Shown here: positions 1 to 64,000 of the stretch, piece by piece
Layout: the number at the start of each line of letters is the position of its first letter
Numbering within the stretch: position 1 is the first letter of the stretch
NCBI RefSeq assembly: GCF_013376475.1
Contig: NZ_CP045508.1
Location: forward strand, 1,485,501 to 1,549,500
Source of the DNA: Desulfolutivibrio sulfoxidireducens
GTDB taxonomy: Bacteria > Desulfobacterota > Desulfovibrionia > Desulfovibrionales > Desulfovibrionaceae
Reading direction: 5' to 3'
DNA: 64,000 nucleotides
Translations under genes and position numbers: made by a program
The notes under the pieces: model-generated
The model's database searches: none
Seen by the model: the letters and a program-made list of their open reading frames with translations, nothing else
Told to the model about the DNA's origin: nothing

Positions 1-305
1 AGGTCCCCGGGTTGATAGGCAAACAGGTGGTAGGGGGTTCCGGCGTGGCCCCGATTGCCCGAGGTGGACAGGACCAGACGGCCGGGTGGCGCGGGACGCG
101 CGTCCAGAAAGGCCTGGAAATTCGGCCAGACGGCGAGTTTCACCCGGGGCCAGTAGTCCAGGCCGGCCCGCTTGAGGTGGCGGTCGTCGATGGTGAACCC
201 CAGGGGTTCGATGAGATTGAGCGGCGTGTCCGTGGCCGCGCACAGTCTGGCGATGCCGCCGGTGTTTTGCGGTATCTCCGGGGTGTACAGGACGATCTCG
301 ATCAC
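1..305 (-). CDS. trmL: tRNA (cytidine(34)-2'-O)-methyltransferase TrmL, partial
   Basis: About 101 N-terminal residues are present; the gene runs off the left edge. The product reads [20 protein letters not shown] at its start, followed by an IEPLGF segment and RAGLDYW, which is the pattern of the small SpoU-class (SPOUT) methyltransferases TrmL/YibK. These proteins use S-adenosylmethionine to methylate the 2'-O of the wobble nucleotide of leucine tRNAs in the cytoplasm. The start is a GTG whose bases overlap the TGA of the upstream thioesterase gene (GTGA), so the two genes are translationally coupled. The C-terminal knot with the SAM-binding loop lies outside the window, so the assignment rests on the N-terminal half. 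Confidence 0.88.
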
Positions 306-685
306 GCCTTTTTTTCCCTGCGGTAGACCGTGGCCTGGAAGGCCGCAAGCAGGACGCCGTCCTTGTCCGTGACGTCCACGGCGTAGGAGGCGATGGTCCG
401 GCCCGCCGAAAGCTCCCGGGCCTCGGCGAAAAGCGGGCCGTGGCGTCCGGGTTTGACGAAGGTCATGGCCACGTTGATGGCCACGGCGGAATGCTCCCCG
501 GAGTTGGCCGCGGCGGCCAGGGCCAGGTCGGCCAGGGTGAAAAGCGCCCCGCCATGGACCATGCCCAGGCCGTTACGGTGCCGGTCGTCGGGGTCAAGGC
601 GCATCCTGGCCCGGCCGGGTTCGATGAAGACGGCCTCGATGCCGATGAACCGGCCGAAGGCGTCCTTGTCCATGAAGGTCTTCAC
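302..685 (-). CDS. PaaI-type hotdog-fold acyl-CoA thioesterase
   Basis: A protein of 127 residues with the single hotdog domain of the PaaI/YbgC group. The motif N38-G-x-G-M-V-H44-G-G followed by D53 in the long central helix is the usual CoA-thioesterase signature; it hydrolyses acyl-CoA thioesters, but the acyl group cannot be read from the sequence. The start is the GTG at 685, which has a GGAGG six bases upstream; a longer open frame upstream has no such signal and overlaps the tRNA. It is the first gene of a two-gene unit with trmL. Upstream, 686-862 is the spacer to the divergently transcribed exported protein. Confidence 0.82.
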
Positions 686-862
686 GTCGGTCCTCCAAGG
701 GGTTCGGTGTTGGCTGGAGCAGGGAAAAAACCGCGCGACGGGCCATTTGTCAAGGGCGGCGTTGTGCGGTATAGCGCGGGCATGCGGCGGCTGGGCGGAC
801 GAGGGGCGTCCGCCGGCCCGGTCGCGGGACATGGCGGTCACGCCGCCCCGGTGGATATGGGT

Positions 863-1204
863 ATGCGCGGGTTCGGTTTCGTCCCGGCCGCCGTGGCGGC
901 CATCTTTTTCTTCCTGACCTCCCAGGGCCTCGCGACACCCCCTGACGAGAGCATCCCCAGGTATCTCAAGTCCATCGAACTGTGCAAGGAGAACATCGCC
1001 GCCGACGAGCGCATCCTGCACGAATACGAGGCCGAGATGCGCCGCATCATCGAGAACGATCCGGCGGCGGCCAAGCGGCGCGTCGAGATTCGCATCCTCA
1101 AGAAGCACTACAACGAGGAAATAGACGGTCTTCGGGACAAGATCGTGGACTACTACAAAAAAATCCAGGAACTCAGGCAGACCGGCAAGGGCGGCCGCCC
1201 GTGA
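863..1204 (+). CDS. Small exported protein of unknown function
   Basis: The predicted product of 113 residues begins with a signal peptide (MRGFGFVPAAVAAIFFFLTS, probable cleavage after QGLA) and continues as a charged, mostly helical and coiled-coil-prone chain rich in Glu, Lys, Arg and Ile (about residues 33-108). This suggests a small periplasmic helical protein. I do not recognise a family. The start at 863 is favoured because GGTGGA lies seven bases upstream; in-frame ATG 857 and GTG 851 are alternatives. It is a single gene, divergent from the thioesterase gene and convergent with tRNA-Val. Confidence 0.6.
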   Translation: MRGFGFVPAAVAAIFFFLTSQGLATPPDESIPRYLKSIELCKENIAADERILHEYEAEMRRIIENDPAAAKRRVEIRILKKHYNEEIDGLRDKIVDYYKKIQELRQTGKGGRP

Positions 1205-1232
1205 GCCGGGTCTCGGGGCATGGGGGCGAGGC

Positions 1233-1266
1233 AAAAAAAAGAGCCCCGCGTCAACGAGGCTTCTTT
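1233..1266 (-). terminator. Terminator of tRNA-Val
   Basis: On the minus strand a short stem (AGCCTC pairing with GGGGCT) is followed by eight T residues. It lies ten bases downstream of the tRNA 3' end. The stem is short, so efficiency is uncertain. Confidence 0.5.
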
Positions 1267-1275
1267 TCGAAGTGG

Positions 1276-1351
<76 letters not shown>

Positions 1352-1465
1352 ACTTGGAAAGATAAGCAAATTTCAGGCGGCAGGCAAGGGATTTGTGGCG
1401 CGATTCGGCGCGAAAGCCTCCGGAAGGCGGCGTGATCGATAAAAATGCTGAAAAAAGGCGGGGAT

Positions 1466-2488
1466 ATGCGCGTATTGGTTACCGGCGGGTGCGGATTTAT
1501 CGGGTCCAATTTCATCATCCACATGCTGGCCACGCACCAGGACATGACCATCGTCAACCTGGACAAGCTGACCTATGCCGGCAACCTCGGCAACCTGGCC
1601 GGGGTGCGGCGGGAGCACGGGGGAACGCGCTACGTCTTCGCCCGGGGGGACATCGCCAACGCCGAGCTTGTGGCCCACCTGATCACGGTCCACAAGGTGG
1701 ACGCCGTGGTCAACTTCGCGGCCGAGACCCATGTGGACCGCTCCATCGCCGACGCCTCGCCCTTTATCCAGACCAACATCGTGGGCGCCCAGGCCCTTCT
1801 GGAGACGGCCCGGACCATGGGCGTGCCCCGGTTCGTGCACGTGTCCACGGACGAGGTCTATGGGACCCTGGGACCCGAGGGCGCATTCAGCGAAGAAACG
1901 CCGCTGGCCCCCAACAGCCCCTATTCGGCCTCCAAGGCCGCCGCCGACCTGCTGGTGCGGGCCTGCCACGAGACCTACGGCTACGACACGGTCATAACCC
2001 GCTGCTCCAACAACTACGGCCCCTACCAGTTCCCCGAAAAGCTCATTCCGCTTATGATCGGCCGGGCGGTCAACGACGAGCCCCTGCCGGTCTACGGGGA
2101 CGGAAAAAACGTGCGCGACTGGATTCACGTCCTGGACCATTGCCGGGGCGTGGAACTGGCCCTTTTGAAGGGCCGGGCCGGAGAGGTCTACAACTTCGGC
2201 GGCGCCGCCGAAAAGCCCAATATCGAGGTGGTCAAAACCATCCTCGCGGCCCTTGGCAAGCCCGAAAGCCTGATTCGCTTCGTTACCGACCGGCCCGGGC
2301 ACGACCGCCGTTACGCCATGGACTTTTCAAAGGCCCGTCGGGAGCTTGGGTTTGCGCCCAGCTACGACTTCACCCGGGGCATGGCCGAGACCCTGGCCTG
2401 GTACCTGGAAAACGCCGCCTGGGTCGAGGACGTCAAAAGCGGCAACTATGCGCGGTTCATGGCCGCCTGGTACGGAGAGCGCGTATGA
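1466..2488 (+). CDS. rfbB: dTDP-glucose 4,6-dehydratase
   Basis: This extended short-chain dehydrogenase of 340 residues dehydrates dTDP-glucose to dTDP-4-keto-6-deoxyglucose, the second step of dTDP-L-rhamnose synthesis. The NAD site is TGGCGFIGSN (residues 6-15). The active-site strand is S127-T-D-E-V-Y-G, with Asp and Glu as acid and base, and the YxxxK pair is Y153-SAS-K157. A start seven codons upstream (1445) is also in frame, but family members begin at MRVLVTGG, and an AAGGCGGGG lies just upstream of 1466. It overlaps rfbD by four bases (ATGA). The other two rhamnose genes, rfbA and rfbC, are not in the window. Confidence 0.95.
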   Translation: MRVLVTGGCGFIGSNFIIHMLATHQDMTIVNLDKLTYAGNLGNLAGVRREHGGTRYVFARGDIANAELVAHLITVHKVDAVVNFAAETHVDRSIADASPFIQTNIVGAQALLETARTMGVPRFVHVSTDEVYGTLGPEGAFSEETPLAPNSPYSASKAAADLLVRACHETYGYDTVITRCSNNYGPYQFPEKLIPLMIGRAVNDEPLPVYGDGKNVRDWIHVLDHCRGVELALLKGRAGEVYNFGGAAEKPNIEVVKTILAALGKPESLIRFVTDRPGHDRRYAMDFSKARRELGFAPSYDFTRGMAETLAWYLENAAWVEDVKSGNYARFMAAWYGERV

Positions 2489-3357
2489 CCGCCACCGGCA
2501 AAGCCATCGTGCTTGGGGGCGTGACCGGGCTTTTGGGAGTGCCCCTGACCTGGGCCCTGCGGGACGCCGGGTATGATGTGCTGCCCACCTCCCGGGGCAC
2601 CCTGGACCCCTTTGACCGCCAGGCCTTGCTCCAGGCCATCACCTCCTTCGGCGCCGACGTCCTGGTCAATACCGTGGCCTACACCGCTGTGGACGCGGCC
2701 GAGGACGAACCCGACGAGGCCGGCAGGCTCAATCGCGTCCTGCCCGGAAACCTGGCCCGCGTCTGTCTCGAGACGGGCATCGGCCTTGTCCACTACTCCA
2801 CGGATTTCGTTTTCGACGGGAGAAAGACCTCGCCCTACGTGGAGACCGATCCCGTGGCCCCGCAAAGCGTCTACGGCCGGACCAAGCTGGCCGGGGAGCG
2901 GGCCATCCGGGAATCGGGCCTGGAAAACCACCTCATTCTGCGCACGGCCTGGCTTTTCGGTCCGGGCAAGACCAATTTCGTGGAGAAGATCCTGGGGTTC
3001 GCCAGGACCCGCGACGTGCTCAAGATAGTCCACGACCAGGTCGGCTCGCCCACCTTCACCGTGGATCTGGCCGCGGGCACCGTGGCCCTCATGAAAGCGG
3101 GCGGCCGGGGTCTTTTCCACCTGGTCAATTCCGGGCGGGCCAGTTGGTGCGAACTGGCCTCGGAGGCCGTGTCCACGGCCGGGATCAACTGTGAGGTGCT
3201 GCCCATCACCTCGGCCGACTATCCCCAAAAGGCCAGACGTCCGGCCTATTCCGTGCTGGACGTGGGCAAGTTCGCCGAGGTTGCCGGGTACGCCCCCCGG
3301 CCCTGGGTCCAGGCCCTGCGCGAATACGTCTACGGCCTGTCCTCCGACGAGGAATAG
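2485..3357 (+). CDS. rfbD: dTDP-4-dehydrorhamnose reductase
   Basis: A reductase of 290 residues for the last step of dTDP-L-rhamnose synthesis, which supplies rhamnose for O-antigen or other surface polysaccharide. The nucleotide-binding loop is GGVTGLLG (residues 11-18), followed by the family motif STDFVFDG (105-112) and the catalytic Y130-GRT-K134. A PVAPQSVYGRTKLAGE block is typical of RmlD. It is coupled to rfbB through an ATGA overlap and is followed by about 95 bases before cbiB. Confidence 0.95.
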   Translation: MTATGKAIVLGGVTGLLGVPLTWALRDAGYDVLPTSRGTLDPFDRQALLQAITSFGADVLVNTVAYTAVDAAEDEPDEAGRLNRVLPGNLARVCLETGIGLVHYSTDFVFDGRKTSPYVETDPVAPQSVYGRTKLAGERAIRESGLENHLILRTAWLFGPGKTNFVEKILGFARTRDVLKIVHDQVGSPTFTVDLAAGTVALMKAGGRGLFHLVNSGRASWCELASEAVSTAGINCEVLPITSADYPQKARRPAYSVLDVGKFAEVAGYAPRPWVQALREYVYGLSSDEE

Positions 3358-3451
3358 GGCCGGCCCCGACGTCTTCGTCCGGGGGGTCGCCCGGGATGTC
3401 CTGGATCTTTTCGGGGCATGGCGGCGTCGCCGTACGCGGAGGAAACCGTCC

Positions 3452-4372
3452 ATGCACCCCGCCGTCCTGATCGCGGCCGCGCTCCTTGACCGCATTCTCG
3501 GCGATCCGCCCGGATGGCCCCATCCCGTGCGCCTGATCGGGCGCGGCCTTTCCGTCCTGGAACGCCTGGCCCCGGAAAGGCCCCTGGCCCGCCGCCTCTA
3601 TGGCGCGGCCTGCACCCTGGCCATGGCCGGGGCCTGCGCTTTGGCCGTCTCTCTCCTTGTTTCCCCTCCCTTGCTCGGGCTGGCGGCCGCCCTGTATTTC
3701 TCCTATGCCGGGCTGGCCCTGGGATGCCTGGTGCGCGAGGCCCGGGACGTCATGGGCTTTCTCGACGCCGGGGACCTGCCCGGGGCGCGCCGGGCCGTGG
3801 CCATGCTGGTCAGCCGGGAGACGGCGACCATGGACGAGGCCGCCGTGCGTCGGGCCCTGGCCGAGACCGTGAGCGAAAATTTGTGCGACGGGTTCGTGGC
3901 CCCGCTTTTCTACCTGACCCTTGGGGGACCGGCCCTTTTATGGGCCTACAAGGCCGTAAGCACCATGGATTCCATGTGGGGCTACCGCACTCCCCGCTTT
4001 CGGGAACTGGGATGGTTTAGCGCCCGGGCCGACGACGTCCTGGCCTTTGTCCCGGCCAGGATCTCGGCCCTGGCCATCGTGGCCTCCGGCGTCGTTCTCG
4101 GACGCCCGGCGCGGGGGCTTTTCGGACGCATCCGGATCGACGCCGCCCGCAGCGCCAGCCCCAACGCCGGATGGCCCATGGCCGCCGCGGCCTGGGTGTG
4201 CGGGGCGGGCATGGGCGGATCGGCGATCTATTTCGGACAGGTTGTGGAAAAACCGCGCATGGGACCGGATGGGAAATGGGATGCGCGCGTTTTGCATCTT
4301 CTTTTGCGGATCGTATCCCTTTCAGGAACGCTCTTGATCAGTGTCGCAGCATTTATGCTTGCCGTGGCATAA
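3452..4372 (+). CDS. cbiB: Adenosylcobinamide-phosphate synthase CbiB/CobD
   Basis: An integral membrane protein of 306 residues that attaches aminopropanol (or its phosphate) to adenosylcobyric acid in cobalamin synthesis. Characteristic segments are LDRILGDPPGWPHPVRLIG at the N terminus, RETATMDEAAVRRALAETVS in the middle, and FYLTLGGPALLWAYKAVSTM with DSMWGYR. Several hydrophobic spans (about 45-90, 145-165, 195-215, 285-306) fit the polytopic family. The ATG at 3452 has a GGAGG eight bases upstream. No other cobalamin gene is adjacent, and I saw no B12 riboswitch in the short upstream spacer. Confidence 0.92.
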   Translation: MHPAVLIAAALLDRILGDPPGWPHPVRLIGRGLSVLERLAPERPLARRLYGAACTLAMAGACALAVSLLVSPPLLGLAAALYFSYAGLALGCLVREARDVMGFLDAGDLPGARRAVAMLVSRETATMDEAAVRRALAETVSENLCDGFVAPLFYLTLGGPALLWAYKAVSTMDSMWGYRTPRFRELGWFSARADDVLAFVPARISALAIVASGVVLGRPARGLFGRIRIDAARSASPNAGWPMAAAAWVCGAGMGGSAIYFGQVVEKPRMGPDGKWDARVLHLLLRIVSLSGTLLISVAAFMLAVA

Positions 4373-4476
4373 AAGGTGCGAGCCGTTTTTGCGGATTTCT
4401 TGCGGAATATTTCCCCGGGGATTGAAATGTACATCGGAAGGTTCCATGTGAAATGCATTCTCAAAGAAAAAAATCG

Positions 4477-4506
4477 TTGACCATATCCCCAGGAAAGAGA
4501 TAAAAA
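4477..4506 (+). promoter_or_regulatory. Probable sigma-70 promoter of the cold-shock gene
   Basis: TTGACC (4477-4482) is separated by 17-18 bases from an A/T-rich -10 (ATAAAA/TAAAAA at 4500-4506). Transcription would start near 4513, about 27 bases before the ATG. This leaves only a short leader rather than the long structured leader of E. coli cspA. Confidence 0.45.
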
Positions 4507-4539
4507 TGACCATGTCTATTTTCAAGGAGGGCATTTCTC

Positions 4540-4746
4540 ATGAATTTCGAGGGCAATGTGAAGTGGTTCAGCGACAAGAAGGGCTATGGGTTCATCACCC
4601 GCGAGGGCGAGGATGACGTGTTCGTCCACTATTCGGCGATCCAGGGAGAGGGCTTCCGGACGCTTCGGGAGGGCGAGAAGGTCGCGTTCGACATCGTCCA
4701 GGGGGAACGGGGACCCAAGGCCGCCAACGTACTTCGAGGAAACTAA
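4540..4746 (+). CDS. Cold-shock-domain protein
   Basis: A 68-residue single cold-shock domain that binds single-stranded nucleic acid and acts as an RNA chaperone. RNP1 is K14-GYGFIT and RNP2 is V27-FVHY, both intact, and the N terminus [10 protein letters not shown] is canonical. A strong AAGGAGGG lies upstream of the ATG. The gene is monocistronic: it has its own promoter and a strong hairpin terminator directly after it. Whether it is cold-induced or constitutive cannot be told from sequence. Confidence 0.95.
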
Positions 4747-4770
4747 CCGGGACCGGGTTTTCTGAATGGA

Positions 4771-4810
4771 AAATCCCCCGCTGGTGAGGGCCGGCGGGGG
4801 ATTTTTCTTT
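4771..4810 (+). terminator. Terminator between csp and proC, likely bidirectional
   Basis: AATCCCCCGC pairs with GCGGGGGATT around a short loop and is followed by a T-rich run (TTTTTCTTTTTTTT). It ends the cold-shock transcript; the A run on the left side lets it also work for the convergent proC. Confidence 0.85.
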
Positions 4811-4823
4811 TTTTTCAGAGTGC

Positions 4824-5624
4824 TTACCGCCCAAGCTCGCGGCTGCGGTCCCGGGCCATGGCCACGGCCTCGATGATGGCCGCGCGCACGGCCGAGCGGT
4901 CCAGATGCAACAGGGCCTCGATGGTGGTCCCGGCCGGGGAGGTGACCATCTCCCGCAACAGGCTCACGTGGTGGTCGCTTTCGTCGGCCAGCTTCACCGA
5001 GCCGCGCAAAAGCTCGATGACCACGTCCGTGGACACGGCCCGGGAAAGCCCCAGGTACACCCCGGCCTCGATCAAGGCCTCCATGAAGTACATGACGTAG
5101 GCCGGGCCGCTCCCGGACAGGGCGGTGAAGGCGTCGAAGTCCTTTTCCGACATGGGGAAGGTCTTCCCGATGGCCGAGAACAGTTTGACGAGAAGCGCCT
5201 TCTGGTCCCCCAAGAGCCTCGGGTCGTCCAGGCAGACCGCGTAGGACCCGGCCCCGACCAGGGCCGGGGTGTTGGGCATGACCCGCACCACCGGGCAACG
5301 GCCGCCGGACCAAGCGTCGAGCTTCTCCAGGGTGATGCCGGCGGCGATGGACACCAGGCATTTTTCCCCGCCCAAGGTCGGACTGATGGACTCCAGGGCC
5401 TGGCGCAGGTGCTGGGGCTTGACGCACAGGACCACGTAGTCCGCCCGGCCGGCCGCGTCCTCGGGACTTTCGGCCACGGCCAAGCCCGTGTCCGCGGCCA
5501 GCGCCGCCAGTTTGGCCGCGTCGAGGTCGCAACCGACCAGATCCACCTCGCCAAGGGGCGCCAGGCCCCGGATGATGGCCGAGCCCATGTTGCCCGTGCC
5601 GATGAAGCCGACGACGGAGGCCAT
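4824..5624 (-). CDS. proC: Pyrroline-5-carboxylate reductase
   Basis: This NAD(P)H-dependent enzyme of 266 residues makes the last step of proline synthesis. The Rossmann loop GFIGTGNMGSAI is at residues 6-17; VVLCVKPQ, RVMPNTPALVGAG and ALSGSGPAYV are the expected family blocks, and the C-terminal dimerisation segment REMVTSPAGTT is present. Its ATG overlaps the stop of ndk by one base (TGATG on the minus strand), so it is the second gene of an ndk-proC unit. Confidence 0.96.
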   Translation of the reverse strand: MASVVGFIGTGNMGSAIIRGLAPLGEVDLVGCDLDAAKLAALAADTGLAVAESPEDAAGRADYVVLCVKPQHLRQALESISPTLGGEKCLVSIAAGITLEKLDAWSGGRCPVVRVMPNTPALVGAGSYAVCLDDPRLLGDQKALLVKLFSAIGKTFPMSEKDFDAFTALSGSGPAYVMYFMEALIEAGVYLGLSRAVSTDVVIELLRGSVKLADESDHHVSLLREMVTSPAGTTIEALLHLDRSAVRAAIIEAVAMARDRSRELGR

Positions 5625-6040
5625 CAGCCCACGATCTCCAGGCCGGAAAAGAAGTAGGCGGTCTCGAAGGCGGCGGTTTCCGGGGCGTCCGAGCCGTGCA
5701 CCGAGTTCTTCTCGATATCCAGGGCGTAGAGCTTGCGGATGGTGCCTTCCTCGGCGTTGGCCGGGTTGGTGGCGCCCATGAGCGTGCGGTATTTGACGAT
5801 GGCGTCCTCGCCCTCCAGGATGGCGACCACCACCGGGCCGCTGGACATGAACGTGGTCAGGTCCGCGAAAAAGGGCCGGGCCTTGTGCACGTGGTAGAAC
5901 CCCTCGGCCTGGGCCTTGCTCAGGTGGATCATCTTCATGGCCACGATGCGAAGGCCGCTGTCCTGGATCATTTTCAGGATGGCCCCGCCGAGGTTGCGCG
6001 AGACCGCGTCGGGCTTGATGATGGAGAGTGTGCGTTGCAT
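5624..6040 (-). CDS. ndk: Nucleoside-diphosphate kinase
   Basis: Product of 138 residues, the normal size for the family. It moves a phosphate from ATP to nucleoside diphosphates through a phosphohistidine; the active His is H115 in [19 protein letters not shown] near the N terminus and the RPFF segment are also typical. It is the first gene of ndk-proC. The ABC transporter genes upstream run in the same direction and are separated by about 55 bases, so co-transcription is possible. Confidence 0.97.
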
Positions 6041-6095
6041 GGGTATGCTCCTTTTTTCGGTTGGTTGTCAGGAGGTCGGATATGACAAGGGCCCG

Positions 6096-6899
6096 TCAGA
6101 CAAGAAGCATCTTGTCCGACATCCCGTCCGCGGCTTTCGCCCCGCGCAGGGAGGTGAAACGCTGGAGCAGGTCCTCGACCGTGAGGGTGCGCTTTTCCTC
6201 CCCGGCCACGTCCAGGATGATCTCGCCCCGGTGCATCATGATCAGCCGGTTCCCGAGCCGGATGGCCTGGTTCATGTTGTGGGTGACCATGAGCGTGGTC
6301 AGGCGCCGCTTCGAGACGATGCGTTCGGTCAGGTCCAGGATGTGCGATCCGGTCTTGGGATCAAGGGCCGCCGTGTGCTCGTCCAGAAGCAGCACCTCGG
6401 GCCGGACCAGGGTGGCCATGAGCATGGTCAGGGCCTGCCGTTGGCCCCCGGACAAAAGCCGGACCCTGGCGTGCAGACGGTCCTCGATCCCCAGTTCGAG
6501 CCCGGCCAGGGCCTCCTGGAAGCGCGCCCGGTCGCGGCTTCTCACCCCGAGGGACAGCCCCCGACGCTTTCCGCGCTGGGCCGCCAGGGCCAGGTTCTGC
6601 TCGATGGTCAGCGAGGCGCAGGTGCCGCGCAGGGGGTCCTGGAACACCCGGCCCAGAAAGGTGGCCCGGGCGTATTCGGGCATGGCCGTGATGTCCGTGC
6701 CGTCCAGGACGATGCGTCCGGAGTCGGGGAAAACGCAACCGGCCAGGCAGTTGAGCAGGGTGGATTTGCCCGCGCCGTTGGACCCGATGACGGTGAGGAA
6801 ATCGCCCGTCTCGATGCGCAGGCTGACCCCGCACAGGGCCGCCACCTCGTCGGGCTCGCCCTTGTGGAAGGTCTTGGTCACGTTCTCAAGGAGCAGCAC
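6096..6899 (-). CDS. ABC transporter ATP-binding protein, TrpXYZ-like importer
   Basis: ATPase of 267 residues with Walker A GSNGAGKST (39-47), Q loop near 87, signature LSGGQ (149-153), Walker B VLLLDE (169-174) and switch His in VTHNMNQAI. Sequence style and the partner permease match the family that imports tryptophan, tyrosine or similar small amino acids with a lipoprotein receptor. The GTG start is three bases after the permease stop, so the pair is co-translated. No substrate-binding protein gene lies on either side, so the substrate cannot be assigned. Confidence 0.88.
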   Translation of the reverse strand: MLLLENVTKTFHKGEPDEVAALCGVSLRIETGDFLTVIGSNGAGKSTLLNCLAGCVFPDSGRIVLDGTDITAMPEYARATFLGRVFQDPLRGTCASLTIEQNLALAAQRGKRRGLSLGVRSRDRARFQEALAGLELGIEDRLHARVRLLSGGQRQALTMLMATLVRPEVLLLDEHTAALDPKTGSHILDLTERIVSKRRLTTLMVTHNMNQAIRLGNRLIMMHRGEIILDVAGEEKRTLTVEDLLQRFTSLRGAKAADGMSDKMLLV

Positions 6900-6902
6900 G
6901 GG

Positions 6903-7787
6903 CTACCTGGCCAGTTTTCGCCGCAGGGTGGGGGCGGTCAGGGCCAAAACGACCACCACGGCGGTGATGAGGTTTAGGTCGCTCGGCGACACGTGAAGCT
7001 CTCCGATGCGCAGGTCCAGGGCCAATGCGATGGCCAGCCGGTAGGCCACCGAGCCCGCCAGCGCGGCGATGATGGTCCGGGCCACGCCTTCCTTGCCCAG
7101 AAGCGTCTCCCCGATGATCACCGAGGCCAGGCCGGCCACGATGGTCCCGACCCCCATGTTCACGTCCGCCGCGCCCTGGTTCTGGGCCACCAACGCCCCG
7201 GACACGGCCGTTAGCGCGTTGGACAGCCCGACCCCCAGGATGATGGTCGTGTGGGTGTTCACCCCGAGCGCGGAGATCATCAGCGGATTGTCGCCAGTAG
7301 CCAGGGTGGCCAGGCCGAACTGGGTGGACAGGTACCAGATGAGCCCGGCCACGGTCAGAACGGACAGGACGCCGTAGAGCAGGGGGCCGGCGGCGTAGGC
7401 CGGAAGCCCCAGGCCCGTGAGGGAATCGAGTACGGTGGGCTTGCCCAGAAGCGTCAGGTTGGGGCGGCCCATGATCCGGATGTTGATGGAGTACAGGGCG
7501 ATCATGGTCAGGATGCTGGCCAGAAGGTGCAGGATGCGGAGCTTGGTGTTGAGGATGCCGGTGACCGCCCCGGCCGCGAATCCGGCCGCAAAGGCCAGGA
7601 CCAGGGAGGCGAAGGGGTCAACCCCGGCCGAGATGGCCACCGTGGACACGGCCGCGCCCAGGGGCAGGCTGCCGTCCACGGTCAGATCCGGAAAATCCAG
7701 GACCCGGAACGTCAGGTACACGCCAAGAACCATCAGCCCGTAGACAAAGCCCTGCTCGACGGCTCCGATGAAGGCGTAAAAGGTCAT
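6903..7787 (-). CDS. ABC transporter permease, TrpXYZ-like
   Basis: Polytopic permease of 294 residues in the branched-chain-amino-acid-like superfamily. It begins MTFYAFIGAVEQGFVYGLMV and contains FPDLTVDGSLPLGA, IMGRPNLTLLG and GALVAQNQGAADVNMG, which are conserved in this group. About eight to nine membrane segments are visible. It forms a transporter with the downstream ATPase gene. A longer upstream frame runs to 7961 but has no ribosome-binding site and is much more Arg/Pro-rich, so the ATG at 7787 is preferred. Confidence 0.87.
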   Translation of the reverse strand: MTFYAFIGAVEQGFVYGLMVLGVYLTFRVLDFPDLTVDGSLPLGAAVSTVAISAGVDPFASLVLAFAAGFAAGAVTGILNTKLRILHLLASILTMIALYSINIRIMGRPNLTLLGKPTVLDSLTGLGLPAYAAGPLLYGVLSVLTVAGLIWYLSTQFGLATLATGDNPLMISALGVNTHTTIILGVGLSNALTAVSGALVAQNQGAADVNMGVGTIVAGLASVIIGETLLGKEGVARTIIAALAGSVAYRLAIALALDLRIGELHVSPSDLNLITAVVVVLALTAPTLRRKLAR

Positions 7788-8170
7788 GGCCCGAGTCTTC
7801 CCGAATCCGCCGACTGTTGGATTTTCTCTCCGGCGTCGGCGCGGCCTTACCGCGAATCCGGGGAATCGGCAAGCCTCGCCGCGAGCGTCCGGCCGCCGGG
7901 CCGCTCGTGATCCAGGCCCGGGGTTCACGCCTCGCGGCGCATCCGCATCCGTGGCGGCCACGGGGCTTCGCCCATCCCCCTCCGCCAGGCGGTGGCCATG
8001 GGGGACCGCGACCCTGTTTGTTTGCGCGCCAGAGCCAGGGCGGGACGTTTGGGCGGCCGGGAATCCCGGACACGAAGCGGTGGGTCAAGATCCGTTTCGC
8101 CCGGTACCCGTTGTTTCCCGGGGACGGCGCGTGGCCCGGGCACGCGAAACCAGGCGTCCCGGGAGGCGGC
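7788..8170. other. Divergent intergenic region, no gene seen
   Basis: These 383 bases separate the ABC permease from the divergently oriented patatin gene and must hold both promoters. The sequence is GC-rich with open frames on both strands that look like chance frames (high Arg, Pro, Gly). I see no RNA gene, clear promoter boxes or operator. Confidence 0.5.
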
Positions 8171-9952
8171 ATGGACCCGAGGGAACAGCGGGGGACGTTT
8201 GACATCGGACTGGTCCTGGCCGGGGCCGTATCCGGCGGGGCGTACACGGCCGGGGTCGTGGATTTCCTTATCCAGGCCCTTCGGGAATGGGAAAAGGCCA
8301 AGACCGAGCGGCCAGGCGACCCGGACATCCCCAGACACGTCACCCGGCTCAAGGTGCTGTCCGGGGCCTCGGCCGGGGGCATGACCGCGGCGGTCCTGGC
8401 CGCGTCCCTTTTTGATGGCTTCGATCCGGTCACCGGACTGGCCGAGGGCCAGCCCGCCCCGGTGAACAACAGACTCTACGGCTGCTGGGTGGACCGCATC
8501 GACATCGGGCATCTTCTGGCCGACAGGGACCTCAGGGCCGATCCGACGCTCGTCTCCCTGCTTGACTCCACCATCCTCGACGACATCGCCGCCTACGGCT
8601 TCGGGGCCGGCGGGTCGCGCCCGGGTCCGGCCCGGCCCTGGGTGGGCGATCCCCTGGAACTCATCCTCACCGTGGCCAACCTGCGGGGCATCCCCTATGG
8701 CCTGCCGTTCGCCGGAGAAAACCACCCCCGCCACGAGCTTTTGCGCCACCAGGATGAGGTCCGGTTCGTTCTTGGCTCGGGGACCCCGGACACGTCCCCG
8801 GCGGACGCGGTCCATCTCGATCCGGCCACCCGCCAGGGGCCGGGATGGGAGCTCTTTTTCCGCGCCGGGCTGGCCACCGGGGCCTTCCCCCTGGGCCTGG
8901 CCCCGCGCGTCCTGGTCAGGCAACGACGGCACTATGACCGGCGGCACTGGGACGTGCCGGAGAAGACCGTTATGCTTGGGGACGGGAAAAAGCGGGTCAC
9001 CTATGGCCAGACCGGGATCATGCCCGCGTGGGGCGAAAAGGGGGCCGACGGCCGCGAGGGGGACGACGTGACGTTTCTGGCCGTGGACGGCGGACTGATG
9101 AACAACGAGCCCTTCGAACTGGCCAGAAAGGCCCTGGCCGGGGACGATTCATGCAACCCGCGCGGCCTTGGCGACGTCAAACGGGCCGTGCTCATGATCG
9201 ATCCCTTTCCCGGGCCGGGCCGGGACCGGCGAAAAGGCGAAACCACCGACAGGCCATCCGACGTGGTGGAGGTGGCCGCACGGATGTTTTCGGCGCTTCT
9301 GGCCCAGGCCCGCTTCAAGCCCGAGGAACTCGCCCTGGCCCTCAACGCCGGCGTGTACAGCCGGTTTTTGATCGCCCCGGGCGCGGGGAACGCCGCTTCA
9401 GGCCGCCCGCCCATGGCCGCCGCCGCCCTTGGCGGCTTCGGAGGCTTTCTCTCCAGGAAATTCCGCCGGTTCGACTTCCAACTCGGCCGCCGCGACTGTC
9501 AGCGGTTTCTCAGGGACCATTTCGTGCTGCCGCTCGAGGGGCATGCCGGGCCGGCTTTTCAGGCCGGTCACAGCCCCATGGCCGCGAACATCGAACTGGT
9601 CAAGGCCAATCCCGTTTTTCGGGACAGCGTGGATTTCGCCACGTTTTGGCGCACGGATTCCACAGGAGCCCGGGTGTTGCCCATCATCCCCCTGTGCGGC
9701 GCGGCGCTTGCGGAGGTCCCCCTGATTCCCCGCGCCGGCATCCGCATGACCGGGGACGAACTTGCGGCCCTGCGCCTCCCGATCCAGAACCGGCTCACGG
9801 TCGTCGCCACGGCCCTGTCTTTCAGGACCCGCCGGGTGATGCCCCGGTGGATCGTCCGGACGCTGTTTCGGCTCAAGAAAAAGGCGCTCACCGCCGCCAT
9901 CCTGGACGCCATCCGGGCCGATCTGGCCGCGCACGGGCTTTTCGAGGCCTGA
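8171..9952 (+). CDS. Patatin-like phospholipase
   Basis: Protein of 593 residues with the patatin acyl-hydrolase core. The oxyanion-hole glycines are G18-AVSGGAYTAG, the nucleophile elbow is G65-A-S67-A-G69, and the catalytic Asp lies in VDGGLMNNEP near residue 305. All three parts of the Ser-Asp site are present, so an active lipid acyl hydrolase is likely. There is no signal peptide. The C-terminal half (about 310-593) is not one I recognise. The start at 8171 has GGAGG just upstream; the frame extends to 7817 but without a comparable signal. It is twice the size of minimal bacterial patatins. Confidence 0.85.
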   Translation: MDPREQRGTFDIGLVLAGAVSGGAYTAGVVDFLIQALREWEKAKTERPGDPDIPRHVTRLKVLSGASAGGMTAAVLAASLFDGFDPVTGLAEGQPAPVNNRLYGCWVDRIDIGHLLADRDLRADPTLVSLLDSTILDDIAAYGFGAGGSRPGPARPWVGDPLELILTVANLRGIPYGLPFAGENHPRHELLRHQDEVRFVLGSGTPDTSPADAVHLDPATRQGPGWELFFRAGLATGAFPLGLAPRVLVRQRRHYDRRHWDVPEKTVMLGDGKKRVTYGQTGIMPAWGEKGADGREGDDVTFLAVDGGLMNNEPFELARKALAGDDSCNPRGLGDVKRAVLMIDPFPGPGRDRRKGETTDRPSDVVEVAARMFSALLAQARFKPEELALALNAGVYSRFLIAPGAGNAASGRPPMAAAALGGFGGFLSRKFRRFDFQLGRRDCQRFLRDHFVLPLEGHAGPAFQAGHSPMAANIELVKANPVFRDSVDFATFWRTDSTGARVLPIIPLCGAALAEVPLIPRAGIRMTGDELAALRLPIQNRLTVVATALSFRTRRVMPRWIVRTLFRLKKKALTAAILDAIRADLAAHGLFEA

Positions 9953-9995
9953 TCCCCGGCCGTGCGCCGTTTTTTCGCCGCCCGGCGGGCCGTAT

Positions 9996-10027
9996 CCCGT
10001 GCGGCGGCAGGATGCCCGCCGCACGGG
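9996..10027. repeat. Inverted repeat downstream of the patatin gene
   Basis: A perfect 12-bp stem (CCCGTGCGGCGG with its complement) encloses an 8-base loop. It lacks a T run, so it may be a processing or stability hairpin rather than a classical terminator. Confidence 0.5.
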
Positions 10028-10190
10028 GCGCGAGCGGACCTATTTCATAGTAAAAAAGGATGATTTATTTTCGCCCCGGCCCATTCCCCTTCCCGCCGCG
10101 CTGTATTATCTCCATGCAATCGGAAAATCATCCCCGGCCGCGCAATCCGCCGTACGGCCACGACGGCCGGGTTGCCGCAAAGGAGCGTCT

Positions 10191-11042
10191 ATGTGGGACT
10201 ATACGGATACGGTCAAGGAACACTTCCTTCATCCCAGAAACGCCCGGGCCATGGCCGACGCCGACGCCGTGGGCGAGGTGGGAAGCCTGGCCTGCGGAGA
10301 CGCCCTGAAGCTGTTCCTCAAGATCGACGCCAAAGGCGTCATCACCGACGCCACGTTTCAGACCTTCGGCTGCGCCAGCGCCATCGCCTCGAGTTCGGTC
10401 CTGACCGAGATGCTTCGGGGCAAGACCGTGGAGGAGGCCCGAAAAATCACCAACAAGGACATTGCCCAGGCCCTGGGGGGGCTTCCCAGGGAGAAGATGC
10501 ACTGTTCGGTCATGGGCCAGGAGGCGCTTGCGGCGGCGCTTGAGAACCACGCCGGCGTGGCCGCCCGGGCCCACGAGCCCGAAGGGGAGCTGGTGTGCAA
10601 ATGCTTCGGGGTCACGGACGTCCAGATCCGTCGGGCCATCCGGGAAAACGGGCTGACCACCCTGGAGGAGGTCACGGACTTCACCAAGGCCGGGGGCGGC
10701 TGCGGCGACTGTCACGAGAGAATCGGCCTGATCCTGGCCGAGGAGCTTTCCAGCGCGGCGGCCGCGCCGCACACGCCCGGGGGCGGGGCGAAAAAGCCCC
10801 TGACCAACCTGGAGCGCATGCGCCGGGTCACCCGGGTCATGGAGGAGGAGATACGTCCGGCCCTCAAAAAAGACGGCGGGGACATCGAGCTTGTGGACAT
10901 CGAGGGCCAGGAGGTGATCGTGTCCCTGCGCGGGGCCTGCGTGGGCTGCCCGTCGAGCGCGCTCACCCTGGCCGAGTTCGTGCAGCGGCGGTTGAGGGAA
11001 ACCGTGGAACCGGACATCCGGGTCAGGGAGGCGCGACCGTGA
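10191..11042 (+). CDS. nifU: NifU, Fe-S cluster assembly scaffold
   Basis: Full three-domain NifU of 283 residues. The IscU-like N-terminal domain keeps C35, C61 and C105 as cluster ligands. The central BFD-type [2Fe-2S] domain has C136-x-C138 and C171-x2-C174. The C-terminal NifU domain ends in C250-x2-C253. It assembles clusters on sulfur delivered by NifS, encoded next. AAAGGAG lies seven bases before the ATG. In this kind of organism NifU/NifS often serves general Fe-S assembly rather than only nitrogenase; no nif structural gene is in the window. Its stop overlaps the start of nifS (GTGA). Confidence 0.95.
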   Translation: MWDYTDTVKEHFLHPRNARAMADADAVGEVGSLACGDALKLFLKIDAKGVITDATFQTFGCASAIASSSVLTEMLRGKTVEEARKITNKDIAQALGGLPREKMHCSVMGQEALAAALENHAGVAARAHEPEGELVCKCFGVTDVQIRRAIRENGLTTLEEVTDFTKAGGGCGDCHERIGLILAEELSSAAAAPHTPGGGAKKPLTNLERMRRVTRVMEEEIRPALKKDGGDIELVDIEGQEVIVSLRGACVGCPSSALTLAEFVQRRLRETVEPDIRVREARP

Positions 11043-12232
11043 ACGAGATCTATCTGGACAACAACGCCACCACCAGGGTCGCGCCCGAGGTCCTGGACGA
11101 GATGCTGCCGGTTCTGCGCGACCACTACGGCAACCCCTCCAGCATGCATTCCTTTGGCGGCGGCGTGGGAGCCCTGCTCAAAAAGGCCCGGGAGCGCACG
11201 GCCGAGGCCCTGTCCTGCCGCCCAGACGAGATCGTGTTCACCTCCTGCGGCACCGAGGGCGACAACACGGCCATCCTTTCGGCCCTTCGGGCCAATCCGG
11301 ACAAAAAACACATGGTCACCACCCGGGTGGAGCATCCGGCCGTTTTGAGCCTGGCCAAGCACCTGGAGACCCGGGGCGTCGAGGTCACCTATCTGGGCGT
11401 GGACGACGCCGGCCGCCTGGACCTGGACGAGCTGCGCCGGTCGCTACGCAAGGACACGGCCGTGGTCTCGGTCATGTACGCCAACAACGAGACCGGGGTG
11501 GTGTTTCCCGTTCCCGAGATCGCGGACATGGTCAGGCGGCGGGGCATCCTGTTTCACACCGACGCGGTTCAGGCCGTGGGCAAGATTCCCATCTCCCTGG
11601 CCGACCTGCCCGCCGATTTCCTGGTGCTTTCGGGCCATAAGCTGCACGCCCCCAAGGGCGTGGGCGCGCTGTACGTCCGCCGGGGCACGCCCTTTCGGCC
11701 CTTCCTCATCGGCGGCCACCAGGAGCGCGGCCGCCGGGCGGGCACGGAGAACACCCCGGGCATCGTGGCCCTGGGAAAGGCCATGGAACTGGCCGCTATG
11801 GGCATCGTCGACGAGAACACCCGGGTCAGGGCCCTGCGCGACCGGCTGGAGGCGGGCCTGCTGTCCAGCATCCCGGACAGCGTCCGAAACGGCGACCCCG
11901 ACAACCGGCTGCCCAACACCACGAGCATCGCCTTCAAATACGTCGAGGGCGAGGCCATCCTGCTTTTGCTCGACACCTTCGGCATCTGCGCCAGTTCGGG
12001 CTCGGCCTGCACCTCCGGAAGCCTCGAACCCTCCCACGTGCTGCGGGCTATGGGCGTGCCCTTCACCTACGCCCATGGCTCCATCCGCTTCAGCCTGTCG
12101 CGCTACACCACGGACGCGGACGTGGATGCGGTGCTGCGGGAGATGCCCGGGATCATCGCCCGCTTGCGCGAGATGTCCCCCTTTTCGGCCGCAACCGGGG
12201 ACGCCGGTGGAAAACCGGCCTGTACCCGCTGA
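11039..12232 (+). CDS. nifS: Cysteine desulfurase NifS
   Basis: PLP enzyme of 397 residues that removes sulfur from cysteine as an enzyme persulfide for NifU. The PLP lysine is K201 in SGHKLHAPKG, and the persulfide cysteine is C324 in SSGSACTSG, the loop of the NifS/IscS class. The N terminus YLDNNATTR is canonical. It starts at a GTG overlapping the nifU stop, so the two are translated together. The following cysK is 12 bases away, linking sulfur withdrawal with cysteine supply. Confidence 0.96.
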   Translation: MNEIYLDNNATTRVAPEVLDEMLPVLRDHYGNPSSMHSFGGGVGALLKKARERTAEALSCRPDEIVFTSCGTEGDNTAILSALRANPDKKHMVTTRVEHPAVLSLAKHLETRGVEVTYLGVDDAGRLDLDELRRSLRKDTAVVSVMYANNETGVVFPVPEIADMVRRRGILFHTDAVQAVGKIPISLADLPADFLVLSGHKLHAPKGVGALYVRRGTPFRPFLIGGHQERGRRAGTENTPGIVALGKAMELAAMGIVDENTRVRALRDRLEAGLLSSIPDSVRNGDPDNRLPNTTSIAFKYVEGEAILLLLDTFGICASSGSACTSGSLEPSHVLRAMGVPFTYAHGSIRFSLSRYTTDADVDAVLREMPGIIARLREMSPFSAATGDAGGKPACTR

Positions 12233-12244
12233 CCCGGGAGATCC

Positions 12245-13172
<928 letters not shown>

Positions 13173-13180
<8 letters not shown>

Positions 13181-14207
13181 GGGCATCACGCCGCACGCCA
13201 CGGGGCCGCACGCCACGGGGCCGGAGCGTGGAGCGCCGGGCGATCCCGCCGGCGCGGAATCCGGCCGTGGGGCCGGCGTCCGCCACGGCGAGGACGCGCC
13301 CCAGACCCTGGACGAGGTGGTCGAGAGGTTGTGCGACCCGGCCTCCTACGCCGCCGTCTCCCACCGGCCCCTGCACGACCAGCCCATGCCCTCGGTGGAC
13401 GTGTTGCGCGAGGTCATGGAGCGGCTTCGGGCCGTGCTCTTTCCCGGCTATTTCGGCAATTCCGACATCACCCCGGAGTCCATGCGCTATCATGTGGGGG
13501 CCAACCTGGACGCCGTGTCCCGGCTCCTGGCCGACCAGATCCGGCGCGGCTACTGTTTTTTCTGCGACCGGGACAGGGCGGACAACTGCCAGGCCTGCGA
13601 GGAGCGGGCCAAAAACCTGGCCGGCCGGTTCCTGGCCGCCCTGCCGCGCCTGCGTTCGTATCTGGCCGGCGACGTGCTGGCCGCCTTCGAGGGCGATCCG
13701 GCGGCCCGCAGTCCCGGGGAGACCATTTTCTGCTATCCGAGCATCACGGCCATGACCCATTACCGGGTGGCCCACGAGCTCAATCACCTGGGCGTGGAAC
13801 TCATCCCGCGGATCATCACCGAGATGGCCCATTCGCAAACCGGCATCGACATCCATCCCGGGGCCGAGATCGGCCGCCATTTCTTCATCGACCACGGCAC
13901 AGGCACGGTCATCGGCGAGACCTGCGTCATCGGCCAGAACGTGCGGCTGTACCAGGGCGTGACCCTTGGGGCCAAAAGCTTCCCCAAGGACGCCTCGGGC
14001 GCGATCATCAAGGGCATCCCCCGGCATCCCGTGGTCGAGGACGACGTGACCGTCTATTCCGGGGCCACCATCCTGGGGCGGGTGACCATCGGCCGGGGCG
14101 CGGTGGTCGGCGGCAACGTGTGGGTGACCCGGGACGTGCCGGCCGGGGCCAGGGTGCTCCAGGGCCGGGCCAGGGAGGGGGTGTTCGAGATGGGGGCGGG
14201 CATCTGA
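13173..14207 (+). CDS. cysE: Serine O-acetyltransferase with N-terminal extension
   Basis: Product of 344 residues that acetylates serine with acetyl-CoA to give O-acetylserine for CysK. The C-terminal left-handed beta-helix (about 195-320) shows hexapeptide repeats, with [25 protein letters not shown] and [10 protein letters not shown] typical of CysE. The N-terminal half is a helical domain as in the longer SAT class, and it contains a cysteine-rich stretch [13 protein letters not shown] (about residues 130-142). The first 35 residues hold a short tandem repeat ([10 protein letters not shown]) and look disordered. It is the last gene of nifU-nifS-cysK-cysE. Confidence 0.93.
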
Positions 14208-14227
14208 GGGACGTCGCGCCCAGGCGC

Positions 14228-14267
14228 GGAAAAACGGCCGTCCGGAACCCCGGTTCCGGACGGCCGT
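14228..14267 (-). terminator. Strong hairpin between cysE and the FecR-domain gene
   Basis: A 15-bp perfect stem (ACGGCCGTCCGGAAC with its complement) has a tiny loop. Read on the minus strand it is followed by TTTTT, so it is a clear terminator for the FecR-domain gene and probably also stops the convergent cysE transcript. Confidence 0.82.
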
Positions 14268-14300
14268 CCGCTGTCGTCGCATCATGGTCCGGGAGCGGCG

Positions 14301-15176
14301 CTATCCGCCGCACCCGCCGCCGCCGCTGTCGCTGCCTTCGGATCCGTTTTTGTTCGAACCCGGGGTGTCGCCCAGGGTGCTCTTGTAGGCCGCCGGGACC
14401 TTGGACTTCGTATTGATGGAGGCCGAGGGAAGGACCGTGTCCAGGTCCTTTGAAATCGGCCCGGCCTCGGACGCGCCGCGCTCCCGGGTGACCGTCACCC
14501 CCTGGCCCACGGCCATGTTCACGGTCTTGCCCATTTTGTCCGTGAAGGCCAGGGGCCGCTTGTTGAACCCGCTTAAGTGGGCGTGGACCTCCCGGGGAAC
14601 GCCCCCGGCCGATGCCGTCCACAGGTTCGCGAGCAGGCTCGCGGCCGCGTTGCCCTTGGCCGCGAAGACATCGCCGAGGGCCTGGCCGAAGGGCTTGCCG
14701 CCGGCCTGGGCCGGGGCGGCGACCAGCGAACCCAGTTCCGTGCCCCGGATGCCGATCAGCCCAAGCGGCGTCTCGACCTTGAAGGCGGCCGGGTTGCGCT
14801 CCGAGATCATCCCGGTGACGGCCCGGAACACCCCGGGCCCGTAGGAGAATTCCATCCTGTTGGAGAGGGCCTTGTCCGCGCCCCATTCGTTCACGAACTC
14901 CGTGACCGCAAGCAGGCTTTCCGGGCCCATGACCAGGGTCGTGCCGTCGGAGAACATGATCTGGACCGTCGATTCGGCCTTGGTGGCCAGGGTGTCCCCT
15001 CGCCAGACCGGATCCTTGGCGTTAAGGGGCCTTGACTGGCCGTCCCGGGCGGCCAGGACCTGGCCCGTGGCCTCCTGGACGTACCCGGCGGGCTTCTCGG
15101 CTCCGGCCCAGGCGGCCGGCACCGAGAACAACAGACACAAGAGGCACAGCGCGAACCGGACGGGACATGTTTTCAT
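14301..15176 (-). CDS. Exported FecR-domain protein
   Basis: Protein of 291 residues with a signal peptide (MKTCPVRFALCLLCLLFSVP, cleavage near AWA). A FecR-type domain follows: VWRGDTLATKAESTVQIMFSDGTTLVMGPESLL (about 60-95) and VETPLGLIGIRGTELG (about 150-165) are the classic segments. The C terminus is a low-complexity tail ending in a run of Gly with a Cys. Such stand-alone FecR proteins occur in the periplasm of deltaproteobacteria; no sigma factor or TonB receptor is adjacent, so a role in iron signalling is not implied. The ATG at 15176 has GGAGG nine bases upstream. Confidence 0.82.
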   Translation of the reverse strand: MKTCPVRFALCLLCLLFSVPAAWAGAEKPAGYVQEATGQVLAARDGQSRPLNAKDPVWRGDTLATKAESTVQIMFSDGTTLVMGPESLLAVTEFVNEWGADKALSNRMEFSYGPGVFRAVTGMISERNPAAFKVETPLGLIGIRGTELGSLVAAPAQAGGKPFGQALGDVFAAKGNAAASLLANLWTASAGGVPREVHAHLSGFNKRPLAFTDKMGKTVNMAVGQGVTVTRERGASEAGPISKDLDTVLPSASINTKSKVPAAYKSTLGDTPGSNKNGSEGSDSGGGGCGG

Positions 15177-15389
15177 GGGGGTCATCCTCCGTTGGACGGG
15201 ATGCGGACCAGTGACGCTTCGGCCCGGAAACAGGAGAGACGGTCGTTGCCTGGTTACGTTCCCATACATGACGTCTCCCTTCCGGCACAAGGCCTGAAAG
15301 GGAAGTCAGGGGAGGAAATGTCCGTCGGTCCGGGATGCCCCGCGACCCTGGAGGCGGCGGGTCCGGCGCGGGGATGGACGGCGCGCGGG

Positions 15390-16226
15390 CTACAGGTCGG
15401 GCAGTCCGAAAAATGCCTGGGCGGTCTTGGCCGTTCGCAGCCAGACCTCCTCGGTGGCCAGGCCCTTGATCTCCGCGATGCGCGCCGCCGTGAACCCCAG
15501 GTGGCACGGCTCGTTGCGCTTGCCCCGCCAGGGTTCGGGGGTCAGAAAGGGGGCGTCGGTCTCGAGCATGATCCGGTCCATGGGGATCTCGGCCACGGCC
15601 CGGGCCAGATCCACGTTTTTGGGATAGGTCACCGGGCCGGGGATGGAGACGTGCCAGCCCATGGCCATGATCCGTCCGGCCAGGGTCGCGTCGCCGCCGA
15701 AACAGTGCCACACCAGGGGTCTGCCGGAAAATCCCATGTCGGCAAGGATGGCCAGGGTCTCGGGTTCGGCCGACCGGCTGTGGATGACCACGGGAACGTC
15801 CAGCCCCCGGGCCATCTCCAACTGTTCGCGAAAGGCCCGCTTCTGGTCCCCGGGGGGCGCGTCGTCCCAGTAAAAATCCAGGCCGATCTCGCCCACGGCC
15901 CGAAGCCTGGGGTTGTCTCGAAAGGCTCCCTCCATGGCGGCGGTCAGGGCGTCGGCATAGCCCGAACATTCCGTGGGGTGCATGCCCAGGATGAAAAAGA
16001 CCCCGGGGGCCTCGGCGAAAAGTCGGGCGTTTTGGGCATAGGCCGTTGGCCCCAGGAAGACATTGCCGATGCGGGCCACCCCGGCCGAGGCGGCCCGGGC
16101 CAGGATGTCCGGGATCTCGTCGGGCGAAAAGCCGCGCATGTCCAGGTGGGCGTGGGTGTCGACGCCCATGGGCGGCAGCCCCAGCGTCTCGGGAGCGGGC
16201 CGGTCGCGGTGCTTTTTTTTGGACAC
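15390..16226 (-). CDS. tatD: TatD-family metal-dependent hydrolase/DNase
   Basis: Amidohydrolase-fold protein of 278 residues. DTHAHLDMRGF holds the first metal ligands (HxH), GEIGLDFYWD a Glu/Asp ligand, VVIHSR and WHCFGG further His ligands, and LETDAPFL the final Asp. TatD proteins are 3'-5' DNases acting in the cytoplasm. The start is taken as the GTG at 16226, which has GGAGG five bases upstream, rather than an ATG 51 bases earlier. The gene is transcribed away from the MBOAT gene. Confidence 0.9.
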   Translation of the reverse strand: MSKKKHRDRPAPETLGLPPMGVDTHAHLDMRGFSPDEIPDILARAASAGVARIGNVFLGPTAYAQNARLFAEAPGVFFILGMHPTECSGYADALTAAMEGAFRDNPRLRAVGEIGLDFYWDDAPPGDQKRAFREQLEMARGLDVPVVIHSRSAEPETLAILADMGFSGRPLVWHCFGGDATLAGRIMAMGWHVSIPGPVTYPKNVDLARAVAEIPMDRIMLETDAPFLTPEPWRGKRNEPCHLGFTAARIAEIKGLATEEVWLRTAKTAQAFFGLPDL

Positions 16227-16436
16227 GGGTACCTCCAGGGAAGTTCCGGCTTGCGTCGGAAGGCCGTGTGGTAGCAAAGCCGGGGAACCCTGTCATCAGC
16301 GGGCGGCGGGACGGGACGCCGGTTGCGCGCGGGGAGGGGGCGTGCTGGCGGCTTCTTGAATCCCGGGCGCATCGGGGATAGGTAGGCCCGTGTTCCGGCC
16401 GGCCATTCCGGACCCGGTGGGAAACCCTGGAGCCCC

Positions 16437-17864
16437 ATGAGCCTCGAAACCCCGCTTTTTCTCTTCCTGTTCCTCCCGGCGGCCCTGGGCGGTTTTTTTG
16501 TTCTTCCGCGCCGGGCCAGGCCGTTTGTCCTGCTCCTGGCGAGCCTGGTCTTCTACGCCATGGGCGAGGTCTCCGCCCTGCCGGGGCTTGCCGCCTCCAT
16601 CCTGGGCAATTTCGCCCTGGGCCTGGCCCTGGAGCGGTCCCGGGGCACGGATCGCGGCCGGATGCTCCTGGCCCTGGGCCTTGCGGCCAACATCCTCTTC
16701 CTGGCCCTGGCCAAGTACCTGGCCTTCGCGGTCTCGGCCTTGCCGTTTTTGCCGGCCATGGGCGTGGACGCCGTCTTTGGGCCGCCGCCCCTGGGCATCT
16801 CCTTTTTCACCTTCCAGGCCGTGTCCTATCTCATGGACGTGTCCCGGGGCGGCATCGCCGCCGAGACCAGCCCTGTGCGCTTCGCCGTGTACCTGTCCTT
16901 TTTTCCGAAAATCGCCGCCGGCCCCATTGCCCGCTACGCCACCATGCTCCCGGGACTCCTCGATCCCCGCCCCGGGCTGGCCGATTTCGCGGCCGGGACC
17001 ACGCGGTTCGCCGTGGGCCTGGCCAAGAAAACGCTCATCGCCGGGACGCTCGGCCCCGTGGCCGACGCGGCCTTCTCCCCCCGGCCCCTGGGCGGGCCCC
17101 TGGACATGGGCACGGCCTGGATCGGCCTTCTGGCCTACACCGCCCAGATCTATTTCGACTTTTCGGGCTATACGGACATGGCCGTGGGCCTGGGCCGCGT
17201 CTTCGGCGTCACGCTGCCGGAAAACTTCGACCACCCCTACGTCTCCCGCGGCGTGCGCGAATTCTGGCGGCGCTGGCACATCTCCCTGTCCACCTGGTTT
17301 CGCGACTACCTGTACATCCCCCTGGGCGGCGGGCGGGTCAGTCCGGCCAGGGTGCGACGCAACCTCCTGGTGGTCTTCGTCCTGTGCGGCCTGTGGCACG
17401 GGGCCAACTGGACCTTCGTGGTCTGGGGCCTGTGGCACGGCGCTTTTCTGGTCCTGGAGCGCACCCGGGCGGGGAGGGTCATGGACAAGGCCCCGCCGGC
17501 CCTGCGCCACGCCTATGCGCTTTTGGCGGTCATGCTTGGCTGGGTCTTTTTCCGCAGCGCCGATCTGGCCCAGGCCGGGAACTATCTGGCCGCCCTGTTC
17601 TCCTTTCGACTCGATGGCCTGGAATACACCTGGATCACCTCCGTCACCCGGCAGGCCATGGCGGCCTTCGGGGCGGCCCTGGTCTTTTCCTTGCCGTCCG
17701 GGGGGCTTTTTCGGGCCGGGGGCGACATCGTCGCGCGCCTTGGCCCTCCGGGCCGGGGAGTGGTCTTCGCCACGCGGGCCCTGGCCCCGGCCGCGCTTAT
17801 GCTCCTGTCGGTCATGCGGCTTGCCGCCGGAACCTACTCCCCCTTCATCTACGCCAGGTTCTGA
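16437..17864 (+). CDS. MBOAT O-acyltransferase, AlgI-like
   Basis: Polytopic membrane protein of 475 residues. Family blocks are PLGISFFTFQAVSYLMD, FFPKIAAGPIARY, IYFDFSGYTDMAVG, FWRRWHISLSTWFRDYLYIP and the catalytic His H321 in LCGLWHGANWTF. AlgI-type proteins pass an acyl group (usually acetyl) across the inner membrane to a periplasmic transferase. The next gene, three bases away, encodes such a transferase, so the pair should O-acetylate a cell-surface or secreted polysaccharide. No glycan synthesis genes are adjacent, and the target is unknown. Confidence 0.92.
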   Translation: MSLETPLFLFLFLPAALGGFFVLPRRARPFVLLLASLVFYAMGEVSALPGLAASILGNFALGLALERSRGTDRGRMLLALGLAANILFLALAKYLAFAVSALPFLPAMGVDAVFGPPPLGISFFTFQAVSYLMDVSRGGIAAETSPVRFAVYLSFFPKIAAGPIARYATMLPGLLDPRPGLADFAAGTTRFAVGLAKKTLIAGTLGPVADAAFSPRPLGGPLDMGTAWIGLLAYTAQIYFDFSGYTDMAVGLGRVFGVTLPENFDHPYVSRGVREFWRRWHISLSTWFRDYLYIPLGGGRVSPARVRRNLLVVFVLCGLWHGANWTFVVWGLWHGAFLVLERTRAGRVMDKAPPALRHAYALLAVMLGWVFFRSADLAQAGNYLAALFSFRLDGLEYTWITSVTRQAMAAFGAALVFSLPSGGLFRAGGDIVARLGPPGRGVVFATRALAPAALMLLSVMRLAAGTYSPFIYARF

Positions 17865-17866
17865 CC

Positions 17867-19051
17867 GTGAACGCGCGCCTTCTCCACCTGATCCAGTCCG
17901 CCCTGTTCGTCGCCATCCTGGGGGCGCCCATGGCCGCCGCGTATTGGGGGCTCGAACCGCCGGACATCCTGGCCACCGAGAACCGGACCCTGGCCGAGAT
18001 TCCAGGCCTTTCCCTGTTTTTCACCGACCCGGTGCACGGCGTCTCCCGTCTCAAGGCCGCCTTCGCGGACCGGTTCCCCCTGCGCCAGACCCTCATCCGG
18101 GCCGGCAACCGCCTGCGTCTGGCCGTCTTCGGGGAGTCCCCGGTCTCCGGGGTGATCGTCGGCCGCCAGGGCTGGCTGTATTATTCCCTGGAAAACGCCC
18201 TCAACGACCATCTCAACGTCATGAACCTGCCGCCGATCCTTCAGGACGACATGGTCCGGACGCTGGTCGAACGCCGGGACCGCCTGGCCGCCCGGGGCAT
18301 CGCCTTTTATGTGCTGGTGCCGCCGGACAAGCACACCGTGTATCCCGAATTCCTGCCCCCATACGTCCGGGTCCTGCGGCCCCGTTCGCGCCTGGACATC
18401 CTGAAAGAGCGCCTCGCGGATGCCGGGATCGCCATACTCGACGTGCGCGACGAGCTTGCCCGGGCCAAGACCGTGCGCCGGGCCTACTGGAAGACCGACA
18501 CCCACTGGAACGACTGGGGGGCCTTTACGGCCGCGAAAAAGCTCATCGACACCCTGCGGGCGCGATTTCCGGATATCCCGCCCCTGTGCGAGAACGACTT
18601 CGACGTGGTGGAAACCGTGGTTCCGGGCGGGGACCTGGCCGGGATGCTGCTTCTGCCGGATCTGTTGCCGGAGACGGACATCCGGCTGATCCCCAGGGAT
18701 CCCAATGCCTTCGGTCAGCGGGCCGTGTTCGGCGCGCCGCGCCCCTACGCCGATCCGGCCAACCACCCGGAACGGGCCATGGTGGTGGCCGAGACCGGGG
18801 AGAGGGGTCTCCCGAAGGCCCTTTTTTTCCGCGATTCCTTTTCCTCGGCCATGATTCCCTTTCTGGCCGGGCGTTTCCAGAGCGCCGTGTTCCTGTGGAC
18901 CCACGCCTATCATCCGGACATCGTGGCCGCCGAGCGGCCCGACGTGGTGGTCCTGGAGGTGGTGGAACGCTACCAGTACGCCTTTTGCCTGGAAAATCCC
19001 CCCGAACCCTCATGGTCCGGGGCCGCCTCCCCAACGCCGCCCGGGTTCTGA
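17867..19051 (+). CDS. AlgJ/AlgX-like periplasmic O-acetyltransferase
   Basis: Protein of 394 residues with an N-terminal membrane anchor or signal (about 4-24) and an SGNH-type domain. The catalytic D211-T-H213-W motif sits in KTDTHWNDWGA and the nucleophile S324 in FRDSFSS. This is the arrangement of AlgJ/AlgX, which take an acetyl group from AlgI-type MBOATs and place it on a polysaccharide in the periplasm. Translation starts at a GTG directly after the MBOAT stop. A terminator follows, so the unit is two genes. Confidence 0.88.
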   Translation: MNARLLHLIQSALFVAILGAPMAAAYWGLEPPDILATENRTLAEIPGLSLFFTDPVHGVSRLKAAFADRFPLRQTLIRAGNRLRLAVFGESPVSGVIVGRQGWLYYSLENALNDHLNVMNLPPILQDDMVRTLVERRDRLAARGIAFYVLVPPDKHTVYPEFLPPYVRVLRPRSRLDILKERLADAGIAILDVRDELARAKTVRRAYWKTDTHWNDWGAFTAAKKLIDTLRARFPDIPPLCENDFDVVETVVPGGDLAGMLLLPDLLPETDIRLIPRDPNAFGQRAVFGAPRPYADPANHPERAMVVAETGERGLPKALFFRDSFSSAMIPFLAGRFQSAVFLWTHAYHPDIVAAERPDVVVLEVVERYQYAFCLENPPEPSWSGAASPTPPGF

Positions 19052-19095
19052 CCGGCCGGCAGAATTTTCCTCCCCCTCTCTCCGGGACCGGGCGC

Positions 19096-19121
19096 AAAAG
19101 GCCGGCCGGGCCGGCTTTTTT
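19096..19121 (+). terminator. Terminator of the MBOAT-AlgJ unit
   Basis: GCCGGC pairs with a second GCCGGC, flanked by AAAA on the left and followed by TTTTTT. It lies about 45 bases after the AlgJ-like stop. Confidence 0.8.
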
Positions 19122-19286
19122 CCCGCGCATTCCCCGGTTTTTCCATGTCGGGCGACCGTCAGGGACGGCCTTTGGGCCTTGCGGTCCGGAATATGCTTTT
19201 CCCGGAGCAACGCGCTTTTCCGTAGTCAAGGCGGCATTTTTTTCATCCCAGGGAGTAAGGGAAGTCATCAACACCGGAGCTTCACC

Positions 19287-19757
19287 ATGGACGTCAGCAG
19301 CATCTTGTCGGGAACCACCTACGCCTCGGCGATCGAATCCATCACCACAAAGAGCGGCGACGACGATTCGTCGTCCAGTTCCAGCACCACCTCCAGCACG
19401 GATACCGTGACCATTTCCGATGCGGCCAAGCAACTGGCGGAGATTCTCTCCAACGCCACGGGCGAGGCGGATTCCAGCACGAGCAGCGACAGCGGCGGCG
19501 AGGATGCAAGCGGCTCCTCCACCGATTCCTCCAGCGCCAGCGGAGGCGCCAGCGGCAGCGGCAGCAGTGACAGTTCGGAATCCGTCGAGGACCTCGAGGC
19601 CCAGATCGAGGAATTGCAGGGAAAGATCCTCCAGGTGCAGGAACAGGACATTCCCGACGCGACAAAGCAGCCCATCGTGGCCGGATTGCAGGCCCAGATC
19701 TCAAGCCTGCAGCAACAGGTTTCCCAGCTTAAGTCCTCCAGCGCCAAGAGCGCCTAG
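19287..19757 (+). CDS. Ser-rich coiled-coil protein, FlxA-like
   Basis: The 156-residue product starts MDVSSILSGTTYASAIESIT, runs through a long Ser/Thr/Gly/Asp low-complexity stretch (about 24-108, including DTVTISDAAKQLAEIL), and ends in a Gln-rich coiled coil (about 110-150, IEELQGKILQVQ). The layout recalls FlxA-like and flagellin-export-associated proteins, where a DTVxISxxAxxLA motif is common. The function is unknown. There is no signal peptide. It is monocistronic, with a weak GGAG upstream and a hairpin terminator downstream. Confidence 0.75.
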   Translation: MDVSSILSGTTYASAIESITTKSGDDDSSSSSSTTSSTDTVTISDAAKQLAEILSNATGEADSSTSSDSGGEDASGSSTDSSSASGGASGSGSSDSSESVEDLEAQIEELQGKILQVQEQDIPDATKQPIVAGLQAQISSLQQQVSQLKSSSAKSA

Positions 19758-19818
19758 TCTTGTGTTCCTCAAAGAACAGGGAGGTTGAGGGATCGCCGGT
19801 TCCGTCGCGGCCATCTTG

Positions 19819-19860
19819 CCGGGAGCATCCATAACCAAAAGGAATGCTCCCGGTTCTTGT
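19819..19860 (+). terminator. Terminator of the FlxA-like gene
   Basis: CCGGGAGCATCC pairs with GAATGCTCCCGG (one G-T or mismatch pair) around an 11-base loop, followed by TTCTTGTT. It lies 60 bases after the stop. Confidence 0.7.
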
Positions 19861-19924
19861 TCCGATGTGCCTGCAACCTATCGAAATCAGGCAAAATCAT
19901 GAGCGCCTGGCCACGACGGCGCGG

Positions 19925-20515
19925 TCACAGGGTGGCGATCAGATCCACGGCTGCGGCCAGGTCCCGGGCCACGGCGTCGGGCTGGCCCGGGGCGGGGTCG
20001 GGCAGGATGACGTGTGATCCGGCCAGGGGCGGCAGGCCGAGTTTTCGGGCCTCGTTACGGCCGTGTCCGGTGAGCGCCAGGATGGTCAACCGCGCGCCCA
20101 GGGCCTGGCCGAAGGCGATGTCCGAGGCCTTGTCGCCGATGACGGCGGTGGTCGCGGCCTGGAGGGTGTGGCGGGCGCGCAGCATGTCCCATTGTCCGGT
20201 CCGGGGTTTGCGGCAGGCGCAGCCGGCGTCCGGGGCGTGGGGGCAGAAGGTCGCGTCCGTCAGATGGACGCCGTGCTCGGCCAGAAGGTCCATCAGGCGG
20301 GTGTGAACGGCCAGATAGTCGGCCTCGGTGAAATAGCCCCGGCCGAGGCCGGACTGGTTGGAGACGAGAAAAAGGCGCATCCCGGCCGATTGCAGCCTGG
20401 CCAGGGCCTGTGCCGCGCCGGGGATGAGCCGGACCCGGGCCGGGTCGCCCAGATAGTGTTCGTCCTCGATGACCGTGCCGTCGCGGTCGAGAAGGACGGC
20501 TTCGATGTCGGACAT
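19925..20515 (-). CDS. gmhB: D-glycero-D-manno-heptose-1,7-bisphosphate 7-phosphatase (GmhB-type HAD)
   Basis: HAD phosphatase of 196 residues. The nucleophile loop is D10-x-D12-GT, VSNQSG is motif II, and the zinc-binding insert that marks GmhB and histidinol-phosphatase relatives is C91-x-H93-x5-C99-x-C101. GDKASDIAFG is the motif IV Asp pair. GmhB acts in ADP-heptose synthesis for the LPS core. It lies downstream of, and in the same direction as, the 1469-residue membrane protein gene, 49 bases apart. Confidence 0.86.
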   Translation of the reverse strand: MSDIEAVLLDRDGTVIEDEHYLGDPARVRLIPGAAQALARLQSAGMRLFLVSNQSGLGRGYFTEADYLAVHTRLMDLLAEHGVHLTDATFCPHAPDAGCACRKPRTGQWDMLRARHTLQAATTAVIGDKASDIAFGQALGARLTILALTGHGRNEARKLGLPPLAGSHVILPDPAPGQPDAVARDLAAAVDLIATL

Positions 20516-20563
20516 GGCGGTTTCGGGCCGGGGACGGGCGCGACAGGGCCGCGTCCCCCGGTG

Positions 20564-23500
20564 TTATGGATTGTTCCGGTCGGTTTTTTGGGGAGGCGGG
20601 GACGCATCGTCCCTCGGCGCGTGCGGTGGGCGCGACAGGCGCGGCAGACGCACCACCGGCCTGCGCCATGCCCCGCCGTCCGTGAAGCGCGCTACCCCCC
20701 ACTTGAGCCAGGACAAAAGCGCCAGGGCCATCCACAAGGACCAGGCCAGCATGGCCAGCCGATAGGCCACAAGCGGCGCGCTGACCACCATGGTCTCCGG
20801 GATCGTCCCGGCCACACGGTCGAAGGTGAAACGCAAAAGCCGGGCCGTGGAGCCGTTTCCGGCCACCTGCATGAGCGGGTCGCCCAGAAGTCCGCGCTCG
20901 ATGGCCGTGTACAGGCGGGTAAGCCCGGCCAGGGTCAGGGCCACAAGCCCGGCCTGCATGGCATTGAAGGCGAACCATCCGTCCTTGGGCGCATAGCTGT
21001 GGCGAAGGCCCAGGGCGAAAAGCCAGGCCGCCGCCAGCATGGCCTCGGGCGAGGAGACCTGGGAAAGTCCCAGGGCCAGCAAAAACCACTGCCGCCTGGT
21101 CAGCGGCGTGGCCTGAAAGCCCCCCAGAATCAGGGCCGCCGCCAGGATGAAGGCCAGATAGCTCCAGAATCCCACCACCGGCGACAGCGGCGTATCCCCG
21201 AAGACCAGAAGGGTCCAGCGGTCCCGGGGGAGTTCCATGGCCACCCGCACGTTGACCGCCGCATGCCCCAGGTCCACGGCCGGGCTTACGAGCAGGGCGG
21301 AGACGCCCGTGTCCTGCCGCCAGGTGAGGCGCACCTCGTGAGCCCCGGGCTTGATCGGAAATTCCACCCGGCCTGGCGGGGCCTCGGCGTCCGGCCCGTC
21401 TTTCGCGGGGTCACTCCCATAGGCCGTTTCCCGGCCGTCCACCACAAGCTTGATGTCCGTGGCCCGGGGAGGCAGGGTCAGAACGTGGCGCCGCCCACTG
21501 GCCGCGCGCAGCCGCAGCGACAGGGTGCCCTCGGCCAGCCGGTCGCCCTGGGCCAGGCGGAGATCGGCCGTGTCGATGGTCAGGGTCTCGCCCGGCGCGG
21601 CCTGCGGTCGGGTGACGGCAAGCGTGAGCCGTTCCCCGGGCCAGGGGCGGTACACCGGGCGGCGCTGGCCCGAGGCGTCGAAGCCTTGGGACGGCGGCAC
21701 GCCCGTGGCCGCGACGTCCCAGATGGGCGAGGGGGAGATGGTCCAGGTCTCGACCCATGGCGCGTCCGCCGGGGCCGCAAGGACCGTTTCCGGGCGGATG
21801 TCCAGGCGCGAGCGCCAGGACAGGCGCTCCTGTCCGGGATCGAGGCTGACCAGGGCCTTGCCGTCTGTCGTCTTGACCGTCTCCCCGAGCACGGATTCGC
21901 CCGGCAAAAGGGGAATCTCCATCACCACCGCCTCCCCGGGCGGGCTCAGGCGCGTGACCTCGGTCACGGCGCTCCACGTCAGGCCCATCTCCAGGGTCCG
22001 CGCCACGTGCACAAAGGGGGCGAACCGGGCGGTCTCGGCCGGTTGCGCCGGTCGGTCGCCGGCCGCGGCCTTTTCCAGGCGGTCCAGGCGCACGGCGCGT
22101 TCCGGGGTCCCATCGGCGGAGAGCCCCCGGACCTGGAAGCCCGGGGCGCGCACGGTCAGGTTTTTGGGGACAAGCGGCCAGTCCACGGCAAAGGAGTCCG
22201 ACGCCGGAAGCGGCCCGGTGAGCATCACCCGGTGCGCGCCCTCGGACAAAAGCACATGGGGTGCGCCGTCGATTCGAAGCATCTCCGGGTTCTGTGCCTC
22301 ATCCGCCGTGACCGCGTCCGGACGCCAGCCGTCCGAGACGCGCGGCAGGGGCGCGGCGGTCTGGGTCAGGGCGTCCAGGGAGACCAGAAGCCGCAGGGTG
22401 TTCCCCTCGATCTCGATGGCCGCCCGGGGGCTTCCCAGGCAGGACGGGAAGCACGGCGCGGGTTCGATGAGCCGGGCCTTGTACCGCTCCAGGAGTTCGG
22501 GCGGCGGGAAGTGTTCGGCCACAGCCGGGGCGGCCGAGCAGGCCAGAAAAAGGACCGCCGCGCCGAGGGCGGCCCGCGTCGTGTCGGTCGGGGGCGGGGC
22601 CGTCCGGTCCGTGGGGGAGCGCCCGGCGGTGGCGAACCGGTCGCGGGCGGCCACGAAAAAAAGGGCCGTCAGCAGCAGGGCGCAGCGGGCCAAGGCCAAC
22701 AGCAGGTTGGCCCACGGCGGCACGAGCCACAGGCGTATGGTCTGATGCCTGGAGACGGGGCCGTCGAAGGACAGGCGCAGGGTGTGAAACGACCAGTCCG
22801 GAAGGCCCGGCCCGGTCTGGATCAGGGCCTCGGGATCGAAATCGAGGGCCGGGGATTTTTCCTTGGTCCGGGCCAGGGCCACGGCTCCCGGGGCCGGGGC
22901 CGGCGCGGGCCGTCCGCCCCGGGTCGGTTTGGCCATGAGCCTTTGGGCCGTCTCGGGCGCGGGGACGGGGGCCTCGTCCCCGGCGGACATGGTCTCGGCC
23001 TTCCGGGCGGTGTTGTCGGCCGCACCCGTGGCCATGGCCGGAAGAGGGGCCGCCCGGTCGGCCTGGGAATCGAGTTGGGGATGCAGCCCGGTCCGGATCT
23101 GGGCCGGAATGAAGATCGCTACGGACACGAGCATGATCAGCCAGGCCCCAAGGCGCAGAATGCCGGCCAGACGCCCGAACCACGGGGCGCGTTCGGACAC
23201 GGCCCGGGCCTGGGCCAGGCGGTGGATGGCCAGGGCGGCCAGAAAGAACAGCCAGACCAGGCCCGGGGCCTCGGGTTCGTGGTAGGCCAGGATCAGAAAC
23301 AGCAGCACGGCGGCCCCGGCGGCCTTGCCCGAGAGTCGGCAGGCGGCCAGCCCGGCCAGGAGGATCAGGAAAAGATCGAGCAGGGTGAAGCGCCCGAGCC
23401 AGGTCGGCCGGGCCTCGTCCGGGCCGAGGACGGCAAGCGTGGTCCAGCCGGGCGGCAGGCGCACCTCGGCCCGCAGGGAGGCCACGTCCGTGTCCAGGCC

Positions 23501-24973
23501 CACGGCCGGAAGGGTCCCGGAAAAGTCCTCGTAGCGGGACTCGGCCGTCAGCGAAATGTTCGAGCCGGCCAGAATCACCCCGGGGACCAGGGGCGGTTCC
23601 GACGCGTGCGGGGCGCCCGCAAGGTGCGGGCCGTCCCGTCCATCCGGCGGCAGCAGCACCACCGGCGCATCCCGCCCGGACAGGGTCACCCGGCCAAGGA
23701 CCCCGGGCGGCGGCATGGTCAGGGTCGATTTCCGACGCGTCTCGCCTTTGAGGCTGTCCCGGGCGGTCAGGCCCCGGCCGTTGAAATCGAGCCACAGGGT
23801 GCGCGAAAGCGCCAGGGAGTCGGGGCCCGGGGAAGGCTCGCCCCGGTGGGTCTCCACCAGGGAAAAAGGGGTCCCCGGGGTCATGGCGAAGGCCGAAAAG
23901 GATTTCCAGGCCTCGGGCAGGTCGGTGTTTCTGGGGTCGATGGGCGCGGGGCCGGCAATTTCCACCTCGCGCAGGTCCGGGGCCGGGGCAAAGGCCCAGA
24001 TTTCCGGGCCGAAGGGGCAATTCGCCGGGGCCAGTGCCGTGACCCGTCCAGGCAGCCGGGAGGTCACCTCCACCAGGAAATGGCCCGGACCGGCCTGGAC
24101 GAACAGGGTCCCGTCCGGCCCGAACGTCAGGGGCAGGGGGCTTGCGGCCCCAAGGGGCTCGGACCCCGGCGGCAGGACATGCTCGAGGACGAGCCGTCTG
24201 GCCATGCCCGAGACGTCCAGGGTCACGGCCGTGGTCACGGTCAGGGGCGATCCGTCGCGCACCAGGCGAAAGACCGTGACCGTCAGCGCGTCCCCGTCCC
24301 GCCTTTCGCCCTGGGCGGCGGCCGGGCGCAGCCGGCCGTCGGCGGACAGGTCAAAGGGCAGGGCCGCGCCGTTTCGGGTCATCTCCACGAGTCCGGTGCG
24401 GGGATCGATGAAAAAGACGTCCGGCTGGGAAAAAAAGGCCAGGCGGCCCTCGATGCGGTGCTCGCCGGGGGGCAGAAGCACCCGGGGCGTGTCGCCGGCG
24501 GCCGGGGCCGCGAAAGGAGTGACGCCGGGCGCGGCCTCGGCCACGGGCCAGGGTGTGCCGTCCAGGCGCACGTCCAGGGGCCAGGCCCGTTCGGCGCGCG
24601 GCAGTTCGACGAAGGCCCGGGCGTGGGCGGCCACGGTCAGGCTGAAGGCCGCGCCGGAGGCGTCCAGGGCCAGGACCAGGCGGGTCGGAAAGACGCACTG
24701 TCTGGCCGAGGGGTCGTTTCCGGTCGCAGGGCAGGCCTGTTCCGGGGCGTCGTGCAGCACCCAGTCCCGCCAGGCCGCAAGGGCCTCGGGCGCGCCCGTG
24801 TCCGGCGATGGCGGTTCGGCGTTTCGCCCCCGATCCCTCCCCTGGCCGTGCGGATCGGGCGTTTGAAGGGGCGCGGCGCAAAGCGTCGCGGCCGCGCCAA
24901 GCATCGCCAGGAAAACAAAGGCGGTCCACAACCCGAACCGGCGCGGTGGTCCGAAACGTGTTCCGATCGGCAT
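20564..24973 (-). CDS. Very large membrane protein of unknown function
   Basis: Product of 1469 residues. It starts with a signal-like segment (about 14-34), then a long beta-rich periplasmic region to about 560. Three or four membrane spans follow (about 565-670), then a Pro/Ala-rich linker, another span, and a second signal-like segment near 805-820 (AAVLFLACSAAPAVA). A second beta-rich region leads to C-terminal spans (about 1255-1440). The two beta-rich parts look related: each has a Cys-containing opening and a VLL(x)2GxHR turn. I do not recognise a named family. The downstream neighbour is gmhB. Codon use matches the surrounding chromosome. Confidence 0.8.
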   Translation of the reverse strand: MPIGTRFGPPRRFGLWTAFVFLAMLGAAATLCAAPLQTPDPHGQGRDRGRNAEPPSPDTGAPEALAAWRDWVLHDAPEQACPATGNDPSARQCVFPTRLVLALDASGAAFSLTVAAHARAFVELPRAERAWPLDVRLDGTPWPVAEAAPGVTPFAAPAAGDTPRVLLPPGEHRIEGRLAFFSQPDVFFIDPRTGLVEMTRNGAALPFDLSADGRLRPAAAQGERRDGDALTVTVFRLVRDGSPLTVTTAVTLDVSGMARRLVLEHVLPPGSEPLGAASPLPLTFGPDGTLFVQAGPGHFLVEVTSRLPGRVTALAPANCPFGPEIWAFAPAPDLREVEIAGPAPIDPRNTDLPEAWKSFSAFAMTPGTPFSLVETHRGEPSPGPDSLALSRTLWLDFNGRGLTARDSLKGETRRKSTLTMPPPGVLGRVTLSGRDAPVVLLPPDGRDGPHLAGAPHASEPPLVPGVILAGSNISLTAESRYEDFSGTLPAVGLDTDVASLRAEVRLPPGWTTLAVLGPDEARPTWLGRFTLLDLFLILLAGLAACRLSGKAAGAAVLLFLILAYHEPEAPGLVWLFFLAALAIHRLAQARAVSERAPWFGRLAGILRLGAWLIMLVSVAIFIPAQIRTGLHPQLDSQADRAAPLPAMATGAADNTARKAETMSAGDEAPVPAPETAQRLMAKPTRGGRPAPAPAPGAVALARTKEKSPALDFDPEALIQTGPGLPDWSFHTLRLSFDGPVSRHQTIRLWLVPPWANLLLALARCALLLTALFFVAARDRFATAGRSPTDRTAPPPTDTTRAALGAAVLFLACSAAPAVAEHFPPPELLERYKARLIEPAPCFPSCLGSPRAAIEIEGNTLRLLVSLDALTQTAAPLPRVSDGWRPDAVTADEAQNPEMLRIDGAPHVLLSEGAHRVMLTGPLPASDSFAVDWPLVPKNLTVRAPGFQVRGLSADGTPERAVRLDRLEKAAAGDRPAQPAETARFAPFVHVARTLEMGLTWSAVTEVTRLSPPGEAVVMEIPLLPGESVLGETVKTTDGKALVSLDPGQERLSWRSRLDIRPETVLAAPADAPWVETWTISPSPIWDVAATGVPPSQGFDASGQRRPVYRPWPGERLTLAVTRPQAAPGETLTIDTADLRLAQGDRLAEGTLSLRLRAASGRRHVLTLPPRATDIKLVVDGRETAYGSDPAKDGPDAEAPPGRVEFPIKPGAHEVRLTWRQDTGVSALLVSPAVDLGHAAVNVRVAMELPRDRWTLLVFGDTPLSPVVGFWSYLAFILAAALILGGFQATPLTRRQWFLLALGLSQVSSPEAMLAAAWLFALGLRHSYAPKDGWFAFNAMQAGLVALTLAGLTRLYTAIERGLLGDPLMQVAGNGSTARLLRFTFDRVAGTIPETMVVSAPLVAYRLAMLAWSLWMALALLSWLKWGVARFTDGGAWRRPVVRLPRLSRPPHAPRDDASPPPQKTDRNNP

Positions 24974-25202
24974 GGCGGGCCCCCCGGGAAGTCGGACATC
25001 ACAGGCCGCGCACGGCGCGAAGCGACGCCCATAGACTGCCTACCCCATGCCGGGGCGCGCTGTCCAATCCAAAGCGCCGGGAGAGCCCTCGCGGGGCTGG
25101 CGCTGTGGTCAATACGGAACGGCGGGTTCGGGACCGATCCCGGGGAAAGAGGAAAAAATCATTTATCCCAAGGGACTAAAGCCGGTTATGACGGACGTGG
25201 CC

Positions 25203-25231
25203 TTGACAGGCGCCCATGCCGTTGTTACCCG
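25203..25231 (+). promoter_or_regulatory. Probable sigma-70 promoter of hrcA
   Basis: A consensus -35 TTGACA at 25203-25208 is followed after about 17 bases by a weak -10 (TTACCC, 25226-25231). The CIRCE operator begins immediately after, where bound HrcA would block transcription. Confidence 0.5.
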
Positions 25232-25232
25232 T

Positions 25233-25259
25233 CTGGCACTCTTCGCACGAGAGTGCCAA
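25233..25259. promoter_or_regulatory. CIRCE operator (HrcA site)
   Basis: CTGGCACTC, nine spacer bases, then GAGTGCCAA: a close match to the CIRCE consensus TTAGCACTC-N9-GAGTGCTAA, with GGCACTC/GAGTGCC fully complementary. It lies 12 bases before the hrcA ATG and predicts autoregulation and heat induction of the hrcA-grpE-dnaK unit. Confidence 0.93.
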
Positions 25260-25271
25260 CCGAGGGACGAC

Positions 25272-26303
25272 ATGCCGCTTCTTGAACGCGAACGCCAGGT
25301 GCTGACCACCATCGTCGAGTCCTATATCGTCGACGCCGCGCCCGTGGGATCGCGCACCGTGGCCAAAAAAAGCGGCCTGAACCTGTCTCCGGCCTCCATC
25401 CGCAACATCATGGCCGATTTGACCGAGCAGGGCTACCTGGAACAGCCCCACGCCTCGGCCGGACGCGTCCCCTCGGCCCGGGCCTTTCGCCTGTACATCA
25501 ACGAGGTCATGCGCGTAAGGCCCCTGGCCGAGTCCCAGAAAAACAGGATCGCGGGGCTTCTCGGGACCGCCGGTCCGGAACTCGGGGACATCCTGCGCCA
25601 GGCCTCGCGCATTCTCTCCGGACACTCCCTCCAGGTCAGCCTGGTCATCGCCCCCAGGCACGCCGACGCCCGCTGGAAACGCATCGAATTCACCCTGATC
25701 AAACCCGGGCTGGTCATGGCCGTCTTGATCCTGCAGGGGGGCATGGTTTTGGACCGGCTTTTGGAGACCAGCCCCGACATCACCGCCGACGATCTGACCA
25801 CCTCGGCCAATTACCTGAACCACCTCTTCGGGGATATGACCGTGTCCGAGGTGCGTTCCAAGCTCGTGGCCGAATTGCGCAAGGCCGAGACCCAGTTCGG
25901 CGAGTTGTACCGCCGGGCCCTGAAGATGGCCGTGGAGGCCTTCGAGCCCGAGAGCCGGCGGGAGCTTTTCGTGGACGGCACGTCCAACATCCTGACCCAG
26001 CCCGAATTCTCCGACGTGTCCCGCATGGGCGAACTCTTTCGGGTCCTGGAAAATCATACCAAGCTTTTGGAGCTTTTGGACAAAAGCATGGACGAATTCA
26101 AAACCGTGTTTATTCTGGGCGAGGAATCGGATCTGGAGTCCTTTCGGGACCTGGGGTCCATTTCCACGCCCTACGGCCCGTCCGAGCATCCCCTGGGGGC
26201 CTTGGGGGTCATCGGTCCGGTGCGCATGGACTATGCCAGGCTCGCGCCGGTTCTGAACTTCACGGCCAGGGTCCTGACCAGGATGCTCGACCGGCGGTTC
26301 TGA
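25272..26303 (+). CDS. hrcA: Heat-inducible transcription repressor HrcA
   Basis: Repressor of 343 residues. The N terminus LLERERQVLTTIVESYI with APVGSRTVAKKSGLNLSPASIRNIMADL is the winged-helix domain of HrcA, and GYLEQPHASAGRVPSARAFRLYI is the family hallmark. It binds CIRCE and is released on heat shock when GroE is titrated. The start at 25272 follows the operator; the frame extends further upstream through the operator itself and cannot be coding there. It heads a heat-shock unit with grpE and dnaK. Confidence 0.96.
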   Translation: MPLLERERQVLTTIVESYIVDAAPVGSRTVAKKSGLNLSPASIRNIMADLTEQGYLEQPHASAGRVPSARAFRLYINEVMRVRPLAESQKNRIAGLLGTAGPELGDILRQASRILSGHSLQVSLVIAPRHADARWKRIEFTLIKPGLVMAVLILQGGMVLDRLLETSPDITADDLTTSANYLNHLFGDMTVSEVRSKLVAELRKAETQFGELYRRALKMAVEAFEPESRRELFVDGTSNILTQPEFSDVSRMGELFRVLENHTKLLELLDKSMDEFKTVFILGEESDLESFRDLGSISTPYGPSEHPLGALGVIGPVRMDYARLAPVLNFTARVLTRMLDRRF

Positions 26304-26461
26304 CCACCAGGGACAGTGGCGGGCGTATCCCCGTTTTGTGGGCCCGATGTCCGGGCCGGGACCGGCGCCGCGACACGGCGCGGGATGTTTCGCGTCCCGG
26401 GACGTGACCGCGCGTCCCGGTCCGGACGCGGGTTGAAATCACGACAAGGAGCATGCCCGGA

Positions 26462-26992
26462 ATGGAGCACAACGAGGAAAAAGTGAAGGCCGGCGTCCCC
26501 GGGAGCGAAGCCGCCGACGAGGCCGCCACCCTGGATCCGGCCCTGGAACTGGCCCGCTGCCGCGAGGAGCTGGCCGCCGAGACCGAGCGCCGGCTGTATA
26601 TTCTGGCCGAATCCGAGAATCTGAAAAAGCGGCTGGTCAAGGAGAAGGAGGAGTATTTCAAATACGCCACCGAGAACATCGTCTCCGAACTGCTGCCGGT
26701 CCTGGACAATCTGGAACTGGCCCTGGTGCATGGCCGGGGCGCTCCGGCCTGCAAGGATCTGGTCATGGGTGTGGACATGACCCGCAAGGTGTTTCTGGAC
26801 ATCCTGGGCAGGCATGGGGTGGAGGAGTTCGGCGCGCCGGGAGAGGAGTTCAATCCCGAACATCACGAGGCGCTTGGCGTGGAAGAGGCCCCGGATGTCC
26901 CGCGAAACCACGTCAGCAGGGTGATGCAGAAGGGCTACCGGCTGCGCGGACGCCTCTTGCGGCCGGCCAAGGTCATGGTGCGGCAGGGATAA
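26462..26992 (+). CDS. grpE: Nucleotide exchange factor GrpE
   Basis: Product of 176 residues. The acidic N terminus is followed by a long helix (about 28-90) with [20 protein letters not shown], then the four-helix part and the beta domain ending [25 protein letters not shown]. It promotes ADP release from DnaK. The AAGGAG lies ten bases from the ATG at 26462; an ATG at 26453 is only one base away from it and is less likely. The 150-base spacer after hrcA holds GC-rich hairpins that may tune relative expression. Confidence 0.94.
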
Positions 26993-27108
26993 AATCCGCT
27001 GTGGCCCTTTACTCCGGTCAAGGCGGTCTTATAACTCAAAATTGTTCGGATGCGGCGAGGGCGAACGCCCCGCGTCCGACCGAAAGAAGAAAGAGGAAGG
27101 AGGATTCT

Positions 27109-29040
<1,932 letters not shown>

Positions 29041-29066
29041 CGCGCCGTACGACGCGTGCTATGATC

Positions 29067-29100
29067 GCCCCCGGCCATGGGATGTCCATGGCCGGGGGCT
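29067..29100 (+). terminator. dnaK terminator (copy 1 of a duplicated hairpin)
   Basis: A 14-bp perfect stem (GCCCCCGGCCATGG and its complement) with a 5-base loop, followed by CTTGACTTTG rather than a long T run. The same 33 bases recur exactly at 29461-29493. Confidence 0.75.
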
Positions 29101-29134
29101 TGACTTTGAAAGTCCCCGTGCGCATGGTGAATTC

Positions 29135-29407
29135 ATGACCACTACCACCTTCGACACCCTGGCGTTCGCCAAACGGCTCATGGAGGCGGGCTTCACCGAA
29201 AGGCAGGCCGAGGCCCAGGTCACGGTGTTGCGCGAGATTGTGGAATCGGAACTGGCGACCAAGCGGGATCTGCGGGAACTCGAACTGCGCCTGACGGCGG
29301 AGATGGTCAAGGTCAACGCCGAGACCAAGGCCGACATCCTGAAGTGGGTGGCCGGGATGCTGGTGGCCCAGGCCGCGCTGATCGCCGCGTTGGTGAAGCT
29401 TTTGTAA
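29135..29407 (+). CDS. Small coiled-coil membrane-anchored protein, DUF1640-like
   Basis: The 90-residue product starts FDTLAFAKRLMEAGFTERQAEAQ, continues as a heptad-like helix (ATKRDLRELELRLTAEM), and ends with one hydrophobic segment (about 68-89, VAGMLVAQAALIAALVKLL). This is the plan of the DUF1640/CCDC90-like bacterial proteins, often found near mobile or toxin-antitoxin loci. The function is unknown. No strong ribosome-binding site is visible. It is bracketed by two copies of the same terminator hairpin, which suggests insertion by duplication. Confidence 0.78.
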   Translation: MTTTTFDTLAFAKRLMEAGFTERQAEAQVTVLREIVESELATKRDLRELELRLTAEMVKVNAETKADILKWVAGMLVAQAALIAALVKLL

Positions 29408-29459
29408 GGCGGGGCTCTTGTAACGGGAATCGGACGCGAGGCCGCGTCATGAAAGAATG

Positions 29460-29502
29460 CGCCCCCGGCCATGGGATGTCCATGGCCGGGGGCGTTTTTT
29501 TT
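29460..29502 (+). terminator. Terminator (copy 2 of the duplicated hairpin)
   Basis: The same hairpin as at 29067, extended by one C-G pair and followed by eight T residues, which makes it a strong intrinsic terminator for the DUF1640-like gene. Confidence 0.9.
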
Positions 29503-29569
29503 GCGGGCGGACTCGCCGGGAGGCTCCTCAAGCGGGCGGCGTGTCCGAGAATCGTGGACTGATGCCCTG

Positions 29570-31501
29570 TTAGCCGTCACCCGGGGCGGGGGTGCCGGGC
29601 GCGGTGGGCGACCCATCTGAAACGCCGTGTTGGCTGTCGGAAGCCTTGCCGTCACCCGGGGCGGGGGCTCCGGGAGCGGTGCCCGACCCATCTGAAACGC
29701 CTTGTTGGCTGTCGGAAGCCTCGCGGTATGTGTCGCCGGCCTCGACCGTGGTGGCGATGGCGAACGAGCCGTCCGAGGCGGCGATGACGATTTCGGCCTT
29801 CTCCTTGAGGCCGTCGGGACCTTCGATCCTGTAACGGTTCGCGGCCGTGTTTCTGGCCTTGAGCGGGGTGTCGCCGCAACGGGCGACAAGCGGTTCCCGG
29901 TTGAGCACGATCCCGGAAAAGTCGATGTCCAGGACCTTGTCTGCTGCGCTGTCCGTGGAGATCGTTTTTTGAATCGTGATGTCGATGATCTCCAGGGCGT
30001 TGTCCACCACGAAGCTGCTGCCGGTGGGGGGGATGACGACGATCTGCTTCAGGCCGACATTCAGGGGTTGGTCAGGGAGCTTGAACGTAAGGGTGTTCTG
30101 ATTGAGGAAGGTGGTCGGTATCGGCGCCTGCGTGCCTTGCAGCAGGAGCTTGGTATTGTCCGTGAACCCCCGGCCGACGAGCGTGATCTCGTTCTTGAAG
30201 TCCTTTTTTACCCGGCGCGGCAAAAGGTAGTTGACCACGGTCGCGCCGGTCAGTTTGCCGCCGATGTATCCGCCCTGGCTTACGAGAAACAGGCCGTTGA
30301 GGGTGGTCGGGATGTCGGGGAGGCCTGTGTTGAAAAACTCCGGATTGAAGGAATAAAAAACATAGATGCCGACTCCGACAAGGGTGAAGACGAAGAGTTG
30401 CAGTCTGGTGAGGCTGATTTCGTTGTTTTCCGAGAAAAAGTCGCTGAGTTTTTGCTCGGTGGCGGCCAGATCGTTTTTTGGGTGGGTGTTGCCCAGGCCC
30501 TTGGCGGTGATGAGACCGCCGTAGCTTATGCCGAGAAGCCCGAGCAGGCTGGCGTTGAAATCCGGTATGGCCGCCTCCCCGGTAAGGACGCCCTTGCCCA
30601 GGGCCAAAAACACGTAACTCCAGACAACGACAACCGTCCAAAGCAACGCCTGCAATTTGGAGAGGCTGTAGGTATTCGTGTTTTTGTCCGAAAGCATCAT
30701 CTTGCACAATTCGCAAATTGAATGGTTCTTCCCGTAGATGTTTTTCAGTATAAAAAATATAATGATAAGGATAATGGCTATGGATATGAATGAGATCCAG
30801 GCCACCTGAATTTTAGCATCATCACGCACAATATCAACCAAAACCCAGTTTGATTTCAGTGGCTTTTTACCTCCGCTTGGAGTTTCAAGCATGAGAGGGA
30901 CATTTTGTCCGCATAGCCAGATATCATCGTATAATTTCTTGGAGAGTTCGTATACCGGGATAAGAAATTGAGCCTCCTGCTGCATGTCCTTGTCAGGAAT
31001 GCTGACAAAGCTTGCTTTTATTGGGTAATAATTATGCATGAATAGTGTGATTTCGTCAGGATTCATTCCGAAATATTGCCCTTTTATCGTGAGCAATTGG
31101 CCTCCTGTGATTCTCTTTGGGAGTGCCTGTATGATTTTTGGTGTGATTCTTATCTCGGAATATCCGGATGGGCCAATCGTTATAATCTTTTCAAGAAGCA
31201 CCTCCGAGCCGGATTTTACCGTTATGCGGGCATGGTCAACGAGGGAGTCGGGATATATCGCTTCGTAGACTCTTGGTTGGCCGGCGATCGAGGAGAGTTG
31301 GACGAAGAGGCTGCTTTTTGAGTTGTTGGCCAGCACCTCGGTTATCTCCGGTCCGCACGTCCTGTTGTCGTAGATATGGAAGGTCGTTTTGCTGACGGGA
31401 ACGATTTCGATGTTCGGGGAAGGAGATTGAGCGCTGCACGGCGAGGCCGGGATGACGACCGCCACGAGAAGAAACAAGAGAAACCGGATGCCCTGTTTCA
31501 T
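29570..31501 (-). CDS. TIG/IPT-domain membrane protein with duplicated two-span module
   Basis: Protein of 643 residues. It has a signal peptide (1-24), an extracytoplasmic region with an IPT/TIG-like stretch (GQLLTIKGQYFGMNPDEI), and a membrane span near 233-253. Two related modules follow: SLSKLQALLWTVVVVWSYVF...LLGISYGGL (about 277-335) and SLTRLQLFVFTLVGVGIYVF...LFLVSQGGY (about 357-415). A second TIG-like domain (about 425-505) and a C-terminal tail with two copies of an ASDSQ(Q/H)GVSDGS unit end the protein. The N-terminal half is clearly AT-richer than the neighbouring genes. AGGGGG lies eight bases before the ATG. No function can be assigned. Confidence 0.78.
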   Translation of the reverse strand: MKQGIRFLLFLLVAVVIPASPCSAQSPSPNIEIVPVSKTTFHIYDNRTCGPEITEVLANNSKSSLFVQLSSIAGQPRVYEAIYPDSLVDHARITVKSGSEVLLEKIITIGPSGYSEIRITPKIIQALPKRITGGQLLTIKGQYFGMNPDEITLFMHNYYPIKASFVSIPDKDMQQEAQFLIPVYELSKKLYDDIWLCGQNVPLMLETPSGGKKPLKSNWVLVDIVRDDAKIQVAWISFISIAIILIIIFFILKNIYGKNHSICELCKMMLSDKNTNTYSLSKLQALLWTVVVVWSYVFLALGKGVLTGEAAIPDFNASLLGLLGISYGGLITAKGLGNTHPKNDLAATEQKLSDFFSENNEISLTRLQLFVFTLVGVGIYVFYSFNPEFFNTGLPDIPTTLNGLFLVSQGGYIGGKLTGATVVNYLLPRRVKKDFKNEITLVGRGFTDNTKLLLQGTQAPIPTTFLNQNTLTFKLPDQPLNVGLKQIVVIPPTGSSFVVDNALEIIDITIQKTISTDSAADKVLDIDFSGIVLNREPLVARCGDTPLKARNTAANRYRIEGPDGLKEKAEIVIAASDGSFAIATTVEAGDTYREASDSQQGVSDGSGTAPGAPAPGDGKASDSQHGVSDGSPTAPGTPAPGDG

Positions 31502-31578
31502 GATGCCGCCCCCTGGTGGTATATTGACACGTTTACCTTATCGCCGCTTACATATTTCGAGATTTCATGTCCATAAAA

Positions 31579-31606
31579 TTGTTTGATAGATATGTCTCTA
31601 TATAAT
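31579..31606 (+). promoter_or_regulatory. Probable sigma-70 promoter of the LpoA-like gene
   Basis: TTGTTT (31579-31584), a 16-base spacer, then a perfect TATAAT (31601-31606). It lies in an AT-rich patch about 220 bases before the lipoprotein ATG and points toward it. Confidence 0.5.
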
Positions 31607-31826
31607 CGTTGTGCTTCCAACCGCGCCAGGCCTTCCGTGGCCGAGGCCGGCGGAGCCCGCCTGGCGGCAAGCGCCTCGTCCGTCGATTTCATCCTCCCCG
31701 CCGTCCTTGCCTTCACTTCCCCATGCGTATAAGGATCAAGCCTGCCACGCCTTGGGTGAGCGGTTTTTCCCATTTCCCGAAAACGGTCCCGCGCCGCCGC
31801 GCCCGGCCGAAACCCCCGAAACGGCC

Positions 31827-34043
31827 ATGAAACCAACGACATTCGCGTCCGTCCGCGCCGCCGTCATCCTCGCGCTCCTGCTGGCCATGGCGGGATGCGC
31901 CGGCCTTGAAGGGCCAGGGGAATCCGGCCGGCCTCCCAAGCCGCCGACCGCCGCCCAGGACCCCCGCTTCGCCGAGGCCGACGCCGCCTGGCAGGCCGGA
32001 CGCCACGAACAGAGCCGCAACCTCTATTCCCTGCTCATGAACCAGCGCGGCCTGCCAAAGGACCTGAAACTTTTGGCCGTCAAACGCAGCGCCCTAAGCG
32101 CCCTGTTCATGGGGGACTTCAAGGCCGCCCAGCCCGGCCTCGACGCCTGGCGCGCCGCCGATCCGGCCGCCGCCGCAACCTGGGAGTGGAACTACCGCTA
32201 TGCCCAGACCCTCTCGGGCCTCGGCCGGGATGATCAGGCCCGGGAACACCTCGGAAGACTCATCTCCGAGAACCGGGTCCCCTGGCTGGTCCAGGCCGAG
32301 GCGGCCATCGATCTCTCTTTGCGCCACGCCAAGGGCGGCGACGCCGCGGCCGGGGTGCGGCTTCTGGCCGAGGTCCATCGACGCGGCACGGACCCCGCCG
32401 CCGTGGCCAAAATGGAGGAATACCTGGCCAAGAACCTGGGAAGCCTGCCCGACCCGGCCCTGGCCAAGTGCGACGCCCTGGTCTCCGAGGCCAACCTCGA
32501 CAGCTTTCCCTACAACCTCGTGGCCCTGGAGCGCGCCCGCCGCGCCGCCCTGACCGCCGCCGACAAACGGCCCTGGCTGCGCGAGCTGGCCGATCGCCTG
32601 GGCCGGGCCGGCGAACTGGCCGACAGAACCCTGCCCCAGCGCATCCTCAATAAGGGGCTGGAAGGCCTGGCCGCCTCGTCCCTGGTTCCGGTGGCCCAGA
32701 TCCAGGCCCCGCCGGCCGGCCAGACCGTGGCCGTGCTGTTGCCGCTTGGCGGCCAGTTCCGGGAGTTCGGCGGCAAGGTGGTCAAGGGCATCCAGGCCGG
32801 GCAGGCCGAACTGAGCCAGGCCGGAACCCCGGTGGAGGTGACGGTCATCGACGTCACCCAGCCCGACTGGTTGACCAGGCTGCAAAACCTCCCGCCCGAC
32901 GTCACCCTGGTCGGCGGCCCCATGCACCGTATCTCGCTCCAGGAACTGCACAGTTCCGGGCTCGTTCCCGGTGGCCGGGTCTATTTGATGTTCATGCCCA
33001 CCCTGGGCGAGGCCCTGCACGAAGGGGCTGACGCCTGGCGCTTTTTCAGCAGCCCCAAGGACGAGATCGACGCCCTCCTGAACCTGTCTTTGGGGAGCTT
33101 CGGCATCCGCCATTACGGACTCTTGCGTCCCGAGGACCGCTACGGCCAGGCCATGGGCGAACTTTTCGCCCTGGAGACCGCCCGGCTGGGCGGCCAGGTC
33201 ACGGCCACGGGCATCTACAGCCCGGCCGACGCCACGGGCTGGGACGTGGCCGTGCAGCAGATGCTGCAGCAGGCCGAGGCCTCCGGCGGCTTTGGGGCGG
33301 TGTTCATCCCCGACGACTGGAACCGCTCGGACGGCGTTTTGCCCTATTTCTTCCACAACAAGGTCGAGGACCTGCTGATCATGGGGCCGCAACTGTGGAC
33401 CGAGGCCCTGACCCGGGCCGCCGCCACAAAAACCAGCATCAACATCCAAAACTATCGTCTGGCCGTGTGCCCCGGCGCGTGGTGGTCGGACAACACCGCT
33501 CCGGCGGCCCAGGAACTGGTGCGCCGCATGCGGACCGAGGGGCAGGAGTCGCCGGATTTCTGGGTGGCCCTGGGGTATGATTTCATCCGCATGGCCGCCA
33601 AGCTCGGCCCCATCCCGCCGAACCCGGCCCCGGGAGACGTCTCCACCCGGCTTGCCCAGGCCGCCGCGTCCATGCAGTGGAGCATGGCCCCCTTAAGCTA
33701 CGACCCCTCCGGGCAGGTGCACCAGTCCATGTTCCTTTTCCGGCCGTCCGTGGCCGGTCCCGTGCCCCTGGACCCCGAGGGCTTTCGCGAACGCCTGAAC
33801 ACCATCCGCAGTCGGGCCGGTTCCGCGAGCGCGCCGGAGACCGAAAGTTCCTATCTGGCCCCGCGTGAGGAACAGTCCGGCATGGAAACAGCGCCCCCCG
33901 GGGATGGTTTGTCCGCACCTGTGGATCCGTCGGTGTCGACAACGCCCCGGCCGCCGGCCGCCGGAGTCCCTCCGACGTATCCCGCCGCGCCGGTCTATCC
34001 CGCCGGTCAGCCCGTCCCGGCCCACCAACCGGCGACCAATTAA
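31827..34043 (+). CDS. LpoA/LppC-like lipoprotein with periplasmic-binding fold
   Basis: Protein of 738 residues with a lipoprotein signal (lipobox AMAG-C24). The first part (about 45-290) is helical and repeat-like (TPR-type). From about 300 ([27 protein letters not shown]) it reads as a type 1 periplasmic binding fold like LpoA/LppC and leucine-binding proteins. In Gammaproteobacteria LpoA activates penicillin-binding protein 1A from the outer membrane; here that role is inferred from domain order only. The last 80 residues are Pro/Ala-rich. Twenty bases separate it from gatC. Confidence 0.8.
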
Positions 34044-34063
34044 TCCCACGGAGTGACGTCACA

Positions 34064-34348
34064 ATGGACATATCCCCCGAACTGGCGGCCAAAGTCGCCA
34101 CCCTGGCCCGGCTGCGCCTGGATGCGGACAAGCTTGAAGGCTTCGCCGGACAGATGCGCGACATCGTCAATTACATGGAAACCCTTTCCGAGGTGGACAC
34201 CACGGGCGTGGAGCCGCTCTACGGCCCGGTGGCCCACGTCTCGCCCACACGACCCGACGAGGTCAAAAGGACCTGCGGCCGCGACGAGGTGCTCCAAAAC
34301 GCCCCGGAAACCGACGGCCGGTTTTTCATCGTGCCCAGGATCGTCTAG
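34064..34348 (+). CDS. gatC: Aspartyl/glutamyl-tRNA amidotransferase subunit C
   Basis: Small GatC of 94 residues. [21 protein letters not shown] and the linker with [19 protein letters not shown] are standard. It wraps GatA and GatB in the complex that converts misacylated Glu-tRNA(Gln) or Asp-tRNA(Asn) to the amide forms. gatA follows after 136 bases containing two hairpins. Confidence 0.93.
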
Positions 34349-34438
34349 CCCCGGGTTCTTGAACTCCGGGGAATGAAAAGGCGATATCCTGGAATCGTTA
34401 TGGGGTTCCAAAGGGCGGCCGCCCTTTGGCCGCCGGAG
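34349..34438. repeat. Two hairpins between gatC and gatA, one of a dispersed family
   Basis: A stem CCCCGG/CCGGGG directly follows the gatC stop (34349-34371). A perfect 22-bp palindrome (34408-34429, CCAAAGGGCGG plus its complement) is preceded by GGGGTT and followed by CCGCCGGAGGC. The second matches, in the opposite orientation, the core of the tandem array after pgi (56110-56390). Confidence 0.65.
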
Positions 34439-34484
34439 GCTTCCGCCCTGACCATTGTTGCAAAACCCTCGAAGGATTTTTCGC

Positions 34485-35963
34485 ATGACCCGTGATCTGT
34501 GCTCCCTTTCCCTTACCGCCGTGCGCGACCTGCTGGCCTCCGGAGAAATCACGGCGGTTTCCGCCGTCACGGCCTGCCTGGCCCGTATCGAGGCCACGCA
34601 GCCGGCCATACGGGCCGTTTTGCACCTGGCCGCCGAACCCGCCCTGGCCGAGGCGGCGCGCCTGGACGCGGCCGGGCCGGACCCGGAAAAACGCCTGTGG
34701 GGCGTGCCGGTTCTGGTCAAGGACGCCATCTGCACCAAGGGCCTGCCCACCACCTGCGGCTCCAAAATCCTGGAAAATTTCGTGCCCTTTTACGACGCCA
34801 CGGCCGTGGCCGGCCTGACGGCCGCCGGGGCCGTGATCCTGGGCAAGACCAACATGGACGAGTTCGCCATGGGCTCGTCCACGGAAAATTCCGCCTACCA
34901 GACCACGGCCAATCCCTGGGACACCACCAAGGTCCCGGGCGGGTCGAGCGGCGGTTCGGCCGCCGCCGTCAGCGCCGGCCAGTGCTTCGGGGCCCTGGGC
35001 ACCGATACCGGCGGTTCCATCCGCCAGCCGGCCTCTTTTTGCGGCATCGTGGGCTTAAAACCCACCTATGGCCGGGTGTCCCGCTACGGGCTGGTGGCCT
35101 ACGGTTCGAGCCTGGACCAGATCGGTCCCATGACCCGCACTGTGGAAGATTGCGCGGCCATGCTCACGGCCATCTCCGGCCATGACCCCAGGGATTCCAC
35201 CAGTGCCCCCCGCGAGACGCCGGACTACGAGGCGGCGCTGGCCGCCTTTGCCCGGGACGGGAGGCTTAAGGGCCTGCGCCTGGGGCTGCCCGAGGAATAT
35301 TGGGGCCAGGGCGTGGACGAGGAGGTCAGAAATTGCTGCCGGGCGGCCGTGGACGCGGCCGGGGACCTTGGGGCCGAGGTGGTTCCCGTGTCCCTGCCGC
35401 ATACCCCCTATGCCGTGGCCACCTACTATATCGTGGCCATGGCCGAGGCCAGCTCCAACCTGGCCCGCTTCGACGGGGTGCGCTACGGTTACCGCGACCC
35501 ATCGGCCACGGACCTGGTCGGGCTCTACGAGCTGTCCCGGGCCAAAGGCTTCGGTCCCGAGGTGCAACGGCGCATCGTCATCGGCACCTACGTGCTCTCG
35601 GCCGGATACTACGACGCCTATTACCGCAAGGCGGCCCAGGTCAGACGCCTCATTCGCCAGGATTTCCTTTCGGCCTTCGAGTCCTGCGACGTGATCTGCG
35701 GCCCGACCTCGCCGTTTCCGGCCTTCGGCATCGGGGAGAAGACCGGGGAACCGCTGCGGATGTACTTAAGCGACATCTTTACCATTTCCCTCAACCTGGC
35801 CGGGCTGCCGGGCATGTCCATCCCCGTCGGGCTTGGCGAAAAAAGCGGGCTTCCCGTGGGCCTGCAGCTTTTCGGGCCGGCCTTTGGCGAGGAGCGCCTT
35901 TTGACCACGGCCAAGGCCGTGATGGACGCGGTCAGGCCGCCCATGGCGCCCGGGGGGATTTGA
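34485..35963 (+). CDS. gatA: Aspartyl/glutamyl-tRNA amidotransferase subunit A
   Basis: Amidase-signature enzyme of 492 residues that releases ammonia from glutamine or asparagine for tRNA transamidation. The Ser-cisSer-Lys triad is K79 (PVLVKDAI), S154 ([10 protein letters not shown]) and S178 ([13 protein letters not shown]). AAGGA lies about eight bases before the ATG; an in-frame ATG 10 codons earlier has no such signal. gatB is not in the window after gatA, so the third subunit must be encoded elsewhere. Confidence 0.97.
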
Positions 35964-35980
35964 TTTTTTTTCCGCCAGGA

Positions 35981-35997
35981 CCCATAGTGACTATGGG
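35981..35997. promoter_or_regulatory. Possible operator of the DUF433/DUF5615 pair
   Basis: CCCATAG-TGA-CTATGGG is a perfect 7-bp inverted repeat 24 bases before the antitoxin start, where an autoregulatory antitoxin would bind. Alternatively it is a weak gatA terminator, though the T run lies before rather than after it. Confidence 0.35.
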
Positions 35998-36020
35998 GCG
36001 GCGTGGCCCGGGAGAGGAAC

Positions 36021-36251
36021 ATGGACTGGCATGACCACATCACACTTGATCCTGAAATCGTGAGCGGCAAGCCGCTTGTCAAAGGAACCCGGCTCTCTGT
36101 GGAGTTCGTGGTGGACCTCTTGGCCAAGGGCTGGACCGTGCAGGACATCGCGGAAAATTATCCCGGCCTCGGCCGTCAGGAGATTTTGGCCTGCCTGGAA
36201 TACGCCTCGGAGACGTTGCGCGCGCAGCGGGTCTATCCCCTGGCGGTGTAG
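36021..36251 (+). CDS. DUF433 antitoxin
   Basis: 76 residues beginning MDWHDHITLDPEIVSGKPLVKGTRLSVEFVV..., the classic DUF433 pattern (ITxDPxIxxGxPxIxGTRI) followed by a small helix-turn-helix (WTVQDIAENYPGLGRQEILACL). DUF433 proteins pair with a PIN-like toxin, which here follows after 12 bases. GAGAGGAAC is the ribosome-binding site; a GTG at 36003 is a less likely start. Confidence 0.88.
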   Translation: MDWHDHITLDPEIVSGKPLVKGTRLSVEFVVDLLAKGWTVQDIAENYPGLGRQEILACLEYASETLRAQRVYPLAV

Positions 36252-36263
36252 GGAGCCGGTGCG

Positions 36264-36617
36264 GTGCGTATCCTCGCTGACGAGAATATTCCTCTGCGCG
36301 TGGTCGCGGCCTTGCGGGATCGCGGAAACGATGTGCTGTGGGTTCGCGAGCACAGTCCCGGGGCCACGGATCGGGCCGTCCTCGAAACCGCCAAGGTCCA
36401 GGAACGCATTCTTTTGACCTTTGACAAGGATTTCGGGGAACTGGCCTTTCGGGCCAACCTGCCCCACACGGCGGGGATCGTCCTGCTGCGTTTAAGCGCC
36501 GCCACGCCGGAGCTTTTGTGTCGCAGGGTTGTCGGGGCCCTGGAGCGCCTTGACGATTGGGCGGGACTTTTCGCCGTGGTGGACGAGACGCGCATCCGCA
36601 CGCACGGATTGCCTTAG
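36264..36617 (+). CDS. DUF5615 PIN-like toxin
   Basis: 117 residues. MRILADENIPLRVVAALRDRG opens with the acidic pair D6-E7, and LLTFDKDFGELAFR supplies the later acidic residues of a PIN-like (Mut7-C/DUF5615) nuclease fold. With the preceding DUF433 gene it forms a type II toxin-antitoxin-like pair; the toxin would be an RNase. Starts at a GTG. All expected acidic positions are present, so it appears intact. Confidence 0.85.
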   Translation: MRILADENIPLRVVAALRDRGNDVLWVREHSPGATDRAVLETAKVQERILLTFDKDFGELAFRANLPHTAGIVLLRLSAATPELLCRRVVGALERLDDWAGLFAVVDETRIRTHGLP

Positions 36618-36749
36618 TGGCGCGTTCCGTAAAAACGATCATTCCAGCGAGTTGTACACGCGCTTTGCCATGAATTTCGAGGACGCGATATTGCCCCTCG
36701 GCCTCGACGGCGTGGTGAGCGGTCCGTGTCTTGTCGGGAGACCCCCTCC

Positions 36750-37832
36750 ATGACCATCGCCGTGGCCGTAAGCGGCGGCATTGACAGCCTTATGGCCCTG
36801 GTCCTTGTGCGCGAGGCCGGACATGAGGTCGTGGCCGCCCACGCCCGCTTTTTGCCCGCGACGCCCTCCGGCGCATCCGCCGGCCCATTGCCCGAGGCGG
36901 ACGCCTCGGATCGCGCGGCCCGGGGACTGGCCGAGCTGTGCCATCGTCTGGACATTCCCTTCCATGACCTGGATATGCGCCGGGAATTCGAGGCCGCTGT
37001 CATCGAACCCTTTGTCGTGGCGTATGCCTCGGGGCTGACCCCCAATCCCTGCTCCCTGTGCAACCCGCGCCTGAAATTCGGAGCCCTGGCCGAGCGCCTG
37101 CGCAAGCTTGGCGCGTCGCGCCTGGCCACGGGCCATTACGCCCGCCTGGAAGCGTCCGCCGAGGGCGATCCGCGTCTTTTCCCGGCCGCCGACAGAAGCC
37201 GCGACCAGAGCTATTTCCTGGCCCTGGTGCCGCCGAAGGACCTGGCTTCGGCGGTCTTTCCGCTGGCCTTACGGGAAAAGGCCGATCTGGCCGGGGAACT
37301 GGCCCGGCGGGGGCTTGTCCCGCCGCTTCCCCGGGAGAGCCGGGAGGTGTGCTTCATCCCGGGCGACGACTACCGGACCTTTCTGCTTGCAAGGGGCATC
37401 CCCCTGTCCGGGCCGGGACCCATCTGTCTGCCCGACGGCCGGGTGGTGGGCGAACACCGGGGGCTGTGGCGGCATACCGTGGGCCAGCGCAAGGGCCTGG
37501 GCGTGGCCTGGAGCGAACCCCTGTACGTGGTGGCCAGGGACCATGTCCGAAATGCCCTGGTGGTCGGTCCCGGGGCGGCCCTGGACGTCGCGACGTGCCG
37601 GGCCGGGGACGTCAATTTTTTGGCCGATCCGGGAGGCTGGCCGGAAACCGTCCTGGCCCAGACCTGCTCCCGCCAAAGGCCGCGTCCGGCCAGGGTCGAG
37701 GCGCTGCGCGGCCCTGGCGGCGACGAACTGGTCGTGACCTTCGCCTCCCCCATGCCGCGTCCGGCCCCGGGCCAGACCCTGGTCCTGCGTGACGCCGCGG
37801 GCATGGTCCTGGCCGGCGCGGTCATCGCCTGA
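36750..37832 (+). CDS. mnmA: tRNA-specific 2-thiouridylase
   Basis: Enzyme of 360 residues that thiolates U34 of Lys, Glu and Gln tRNAs. The ATP PP-loop is S8-GGIDS, the catalytic cysteine pair is C101 (TPNPCSLCN) and C201 (REVCFIPGDDY). ATGHYAR and HRGLWRHTVGQRKGLG are the other family blocks. The first motif has Ile in place of the usual Val/Met in SGGxDS, which is tolerated. It follows the toxin-antitoxin pair after 132 bases. Confidence 0.94.
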   Translation: MTIAVAVSGGIDSLMALVLVREAGHEVVAAHARFLPATPSGASAGPLPEADASDRAARGLAELCHRLDIPFHDLDMRREFEAAVIEPFVVAYASGLTPNPCSLCNPRLKFGALAERLRKLGASRLATGHYARLEASAEGDPRLFPAADRSRDQSYFLALVPPKDLASAVFPLALREKADLAGELARRGLVPPLPRESREVCFIPGDDYRTFLLARGIPLSGPGPICLPDGRVVGEHRGLWRHTVGQRKGLGVAWSEPLYVVARDHVRNALVVGPGAALDVATCRAGDVNFLADPGGWPETVLAQTCSRQRPRPARVEALRGPGGDELVVTFASPMPRPAPGQTLVLRDAAGMVLAGAVIA

Positions 37833-37953
37833 TCCGCCCGCTTTCCCGGGTATGCCCCGTCCTTCCCGGTCTCCCGGTGTTTTTTTCCTCCCGGCATGGT
37901 TCGTGAAAAGCGTGTTTCCGTTTGGGGGAAACGTCACGACAGGGAGGATCGCG

Positions 37954-38154
37954 ATGAAAAAGATATGCTCGTTGTGCGGTCAGGCCGTGCCGGAGATGGA
38001 CTTCTACGTCCGTTTTCAGGGGGGGATCGCGTGCGGGTCCTGCATTGTGGAACGGGGAGTCCGGGTCGCCGGCACCCATGCCGGTCCGGATTCCAGGGAG
38101 GATGTCATCGTGCGGCCGCCGGGTTTCGGGCGTTTGGCGAATCTGGCGGGGTAG
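37954..38154 (+). CDS. Small zinc-ribbon-like protein
   Basis: 66 residues with two CxxC pairs (C5-x2-C8 and C27-x2-C30), spaced like a small zinc ribbon. The rest is unremarkable. GGGAGG lies six bases before the ATG. I cannot assign a function or family; similar short proteins may be regulators or metal-binding adaptors. Confidence 0.65.
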   Translation: MKKICSLCGQAVPEMDFYVRFQGGIACGSCIVERGVRVAGTHAGPDSREDVIVRPPGFGRLANLAG

Positions 38155-38272
38155 GCTCCGGGTGGCCCTTCCGGGCGTGAAGGGTGGGATGATCGTATTG
38201 CTTTTCTTCCGGATTTTTGGGATGATACAATAAACGTCGGACTTTTGGGCCACCTTTTTCCAGGAAACTCCC

Positions 38273-38710
38273 ATGCAACTGACCACGAGAAGTCGCTACG
38301 GGCTGCGCATGCTTTTGGACATCGCCTTAAACAGCGCAAACGGTCCCGTGCGCATCCAGGACATCGCCACCCGGCGCAAGATTTCCGTCAAATACCTGGA
38401 GCAACTCATCCGGGAACTCAAAAAAGGCGGCATGATTCACAGCAAGCGCGGTCCCAGGGGCGGGCATGTGCTGGCCAAACCCTCGACCGAGATTAAGATC
38501 GGCGATGTGGTGCGTATCCTGGAGGGCCATCCGGCCCTGACCGAATGCGTCAACGACGAAAGCGTCTGTCCCATCTCCTCGGACTGCGTGGCCCGGCGCA
38601 TCTGGGAACGGGCCACCCAGTCCGTGTTCCGGGAACTCGATTCCATCACCCTGGCGGACATGCTGGCCCAGGTCGGGCAGGCCACGGGCCCCGCGTTCCC
38701 CTGCTGTTGA
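38273..38710 (+). CDS. Rrf2-family transcriptional regulator, probable Fe-S sensor
   Basis: 145 residues with an N-terminal winged helix (MQLTTRSRYGLRMLLDIAL, KISVKYLEQLIRELKKGGMI, KRGPRGGHVLAK) and three cysteines C92-x6-C99-x5-C105 placed like the cluster ligands of IscR/NsrR. A C-terminal CC pair is extra. It probably senses cluster status, nitric oxide or oxidants. A -10-like TACAAT sits at 38226 upstream. The target genes are not evident; the Fe-S genes of the window are 27 kb away. Confidence 0.88.
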   Translation: MQLTTRSRYGLRMLLDIALNSANGPVRIQDIATRRKISVKYLEQLIRELKKGGMIHSKRGPRGGHVLAKPSTEIKIGDVVRILEGHPALTECVNDESVCPISSDCVARRIWERATQSVFRELDSITLADMLAQVGQATGPAFPCC

Positions 38711-38794
38711 CGGGCGTCCGCCCTGTGGAGGCGTGGTCTCTGGCGCGGCGGATGCCCCGGCGTGAGAACGGGATTGCCGGAAGCGTCGGGCCGT

Positions 38795-38885
38795 GGCCTC
38801 CTCGCGCCCGGGCTCGAAAGTAACGCCGGCATCAGCCAGGAACGTTTCCGCCGGTAGGCCCGGCCTCCTCGCGCCCGGGCTCGAA
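38795..38885. repeat. 24-bp direct repeat in the rrf2 to DUF523 gap
   Basis: GGCCTCCTCGCGCCCGGGCT plus CGAA occurs at 38795-38818 and again at 38862-38885, 67 bases apart, with weaker similarity continuing to the right. It lies at the 3' end of the minus-strand DUF523 gene. Confidence 0.75.
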
Positions 38886-38892
38886 CGCGACG

Positions 38893-39888
38893 CTAGACAT
38901 GGTTGCGCAGCATGAGTTCCATGGGGTGGGGCCGCAGGTACCATTGGTCCTTCAGGTAGGCCGCGTCGTATGTGCGCACGTAGTGGGAGAGCAGGGTGAC
39001 GGGCACGATCAGGGGCAGCATCCCGGCCCGGTAGTTCTCGAACAGTTCCAGGGCCTCGGCCTTTTCGTCCGGGGTGATGCGCTTTTTGAAATAGCCCAGG
39101 ATATGCTGCAACACGTTCACATGCTTGGCCGGGGTGGCGCGCAGGGCCATGGCGGACAAAAGCAGCCCCTGATATTCGCCGAAAAGCTCCGCGTCCGGGA
39201 CCGAGGCGGCCCTGGCCACCAGGCGCCCCATCTCCGTGGCGATCTTTGGGGAGTGGGAGAGGACAAGGTATTTGTGCGCGGCGTGGAAGGAAACGAGCCG
39301 GGAAACCCGGGCGCCTTTGCCGGACGCGCCGGCCGTCCCGGTTTTGTCCATCCCGACCTCGGCCAGAAGATCGCGGAACCGGCGCAGGGTGAAGACCCGC
39401 TCGATGAAATTTTCGCGCAGGACCGGGTCGTGCAGTCGGCCTTCCTCCTCCACGGGCAAAAAGGGGAAGCGGTCCATGAAGGCCCGGGCGAAAAGCCCCA
39501 CCCCGGTCATGGCCGGCGGTCCCTTCTCCGGGTAGACCTTGACCCGGGCCATGCCGCTTGACGGCGACTTGCTCTTGAAGATGTAGCCGCACAGGTCCTC
39601 CCCGGCCAACTCTTCCACCCGGCGGGCGCAGTAGGCCTTCATGCGCTCCGTGAGGTCCTCTCCGGTATGTATGACCTCAAGGCGCGGGGCGGTCGGGTCA
39701 CCGGCCAGGCGCATGGCCGGGCGCGGTATGCCCAGGCCGCATTCCACCTCGGGGCACACGGGCACGAATTCGAAAAACCGGCCCAGGGTGTCGGCAACGT
39801 AGGCGTCGCGCTTGTGGCCGCCGTCGTAGCGCACGTTTTGCCCAAGAAGGCAGGTGCTAACCCCCATGCGGATGGGTCGTTGTTTCAT
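38893..39888 (-). CDS. DUF523-DUF1722 protein (YbgA-type)
   Basis: 331 residues. The DUF523 half (1-about 150) begins IRMGVSTCLLGQNVRYDGGHKR and has VPVCPEVECGLGIPRPAMRL. The DUF1722/YbgA half (about 165-331) has HAAHKYLVLSHSP, KHVNVLQHILGYFKK and FENYRAGMLPLIVPVTLLSHY. The fusion is common in bacteria; its role is not settled. AAAGG lies upstream of the ATG at 39888. A longer frame runs upstream without signals. Confidence 0.9.
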   Translation of the reverse strand: MKQRPIRMGVSTCLLGQNVRYDGGHKRDAYVADTLGRFFEFVPVCPEVECGLGIPRPAMRLAGDPTAPRLEVIHTGEDLTERMKAYCARRVEELAGEDLCGYIFKSKSPSSGMARVKVYPEKGPPAMTGVGLFARAFMDRFPFLPVEEEGRLHDPVLRENFIERVFTLRRFRDLLAEVGMDKTGTAGASGKGARVSRLVSFHAAHKYLVLSHSPKIATEMGRLVARAASVPDAELFGEYQGLLLSAMALRATPAKHVNVLQHILGYFKKRITPDEKAEALELFENYRAGMLPLIVPVTLLSHYVRTYDAAYLKDQWYLRPHPMELMLRNHV

Positions 39889-40182
39889 GTGGCCTTTCCC
39901 TCTCGTGAGGCGGGCGGCGTCCGGGCCGCCGGGAAAAAGGTCTCGGGTGCGGGAGGATCGGGGCGTCTTGCCGGGCGTGGACAAAGCGGATAAGTCTTTG
40001 ACCCCGTTACGGTGGAGTGTACGTTTTTTCGCGTGGAAATCAATTTCCGGATCGTGTCTCCCCTGGGAATCGGGGGACAGCGCTTTTCGGACGCGATGGT
40101 GTGGTCCCGGGTCATCGACCCCTCGTTGCCGCTGGCGATCGGGGCGGGCGACGCGAGGCCGGGATGAAAAGGAGCATCGGAC

Positions 40183-40809
40183 ATGGGCGGTTGCGCGGCG
40201 AATGCGGTTTTTTTCGATTTCGGCGGAGTTGTGGCCGAGGAGGGGTTCATGACCTGGCTGGCCGATATGGCCGAGGCCAGGGGACTTGCCCCCGGGGCCA
40301 TGGTCCAGGCCGGGATGTCGGCCATGTGGGCCTCGGGTTTCGTCCTCGGCAAGGGCGGCGAGGCCGATTTCCTGCGCGAGTTTCTGGCCGCCACAGGGAT
40401 ATCCCTGACTGTCGGGGAAGTGCGCCATGAGGTTTTCCGGCGGTTCGTGGTCCGGCCGTTCATGCTCGCGTGCGCCGACCGCCTGCGCGCCGCCGGGGTC
40501 GCAACGGCCATTTTGAGCGACCAGACCTTCTGGCTCGATGAACTCGACCGGGAGCAGTCTTTTTTCAGACATTTCGACATGGTCTTCAACAGCTATCACC
40601 ACGGCATCTCCAAGCAGGATGCCGCCTTTTTCGAACTGGCCATGGATCGCATGGGGGTCTCCCCCGAACGGTCCATCTTTATCGACGACAATCCGCACAA
40701 CGTGGCCCTGGCCGCATCCCTTGGCATGGCGGCCATCCACTACGCCGGGCGGGACGATTTTTTGGCCGACATGGCCCGCCTGTGCCCCGCGGCCCTGGAG
40801 GCGAACTGA
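40183..40809 (+). CDS. HAD-family hydrolase, YihX-like
   Basis: 208 residues with nucleophile Asp12 in VFFDFGGVV (Gly in the second Asp position, as in YihX-type phosphatases), ILSDQ motif II, K-containing YHHGISKQD (motif III) and FIDDNPHNV motif IV. The substrate is probably a small phosphorylated metabolite. Its TGA overlaps the psd ATG by one base, so it is coupled with phospholipid genes, an arrangement that hints at phosphate-ester recycling but does not prove it. Confidence 0.85.
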   Translation: MGGCAANAVFFDFGGVVAEEGFMTWLADMAEARGLAPGAMVQAGMSAMWASGFVLGKGGEADFLREFLAATGISLTVGEVRHEVFRRFVVRPFMLACADRLRAAGVATAILSDQTFWLDELDREQSFFRHFDMVFNSYHHGISKQDAAFFELAMDRMGVSPERSIFIDDNPHNVALAASLGMAAIHYAGRDDFLADMARLCPAALEAN

Positions 40810-41459
40810 TGCGCGGCGACTATTCCCCCTTCGGGCTGGCCCTGGACGGCCTGCCCATCATCGGCGTGGTGGCCCTGGCGGCCCTGGTCGCGGCGCTTTT
40901 GCGCTGGCCCTACGCCGCCGTCTTTTTCCTTTTGTGCACGGCCTTTTGCGTGCAGTTTTTTCGCGACCCGGAGCGGGTGATCCCGGACGGACCGGGACTT
41001 GCCGTCTCGCCCGCTGACGGCCGGGTGGTCCGGCTGGGACGGGCCCCCGACCCCCTGACCGGGGAGATGAAGGACGTGGTGTGCATCTTCATGAACGTCT
41101 TCAATGTCCATGTGAACCGCGTGCCCGTGGCCGGAACCATCCAACGGATCGAATATTTTCCGGGAAAGTTCGTGAACGCCGACCTGGACAAGGCCTCCAC
41201 GGACAACGAGCGCAACGTCGTGGTGATCGCCGACCAGGAGGGCCGCTCCTTTACCGTGGTCCAGATCGCGGGACTCATCGCCCGGCGCATCGTCTGCCGG
41301 GCCAAGCCCGGGGACGCGTTTTCCCGGGGGGAGCGTTTCGGCATGATCAAGTTCGGGTCCAGGGTTGACGTGTATTTGCCACATGGTTATCATCAGGCGG
41401 TAACAATGGATCAGACGGTCGTGGCCGGGCAGACCGTCATCGCCCAGAAAAGACCGTAA
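40809..41459 (+). CDS. psd: Phosphatidylserine decarboxylase, short archaeal-type
   Basis: 216 residues, the short proenzyme class. One or two N-terminal membrane spans (about 13-50) precede FFRDPERVIPDGPGLAVSPADGRV, the motif MNVFNVHVNR and the autocleavage site KFG183-S184 whose Ser becomes the pyruvoyl group. It converts phosphatidylserine from PssA (next gene) to phosphatidylethanolamine. Its last codons lie in a 20-bp tandem duplication. Confidence 0.94.
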   Translation: MRGDYSPFGLALDGLPIIGVVALAALVAALLRWPYAAVFFLLCTAFCVQFFRDPERVIPDGPGLAVSPADGRVVRLGRAPDPLTGEMKDVVCIFMNVFNVHVNRVPVAGTIQRIEYFPGKFVNADLDKASTDNERNVVVIADQEGRSFTVVQIAGLIARRIVCRAKPGDAFSRGERFGMIKFGSRVDVYLPHGYHQAVTMDQTVVAGQTVIAQKRP

Positions 41460-41480
41460 TCGCCCAGAAAAGACCGTAAT
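41441..41480. repeat. 20-bp perfect tandem duplication at the psd stop
   Basis: CGCCCAGAAAAGACCGTAAT occurs twice in a row, followed by the first three bases of a third copy. The first copy carries the psd stop codon; the second lies in the spacer before pssA. Confidence 0.95.
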
Positions 41481-41489
41481 CGCGAGAAT

Positions 41490-42254
41490 ATGGACAACGA
41501 AGCCCCCAGGTCCGCCCGAAAGGGCGTCTACATCCTGCCCAACATGCTCACCGTGGCCAGCCTTTTTTGCGGCTTCATGGGCATCCTGTGGGCCATCGAG
41601 GGGCGCTTCGACCTGACCTCCCTGGCCATTCTGGCCAGTTGCCTGTTCGACGGCCTGGACGGCAAGGTGGCCCGGCTGACGGGTACCTCCAGCGATTTCG
41701 GGGTCCAGCTCGATTCCCTGTGCGATCTGGTGGCCTTCGGCGTGGCCCCGGCCATCATGCTCTATCAGTGGGAACTGCACGCCTTCGGCCGTCTGGGAAT
41801 CATGGCCTCCTTCCTTATGGTGGCCTGCGGGGCGCTCAGGCTGGCCCGGTTCAACGTCCAGACCGCAACCGGCGGCAAGAAGTTTTTTGTGGGTCTGCCC
41901 ATTCCGGCCGCCGGATGTACCGTGGCCACCCTGTTTTTGTTTACTCCGTACCTGCCTGACGACATCTCCCAGGCCGTCATCCCCAAGGCCTGCCTGGTCC
42001 TGGCCTATCTCCTGTCTTTTCTCATGGTCAGCCGGGTGCGCTACGCCTCCTTCAAGGAATTCGGGCTGATCAAGGCCCATCCGTTCCGGGCCATGGTCAC
42101 GGCCATCCTGCTCTTCGTCCTGGTGGCCTCCGAACCCAAGCTCTTGGGATTTCTCTTCTTTTTCGGTTACATGCTGTCCGGTCTGGTCTACACCTTTCTT
42201 ATCCTTCCCCGCCGGTCCCGTCTGCTACGGGAGTCCCTCCAGGAACTCTCGTAA
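41490..42254 (+). CDS. pssA: CDP-diacylglycerol-serine O-phosphatidyltransferase
   Basis: 254 residues, integral membrane. The CDP-alcohol phosphotransferase motif runs D57-G-K-V-A61-R ... G71-x3-D75-x3-D79. About six to eight membrane spans are visible. It makes phosphatidylserine for Psd in the preceding gene. The ribosome-binding site is weak (GAGAAT), and the spacer was created by the tandem duplication. Confidence 0.94.
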   Translation: MDNEAPRSARKGVYILPNMLTVASLFCGFMGILWAIEGRFDLTSLAILASCLFDGLDGKVARLTGTSSDFGVQLDSLCDLVAFGVAPAIMLYQWELHAFGRLGIMASFLMVACGALRLARFNVQTATGGKKFFVGLPIPAAGCTVATLFLFTPYLPDDISQAVIPKACLVLAYLLSFLMVSRVRYASFKEFGLIKAHPFRAMVTAILLFVLVASEPKLLGFLFFFGYMLSGLVYTFLILPRRSRLLRESLQELS

Positions 42255-42383
42255 AAAACGTCTCGCCCGCATACCGGCAATCCCCGTATTGTCAGAACCA
42301 AGGCCCTCGGCTAGGGTAGCCCCTCGCCGTTTCCCTCACGCCTCACTCCATCCGCGCCAGCGGATGCCCCCAAGGAGTCGGCC

Positions 42384-43919
42384 ATGTCCGAACGCGTGTA
42401 TATTTTCGACACCACCTTGCGCGATGGGGAACAGTCCCCCGGCGCCACCATGACCCCCCAGGAAAAGGTCCGCATGGCCCGCCAACTCGAAACCCTGGGC
42501 GTGGACATCATCGAGGCCGGTTTTCCGGCCGCCAGCGACGGCGACTTCGAATCCGTGCGCATGATCGCCGCAGCCGTCAAGAACGTCCAGGTGGCCGCCT
42601 TGTGCCGGGCCCTGACCTCGGACATCGATCGCGGCTTCGCGGCCATAAAAGACGCGGTCAATCCGCGCATCCACACCTTTATCGCCACCTCCGAGCTGCA
42701 CATGAAACATAAGCTCGGGAAAGCGCCGCACGAGGTCATGGACATGGCCAAAGCCGCCGTGTCCCACGCCGCCTCCCTGACCAAAAACGTGGAATTCTCC
42801 GCCGAGGACGCCTCCCGCTCCGAGCCCGAATTCCTGGCCGCCATGTGCGAACTGGCCATCGAGGCCGGGGCCACCACCGTGAACATCCCTGATACCGTGG
42901 GCTACGCCCAGCCCGCCGAATTCGCGGAACTGATCCGCTTTCTGCTCGGCCGGGTCAAAAACAGCCGCAAGGCCGTCTTTGCCGTGCATTGCCACAACGA
43001 TCTGGGCCTGGCCGCGGCCAACACCCTGGCCGCCCTGGCCGCCGGGGCCCGACAGGCCGAGGTCACCCTGTCCGGCATCGGCGAGCGGGCCGGAAACGCC
43101 GCCCTGGAGCAGGTGGTCATGGCCCTTCGAACCAGGCCCAACTACTACAATCTGGAGACGGGCATCGACTCGGAGCAGATCTACCCCTCCTGCCGGCTGC
43201 TCTCCCGGGTCATCGGCATGCCCATCCCGCCGTATCAGTCCATTATCGGGCGCAACGCCTTTGCCCACGAGTCCGGCATCCACCAGCATGGCATGCTCAA
43301 GGACCGCCGCACCTACGAGATCATGACCCCCCAGTCCATCGGCCGGGCCGGGACCGAGATGGTCCTCGGCAAGCACTCCGGACGCCACGCGCTCAAGGCC
43401 AAGATCGAACAGCTCAACTACCGCCTTGCCGATGACCAGATCGACGCCGTGTTCGAGGCCGTCAAGGAACTGGCCGACCGCAAAAAACAGATCTACGACG
43501 AGGACGTGGAATCGCTTATCCTGGAAAAGATCTTCCGCATCCCGGACAAGTACCGCCTCAAATACCTGACCGTGCTCTCCGGCAACATCGAGATGTCCCC
43601 CTCGGCCGCCGTGCTCATGGAGATCGACGGCGTCGAGGTCAAGACCTCGGCCTTCGGCGTGGGGCCTGTGGACGCCGCCTTCCACGCCATAAGCGACCTG
43701 ACCGGGAAGAAACCCGAACTCGATTCCTACATGGTCAACGCCATCACCGGCGGCGCCGACGCCCAGGGCGAGGTCACCGTGCGCATCCGCGACGGCCAGA
43801 AGACCTCGGTCGGACGCGGCTCCCATGACGACATCATCGTGGCCAGCGCCCTGGCCTACTTGAACGCCCTTAACCGGATGGCCAAAAAAGAGGAGGAACG
43901 CGAATGCGCCGCACTTTAG
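42384..43919 (+). CDS. leuA: 2-isopropylmalate synthase
   Basis: 511 residues. The HMGL-type barrel (FDTTLRDGEQSPGATM, HCHNDLGLAAAN, GERAGNAALEQ, HESGIHQHGML) is followed by the LeuA regulatory domain (about 390-500), so leucine feedback inhibition is expected. It condenses acetyl-CoA with 2-ketoisovalerate. AAGGAG lies seven bases upstream. It overlaps leuC by 16 bases. Confidence 0.97.
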   Translation: MSERVYIFDTTLRDGEQSPGATMTPQEKVRMARQLETLGVDIIEAGFPAASDGDFESVRMIAAAVKNVQVAALCRALTSDIDRGFAAIKDAVNPRIHTFIATSELHMKHKLGKAPHEVMDMAKAAVSHAASLTKNVEFSAEDASRSEPEFLAAMCELAIEAGATTVNIPDTVGYAQPAEFAELIRFLLGRVKNSRKAVFAVHCHNDLGLAAANTLAALAAGARQAEVTLSGIGERAGNAALEQVVMALRTRPNYYNLETGIDSEQIYPSCRLLSRVIGMPIPPYQSIIGRNAFAHESGIHQHGMLKDRRTYEIMTPQSIGRAGTEMVLGKHSGRHALKAKIEQLNYRLADDQIDAVFEAVKELADRKKQIYDEDVESLILEKIFRIPDKYRLKYLTVLSGNIEMSPSAAVLMEIDGVEVKTSAFGVGPVDAAFHAISDLTGKKPELDSYMVNAITGGADAQGEVTVRIRDGQKTSVGRGSHDDIIVASALAYLNALNRMAKKEEERECAAL

Positions 43920-45163
43920 CCGAAAAGATCCTTGCCGAAAAAAGCGGCCAGGAGGACGTCGCCCCGGGACGCATCGTGCGTTGCCCCCTGTCCCTGGTCC
44001 TGGCCAATGACATCACCGCCCCCCTGGCCATCAAGGCCATGGCCAAAATGGGCGCGGACGCCGTCTTCGACCGGGAAAAGGTGGTCATCGTCTGCGACCA
44101 CTTCACCCCCAACAAGGACATCGACTCCGCCGAACAGGTCAAGTTCTGCCGCGAGTTCGCCCGCAAAATGGGCCTGGTCAACTACTTCGAGGGCGGCAAC
44201 GTGGGCGTCGAACACGCGCTTCTGCCCGAACTGGGCCTTGTCGGCCCGGGCGACGTGGTGGTCGGCGGCGACTCCCATACCTGTACCTACGGCGGCCTCG
44301 GGGCCTTCGCCACCGGCCTCGGCTCGACCGACATCGGCGCGGCCATGGCCCTGGGCGAGACCTGGTTCAAGGTCCCGCCCACCATCAAGGTCGTCCTGGC
44401 CGGCAAGCTGGCCCCCTTCGTCGGGGCCAAGGACCTGATGCTTAGGCTCATCGGCATGATCGGCGTCTCCGGGGCCCTGTACAAGGCCCTGGAATTCACC
44501 GGTCCCCTGGCCACGAGCCTCTCCGTGGAAGGCCGCATGACCATGGCCAACATGGCCATCGAGGCCGGGGCCAAGGTCGGACTCTTTGCCGCCGACGACA
44601 TCACCGCCGTCTACGCCGCCGCCCACGGCCGCATGGACGCGCCGCTTCTGAGCGCCGACCCCGGCGCGACCTACGAGCGCGAGGTGGTCATCGACGCCAC
44701 CTCCCTCTCCCCCCAGGTGGCCTGCCCGCATCTGCCTGATAACGTCAAACCCGTGGAGGAACTGTCCTCCATCACCATCGATCAGGCCGTCATCGGCTCC
44801 TGCACCAACGGCCGCATCGAGGACCTGCGCGTGGCCGCCGCCATCCTCAAAGGCAAAAAGGCCGCCAAAAACGTGCGCCTGATCATCCTCCCGGCCACCC
44901 CGGCCATCTGGAAGGAGGCCCTTCACGAGGGACTTCTCGAAATCTTCATGGACGCCGGGGCCATCATCGGGCCGCCCACCTGCGGCCCCTGCCTCGGCGG
45001 ACACATGGGCATCCTGGCCGGCGGCGAACGGGCCATCGCCACCACCAACCGCAACTTCAAGGGCCGCATGGGCAGCCTCGACAGCGAAGTCTACCTGGCC
45101 AGCCCCGCCGTGGCCGCCGCCAGCGCGTTGACCGGAGTCATTACGCATCCGGGGAGGGTGTAG
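43904..45163 (+). CDS. leuC: 3-isopropylmalate dehydratase large subunit
   Basis: 419 residues, the shorter LeuC class of aconitase-like enzymes. The [4Fe-4S] cysteines lie in IGSCTNGR (near 300) and PTCGPCLGGH (near 360). GGDSHTCTYGGLGAFATGLGSTD is the typical substrate block. It isomerises isopropylmalate together with LeuD. Between leuC and leuD lie about 215 non-coding bases with strong hairpins. Confidence 0.97.
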   Translation: MRRTLAEKILAEKSGQEDVAPGRIVRCPLSLVLANDITAPLAIKAMAKMGADAVFDREKVVIVCDHFTPNKDIDSAEQVKFCREFARKMGLVNYFEGGNVGVEHALLPELGLVGPGDVVVGGDSHTCTYGGLGAFATGLGSTDIGAAMALGETWFKVPPTIKVVLAGKLAPFVGAKDLMLRLIGMIGVSGALYKALEFTGPLATSLSVEGRMTMANMAIEAGAKVGLFAADDITAVYAAAHGRMDAPLLSADPGATYEREVVIDATSLSPQVACPHLPDNVKPVEELSSITIDQAVIGSCTNGRIEDLRVAAAILKGKKAAKNVRLIILPATPAIWKEALHEGLLEIFMDAGAIIGPPTCGPCLGGHMGILAGGERAIATTNRNFKGRMGSLDSEVYLASPAVAAASALTGVITHPGRV

Positions 45164-45172
45164 GATGATGTG

Positions 45173-45359
45173 GGGAGGGGGCTTCGCCCCCTCCCCACAC
45201 CCCACCCCCGCCCGGGGGGAATGATTCCCCCCGGACCCCCCCGTAGGGGGGTGGGATGGGGGTTGAAAGAGACGACTATAAACTATTGAAGTTTTCTGGG
45301 AGGGAGGGATGCGGGGAGGGAACCCTCTTTTTCAAAAGAGGGTTCCCTCCCCGCATCCT
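45173..45359. repeat. Hairpin block between leuC and leuD
   Basis: At least three structures are visible: GGGGAGGGGG paired with CCCCCTCCCC (45173-45197), GGGGGGAATGATTCCCCCC, and a 24-26-bp near-perfect stem from 45308 to 45359 (GGATGCGGGGAGGGAACCCT arm). The motif AAACTATTGAAGTTTTC (45280-45296) precedes the last stem; the same motif and layout recur at 57905. This is probably a mobile-origin or stability hairpin. Confidence 0.8.
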
Positions 45360-45381
45360 CCAAATCCAAAAGGAGCTACGC

Positions 45382-45879
45382 ATGTTCCATGGAAAAGCGC
45401 ACAAGGTCGGGGTGCATATCGACACCGACGCCATCATACCGGCCAAGTTTCTGGTCACCACGGACCCTGTGGAGTTGGGTGCGAACTGCATGTCCGGGCT
45501 TGAGCCGGGCTGGGTGGAGAGGGTGAGGAAGGGCGATATCTTGGTCGCCGGGGAGAATTTCGGCTGCGGGTCGTCGCGGGAACATGCCCCGGTGGCGATT
45601 TTGGGGGCCGGGATTCCGGTGGTTGCGGCGCACAGTTTTGCCAGGATTTTTTACAGGAACGGGTTCAATATGGGGCTGACCTTGCTTGAGATCGGGGACG
45701 GGGTTGAGAAGATACATGATGGCGATGAGTTGCGTGTGGACGCGGACGCCGGGGTGATTGAAAATGTCACCACGGGGGAGACGATTCCCTGCGCCCCGGT
45801 GCCGGCGTTCATGCGCGAGATTTTGGACAGGGGCGGTCTGGCCGGCTACGTCAAGGACCAGTTGGAAAAGCGGGCCTAG
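45382..45879 (+). CDS. leuD: 3-isopropylmalate dehydratase small subunit
   Basis: 165 residues, the normal size for the partner of short Leu[28 protein letters not shown] and [11 protein letters not shown] are hallmarks. AAAAGGAG lies upstream of the ATG. Its codons end in G or T (GTT, TTG, GGG, ATT) far more often than those of leuC, which prefers C. Confidence 0.96.
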
Positions 45880-45902
45880 GGCCGCAAGCGGGGAGATTTT
45901 TC

Positions 45903-46982
45903 ATGAAATATCGAATGTGCGTGTTGCCGGGCGACGGCATCGGCCCGGAGATCGTGGCCCAGGCCGTGCGGGTCCTGGACAGGGTGGGCGAGGTGTTCGG
46001 GCATGGGTTCGAATGCGCGACGCAACTGATCGGCGGCGCGGCCATCGACGCCACGGGCGGGCCGCTGCCGGAGGAGACCTTGGTCGCGGCCAAGGCCTCG
46101 GACGCGGTGCTTCTGGGCGCGGTGGGCGGTCCGAAGTGGGACGCCATGGACAAGGCCGTGCGGCCGGAGAAGGGCCTTTTGGGGATACGCAAGGAATTGG
46201 GCCTGTTCGCCAACCTGCGTCCGGCCAGGCTTTTCGATGTCTTAAAGAACGCGTGTTGCCTGCGTCCGGACATCGTGGGCCAGGGCCTGGACGTCATGGT
46301 GGTCCGGGAGCTCACGGGCGGGGCCTATTTCGGCCAGCCCCGGGGTGAGGAGACGCGCGGCGGCGAGCGCGTGGCCTTTAACACCATGATCTATTCCGAG
46401 TCCGAGATTCGCCGCATCGCCAAGGTGGGCTTCGAGACAGCCAGAAAGCGTAGCGGAAAATTGTGCTCGGTGGACAAGGCCAACGTGCTCGATGTCTCGC
46501 AGTTGTGGCGCGAGGTGGTCATTGACGAGGCCCGGAACCATTCGGACGTGGAGCTCTCCCACATGTACGTGGACAACGCGGCCATGCAGCTCGTGCGCGC
46601 CCCGTCCCAGTTCGACGTCATCGTCACCGAGAACCTGTTCGGGGACATTTTATCCGACGAGGCGGCGGTGATCACCGGGTCCATCGGCATGCTGCCCTCG
46701 GCGTCTCTCGGCGCGGGCGGTCCCGGGCTCTACGAGCCGATTCACGGCTCGGCCCCGGATATCGCGGGGAAAGACCTGGCCAATCCGTTGGCCACGATCC
46801 TGTCCGTGGCCATGATGTTCACGCACTCCCTGGATCTGCCCGCCGAGGCCGCGGCGGTGGAGCGGGCCGTTGCCGAGGTGCTTGGCCAGGGGTATCGCAC
46901 GGGCGACATCATGAGCCCCGGCGGAGCCCTTGTCGGCTGCTCACGGATGGGGGAGCTGGTGGCCGGAGCCATCCGGGCGTAG
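45903..46982 (+). CDS. leuB: 3-isopropylmalate dehydrogenase
   Basis: 359 residues, NAD-dependent, last enzyme of the leucine branch before transamination. [49 protein letters not shown] and [19 protein letters not shown] are the usual blocks. It ends the leu cluster and is followed by a strong terminator. Confidence 0.97.
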
Positions 46983-47006
46983 GACGCGGGAAGAGCGATC
47001 AATCCA

Positions 47007-47044
47007 GGCCGCCGTCCGAGGGAATCGGGCGGCGGCCGTTTCGT
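47007..47044 (+). terminator. Terminator of the leu cluster
   Basis: GGCCGCCG-TCCGA pairs with TCGG-GCGGCGGCC around a five-base loop, followed by GTTTCGTTT. It lies 25 bases after the leuB stop. Confidence 0.8.
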
Positions 47045-47155
47045 TTGGGCGCACCAGGAGGCCTACAATCGACGCGAGGCGAAAAGGTGAACAGGTTTGG
47101 GCCGGGGGCTTTGCGTGGCTTAGGGCGCGTGAGAGGCCGGACTTTGAGGGAGGGG

Positions 47156-47263
47156 CTATTTGCAACCCTTGGTCCTGTCGTCGTGGCGAGAGTAGTAGAG
47201 TCCGACCAGGAAGACGCCGAGGGCCACCAGGGCGGCGAGAATCCACACGAGGTTTCCGGTCAT
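47156..47263 (-). CDS. Tiny single-span membrane protein (35 aa)
   Basis: On the minus strand: MTGNLVWILAALVALGVFLV followed by GLYYSRHDDRTKGCK, stop. It has one membrane span and a charged C-terminal tail. The ATG overlaps the stop of the 47-residue gene upstream (ATGA), and the reading is free of gaps. I do not recognise a family. The fused overlap and the clean single-span design support real genes; codon use fits the chromosome. Confidence 0.65.
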   Translation of the reverse strand: MTGNLVWILAALVALGVFLVGLYYSRHDDRTKGCK

Positions 47264-47403
47264 TTCGTCCTCCATGTGAGGTAGAGACAGGCGGCAAAAC
47301 AGGCCGCTCCAATGGCGATGCCGAGGGCCGTTTCCTGAAAGACGCCGACCGCCATGGCGGCCACGCTGAACTTCTCAAGCCAATCGGCGGCGCGTTTGAC
47401 CAT
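47260..47403 (-). CDS. Tiny membrane protein (47 aa)
   Basis: On the minus strand: MVKRAADWLEKFSVAAMAVG, then VFQETALGIAIGAACFAACLYLTWRTK. It has an amphipathic start and one or two hydrophobic spans. AAGG lies eight bases before the ATG. It is the first of two overlapping genes. Function unknown; small subunits of respiratory complexes are one possibility, but no partner is nearby. Confidence 0.65.
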   Translation of the reverse strand: MVKRAADWLEKFSVAAMAVGVFQETALGIAIGAACFAACLYLTWRTK

Positions 47404-47706
47404 GCTCTTACCTTGCTCATGCCGGGCAGGAAGTCAAGGTGCGGATCGGCCCAGGCCGCCCGGACCCTGCCGCCCGAGTCCGATCCGGGAGCATGATCCC
47501 GGCAGGGTGGAGATGATCTCGCGGCCTGTATCCCGTGGTGGGTGTGGGCCGCAACTTTTTTTCTGGGGGACTGTCCCCGGGGCCGACATGAGCGAGCCAC
47601 CTTACATTCCCCTTCTGAATCTCAAAAGTGGGGGCCAGGTGGGGGACAAAATGCCCATGGGACTGAAAAGGGGCCAGGTCATTTCGACCCGGCCCTTTGA
47701 TGTTCG
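47404..47706. other. Intergenic stretch upstream of the tiny genes and left of the island
   Basis: No gene is seen. It holds a CCGGGA...TCCCGG inverted repeat (47485-47502) in the likely promoter area of the two tiny genes and, at its right end, the hairpin that served as the original terminator of tRNA-Arg. Confidence 0.5.
47676..47698 (-). terminator. Original tRNA-Arg terminator, now displaced
   Basis: AAAGGGGCCAGGTC pairs with GACCCGGCCCTTT (one bulge, one wobble). It sits directly beyond the displaced 3' tRNA fragment, in the same relative place as the terminator that follows the intact tRNA at 51799. Confidence 0.6.
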
Positions 47707-47751
47707 TGGTGCGCCCGAGAGGTTTCGAACCTCTGACCTACGGATTCGTAG
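47707..47751 (-). repeat. Attachment-site repeat: 3' fragment of tRNA-Arg(ACG)
   Basis: These 45 bases match the 3' part of the tRNA-Arg gene at 51835-51879 (anticodon loop through CCA) with one mismatch in the T loop. The 5' half is missing, so it is a duplicated attachment site rather than a working tRNA. Confidence 0.93.
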
Positions 47752-47890
47752 ATAGGAAGTGCGTAGTATCCCTCTATATCCCGGACTTGCCCGATGTGTC
47801 CCAATCGTGCTAAATTTTGAGAGAAATTAGATCGATTTTTCGAATCGCCTTGCCTTCGTTTACCATGTTTATCCCCCCATTTACTGCAAA

Positions 47891-47913
47891 TTTTACACGT
47901 ATTGTACAAGTAG
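47891..47913. repeat. Inner direct repeat, left copy
   Basis: TTTTACACGTATTGTACAAG plus TAG; 21 of 23 bases match the copy at 51768-51790 in the same orientation. Each lies inside the outer attachment repeats. Confidence 0.8.
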
Positions 47914-47967
47914 GGGCGGTCACGCTGGACCCAAGTCGGAGCATTCCATACTGCAAGCGAGAAAACA

Positions 47968-47995
47968 TTTGAAAAAGTTGGCATCTTGGCATAAT
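47968..47995 (+). promoter_or_regulatory. Possible hamA promoter
   Basis: TTTGAA or TTGAAA, 15-16 bases, then CATAAT (47990-47995). Transcription would start only a few bases before the annotated ATG, implying a nearly leaderless message or a start further in. Confidence 0.3.
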
Positions 47996-48006
47996 CACGA
48001 ATCGAT

Positions 48007-49005
48007 ATGATTCCGCGAGCAACTCATTTGAATGGTAGGACCAAGAGTACACTGGGCCCTTTTAATGCCGACCTTCAGGCTATGTTGCTGGCTGCAGTGC
48101 GCGGTGGGAAAAAGGTTACCGATGCTCATTTGCGCGTTATCGAGAAGGACGTCGAAATAGAAGGCACTTTGACTCGGCTCCATTGTTATGCACCAACCCT
48201 TGATGGGAACGGGAGATTGAGAATAAAACGGCTAGCTCAATTCTTGCGGGACCGTATCATTTCGTATGCTATCCCTCGGCCTAGACTTGAAAAAGCTCAA
48301 GAATACCTCAATGAAAACAATTGCCCATCCGAAATTCTGAAACTGCAAGCAGATGCGAAGAATCTATTTACGAAGCTAAAAACATCTGGTGAGGGCGGTG
48401 AGTTTCTGCTATTCGCTTTAGCTGAAGCAGTATTTGAGTTTACCCAGATACTCTGCAAGATGAGCCTCAAGACAGCGTCAGGAGTACATTACCATGGTTC
48501 AGACGGTGTATATGCACAATGTGATGATGATGGTTATCTTCATGTCTATTGGGGAGAATCAAAAGTCTATGGTGATGCAATCAATGCCATTACGGATTGT
48601 CTAAAGTCTTTAGCGCCATTTCTTCGTGATGAACCTGCTGAGGATGCCTCCTCTGCACGGGACATATTCCTAATCAATGAATTTGCTGATTTTTCAGATC
48701 AGAATCTCATTGCTGCTCTAAAGCGCTACTTCGACGATGATGATGCTATGTCGAATAAGCTTCGTTATTGCGGTGTTGCACTTGTGGGCTTTGATTGCAA
48801 GGGATTTCCGGCAAAGGGGGAGACAGGAGTCTGGGAGACGATTGAACCTGCGTTGAAGGCAGCATTGCCAAACTGGAGTGCTCATGTAGGCAAGAGAATC
48901 GTCCAAGAAAAACTTGAGAGCTTTGATATTCATTTCATTTGTGTGCCCATGCGGTCAGTGGATGAATTTCGAGAATACTTCCTAAGCCTATTGGAGACTG
49001 CATGA
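48007..49005 (+). CDS. hamA: Hachiman nuclease subunit HamA (DUF1837)
   Basis: 332 residues. The DUF1837 core includes GEGGEFLLFALAEAVFEF (from 128, with E129 and E132), KMSLKTASGVHYHGSDGVY (D166) and YWGESKVYGDA (E184-S-K186), an arrangement like the D...ExK site of PD-(D/E)xK nucleases. In described Hachiman systems HamA is the effector nuclease held by HamB. There is no clear ribosome-binding site at 48007; Met26 (48082) is an alternative start. The gene is AT-rich relative to the chromosome. It overlaps hamB by four bases (ATGA). Confidence 0.88.
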   Translation: MIPRATHLNGRTKSTLGPFNADLQAMLLAAVRGGKKVTDAHLRVIEKDVEIEGTLTRLHCYAPTLDGNGRLRIKRLAQFLRDRIISYAIPRPRLEKAQEYLNENNCPSEILKLQADAKNLFTKLKTSGEGGEFLLFALAEAVFEFTQILCKMSLKTASGVHYHGSDGVYAQCDDDGYLHVYWGESKVYGDAINAITDCLKSLAPFLRDEPAEDASSARDIFLINEFADFSDQNLIAALKRYFDDDDAMSNKLRYCGVALVGFDCKGFPAKGETGVWETIEPALKAALPNWSAHVGKRIVQEKLESFDIHFICVPMRSVDEFREYFLSLLETA

Positions 49006-51614
49006 TGCAAGCGAAGGACCTCCAATCCTGGCTGATCTCTTCAGATGGGCTTGCATCTGAATTTGAGACATTGCGAGCTTGGAGCGCGGGACAAAGCCTT
49101 GGAGAAGATGTGATCACGCTAACTCCTCAGCTTTCAGAGTTTAAGCCAGACTGGAAGCGGCTTTTGTTGGCAGCAAGCTTCTTAGCAGAGAGTGGTGAGA
49201 TAGACGAGCAAGAGATTGCTTTGATGACGGCGCAGGCTGCGATGCTATTTGGTCCGAATATTCTTATTCGCGATGCTGGTGCAGTGATTCTCAGTCAATT
49301 AGCCAATAATCGTTCGATAGATTTAGCGGCACAACGAAATCACATTGCCCCCGATCTCGAAGGACGGCTTGGAATTTGTGAGACCTTGCTTGCGACACGA
49401 CGAATCATTGAGGCGACCATAGTTTTAAATGATGCTCGGTCAATTTCAGGGAATCCGTTCCAGACCGAGCTATGGGAAAAGCTTCGCCAAGCGAGGTGGG
49501 CATCCGCCACGGCACCAACTGCGGCGGGGAAAACATATCTTGTTCTCAACTGGTTGCTTTCGGAATTCGAACGTAGAATATGTGAACTTGTCATCTTTCT
49601 AGCGCCTACTCGAGCTCTTGTCAGCGAAATTGAGAATGAGCTTCTCACATTGAAAAAAGAGTTTAACGTGCCGAACCTACGCGTGGGTTCTATTCCTCTG
49701 CGGGATTTTGCAGACAGGTCGGCCCCGACCATAGTTGTCTTTACCCAGGAAAGGTTACATCTTTTTTTTAACGCCTGTGAAATGGCACCAAAAGTCGATA
49801 TCACGGTAGTCGACGAAGTACAGAAGCTAGGTGACGGGACCCGTGGTGTCATTCTTCAGGATGCGATCGAACGCGTGATTTCTGCAAATGGAGATGGTCG
49901 CTTCGTCTTTTTAAGCCCACACGCAGAGAACCCAAGCAAACTTATTGAAGATGCTCCTGAAAATGTAGAGACAGCAATAGTACCTGGAGGACCGCCAACT
50001 GTAACACAGAACTTAATGCTTGCAAAGCAAATTCCTTACAGGCCAACGGAGTGGACTCTTTCACTTACACATGCAGACTACCAAGCAGAAATTGGCCACT
50101 TCAAACTGCATGATCGACCTTCAGGCAAAGGGGGGAATAAGCGTCTATCATTTATTGGATTAGCATTTGGCCGAAATGATAAAGGAACGCTGATTTATGC
50201 GAACGAGCAGAGCGAGGCAGAGAAATTTGCGCAGCAAATTTACGATGCGCTTGGCAATGAAGATGGCGGTCCACTTGATGAAGAGCTGGAAGATTTGTCC
50301 AATTTTTGCAAGACTTCGATTCATAATCGTTTCAAACTAGTTCATCTTGTTAAGCGAGGTGTCGCCTTTCACTATGGCAATATGCCTTCACTGCTTCGCA
50401 GCGAGATTGAACGTTTGTTCAAAACTGGAAAGATTCGGTTTCTTGTCTGCACTTCCACATTAATTGAAGGCGTCAACCTCGCTTGCCGCAATATTATTGT
50501 TAGGGGGCCACGCAAAGGGCGTGGTACTCGAATGGAACCTCAAGACTTTTGGAATTTGGCGGGCCGTGCCGGCCGTTGGGGTGCAGATTTTTACGGCAAT
50601 ATCGTGTGTATTGATACGGATGACAAGAATCAGTGGCCTTATGGTATACCAAGGAAGTCAGCGTATCCTATCATTCGAGAGACGGATCAAGTAATCGATA
50701 AAGCTGACGCTTTGCTTAGTTACATCGCTCGACGTGTTGGATTAGGCGTTGAAGGTGTTGACGATAAGATTGAACCTGTTGCAGCTTATCTAATGGCTTG
50801 GCATGTCAGGACAGGATCAATAGCTAACTCACCATCAATGCGTCGAAAAAGCCAAGAATTTATTGGTGCGCTAGATAGTGCAATAAGTGGTGCTCTAGAA
50901 TGCGTTGAATTACCAGAAAAAATTATTACCGCTCATCCGGGGATAAGCGCCGTAGCTCTCCAGGGATTGCTCAATGCATTCAAAGCATACAAGGAGATTG
51001 AGGAGCTATTGCCGCCTCCACCTGAGAGTTCAGATGCGGTTCAAGGTATAAAAAAAGTTTTTGAGCGAATTGATCAACATCTTTATCCAGCATTCCATGG
51101 AGATCGAGCCCAATGGGCTTTTGCATACACAACAGTTGACTGGATGCGGGGTAAGTCTCTAGGCCACATGATAAACGGCGCGCTTCGTCGTGAACAAAGA
51201 CGATCAGGCAAGGAAGATGCCGATTTACCATATGCTTCAATTATCCGAGATACAATGCGCCTCGTAGAAGAGATTGCACGGTTTAGGGCTCCGAAATACC
51301 TTTCTGCATACGTTGACGTTTTACGGTACGAGTACTCGCGGAGAGGGATTGTAGAGCAATTCCCTGATAACTTGCTTTTCGACCTTTATCTTGAATTTGG
51401 TGTCAGCACAAAAACTCTATTATCGCTCATTGGTCTAGGGATGTCACGAATGAGTGCGATTGAGTTGAACGAATATCTTGGCCGATCCGAACTGAATGAA
51501 ATCGATGCGCTATCTTTTCTTGCTGAAAGAACCTGGGAAACCTTCGATCTGCCAGCCATCGTAAAAAGAGATATCCGCAACGTGCTCTTACGACGACTTG
51601 GAACCGCTAAGTAG
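49002..51614 (+). CDS. hamB: Hachiman helicase subunit HamB
   Basis: 870 residues, superfamily 2 helicase. Motif I is P172-TAAGK177-T, motif II D271-E-V-Q, motif III-like FLSPHAENP, and the second RecA domain ends with STLIEGVNL and the arginine-finger motif G521-RAGR. The N-terminal 165 residues and C-terminal 300 residues are helical and lack other known domains. HamB is thought to detect damaged or foreign DNA and free HamA. GGAG lies seven bases before the ATG. The gene appears intact. Confidence 0.9.
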   Translation: MMQAKDLQSWLISSDGLASEFETLRAWSAGQSLGEDVITLTPQLSEFKPDWKRLLLAASFLAESGEIDEQEIALMTAQAAMLFGPNILIRDAGAVILSQLANNRSIDLAAQRNHIAPDLEGRLGICETLLATRRIIEATIVLNDARSISGNPFQTELWEKLRQARWASATAPTAAGKTYLVLNWLLSEFERRICELVIFLAPTRALVSEIENELLTLKKEFNVPNLRVGSIPLRDFADRSAPTIVVFTQERLHLFFNACEMAPKVDITVVDEVQKLGDGTRGVILQDAIERVISANGDGRFVFLSPHAENPSKLIEDAPENVETAIVPGGPPTVTQNLMLAKQIPYRPTEWTLSLTHADYQAEIGHFKLHDRPSGKGGNKRLSFIGLAFGRNDKGTLIYANEQSEAEKFAQQIYDALGNEDGGPLDEELEDLSNFCKTSIHNRFKLVHLVKRGVAFHYGNMPSLLRSEIERLFKTGKIRFLVCTSTLIEGVNLACRNIIVRGPRKGRGTRMEPQDFWNLAGRAGRWGADFYGNIVCIDTDDKNQWPYGIPRKSAYPIIRETDQVIDKADALLSYIARRVGLGVEGVDDKIEPVAAYLMAWHVRTGSIANSPSMRRKSQEFIGALDSAISGALECVELPEKIITAHPGISAVALQGLLNAFKAYKEIEELLPPPPESSDAVQGIKKVFERIDQHLYPAFHGDRAQWAFAYTTVDWMRGKSLGHMINGALRREQRRSGKEDADLPYASIIRDTMRLVEEIARFRAPKYLSAYVDVLRYEYSRRGIVEQFPDNLLFDLYLEFGVSTKTLLSLIGLGMSRMSAIELNEYLGRSELNEIDALSFLAERTWETFDLPAIVKRDIRNVLLRRLGTAK

Positions 51615-51688
51615 TTTTATCTGCTCCGATTTGCGGATCACAAACTCCGCAGGCCGGAAGAAAATCCTTATTTCAAGCAATTAATGTC

Positions 51689-51706
51689 ATTGAGTTTAAA
51701 CTCAAT
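51689..51706. repeat. Perfect 18-bp palindrome after hamB
   Basis: ATTGAGTTTAAACTCAAT is fully self-complementary and lies 75 bases after the hamB stop. It has no T run, so an operator or recombination site is as likely as a terminator. Confidence 0.6.
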
Positions 51707-51767
51707 TGCCCGGAATTACTCTGTTTTACTTGGGAGGAAAACAAGGAATTAGGCGAGTTACGCTATA

Positions 51768-51790
51768 TTTTACACGTAATGTACACGTAG
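51768..51790. repeat. Inner direct repeat, right copy
   Basis: Matches 47891-47913 at 21 of 23 bases in the same orientation, 45 bases from the tRNA 3' end. Confidence 0.8.
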
Positions 51791-51798
51791 CAAGAAAA

Positions 51799-51827
51799 AA
51801 GGGGCTAGACATGGTGTCTAACCCCTT
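51799..51827 (-). terminator. Terminator of tRNA-Arg(ACG), element-borne
   Basis: On the minus strand AAGGGGTTAGACA pairs with TGTCTAGCCCCTT and is followed by TTTT. It lies within the island, so the element supplied a replacement for the terminator it displaced. Confidence 0.85.
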
Positions 51828-51834
51828 GAATTTT

Positions 51835-51911
51835 TGGTGCGCCCGAGAGGATTCGAACCTCTGACCTACGGATTCGTAGTCCGGCGCTCTATCCAGCTGA
51901 GCTACGGGCGC
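51835..51911 (-). tRNA. tRNA-Arg (anticodon ACG)
   Basis: Cloverleaf on the minus strand: acceptor GCGCCCG/CGGGCGC, discriminator A, encoded CCA, D arm GCTCAGCTGGATAGAGC, anticodon loop CTACGAA (anticodon ACG) and T arm GGTTCGAATCC. The top pair of the anticodon stem is a mismatch; the other four pair. It is the integration site of the Hachiman island. Confidence 0.95.
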
Positions 51912-52011
51912 GCGAGAAGCGGATTCATAGACCCGGAGCGCTTTGGCGTCAAGTGTTTTTCTGGCCGCGCATTCTGGGCGATTGGACTCCGGGAAGACTC
52001 CGGAAAGAGTG

Positions 52012-52040
52012 TTGACCCGGGGGCCGGGCTTTGAAATGAT
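52012..52040 (+). promoter_or_regulatory. Probable promoter of the ferredoxin-AOR unit
   Basis: TTGACC (52012-52017), 17 bases, then AATGAT (52035-52040), giving a leader of about 60 bases. Confidence 0.4.
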
Positions 52041-52104
52041 AGGACAGACGGTGCGTTCGGCCCTTTTCCGGTCCGTCCGACGTCTTCGGAAGGAGCTAAA
52101 AAAA

Positions 52105-52551
52105 ATGAAAGTTCTTCGCGCCGCCAGGATGGAGCGCTGCATCGGCTGCCATTCCTGTTCCCTGGCCTGCGCCCGGCTGGTCCATAAATCCCTTTCCTGG
52201 AATACCGCCGGAATCCGCATCAAATCCTCCGGCGGGGTGACCAGCGGCTACCAGGCCGTCGTGTGTCTGGCCTGCGATCCGCCGCCCTGCGCCGCGGCCT
52301 GCCCCACCGGGGCCATGCAACCCCGCAAATCCGGTGGCGGCGTGCTGTACAAATCCTCCGTGTGCATCCGCTGCGGCCAGTGCGCCCCGGCCTGTCCGGT
52401 CGGGGCCATCTCGCTCGACGCCGAAAACGTCCCCTCCGTGTGCATCCACTGCGGCCGGTGCGTCGCGTTCTGCCCCCATGATTGTCTGGAACTGTTCGAC
52501 AGCGCCGAAAAACGTCCCCCCTGCCAGGAGGCCTGTCATGTCGTCGGGTGA
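52105..52551 (+). CDS. Four-cluster ferredoxin, electron partner of AOR
   Basis: 148 residues with 16 or more cysteines in four [4Fe-4S] motifs: CIGCHSCSLAC, CLACDPPPCAAACP, CIRCGQCAPACP and CIHCGRCVAFCP. This is the HycB/NrfC-like iron-sulfur subunit plan without a twin-arginine signal, so it is cytoplasmic. It overlaps the AOR gene by 14 bases and almost certainly shuttles electrons to or from it. GGAAGGAG lies upstream. Confidence 0.92.
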   Translation: MKVLRAARMERCIGCHSCSLACARLVHKSLSWNTAGIRIKSSGGVTSGYQAVVCLACDPPPCAAACPTGAMQPRKSGGGVLYKSSVCIRCGQCAPACPVGAISLDAENVPSVCIHCGRCVAFCPHDCLELFDSAEKRPPCQEACHVVG

Positions 52552-54319
52552 TTTCGACCGGACCCGGTCCTTCCGGGTGCTGGTGGTGGATCTGGGAACC
52601 AGGCGCGGCGACGTGGTCCTGTTCGGGGGGCGGAGCGCCTACATGGGCGGCAGCGGCCTGGCCGCCTCCCTGTTCGAGAAATACGGCCTGATCGGTGAAC
52701 CCGCCTTCCACCCCGACCAGCCGCTCATTTTCGCCATCGGCCCCCTGACCGGCGCCTTCCCGCTCATGAGCAAGACCGTGTGCGGATTCAAGTCCCCGTA
52801 CAATGAGAATTACGCCGAAACCCATGCCGGCGGCCGTTCGGCCATGTCCCTGCGCTTTGCCGGGCTCGACGCCCTGGTGGTCCGGGGACGGGCGGAACAT
52901 CCGGCGGTGGTGGTGGTCGGTTCGCGGACCCTCAAGGTTCTGGACGCGCACTACCTGTGGGGCGCGGACGTGTTCACGACCGGGAAACTCTTGCGCAAGA
53001 TCGTGCCCGGCAATTCCGGCCACCGCAGCATCCTGCGCATCGGTCCGGCCGGCGAGAACCTCCAGGCCTACGCCTGCATCAACGTGGACACCTACCGCCA
53101 TTTCGGCCGCCTGGGCGCGGGCGCGGTCATGGGGGCGAAAAATCTCAAGGGCATCGTCATCCACGGCGACGCCGACCTGCCCCTGCCCGAAAACAAGGAC
53201 TATCCCAAGCTCTTCGCGGACATCCACGCCAAGGTCACGGCCACGGACATGATGGAGAAGTACCACAACCTGGGAACTCCCGTGAACGTGCTGCCCTTAA
53301 ACGAACTCAAGTCCCTGCCCTGGCGCAACCTCCAGGCCACGGCCGACCCCGACGCGGCCAAGGTCTCGGGCGAGGAGTTCGCGGACAAACTGCTCATGAG
53401 CAACGCCGCCTGTTCCGGCTGCCCCGTGGGCTGCATCCACGTGGGCATGCTGCGGGAGATGTTCTCCGACAAGCACCGTTTTTTCATCCGTCAGGTGCCC
53501 TACGACCACGAACCCAATTTCGCCTGCGGCTCCATGCTCGGGGTCACGGACCCCAAGGAGATCCTGGCCCTGATCGACGCCGCCGACCGCCAGGGGCTGG
53601 ACGTCATCTCGGCCGGGGTGGCCTTGGCCTGGGCCACCGAGGCCATGCAAAAGGGCTTGGTCACGCCCGATATGACCCTGGCGTCCCTGTCCTTCGGCGA
53701 ATCCGAGGGCTACAAGACCGCCATGTACCATCTGGGGCATAAAACCAACGACTTCTACGCCGCCCTGGGCCGGGGGGCCGGTTTCGCGGCCGCCCACTAC
53801 GGCGGCGGGGACTTCGCCTGCGTTCTCGGCCAGGAGATGGCCGGGTACGCCACGGGCGAGACCTATTTCGTGTCCCAGACCGTTGGTTTTCGGCATTCCC
53901 ACCTGGATACCGGGGCCTATTCCTACGACCAGAAGCACAAGGACCAAAACATCGAGGCCACCCTGAAATTTCTGCTCGACGACGAGCGGGAGCGGGTGCT
54001 TTTGACCAACCTGGTTTCCTGCCTGTTCGCGCGCGGGGTCTACACCCCCTCGCTCGTGGCCGAGGCCCTGGCCTGCCTGGGGTTCTCCGAACTGGCCGGC
54101 GCCCTGGACGAAACCTCCGAGCGGGTGCGCAACCTGCGCTGGAGGCTCAAGATCGCAACCGGGTTCGATCCGGCCAAAACGCGCATCCCCAAACGCTTCT
54201 CCGAGATCACCACCTGGAAGGGACCCGTGGATGCCGCCTATATGGAAGGCCTGCGGGCGGCCTATGCCCAACAAATCGCCGCCCTGGGCGCACCCGACGC
54301 CCCGGGGACTCCCGCCTGA
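52538..54319 (+). CDS. aor: Aldehyde:ferredoxin oxidoreductase (tungsten AOR family)
   Basis: 593 residues. The N-terminal domain has YMGGSGLAASLF, GPLTGAFPLMSKT and RSAMSLRFAG, and the [4Fe-4S] site is C292-x2-C295-x3-C299 in CSGCPVGCIH, with the distal Cys expected in NLVSCLFARG. A tungsto-bispterin cofactor is expected. It oxidises aldehydes to acids with ferredoxin as acceptor, or runs in reverse. The dedicated ferredoxin gene upstream supports a two-subunit enzyme. Confidence 0.93.
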   Translation: MSSGDFDRTRSFRVLVVDLGTRRGDVVLFGGRSAYMGGSGLAASLFEKYGLIGEPAFHPDQPLIFAIGPLTGAFPLMSKTVCGFKSPYNENYAETHAGGRSAMSLRFAGLDALVVRGRAEHPAVVVVGSRTLKVLDAHYLWGADVFTTGKLLRKIVPGNSGHRSILRIGPAGENLQAYACINVDTYRHFGRLGAGAVMGAKNLKGIVIHGDADLPLPENKDYPKLFADIHAKVTATDMMEKYHNLGTPVNVLPLNELKSLPWRNLQATADPDAAKVSGEEFADKLLMSNAACSGCPVGCIHVGMLREMFSDKHRFFIRQVPYDHEPNFACGSMLGVTDPKEILALIDAADRQGLDVISAGVALAWATEAMQKGLVTPDMTLASLSFGESEGYKTAMYHLGHKTNDFYAALGRGAGFAAAHYGGGDFACVLGQEMAGYATGETYFVSQTVGFRHSHLDTGAYSYDQKHKDQNIEATLKFLLDDERERVLLTNLVSCLFARGVYTPSLVAEALACLGFSELAGALDETSERVRNLRWRLKIATGFDPAKTRIPKRFSEITTWKGPVDAAYMEGLRAAYAQQIAALGAPDAPGTPA

Positions 54320-54442
54320 TCCGAAGGCGGGGTCACGGAGCAATCCCGTCGTGAAAAAAACGCGTTTCCCGACCCGAAGTCCACAGTGCATCCGTCACGA
54401 CCATGCAACCGGCCCCACGCGGCCCGAGAAAGGACAGCACGC

Positions 54443-56086
54443 ATGACCAAGCCCACGGATCTGCCCGCCTGGATGGCCCTGCACGTCCACGCCGGGGATA
54501 TGAAAAACGTGCATCTGCGCGACCTGTTCGCGGCCGATTCCGGTCGCTTCGCCTCGTTTTCCCGCCGTCTCGGGGACGATATCCTGTTTGATTTCTCCAA
54601 GAACCGCATCACCGAAAAGACCTTCGGACTTCTGGCCTCCCTGGCCAACCAGGCCGGGCTCGACCGCAAGATCGCGGCCATGTTCGCCGGAGAAAAGATC
54701 AACGTCACCGAGAACCGCGCCGTGCTGCACACGGCCCTGCGAAACCGCGCCAACCGCCCCGTCCTTGTTGACGGCCACGACGTCATGCCCGGGGTCAACC
54801 GGGTCCTGGCCAGGATGCGCGATTTTTCGGATCGGGTCCGATCCGGGCAGTGGACGGGGTTTACCGGAAAGCCCATCGCCGACGTGGTCAACATCGGCAT
54901 CGGCGGTTCGGACCTGGGGCCGCGCATGGTCACCGAGGCCCTGGCCCACTACGCCGCCGACGCCCCGCGTCCGCATTTCGTGTCCAACGTGGACGGGACC
55001 CACCTGGCCGAAACGGTCAAACGCCTGGACCCCGAAACCACCCTGTTCCTCGTGGCCTCCAAGACCTTCACCACCCAGGAGACCATGGCCAACGCCCATT
55101 CGGCCAGGCAGTGGTTTTTGGCAAAGGCCCGGGACGAGGCCGCCGTGGCCCGGCACTTCGCGGCCATCTCCACCAACCGCGAGGGCGTGGCCGCCTTCGG
55201 CATCGACCCGGCCAACATGTTCGAGTTCTGGGACTGGGTGGGCGGCCGCTATTCCCTGTGGTCGGCCATCGGGTTGTCCATCGCGCTTTCCGTGGGCATG
55301 GACCGCTTCGAGGAGCTTCTCTCCGGGGCCTTCGAGGTGGACGAGCATTTCCGGACCACCCCCTTTGTGGACAACATCCCGGCCATCATGGGCCTTGTGG
55401 GCATCTGGAACGGCGAATTCCTGGGCGCCTGCTCCCAGGCCGTTTTGCCCTACGACCAGTACCTGGCCCGGTTCCCGGCCTATCTCCAGCAGGGGGACAT
55501 GGAGTCCAACGGCAAACGGGTGACCGTCGCCGGGCAGTGGGTGGACTACGAGACCGGCCCCATCATCTGGGGCGAGCCCGGCACCAACGGCCAGCACGCC
55601 TTCTACCAGCTCATTCACCAGGGCACCCGGCTCGTGGCCTGCGATTTCCTGGTGGCCGCGCGGCCCGTAAGTCCTCTTGGCGATCACCACCTGCTTCTGG
55701 CCGCCAACTGCTTCGCCCAGACCGAGGCCCTCATGCGCGGCAAGACCGAGGACGAGGCCCGGGCCGAACTCGCGAACACGGGGCTTTCCGATGACCGGCT
55801 GACCCTTCTGGCCCGGGCCAAGACCTTCCCCGGCAACCGGCCCACCAGCACCATCCTCTATCGGCAACTCACCCCCCGGATACTGGGCATGCTCATCGCC
55901 CTCTACGAACATAAGATATTCACCCAGGGCGCGATCTGGGACATCAATTCCTTTGATCAGATGGGAGTGGAACTGGGCAAGAAACTTGCCGGGGTCATCG
56001 AGGGGGAACTGCGCGGCAATGGCCCCGCGGCGGCCCACGACGCCTCGACCACAGGGCTTCTGGCCGCGTATCGGGAGATGGGGTAG
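54443..56086 (+). CDS. pgi: Glucose-6-phosphate isomerase
   Basis: 547 residues, long (eukaryote/E. coli) type. [51 protein letters not shown] and [15 protein letters not shown] are diagnostic, and the C-terminal [19 protein letters not shown] contains the family signature. It interconverts glucose-6-phosphate and fructose-6-phosphate. AAAGGA lies upstream. A repeat array follows. Confidence 0.97.
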
Positions 56087-56109
56087 CGGGGGGAGAAGAG
56101 AGGAGAGGG

Positions 56110-56390
56110 AATACCCTCCGGGGGCCAAAGGGGCGATGCCCCTTGGAATCCCACGAAGGGCTTGGTGGGGGAGGGGAGAGAATACCCTCCGGGGGCCAAA
56201 GGGGCGATGCCCCTTTGGAATCCCACGAAGGGTTTGGTGGGGGAGGGGAGAGAATACCCTCCGGGGGCCAAAGGGGCGATGCCCCTTTGGAATCCCACGA
56301 AGGGCTTGGCGGGGGAGGGGAGAGAATACCCTCCGGGGGCCAAAGGGGCGATGCCCCTTTGGAATCCCACGAAGGGTTTGGTGGAAAGGA
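56110..56390. repeat. Four-copy tandem repeat with hairpin core
   Basis: Units of 71-72 bases begin AATACCCTCCGG at 56110, 56181, 56253 and 56325. Each has a 23-bp hairpin (CCAAAGGGGC-GAT-GCCCCTTTGG, with one T missing in copy 1), then AATCCCACGAAGGG(C/T)TTGG and a G-rich tail. Copies differ at only a few bases. The 56087-56462 gap holds nothing else that I can see. Confidence 0.95.
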
Positions 56391-56462
56391 TCGAACTCGG
56401 ACGGGACGGGGTTGTCGGAGACTGGGCGAAAAAGGACCCCCGGAGGCTTCATCTCCTCCCCG

Positions 56463-56831
56463 TCAAGCGCATTTGGCCAGTTCCGAAACCGTGCGCACCG
56501 GCGCGGCGAACCGCCAGTACATGGGCGGAATCTCCACATGCATGTCCGCCTCCAGTTCCTGGATTTGGAACAGCAGATACAGGGATTCGCTGGGCGGCAC
56601 GATGAATAGGTTCCCGGCCATGGCCTTCTTGATGATCGGCACGGGCAGCCCGAAGTCCCTGGACAGGGTCAGGATGCCGGCCCCGATCAGGCGCACGGCC
56701 TCGGCGTTGAATACCACCTCGCTCAGGGCCAGACGTGTGGCCTTGCGCCCGTTCAGGAAGACGTCCACCCCCATGTCCCTGTCGATGACCGTAAACACGT
56801 TCGAAACGCACAGACTATCAGCCTTGAACAT
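56463..56831 (-). CDS. Conserved-looking small protein of unknown function
   Basis: 122 residues, soluble, no signal peptide. It alternates beta strands and helices: DMGVDVFLNGRKATRLALSE, FGLPVPIIKKAMAGNLFIVPP, LLFQIQELEADMHVEIPPMYWRF. I do not recognise the family. AAGGAGG lies five bases upstream of the ATG. A well-formed promoter overlapped by a Fur-like box lies 130-160 bases upstream, which suggests iron control. Confidence 0.72.
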   Translation of the reverse strand: MFKADSLCVSNVFTVIDRDMGVDVFLNGRKATRLALSEVVFNAEAVRLIGAGILTLSRDFGLPVPIIKKAMAGNLFIVPPSESLYLLFQIQELEADMHVEIPPMYWRFAAPVRTVSELAKCA

Positions 56832-56961
56832 TGTTGCCTCCTTGTGCACGTGGCGTTGAAAGGAATGACTACCGGACGGGGTCCGGGTTGCTTCCACAGG
56901 GCACTCGGATCATGGCAATCTCCAGCGAGCCGGGAAGCGGGTCCCCGGCGTGTTTCGCCAG

Positions 56962-56990
56962 TCCATATTGAAAACGAAAATCAATGTCAA
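56962..56990 (-). promoter_or_regulatory. Promoter with overlapping Fur-like box
   Basis: On the minus strand TTGACA, a 17-base spacer (TTGATTTTCGTTTTCAA), then TATGGA. The spacer is A/T-rich with TTGA...TCAA symmetry and resembles Fur-regulated promoters (TGAAAAC/GAAAATCA pattern). It drives the gene at 56463-56831. Confidence 0.45.
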
Positions 56991-57121
56991 CTGGTAGGCG
57001 GGGACATTTTTCACGACGCGTCGCGGGGCGGGATATGGCCGGTGGATGTCGGCGACATGTTCGACGGGAGAGGAATGGGCAGGCGACCGTATGGCGCCGC
57101 AGTGGCATCCCTCCTGAAGAA

Positions 57122-57853
57122 TCAGAACTCCAGGTACAAAAGCCCGATCGCCAGCCCAACCGTCAGGAAGCAGGGCGGCGCGCCGCGCCAGGGGTGGGCG
57201 AAGACCGGGCGCCAGGCCTCGGGTCTGTCCAGATTGCGCGCGGCCACGGCCATGGTCCGGTCGTAGGCCGTAAGGCTCATGGTTCGCAAAAGGGCTGTGG
57301 CGAAGAGAGCGGGTTTTCGGGCGAAGGGCAGGTCCGGGCAGCGCAGGCGCATGGCCCGGCGGATGGCCGCGCCGGCGGTCCAGGCCAGGGGCAGATTGTG
57401 CACCAGAAGGGCCAGGGCCAGGGCGGCCTTCCAGGCTCGATGCCCGAGGGCGGGAGTCAGGGCCCAGGACAGGGCCGCGCCCATCTGGCGCGGGGAGGTG
57501 GTGGCGGCCAGGACGAGTCCAAGAAAGATCAGGGTCAGAAGCTTGGCCCCGAAGACCGCGCTTTCGAACACGGCCGTGGTCACGGCCATACCGCTCCAGA
57601 TATCGAACAGGCATTTGGCCGTGGCCCACAGGGCCACGAAGACGGCGTTGCCGCGCACGGCACCCGAGCCGTAACCCGAGCGGGGGACCGCGATGATCGT
57701 CCCGGCCGCGAAAAACAACGTCAGCGCGGCTGTCCCGGCCGGCCCCAGCCGCCAGACGACCGGTCCCAGGCACAGGGCCGTGGCCAGCTTGACCCGGGGG
57801 TCCATGCCATCCAGGTACTGTCGCGGCGACACCCGGGCGGCGTTCTGATTCAT
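57122..57853 (-). CDS. ECF transporter T component (CbiQ/EcfT-like)
   Basis: 243 residues, polytopic. MDPRVKLATAL at the start, about five membrane spans, and a coupling-helix segment AVAARNLD near residue 205 fit EcfT/CbiQ proteins, which link the ATPases of energy-coupling-factor importers to a substrate-binding S component. Neither ATPase nor S component genes are adjacent, so it is an orphan in this window. Confidence 0.78.
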   Translation of the reverse strand: MNQNAARVSPRQYLDGMDPRVKLATALCLGPVVWRLGPAGTAALTLFFAAGTIIAVPRSGYGSGAVRGNAVFVALWATAKCLFDIWSGMAVTTAVFESAVFGAKLLTLIFLGLVLAATTSPRQMGAALSWALTPALGHRAWKAALALALLVHNLPLAWTAGAAIRRAMRLRCPDLPFARKPALFATALLRTMSLTAYDRTMAVAARNLDRPEAWRPVFAHPWRGAPPCFLTVGLAIGLLYLEF

Positions 57854-57904
57854 CCTTCCCTCATCCTTTCCAACGCTCTTTCATTCCCCACCCCTGTCTC
57901 AAAA

Positions 57905-57968
57905 AAACTATTGAAGTTTTCGAAGGGGGGTCAAGGGGGGAAACCTTTTTTAAAAGGTTTCCCCCCTT
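57905..57968. repeat. Hairpin element of the AAACTATTGAAGTTT family
   Basis: AAACTATTGAAGTTTTC (57905-57921) is followed by a G-rich run and a stem GGGGGGAAACCTTTTTT/AAAAGGTTTCCCCCC. The same order of parts is present at 45280-45359. Confidence 0.8.
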
Positions 57969-57971
57969 GTC

Positions 57972-59144
57972 TCATCCCCCAAAAAACGCCTCCAAGCGGT
58001 CAAACGCCTCACCCAACTCCGTCTCGGCCGCGCCGAAGGACAGGCGCAGGGACTGTTCCCCGCCCGGGCCGAAGGCGTCGCCGGGGATGGTGATGACCCC
58101 GGCCTCGCGGATGAGCCGCACGGCCATGTCCATGGGCGGGATATCCTCATGGTAGCGGGCCATGACGTAGAAGGCCCCGGCCGGGCGGATGTAGTCGAGA
58201 TGCCCGGCCAGGGCGTCCAGGCGGCGGCAGGTCAGGTCCCGGCGGCGGGCCAGGGTTCGGGCGAACCCCGCAAAGACGTCCTGGGGGCCGGTCAGGGCGG
58301 CCAGGGCCGCGATCTGGCCGGGCATGGGCGCGCAGATGGTGGCGCAGTCGTGGACCTTGAGCATCTGGTCCATGATCGGGCGGGGGGCGAAGGCGTGGCC
58401 CACGCGCCAGCCGGTCAGGGCGAAGCGTTTGGAGAAGCTGCCTACGGCCACCAGGCGTTCGCGCAGTTCGGGGAGGGAGGCCAGACTGAAGGCTGGGGCG
58501 TCGTAGGACAGGGAGTCGTAGGTGTCGTCGCAGATGACGGTCAGGTCGTGGCGGATGGCGATGTCGGCCACGGCGCGCAGGTCGGGTTCGGCGAAGACCG
58601 CGCCGGTGGGGTTGTGGGGCGAGGAGACGATGATGGCCCTGGTTTTTTCGGTCACGGCCCGGGCCACGGCCTCGGGGTCCAGGCTGAAATCGGGGCGCAG
58701 GCGGGCGAAGACGGGCGTGCCCTCGGCCAGAAGGATCTGCTCCACGTGGGAGGGATAGGAGGGGGCGGGCACGATGACCTCGTCGCCGCGATCGACAAGG
58801 ACCAGCATGGCCGCGAGCAGGGCCTCCATGGCCCCCACGGCGATGAGGATTTCCCCCCCGGGGTCGGCGTGGAGGCCTTTTTCGTGGGCGAGAAGTCCGG
58901 CCACGGCCCGGCGCAGGTCGGGCAGGCCGGGTTGCAGGGAATATTTTCCGGCGGCCGGGTCGTGGCGCAGGGCGTGGCACACGGCGTCGACCACGAAATC
59001 GGGGGTGGCGAAGGAGGGCACGCCCTGGCCCAGGGACACGCAGCCGCCGACCTCGGCGGCGAGCATGGGCATAAGCTTGGTGGCCGAGATCTTGATGCGG
59101 CCGGCGCGCCGGCTGAAGCGGGGGGAGGCGGGCGTGTGAGGCAT
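57972..59144 (-). CDS. PLP-dependent aminotransferase, class I/II
   Basis: 390 residues. SLGQGVPSFATPDFVVDAV, YSLQPGLPDLRRAVA, SSPHNPTGAVF, CDDTYDSLSYD and SFSKRFALTGWRVGHAF (PLP lysine) define an aspartate/aromatic aminotransferase-type enzyme of fold type I. The substrate cannot be fixed; aspartate, aromatic or methionine transaminases share this pattern. AAAGGA lies six bases before ATG 59144. It diverges from the EamA gene. Confidence 0.9.
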   Translation of the reverse strand: MPHTPASPRFSRRAGRIKISATKLMPMLAAEVGGCVSLGQGVPSFATPDFVVDAVCHALRHDPAAGKYSLQPGLPDLRRAVAGLLAHEKGLHADPGGEILIAVGAMEALLAAMLVLVDRGDEVIVPAPSYPSHVEQILLAEGTPVFARLRPDFSLDPEAVARAVTEKTRAIIVSSPHNPTGAVFAEPDLRAVADIAIRHDLTVICDDTYDSLSYDAPAFSLASLPELRERLVAVGSFSKRFALTGWRVGHAFAPRPIMDQMLKVHDCATICAPMPGQIAALAALTGPQDVFAGFARTLARRRDLTCRRLDALAGHLDYIRPAGAFYVMARYHEDIPPMDMAVRLIREAGVITIPGDAFGPGGEQSLRLSFGAAETELGEAFDRLEAFFGG

Positions 59145-59264
59145 GGCGTATCCTTTGGGAATTCGGCGCTTGCGCGCGGGTGTGGTGTTGGGTATGCCCG
59201 TGACCCCGGGGCCGTCAAGACGCCGATCCGGACGGAGCGGGCCCGGAGCGGGCAAGGAGCGGCC

Positions 59265-60200
59265 ATGGTTCGCGGCGCGGCGCTGGTTGTGGGCTCGGCC
59301 ATCTGTTACGGCATGGGGCCGATCATTTTCAAGTCCGGTCTGGCCGCCGGTCTGGCGCCGTTTGACCTGCTCATGTGCCGGTTCTGCCTGGCCGCGATCC
59401 TTCTGACGGCTTTTTTGCTGATCCGGGGGCGGGGCCGGATCGCCATTCCCCGGCGGACCATGCTGCGGGCCGTGGTCGCGGCCCCGGTCTTCAACTGCTC
59501 CCAGACCTTTTTGTTCGTCACGGCCCTTAAATACATCCCGGCCTCCACCAACTCGCTGATCCTGTACGTCTATCCCCTGGCGGTGGCGGTGTTGTCCCGG
59601 CTGTTCTTCGGGTTTCAGGCCGGGCGGGAGTTCGTGATCTCCCTGCTTCTTGTTCTGGCCGGGAGCGTGTTCGTGTCCTTCGACGCCTTTTTCCAGGCGG
59701 CCCCGCTTCCGGGCATTGCGGCCTCGGTGGGGGCCATGCTGGTCTTTTCGGCGAACCTGATCGTGTTGCAGCGGTTTTTGCGCACCGAGGACCCCATGGC
59801 CTTCACCCTGTGCGTGTTCGTGGTGGCCGGGGCGATTTTCGCGGCCGTGCGGGGGCCGGCGGCGGTTTTGTCGTACACGCCGGAGCAGGTCGTGTGGGCG
59901 GCGCTGGCCGGAATCGTGCCCACGGCGTTGGCCGTGCCGCTCCTGTATGCCGGCGTGGCGCGCATCGGCAGCGCCTACGCCTCGATTTTTTCATCGCTTG
60001 AACTTGTGGTCACGGTCGCGCTGTCCGGGCTGGTCCTTGGCGAGGCCGTGTCCTGGCGGCAGGCGGCCGGGATGGGGTGCATCATCGGGGGGCTTGTGCT
60101 GCCCAATCTGGCGCTTTTGCGGACGTATCGGGCGGTGCATGGTCCGCGAGGCTCCAAAAAGGCGGCATCCGACGATATGGGGCCAGACCGGGAGAGATGA
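59265..60200 (+). CDS. EamA-family (DMT) transporter
   Basis: 311 residues with about ten membrane spans and two EamA repeats. SAICYGMGPIIFKSGLAAGL begins repeat one and LVFSANLIVLQRFL repeat two, and the second ends with SLELVVTVALSGLVLGEAVSW. These proteins export amino acids or other small metabolites. CAAGGAG lies upstream. It diverges from the aminotransferase gene. Confidence 0.88.
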   Translation: MVRGAALVVGSAICYGMGPIIFKSGLAAGLAPFDLLMCRFCLAAILLTAFLLIRGRGRIAIPRRTMLRAVVAAPVFNCSQTFLFVTALKYIPASTNSLILYVYPLAVAVLSRLFFGFQAGREFVISLLLVLAGSVFVSFDAFFQAAPLPGIAASVGAMLVFSANLIVLQRFLRTEDPMAFTLCVFVVAGAIFAAVRGPAAVLSYTPEQVVWAALAGIVPTALAVPLLYAGVARIGSAYASIFSSLELVVTVALSGLVLGEAVSWRQAAGMGCIIGGLVLPNLALLRTYRAVHGPRGSKKAASDDMGPDRER

Positions 60201-60304
60201 TGTGAAAAACGGGTTCGGGGCTCGCTTTGCGGTCCGCGTCCGGAGTCGTTCGCGAAAAGCCTCTTGACGTTCGCGCCTCTCCGGGCAATGTACATCCTTC
60301 CCGC

Positions 60305-60381
60305 GCGCCCGTAGCTCAGCCGGATAGAGCATCGGACTTCGAATCCGAGGGCCGGGGGTTCGAATCCCTCCGGGCGCGCCA
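60305..60381 (+). tRNA. tRNA-Arg (anticodon TCG)
   Basis: Acceptor GCGCCCG/CGGGCGC, discriminator G, CCA encoded, anticodon stem TCGGA/TCCGA with loop CTTCGAA (anticodon TCG), and T arm GGTTCGAATCC. No integration is visible at its 3' end. Confidence 0.96.
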
Positions 60382-60384
60382 AAA

Positions 60385-60432
60385 AAAGATCAAAGGGGTA
60401 CAGCGAAATCGGCGGGAACCCTTTTGGTCTTT
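60385..60432 (+). terminator. Possible terminator of tRNA-Arg(TCG)
   Basis: AAAGATCAAAGGGGT pairs with ACCCTTTTGGTCTTT (wobbles and one mismatch) around an 18-base loop, followed by CCC instead of a T run. It may also be a bidirectional hairpin. Confidence 0.4.
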
Positions 60433-60642
60433 CCCACGCGTATCCTCATGACGTCCGATCCCTTTTGCACGACAATCCGCTGAAAGCCGCATGCCGATGC
60501 CCCGTGTCGAATTCGCCTTCGGGCGAAGAGACGTTCATTTTCTTCGGAAATACCTTGAAGAACGCAAGAGCTGTGCGCTACAGGTTCTCTCGATGGCCAA
60601 CCGATGGGGCCATGGACGGACCGAAAAGACAAGGAGCGTACC

Positions 60643-61158
60643 ATGCAGATGACGGATCTTCTTTCCAAGGATCAATGGATGGAATTCGAACAGGCCTTGC
60701 ACCAGCAGTGGAAGGTCAATGCCTGCGCCTATGACGCAAAGGGGTCTCTCTTTACTGGCTTCAAGAATTTCATCAATCCACTCTGTGCCAAGATCAAATC
60801 CTGTCCGGAGGGCATTCAGGCCATCTGCTCGGTGGCGCACAGGCATATGGCCCATCAGGCCCAAACCACGCGCAAGACAATCATCGAGCCGTGTGACGCC
60901 GGACTCCTCAAGATCTGTACCCCGGTTTTTGTGGGCGACGTCTTTGTGGGCATTGTGGGCGGTTGCGGACGGCTTCCGGCCGGGGGGGAAGTGGAGACGT
61001 TCGTCATAGAAAAAGCCCTCGGCCTGCCCCATGAAACAGTGAAGGAGCTGGCCGATCAAGTGCCCACCATCACCCGGGAGGAGGCCGAGGACATGGCCCG
61101 ATTTTTGGAAGAGTATGTGAAGAACGTCGTCGCCGCGGCATCCGCGTCACCAGCATAA
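60643..61158 (+). CDS. PocR sensory-domain protein
   Basis: 171 residues that read as a single PocR domain: MTDLLSKDQWMEFEQALHQQ, YDAKGSLFTGFKNFINPLCAKIKSC, CSVAHRHMAHQA, EPCDAGLLKICTPVFVGDVFVG. No DNA-binding or histidine kinase domain is attached, so it may be a ligand-sensing protein that works with a partner. AAGGAG lies six bases upstream of ATG 60643. Confidence 0.82.
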   Translation: MQMTDLLSKDQWMEFEQALHQQWKVNACAYDAKGSLFTGFKNFINPLCAKIKSCPEGIQAICSVAHRHMAHQAQTTRKTIIEPCDAGLLKICTPVFVGDVFVGIVGGCGRLPAGGEVETFVIEKALGLPHETVKELADQVPTITREEAEDMARFLEEYVKNVVAAASASPA

Positions 61159-61398
61159 AACGGCATTGGCCCTCCGGGTGGGGGAGAAACCGCCGCGAAT
61201 CTCCCCCTTTGCCGCCGCCGACGCGCCACGCATGCCGCCCCGCACCACGGCCGCGCGCTGTCCTCGTGGTCTGGTGTGCCGGCCCAGTACTCATCCCGAT
61301 GTGACGCCGATACCGTATCCTTCCGGAAAAGGGAAAAAAGTGCCCTGGCGCGGGTCCGCGCCCCGCTGTTCGGCCTGGAATGTAAGGCCGTTTTTTTT

Positions 61399-61413
61399 TG
61401 GAACGTCTCTTGA
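61399..61413 (+). promoter_or_regulatory. Possible sigma-54 promoter of the flagellar unit
   Basis: TGGAACGTCTCTTGA has GG and GA at the -24/-12 spacing (GG-N10-GA against consensus GG-N10-GC). It is 25 bases before the fliK start; sigma-54 often drives hook genes. Confidence 0.35.
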
Positions 61414-61438
61414 AGTTGCACAGGCCAGGAGACCGACC

Positions 61439-63361
61439 ATGCAGATTTTGCCTTCCATGGACACCACGCGAGCCTTCGCCGGGCTTAGGGCCTTAAGCGA
61501 GCTTGACGCGCAGGCCTACCAGCAGCGGGACGAGGCTTTTCGCTCCTCCCTTGAGGCCAGCCTCGCGGACGAGGGTTCCCTGGCCGCCACCTCCTCCACC
61601 CTTGACGCCGCATCGGGGAGCCTGCTCGACCAGGCCGCGTCGGAGGGCCTGTCCGGAGGCATGGGGAGCGTCATCACCGATCCCAACACCATGCTCGTGA
61701 CCCGGGAAGATATTGCCCAGCTCAAGTCGAGCCTGAAGAAATACGGCCTGACCGATCAGGACCTCGAGGAGATCGAGGCGCGCATCGACAGCGCCGACGG
61801 CCTGAGCTGGTCCGGTTTCATGAGTTTTGTCCAGACGAGGATCGTCGGGGAGCAGACCTCCGTCGAACTGTCCGTCGATGACAAGCGGCAGGTGCGGAGC
61901 CTGCTTGGCAAGCTCGGCTTCACCCCAGCCGAATCCGCAGCCATGATCGACGATCTGCAGCAGGGGCTGTCGACCAAGGTCTGGGGTCAGATTTCAGAAA
62001 AGATCCAAACCCTTTCAGACGACACCTCGCTCAGCGTAAGCGCCTCCGAGGCCGGCGCCCTGGCCAAGGCCCTGGGACTGTCCTCGGATGCGCAGACCCG
62101 GCTGACGAATTTCTTCGCCACCCTAGGCGACAGCGAACTCGGGGCCACGGCCGTCCGTTCCGCCCTTTCCGCCATCACCGCCGAGGTGGTGAAGCAGCAG
62201 ACCGCCGAATCCAAGGCCTTGGACGAGGTGAAGGAACTGGCCTCGGAAGTGTTCATGGCCGCCCAGAAGCGGCTGTTCGGGCAGGTCCTTTCCGACGCCC
62301 GCGAGGATCAGGTGTCCCGCAAGGCCATGTTGGCCAAGGAAATGGCCGCGAATATCAGCGAGGGACAAAACTCCGGGACCACCGGCACTGGAAATCAAAG
62401 CGTGGCCGATCTCGCCTTCTCCACCGCTGACGCCGCCAATGCGGACACGTCAGGCCAAGGGACCACGACGACCGCCTCCGGCCAGGATGGAAAGTCGGGC
62501 GCCAGCGGTCAGGGCCAGGTCCAGGATGGCCTTCAGGGCAACGCCCAGGGAAACGCTCAGGGACGGCAGGAGTCCGCCGCAAAGGAAAACGGGACCGGGG
62601 AGAGGGAAAAAAGCGGCCAGGAGAAGGCTCTTTTGGACAAGGCGGACGTGTCGGCCCAGTCCGAGGGGGAAAGCTCCGAGGCGGATGATTGGGATGCATT
62701 TTGGGGCAAGATCGGATTGGACGGGATGGCCGAAAGCGATGTCCTTTCCGGCGAAACGATCGCTTCCACGACCTCCTCCTTGTGGGCCAGCGACCTCCTC
62801 AGCGAGGAAGCGGCCACCACGGCGACGTTTCCCCTGGGAGGGTCCCTGGGCACGGTTCGGGTCCCCCAACCGGAAACCGCCCAAAACGCCGACCGGTACG
62901 TCTCCTCCGATGTCCTGCGCCAGGTCGAAAACGGGATGCTCAAGAATCTGGGCCAGGGGGGGCATCGCATCACCCTGAATCTGACCCCCGAGGACCTGGG
63001 CGCGGTCAACGTGATGCTCACGGTGAGGGACAAGGATGTCCAGGCCGTGATCAGGACGGATACCCCCGAGGCGGCCAAGATCATCGGCGAGCAGCTCGCC
63101 AAGGTCCGCGAGAGCCTTGAACAGCAGGGTCTCAAGGTGACCAAGCTGGAGGTGCAGACCGGGCTTGCCGGACAGGATCAGTCGTCCTGGCAGGGCGCCG
63201 ACAGTCACAACGAGGCGTGGCGGCAGCGGGAAGAGCTGTCCCAAGCCTGGACGGCCCTGCGGCTTTTCGGGGCCGATGCCGCCTTTCCCGTGGAAACGGA
63301 TGTGGCGGCGACCAATGCCGCCTGGTCCATGCGTAGCGAAGGCGTCGATCTTTTCGCCTAA
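61439..63361 (+). CDS. fliK: Flagellar hook-length control protein FliK
   Basis: 640 residues. The C-terminal Flg_hook domain (about 500-570) has [21 protein letters not shown] and [11 protein letters not shown]. The N-terminal part is helical, and the middle (about 300-405) is a low-complexity Gly/Gln/Ser/Thr linker, as expected for the molecular ruler that sets hook length. CCAGGAG lies seven bases before the ATG. flgD follows after 17 bases. Confidence 0.9.
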
Positions 63362-63378
63362 CATTTTGGAGGTGCGTC

Positions 63379-64000
63379 ATGTCCACGGTATCTAGCGTTC
63401 TGAGTTCGTACGGCACGGATACGAGTACGACGACGACCGATTCCTCGACGGAACTGGGCAAGGAGGCCTTCTTGCAGCTCCTTTTGACCCAGCTCACCTA
63501 CCAGGACCCCCTGGACCCCATGGACGACCAGGACTTCGTGGCCGAGTTGGCCCAGTTCTCAAGCCTCGAGCAACTGACCAACATCAATACCGGCATCGAG
63601 GAATTAAACGACACCGTGACCCAGGAACAGCTTTTCGACGCCGTCCAGTTCATCGGCAAGGAGATCAAGGCCTCGGGCGAAACCATCCAACTTGAGGACG
63701 GCGAGGCCAGCACCATCTACTACACCGTGGCCACCGACGCCGAAGAGGTGGTGGCCAACGTCCTGGACGAGGACGGCAACGTGGTGCGCACTGTGGACAT
63801 CGGGGCCGAAACCGCCGGGGACTACGAATTCGTGTGGGACGGCATGGACAGCGACGGCAACGTCATGGACGACGGGGTCTACACGGTGACCATCCTGACC
63901 CAGGACGCCGACGGCAACGCCAGCACGGCCAGCACCCAGATCCAGGGAACGGTCACGGGCGTCGAGAGTTCCGACGGGACCTATTATCTGCGGGTCGGAG
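63379..64000 (+). CDS. flgD: Flagellar hook assembly protein FlgD, partial
   Basis: About 207 residues before the window end, with no stop. [41 protein letters not shown] is the FlgD N-terminal hallmark; a FlgD Ig/tudor-like part with [19 protein letters not shown] follows. FlgD caps the growing hook. GGAGG lies six bases upstream. Confidence 0.94.

Follow-up and report, generated by a model that had tools for sequence, protein, structure and literature searches.

A TIG-domain membrane protein of Desulfolutivibrio sulfoxidireducens appears to belong to an undescribed family with a duplicated two-helix core

Introduction

TIG-type domains are familiar from modular envelope proteins. The gene considered here (29570..31501, minus strand, in the 64,000-nucleotide stretch of Desulfolutivibrio sulfoxidireducens DNA that was analyzed, hereafter the window) encodes a protein of 643 amino acids in which a TIG domain is attached to a membrane segment that looks internally repeated, and it raises the question of whether this arrangement belongs to any described family and what its membrane core might do. 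A sequence-only reading had proposed that TIG-like domains flank a duplicated two-span module, that the N-terminal half is AT-rich and the C-terminal tail repetitive, and had named no known system. Here, we follow up these proposals by profile searches, structure prediction and comparison of relatives and their gene neighbors.

Results

Domain organization of the protein

The coordinates and strand of the gene, taken from the list of open reading frames, were confirmed, and the gene is present in one copy in its own 4.16-Mb genome. Its parts, all on the minus strand, begin with a hydrophobic stretch (model helix at residues 2–19) that marks a putative signal peptide (residues 1–25, 31427..31501; cleavage site placed by eye), followed by an N-terminal outer domain (26–118, 31148..31426), for which pLDDT is below 50 over residues 23–94, and a second outer domain (119–234, 30800..31147) that may be TIG-like. 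The first transmembrane helix, TM1 (235–256, 30734..30799), recognized by hydropathy and as a model helix at 237–259, leads to module 1 (274–337, 30491..30682), in which a short outer loop joins TM2 to TM3 (model helices 280–307 and 317–337). An inter-module linker (338–354, 30440..30490), the place of a coiled-coil hairpin in some relatives, precedes module 2 (355–419, 30245..30439), which comprises TM4, a short outer loop and TM5 (model helices 364–385 and 399–421). Behind a basic flank (422–436) lie the C-terminal TIG domain (438–491, 30029..30190), predicted to be cytoplasmic, and an Ig-like beta domain (511–592, 29726..29971; model strands at 523–586), whose Z values of 5.2–5.8 to Ig and filamin folds indicate only a common fold. 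The repeat tail (29573..29722) resolves, on repeat comparison, into two in-frame 75-nt copies (2 × 25 residues) that are 91% identical; the 29-base core of this repeat has no other occurrence in the genome at up to three mismatches.

The model of the protein has a mean pLDDT of 61, with block means of 77–92 in the core and 60 in the linker. The model of a relative from Lysobacter sp. Root690 (L046; pLDDT 85, pTM 0.73) gives the order beta ectodomain (82–192), TM1, TM2, TM3 running into the coiled-coil hairpin, TM4 and TM5, whereas relatives L016 and L030 have a short inter-module linker.

The C-terminal TIG domain was recognized by Pfam (PF01833, E = 5.5e-8, two stretches, best at 438–491), with a whole-protein score of 33.1 bits against a gathering cut-off of 20.9. 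NCBIfam NF058597 (choice-of-anchor Z repeat) matches almost the same stretch (437–494, E = 2.5e-6), at 27.5 bits under its cut-off of 30, and extends over the TIG-like part without the membrane core. Of the two flanking TIG-like domains first claimed, the C-terminal one is thus clear, whereas the outer one is supported weakly: an hhalign comparison placed residues ~119–234 in register with the ectodomain of relatives at a probability of 3.7% and E = 0.012, against E values of at least 0.062 for 20 shuffles; two stretches taken from elsewhere in the protein gave 0.041 and 0.044. The modeled ectodomain of L046 aligns with the IPT/TIG folds of plexin, EBF and Rel and with CGTase (Z = 6.4–7.3, ~90 residues, rmsd mostly ~3), although such Z values are in the common range of the tool and uninformative on function. 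Pfam also finds a C-terminal TIG domain in relative L018, while nine of 10 distant relatives scanned singly gave no Pfam TIG match. The protein and L018 share a C-terminal domain with the TIG/IPT family, and the L046 ectodomain looks alike in fold, but TIG is one accessory domain and the four-helix core lies outside its reach.

An internal duplication, probably old

The proposed duplication was borne out at two levels. Within the protein, the module-1 stretch (263–345) aligned with the module-2 stretch (346–425) at a Smith–Waterman score of 84, compared with a mean of 25.3 (sd 4.7, maximum 47) for composition shuffles of the second stretch and a maximum of 59 for shuffles that preserve hydrophobic positions; none of 2000 shuffles reached 84 in either test. 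Across relatives, with the 39 of 73 rows complete enough for the comparison, the module-1 and module-2 profiles matched with 98% probability in hhalign (E = 1.4e-13 for that single comparison). A third repeat around TM1 was also considered and was dropped at an out-of-sample E of 5.3.

A tree built from the 64 modules of 32 proteins separates all first modules from all second modules by one branch, with support of 90/85, which is below the program's star level of 95/80; 64 columns were kept for it, and many of its forks are open. The split recurred in 92% of 200 bootstrap trees, and none of 500 label shuffles gave a value as low. It is the expectation from a single old doubling, which, given this split, most likely came before the family spread through about eight phyla.

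A family reached through its membrane modules

With the whole protein as query, no relatives were found in viral contigs, species genomes, plasmids or phages; the family was reached solely through alignments of the modules. These gave matches in eight of 297 class genomes at E 0.01, own genome included, and in five of 297 phylum genomes, again with the own genome, which a wider profile raised to six. One of the eight class genomes is doubtful (G131, locus L012), since stops interrupt its aligned region; the alignments do not include it, but it is among the 13 genomes counted as family-carrying. A scan of species genomes with L016 and two plasmid-borne relatives added 57 loci, with records labeled Acidobacteria, Bacteroidetes, Chlorobi, Ignavibacteria, Verrucomicrobia groups, Planctomycetes (Scalindua), Proteobacteria and Deltaproteobacteria, including Desulfobulbaceae. 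Most are metagenome bins, in which single organism labels may be wrong, and several are near-duplicate or truncated. The count of eight phyla takes Deltaproteobacteria as the phylum of the window, because a record so labeled (L023) shares one protein with L016 of that phylum.

The window protein was then matched out of sample: a profile of the 57 loci, seeded with L016, L021 and L022 and built without the window gene, any member of its genus or the remaining relatives L008–L018, found the window open reading frame at E = 1.4e-26 among 6232 open reading frames (those of the window and the 57 loci), the best stretch covering profile positions 1–130, and found no other match in the window up to E 1. 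On these alignments, the protein is best described as a divergent member of an undescribed, widespread and presumably inner-membrane family with an old internal duplication.

On Rhizobium plasmid pRlX4 (L022:2755-15872), the relative is found among genes for M23/LysM, DUF2272/SH3 and M15/SH3 enzymes of cell-wall type; DUF3616 and DUF2272 genes recur near the R. anhuiense relative (L044), on the opposite side. Trypsin-like and non-specific endonuclease domains are encoded near two alphaproteobacterial relatives (L062:7349-13077 and L044:11624-13906).

Database and fold searches gave no family over the core, either for the protein (Pfam, NCBIfam, PHROGs, PADLOC and PDB sequences) or for the 10 relatives scanned singly against Pfam and NCBIfam. 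For 43 family members searched against Pfam, NCBIfam and PHROGs, scattered weak and coiled-coil matches appeared among the matches listed, these being the best 25 of 87 families, 25 of 44 and 25 of 30, respectively, so that a match to a single relative may hide. The lowest Pfam E value among them was 0.0009 (NfeD membrane domain, in one of the 43), and one relative matched DUF2644 at E = 0.011. Searches of PDB and viral folds, in which the membrane part was hardly probed, gave no match with E at or below 0.001; for a relative's model, integrase and LSD1 were rejected as kin, as the top structural alignments were to its long coiled coil. No publication about the doubled-hairpin family was found in the part of the literature covered by our search. 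The finding that the early reading had named as its refutation, a match to a single well-known family lacking internal duplication, was not seen in the collections searched; the reading is to be amended in that the duplication marks an old, widespread and unnamed family.

Conservation and predicted topology

Conservation was read from 54 aligned rows of a list of 61, from which L010 and eight near-duplicate or short rows had already been omitted. Q284, W288 and Q368 are invariant (54/54), as are the basic character of position 366 (R/K) and that of position 416 (K/R). T373 and G324 are kept in 53 rows, L280, L322 and L404 in 51, and I325 and S326 in 49; Pro395 is present in 49 and followed by an acidic residue at 396 in 40.

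The topology was derived from the models and from most of the loop charges. The outer loops, B and D, carry mean K/R counts of 0.3 and 0.6 over the 54 rows and none in the window protein, and the flank behind TM5 has five K/R and one D/E. The most likely arrangement has the ectodomain outside, five helices and the C terminus inside, and the paucity of basic residues in the outer loops together with the basic flank after TM5 places the TIG domain and tail probably in the cytoplasm. In this proposed topology, most of these conserved residues lie towards the cytoplasmic helix ends of the two halves, a placement that suggests a single pseudo-symmetric site for packing, a lipid or a ligand.

The locus and its counterparts in the genus

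The gene sits between a small CCDC90-like gene behind dnaK and an LppC-like gene, which is followed by gatC and gatA. The CCDC90-like neighbor matches PF07798 (which we take to be DUF1640) below the cut-off. The adjacent open reading frame at 31611-34043 resembles LppC and periplasmic-binding proteins, both with Pfam scores slightly under the cut-off, and is present in all 22 genomes of the window's taxonomic family that were searched. A strong palindromic stem, found by stem search behind the gene (29459..29495, no strand assigned), has a good T run when read on the plus strand, for the neighbor gene, and a poor one on the minus strand; terminator-like sites in the region number 10 against 4.4 expected. 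The CCDC90-like gene is flanked on either side by this stem and its counterpart at 29067-29099, and the 27-base core of the stem has exactly two occurrences genome-wide at up to three mismatches.

Base composition varies sharply along the gene. The claim of an AT-rich N-terminal half holds for residues 119–272 (G+C 0.36–0.42) but not for residues 1–118 (0.52–0.59); the modules are at 0.54–0.58 and the tail at 0.73, compared with 0.63–0.71 for six neighboring genes. The same-genus copy is likewise low near TM1 (0.35). The low G+C may reflect foreign origin or a different constraint on the gene.

That copy, in genome G002, occupies the same place and is 52% identical in its C half, and it is split by an insertion sequence into halves that match residues 20–163 and 162 onward. 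The element lies at about 8738-10000 of L005, with an open reading frame at 8812-9858 (plus) read by eye as a transposase; a script found no terminal inverted repeats, and ends that match were recognized by eye. The gene is absent from genome G001; at the homologous place (L102:2610-3409) it has two tandem CCDC90-like genes with 85% and 41% identity to that of the window. Since the gene is found in two of three genus genomes searched, with one copy broken, it is accessory and looks dispensable. In the module region, compared across 158 codons, the window gene and the same-genus copy differ at codon positions 1, 2 and 3 by 0.27, 0.15 and 0.56, which is, as judged from the codons, the mark of purifying selection.

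Gene neighbors of distant relatives

The neighbor survey revealed no general partner gene, although recurring company was seen in a few loci. Among 84 adjacent or near proteins (80 of 92 listed and four others), the commonest Pfam family, GGDEF, occurred three times; genes were called here by longest open reading frame, a method that errs in G+C-rich DNA. One of two lipoproteins, A or B, lies beside or near the gene in five of 67 loci. The copies of lipoprotein B (L114 and L115) are homologous with E about 1e-12.

Lipoprotein A, which carries Y-D-x-x-x-D behind its lipobox, forms a recurring unnamed gene pair with a helical protein of ~110 residues (L063:5051-5884, L119:7067-7960, L077:4048-4824, L129:6357-7169, L130:723-1605 and Variovorax plasmids H3–H12). 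The pair is near the gene in three of 67 loci: it follows it in L063 (Scalindua) and in L119 (the taxonomic family of the window), and in L077 (Chthoniobacterales) it precedes it with two genes between. It also occurs without the family nearby, in L129, L130 and five Variovorax plasmids.

Discussion

The analyses support the anatomy of the core well; confidence in any mechanism is low. We favor an envelope sensor or adaptor, in which the ends have been exchanged and the core kept, over an anchor, a channel or a part of a defense cassette, and give it a probability of about 0.35. The outer domain would bind a periplasmic ligand or partner, which in some lineages may be the neighboring lipoprotein, and TM1 would transmit this binding to the pseudo-symmetric core. 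The loop charges and models put the two ends of each hairpin on the cytoplasmic side. The conserved Gln, Trp, Ser, Arg and Lys residues at the cytoplasmic helix ends could form a moving or lipid-contacting site, and the cytoplasmic part, which varies (coiled coil, TIG or tail), might relay the change or dock a partner.

This reading draws on a core that is kept, as seen in the family-profile match, the module split, the loop charges and the invariant Q284, W288 and Q368, while the outer and cytoplasmic parts vary between the TIG domain of L018, the coiled coil of L046 and the short linker of L016 and L030. The IPT/TIG-like ectodomain of L046 and the lipoproteins in five of 67 loci are in keeping with it. 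Several observations weigh against it: no signaling enzyme was recognized in the scanned proteins and no partner is conserved; lipoprotein A has no match in the own genome at E 0.01 and occurs in one of the 13 genomes given as family-carrying; the linker of the window protein is acidic (two K/R, five D/E) and no help to the topology; and a cytoplasmic location is unusual for TIG domains. Model confidence is modest and the Z values are ordinary. A channel or a plain anchor would, moreover, suit the same anatomy.

As a structural anchor, the core would be no more than a stable membrane foot, and the outer and inner beta domains would fix envelope or cytoplasmic proteins in position. The helices have small-residue motifs (G-I-S-x-G-T) that suit tight packing, and neither a catalytic signature nor a conserved partner was seen, but invariant Gln, Trp and Arg/Lys over so many phyla are not obviously needed for it, and we consider the anchor possible, if somewhat unlikely.

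A small channel or transporter, in which the two parallel hairpins would enclose a pseudo-twofold pore, Pro-Glu/Asp ahead of TM5 serving as the acidic site outside and the Gln residues as the inner gate, appears more doubtful. The parallel duplication, the acid after Pro395 and the invariant polar residues at the helix ends would fit, but the acid is not kept at the corresponding position 314 of module 1 (mostly Thr, Val, Ser or Ile; Asp in four of 54), the large variable soluble parts are left unexplained, and neither a channel sequence match worth reading nor a fold match was obtained, although the core was hardly probed in the fold searches. The best PDB profile match of the family members, to the TMCO1-type calcium load-activated channel (E = 0.86), is no evidence of kinship. 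Doubled two-helix units are known from K2P potassium channels, which share the parallel doubling, but no pore loop or selectivity filter was seen here and the outer loops are short. YidC has an outer beta domain and a cytoplasmic coiled-coil hairpin between membrane helices, and the present family resembles YidC/Oxa1 and TMCO1 in its outer beta domain and, in some relatives, in such a hairpin; it differs in its tandem doubled hairpins, in the absence of the coiled coil from the window protein and from relatives such as L016 and L030, and in giving no significant match. The YidC/Oxa1 superfamily was absent from the results of those same fold searches, which hardly probed the membrane core.

A further reading, which we consider unlikely, makes the doubled hairpin a new transmembrane transducer core, whose two pseudo-symmetric hairpins, marked by an invariant Gln-x3-Trp and an Arg/Lys-x-Gln-x4-Thr motif, would switch between states and be joined, in many phyla, to varied outer sensors and to cytoplasmic or operon-encoded outputs such as lipases and phosphoesterases.

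Less credible again is an accessory conflict or defense cassette, in which the protein, with a lipoprotein and a hydrolase, would sense envelope attack and release or restrain a lipase or nuclease. It takes its appeal from the patchy distribution (six of 297 phylum genomes) and from consecutive same-strand runs: gene, patatin-like, lipoprotein B and small helical protein in L115; lipoprotein B, gene and metallophosphoesterase-like in L114; gene and DUF2235-like in L117; and gene, lipoprotein A and small helical protein in L119 and L063, with the patatin, DUF2235 and metallophosphoesterase names read by eye from motifs. Even with L077, these amount to only six of 67 loci, and the window locus has no lipoprotein, small helical or hydrolase neighbor of these kinds; PADLOC 2.0, searched with the window protein, returned no family up to E 5, and the five of 297 phylum genomes with lipoprotein A (three of them strong matches) all lack the family. 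A phage-derived, holin-like lysis protein is scarcely credible, as the PHROG holin matches are not significant (E = 1.3 for the protein, 0.015 at best, in two of 43 relatives), searches of 50,697 phage records with the protein and with L016 turned up no relative, nor did pattern scans of viral contigs, and the soluble parts are large and the site, between dnaK and gatC/gatA, is chromosomal.

The membrane core is unassigned among the families searched; the findings do not establish a new mechanism. The versions of Pfam, NCBIfam and PHROGs used here do not recognize this membrane domain, which has invariant polar residues and is distributed over about eight bacterial phyla. With a name for it, many 'hypothetical proteins' would become a single family open to testing. 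The clean, old duplication would also offer a simple case of a two-helix hairpin turning into a pseudo-symmetric membrane protein.
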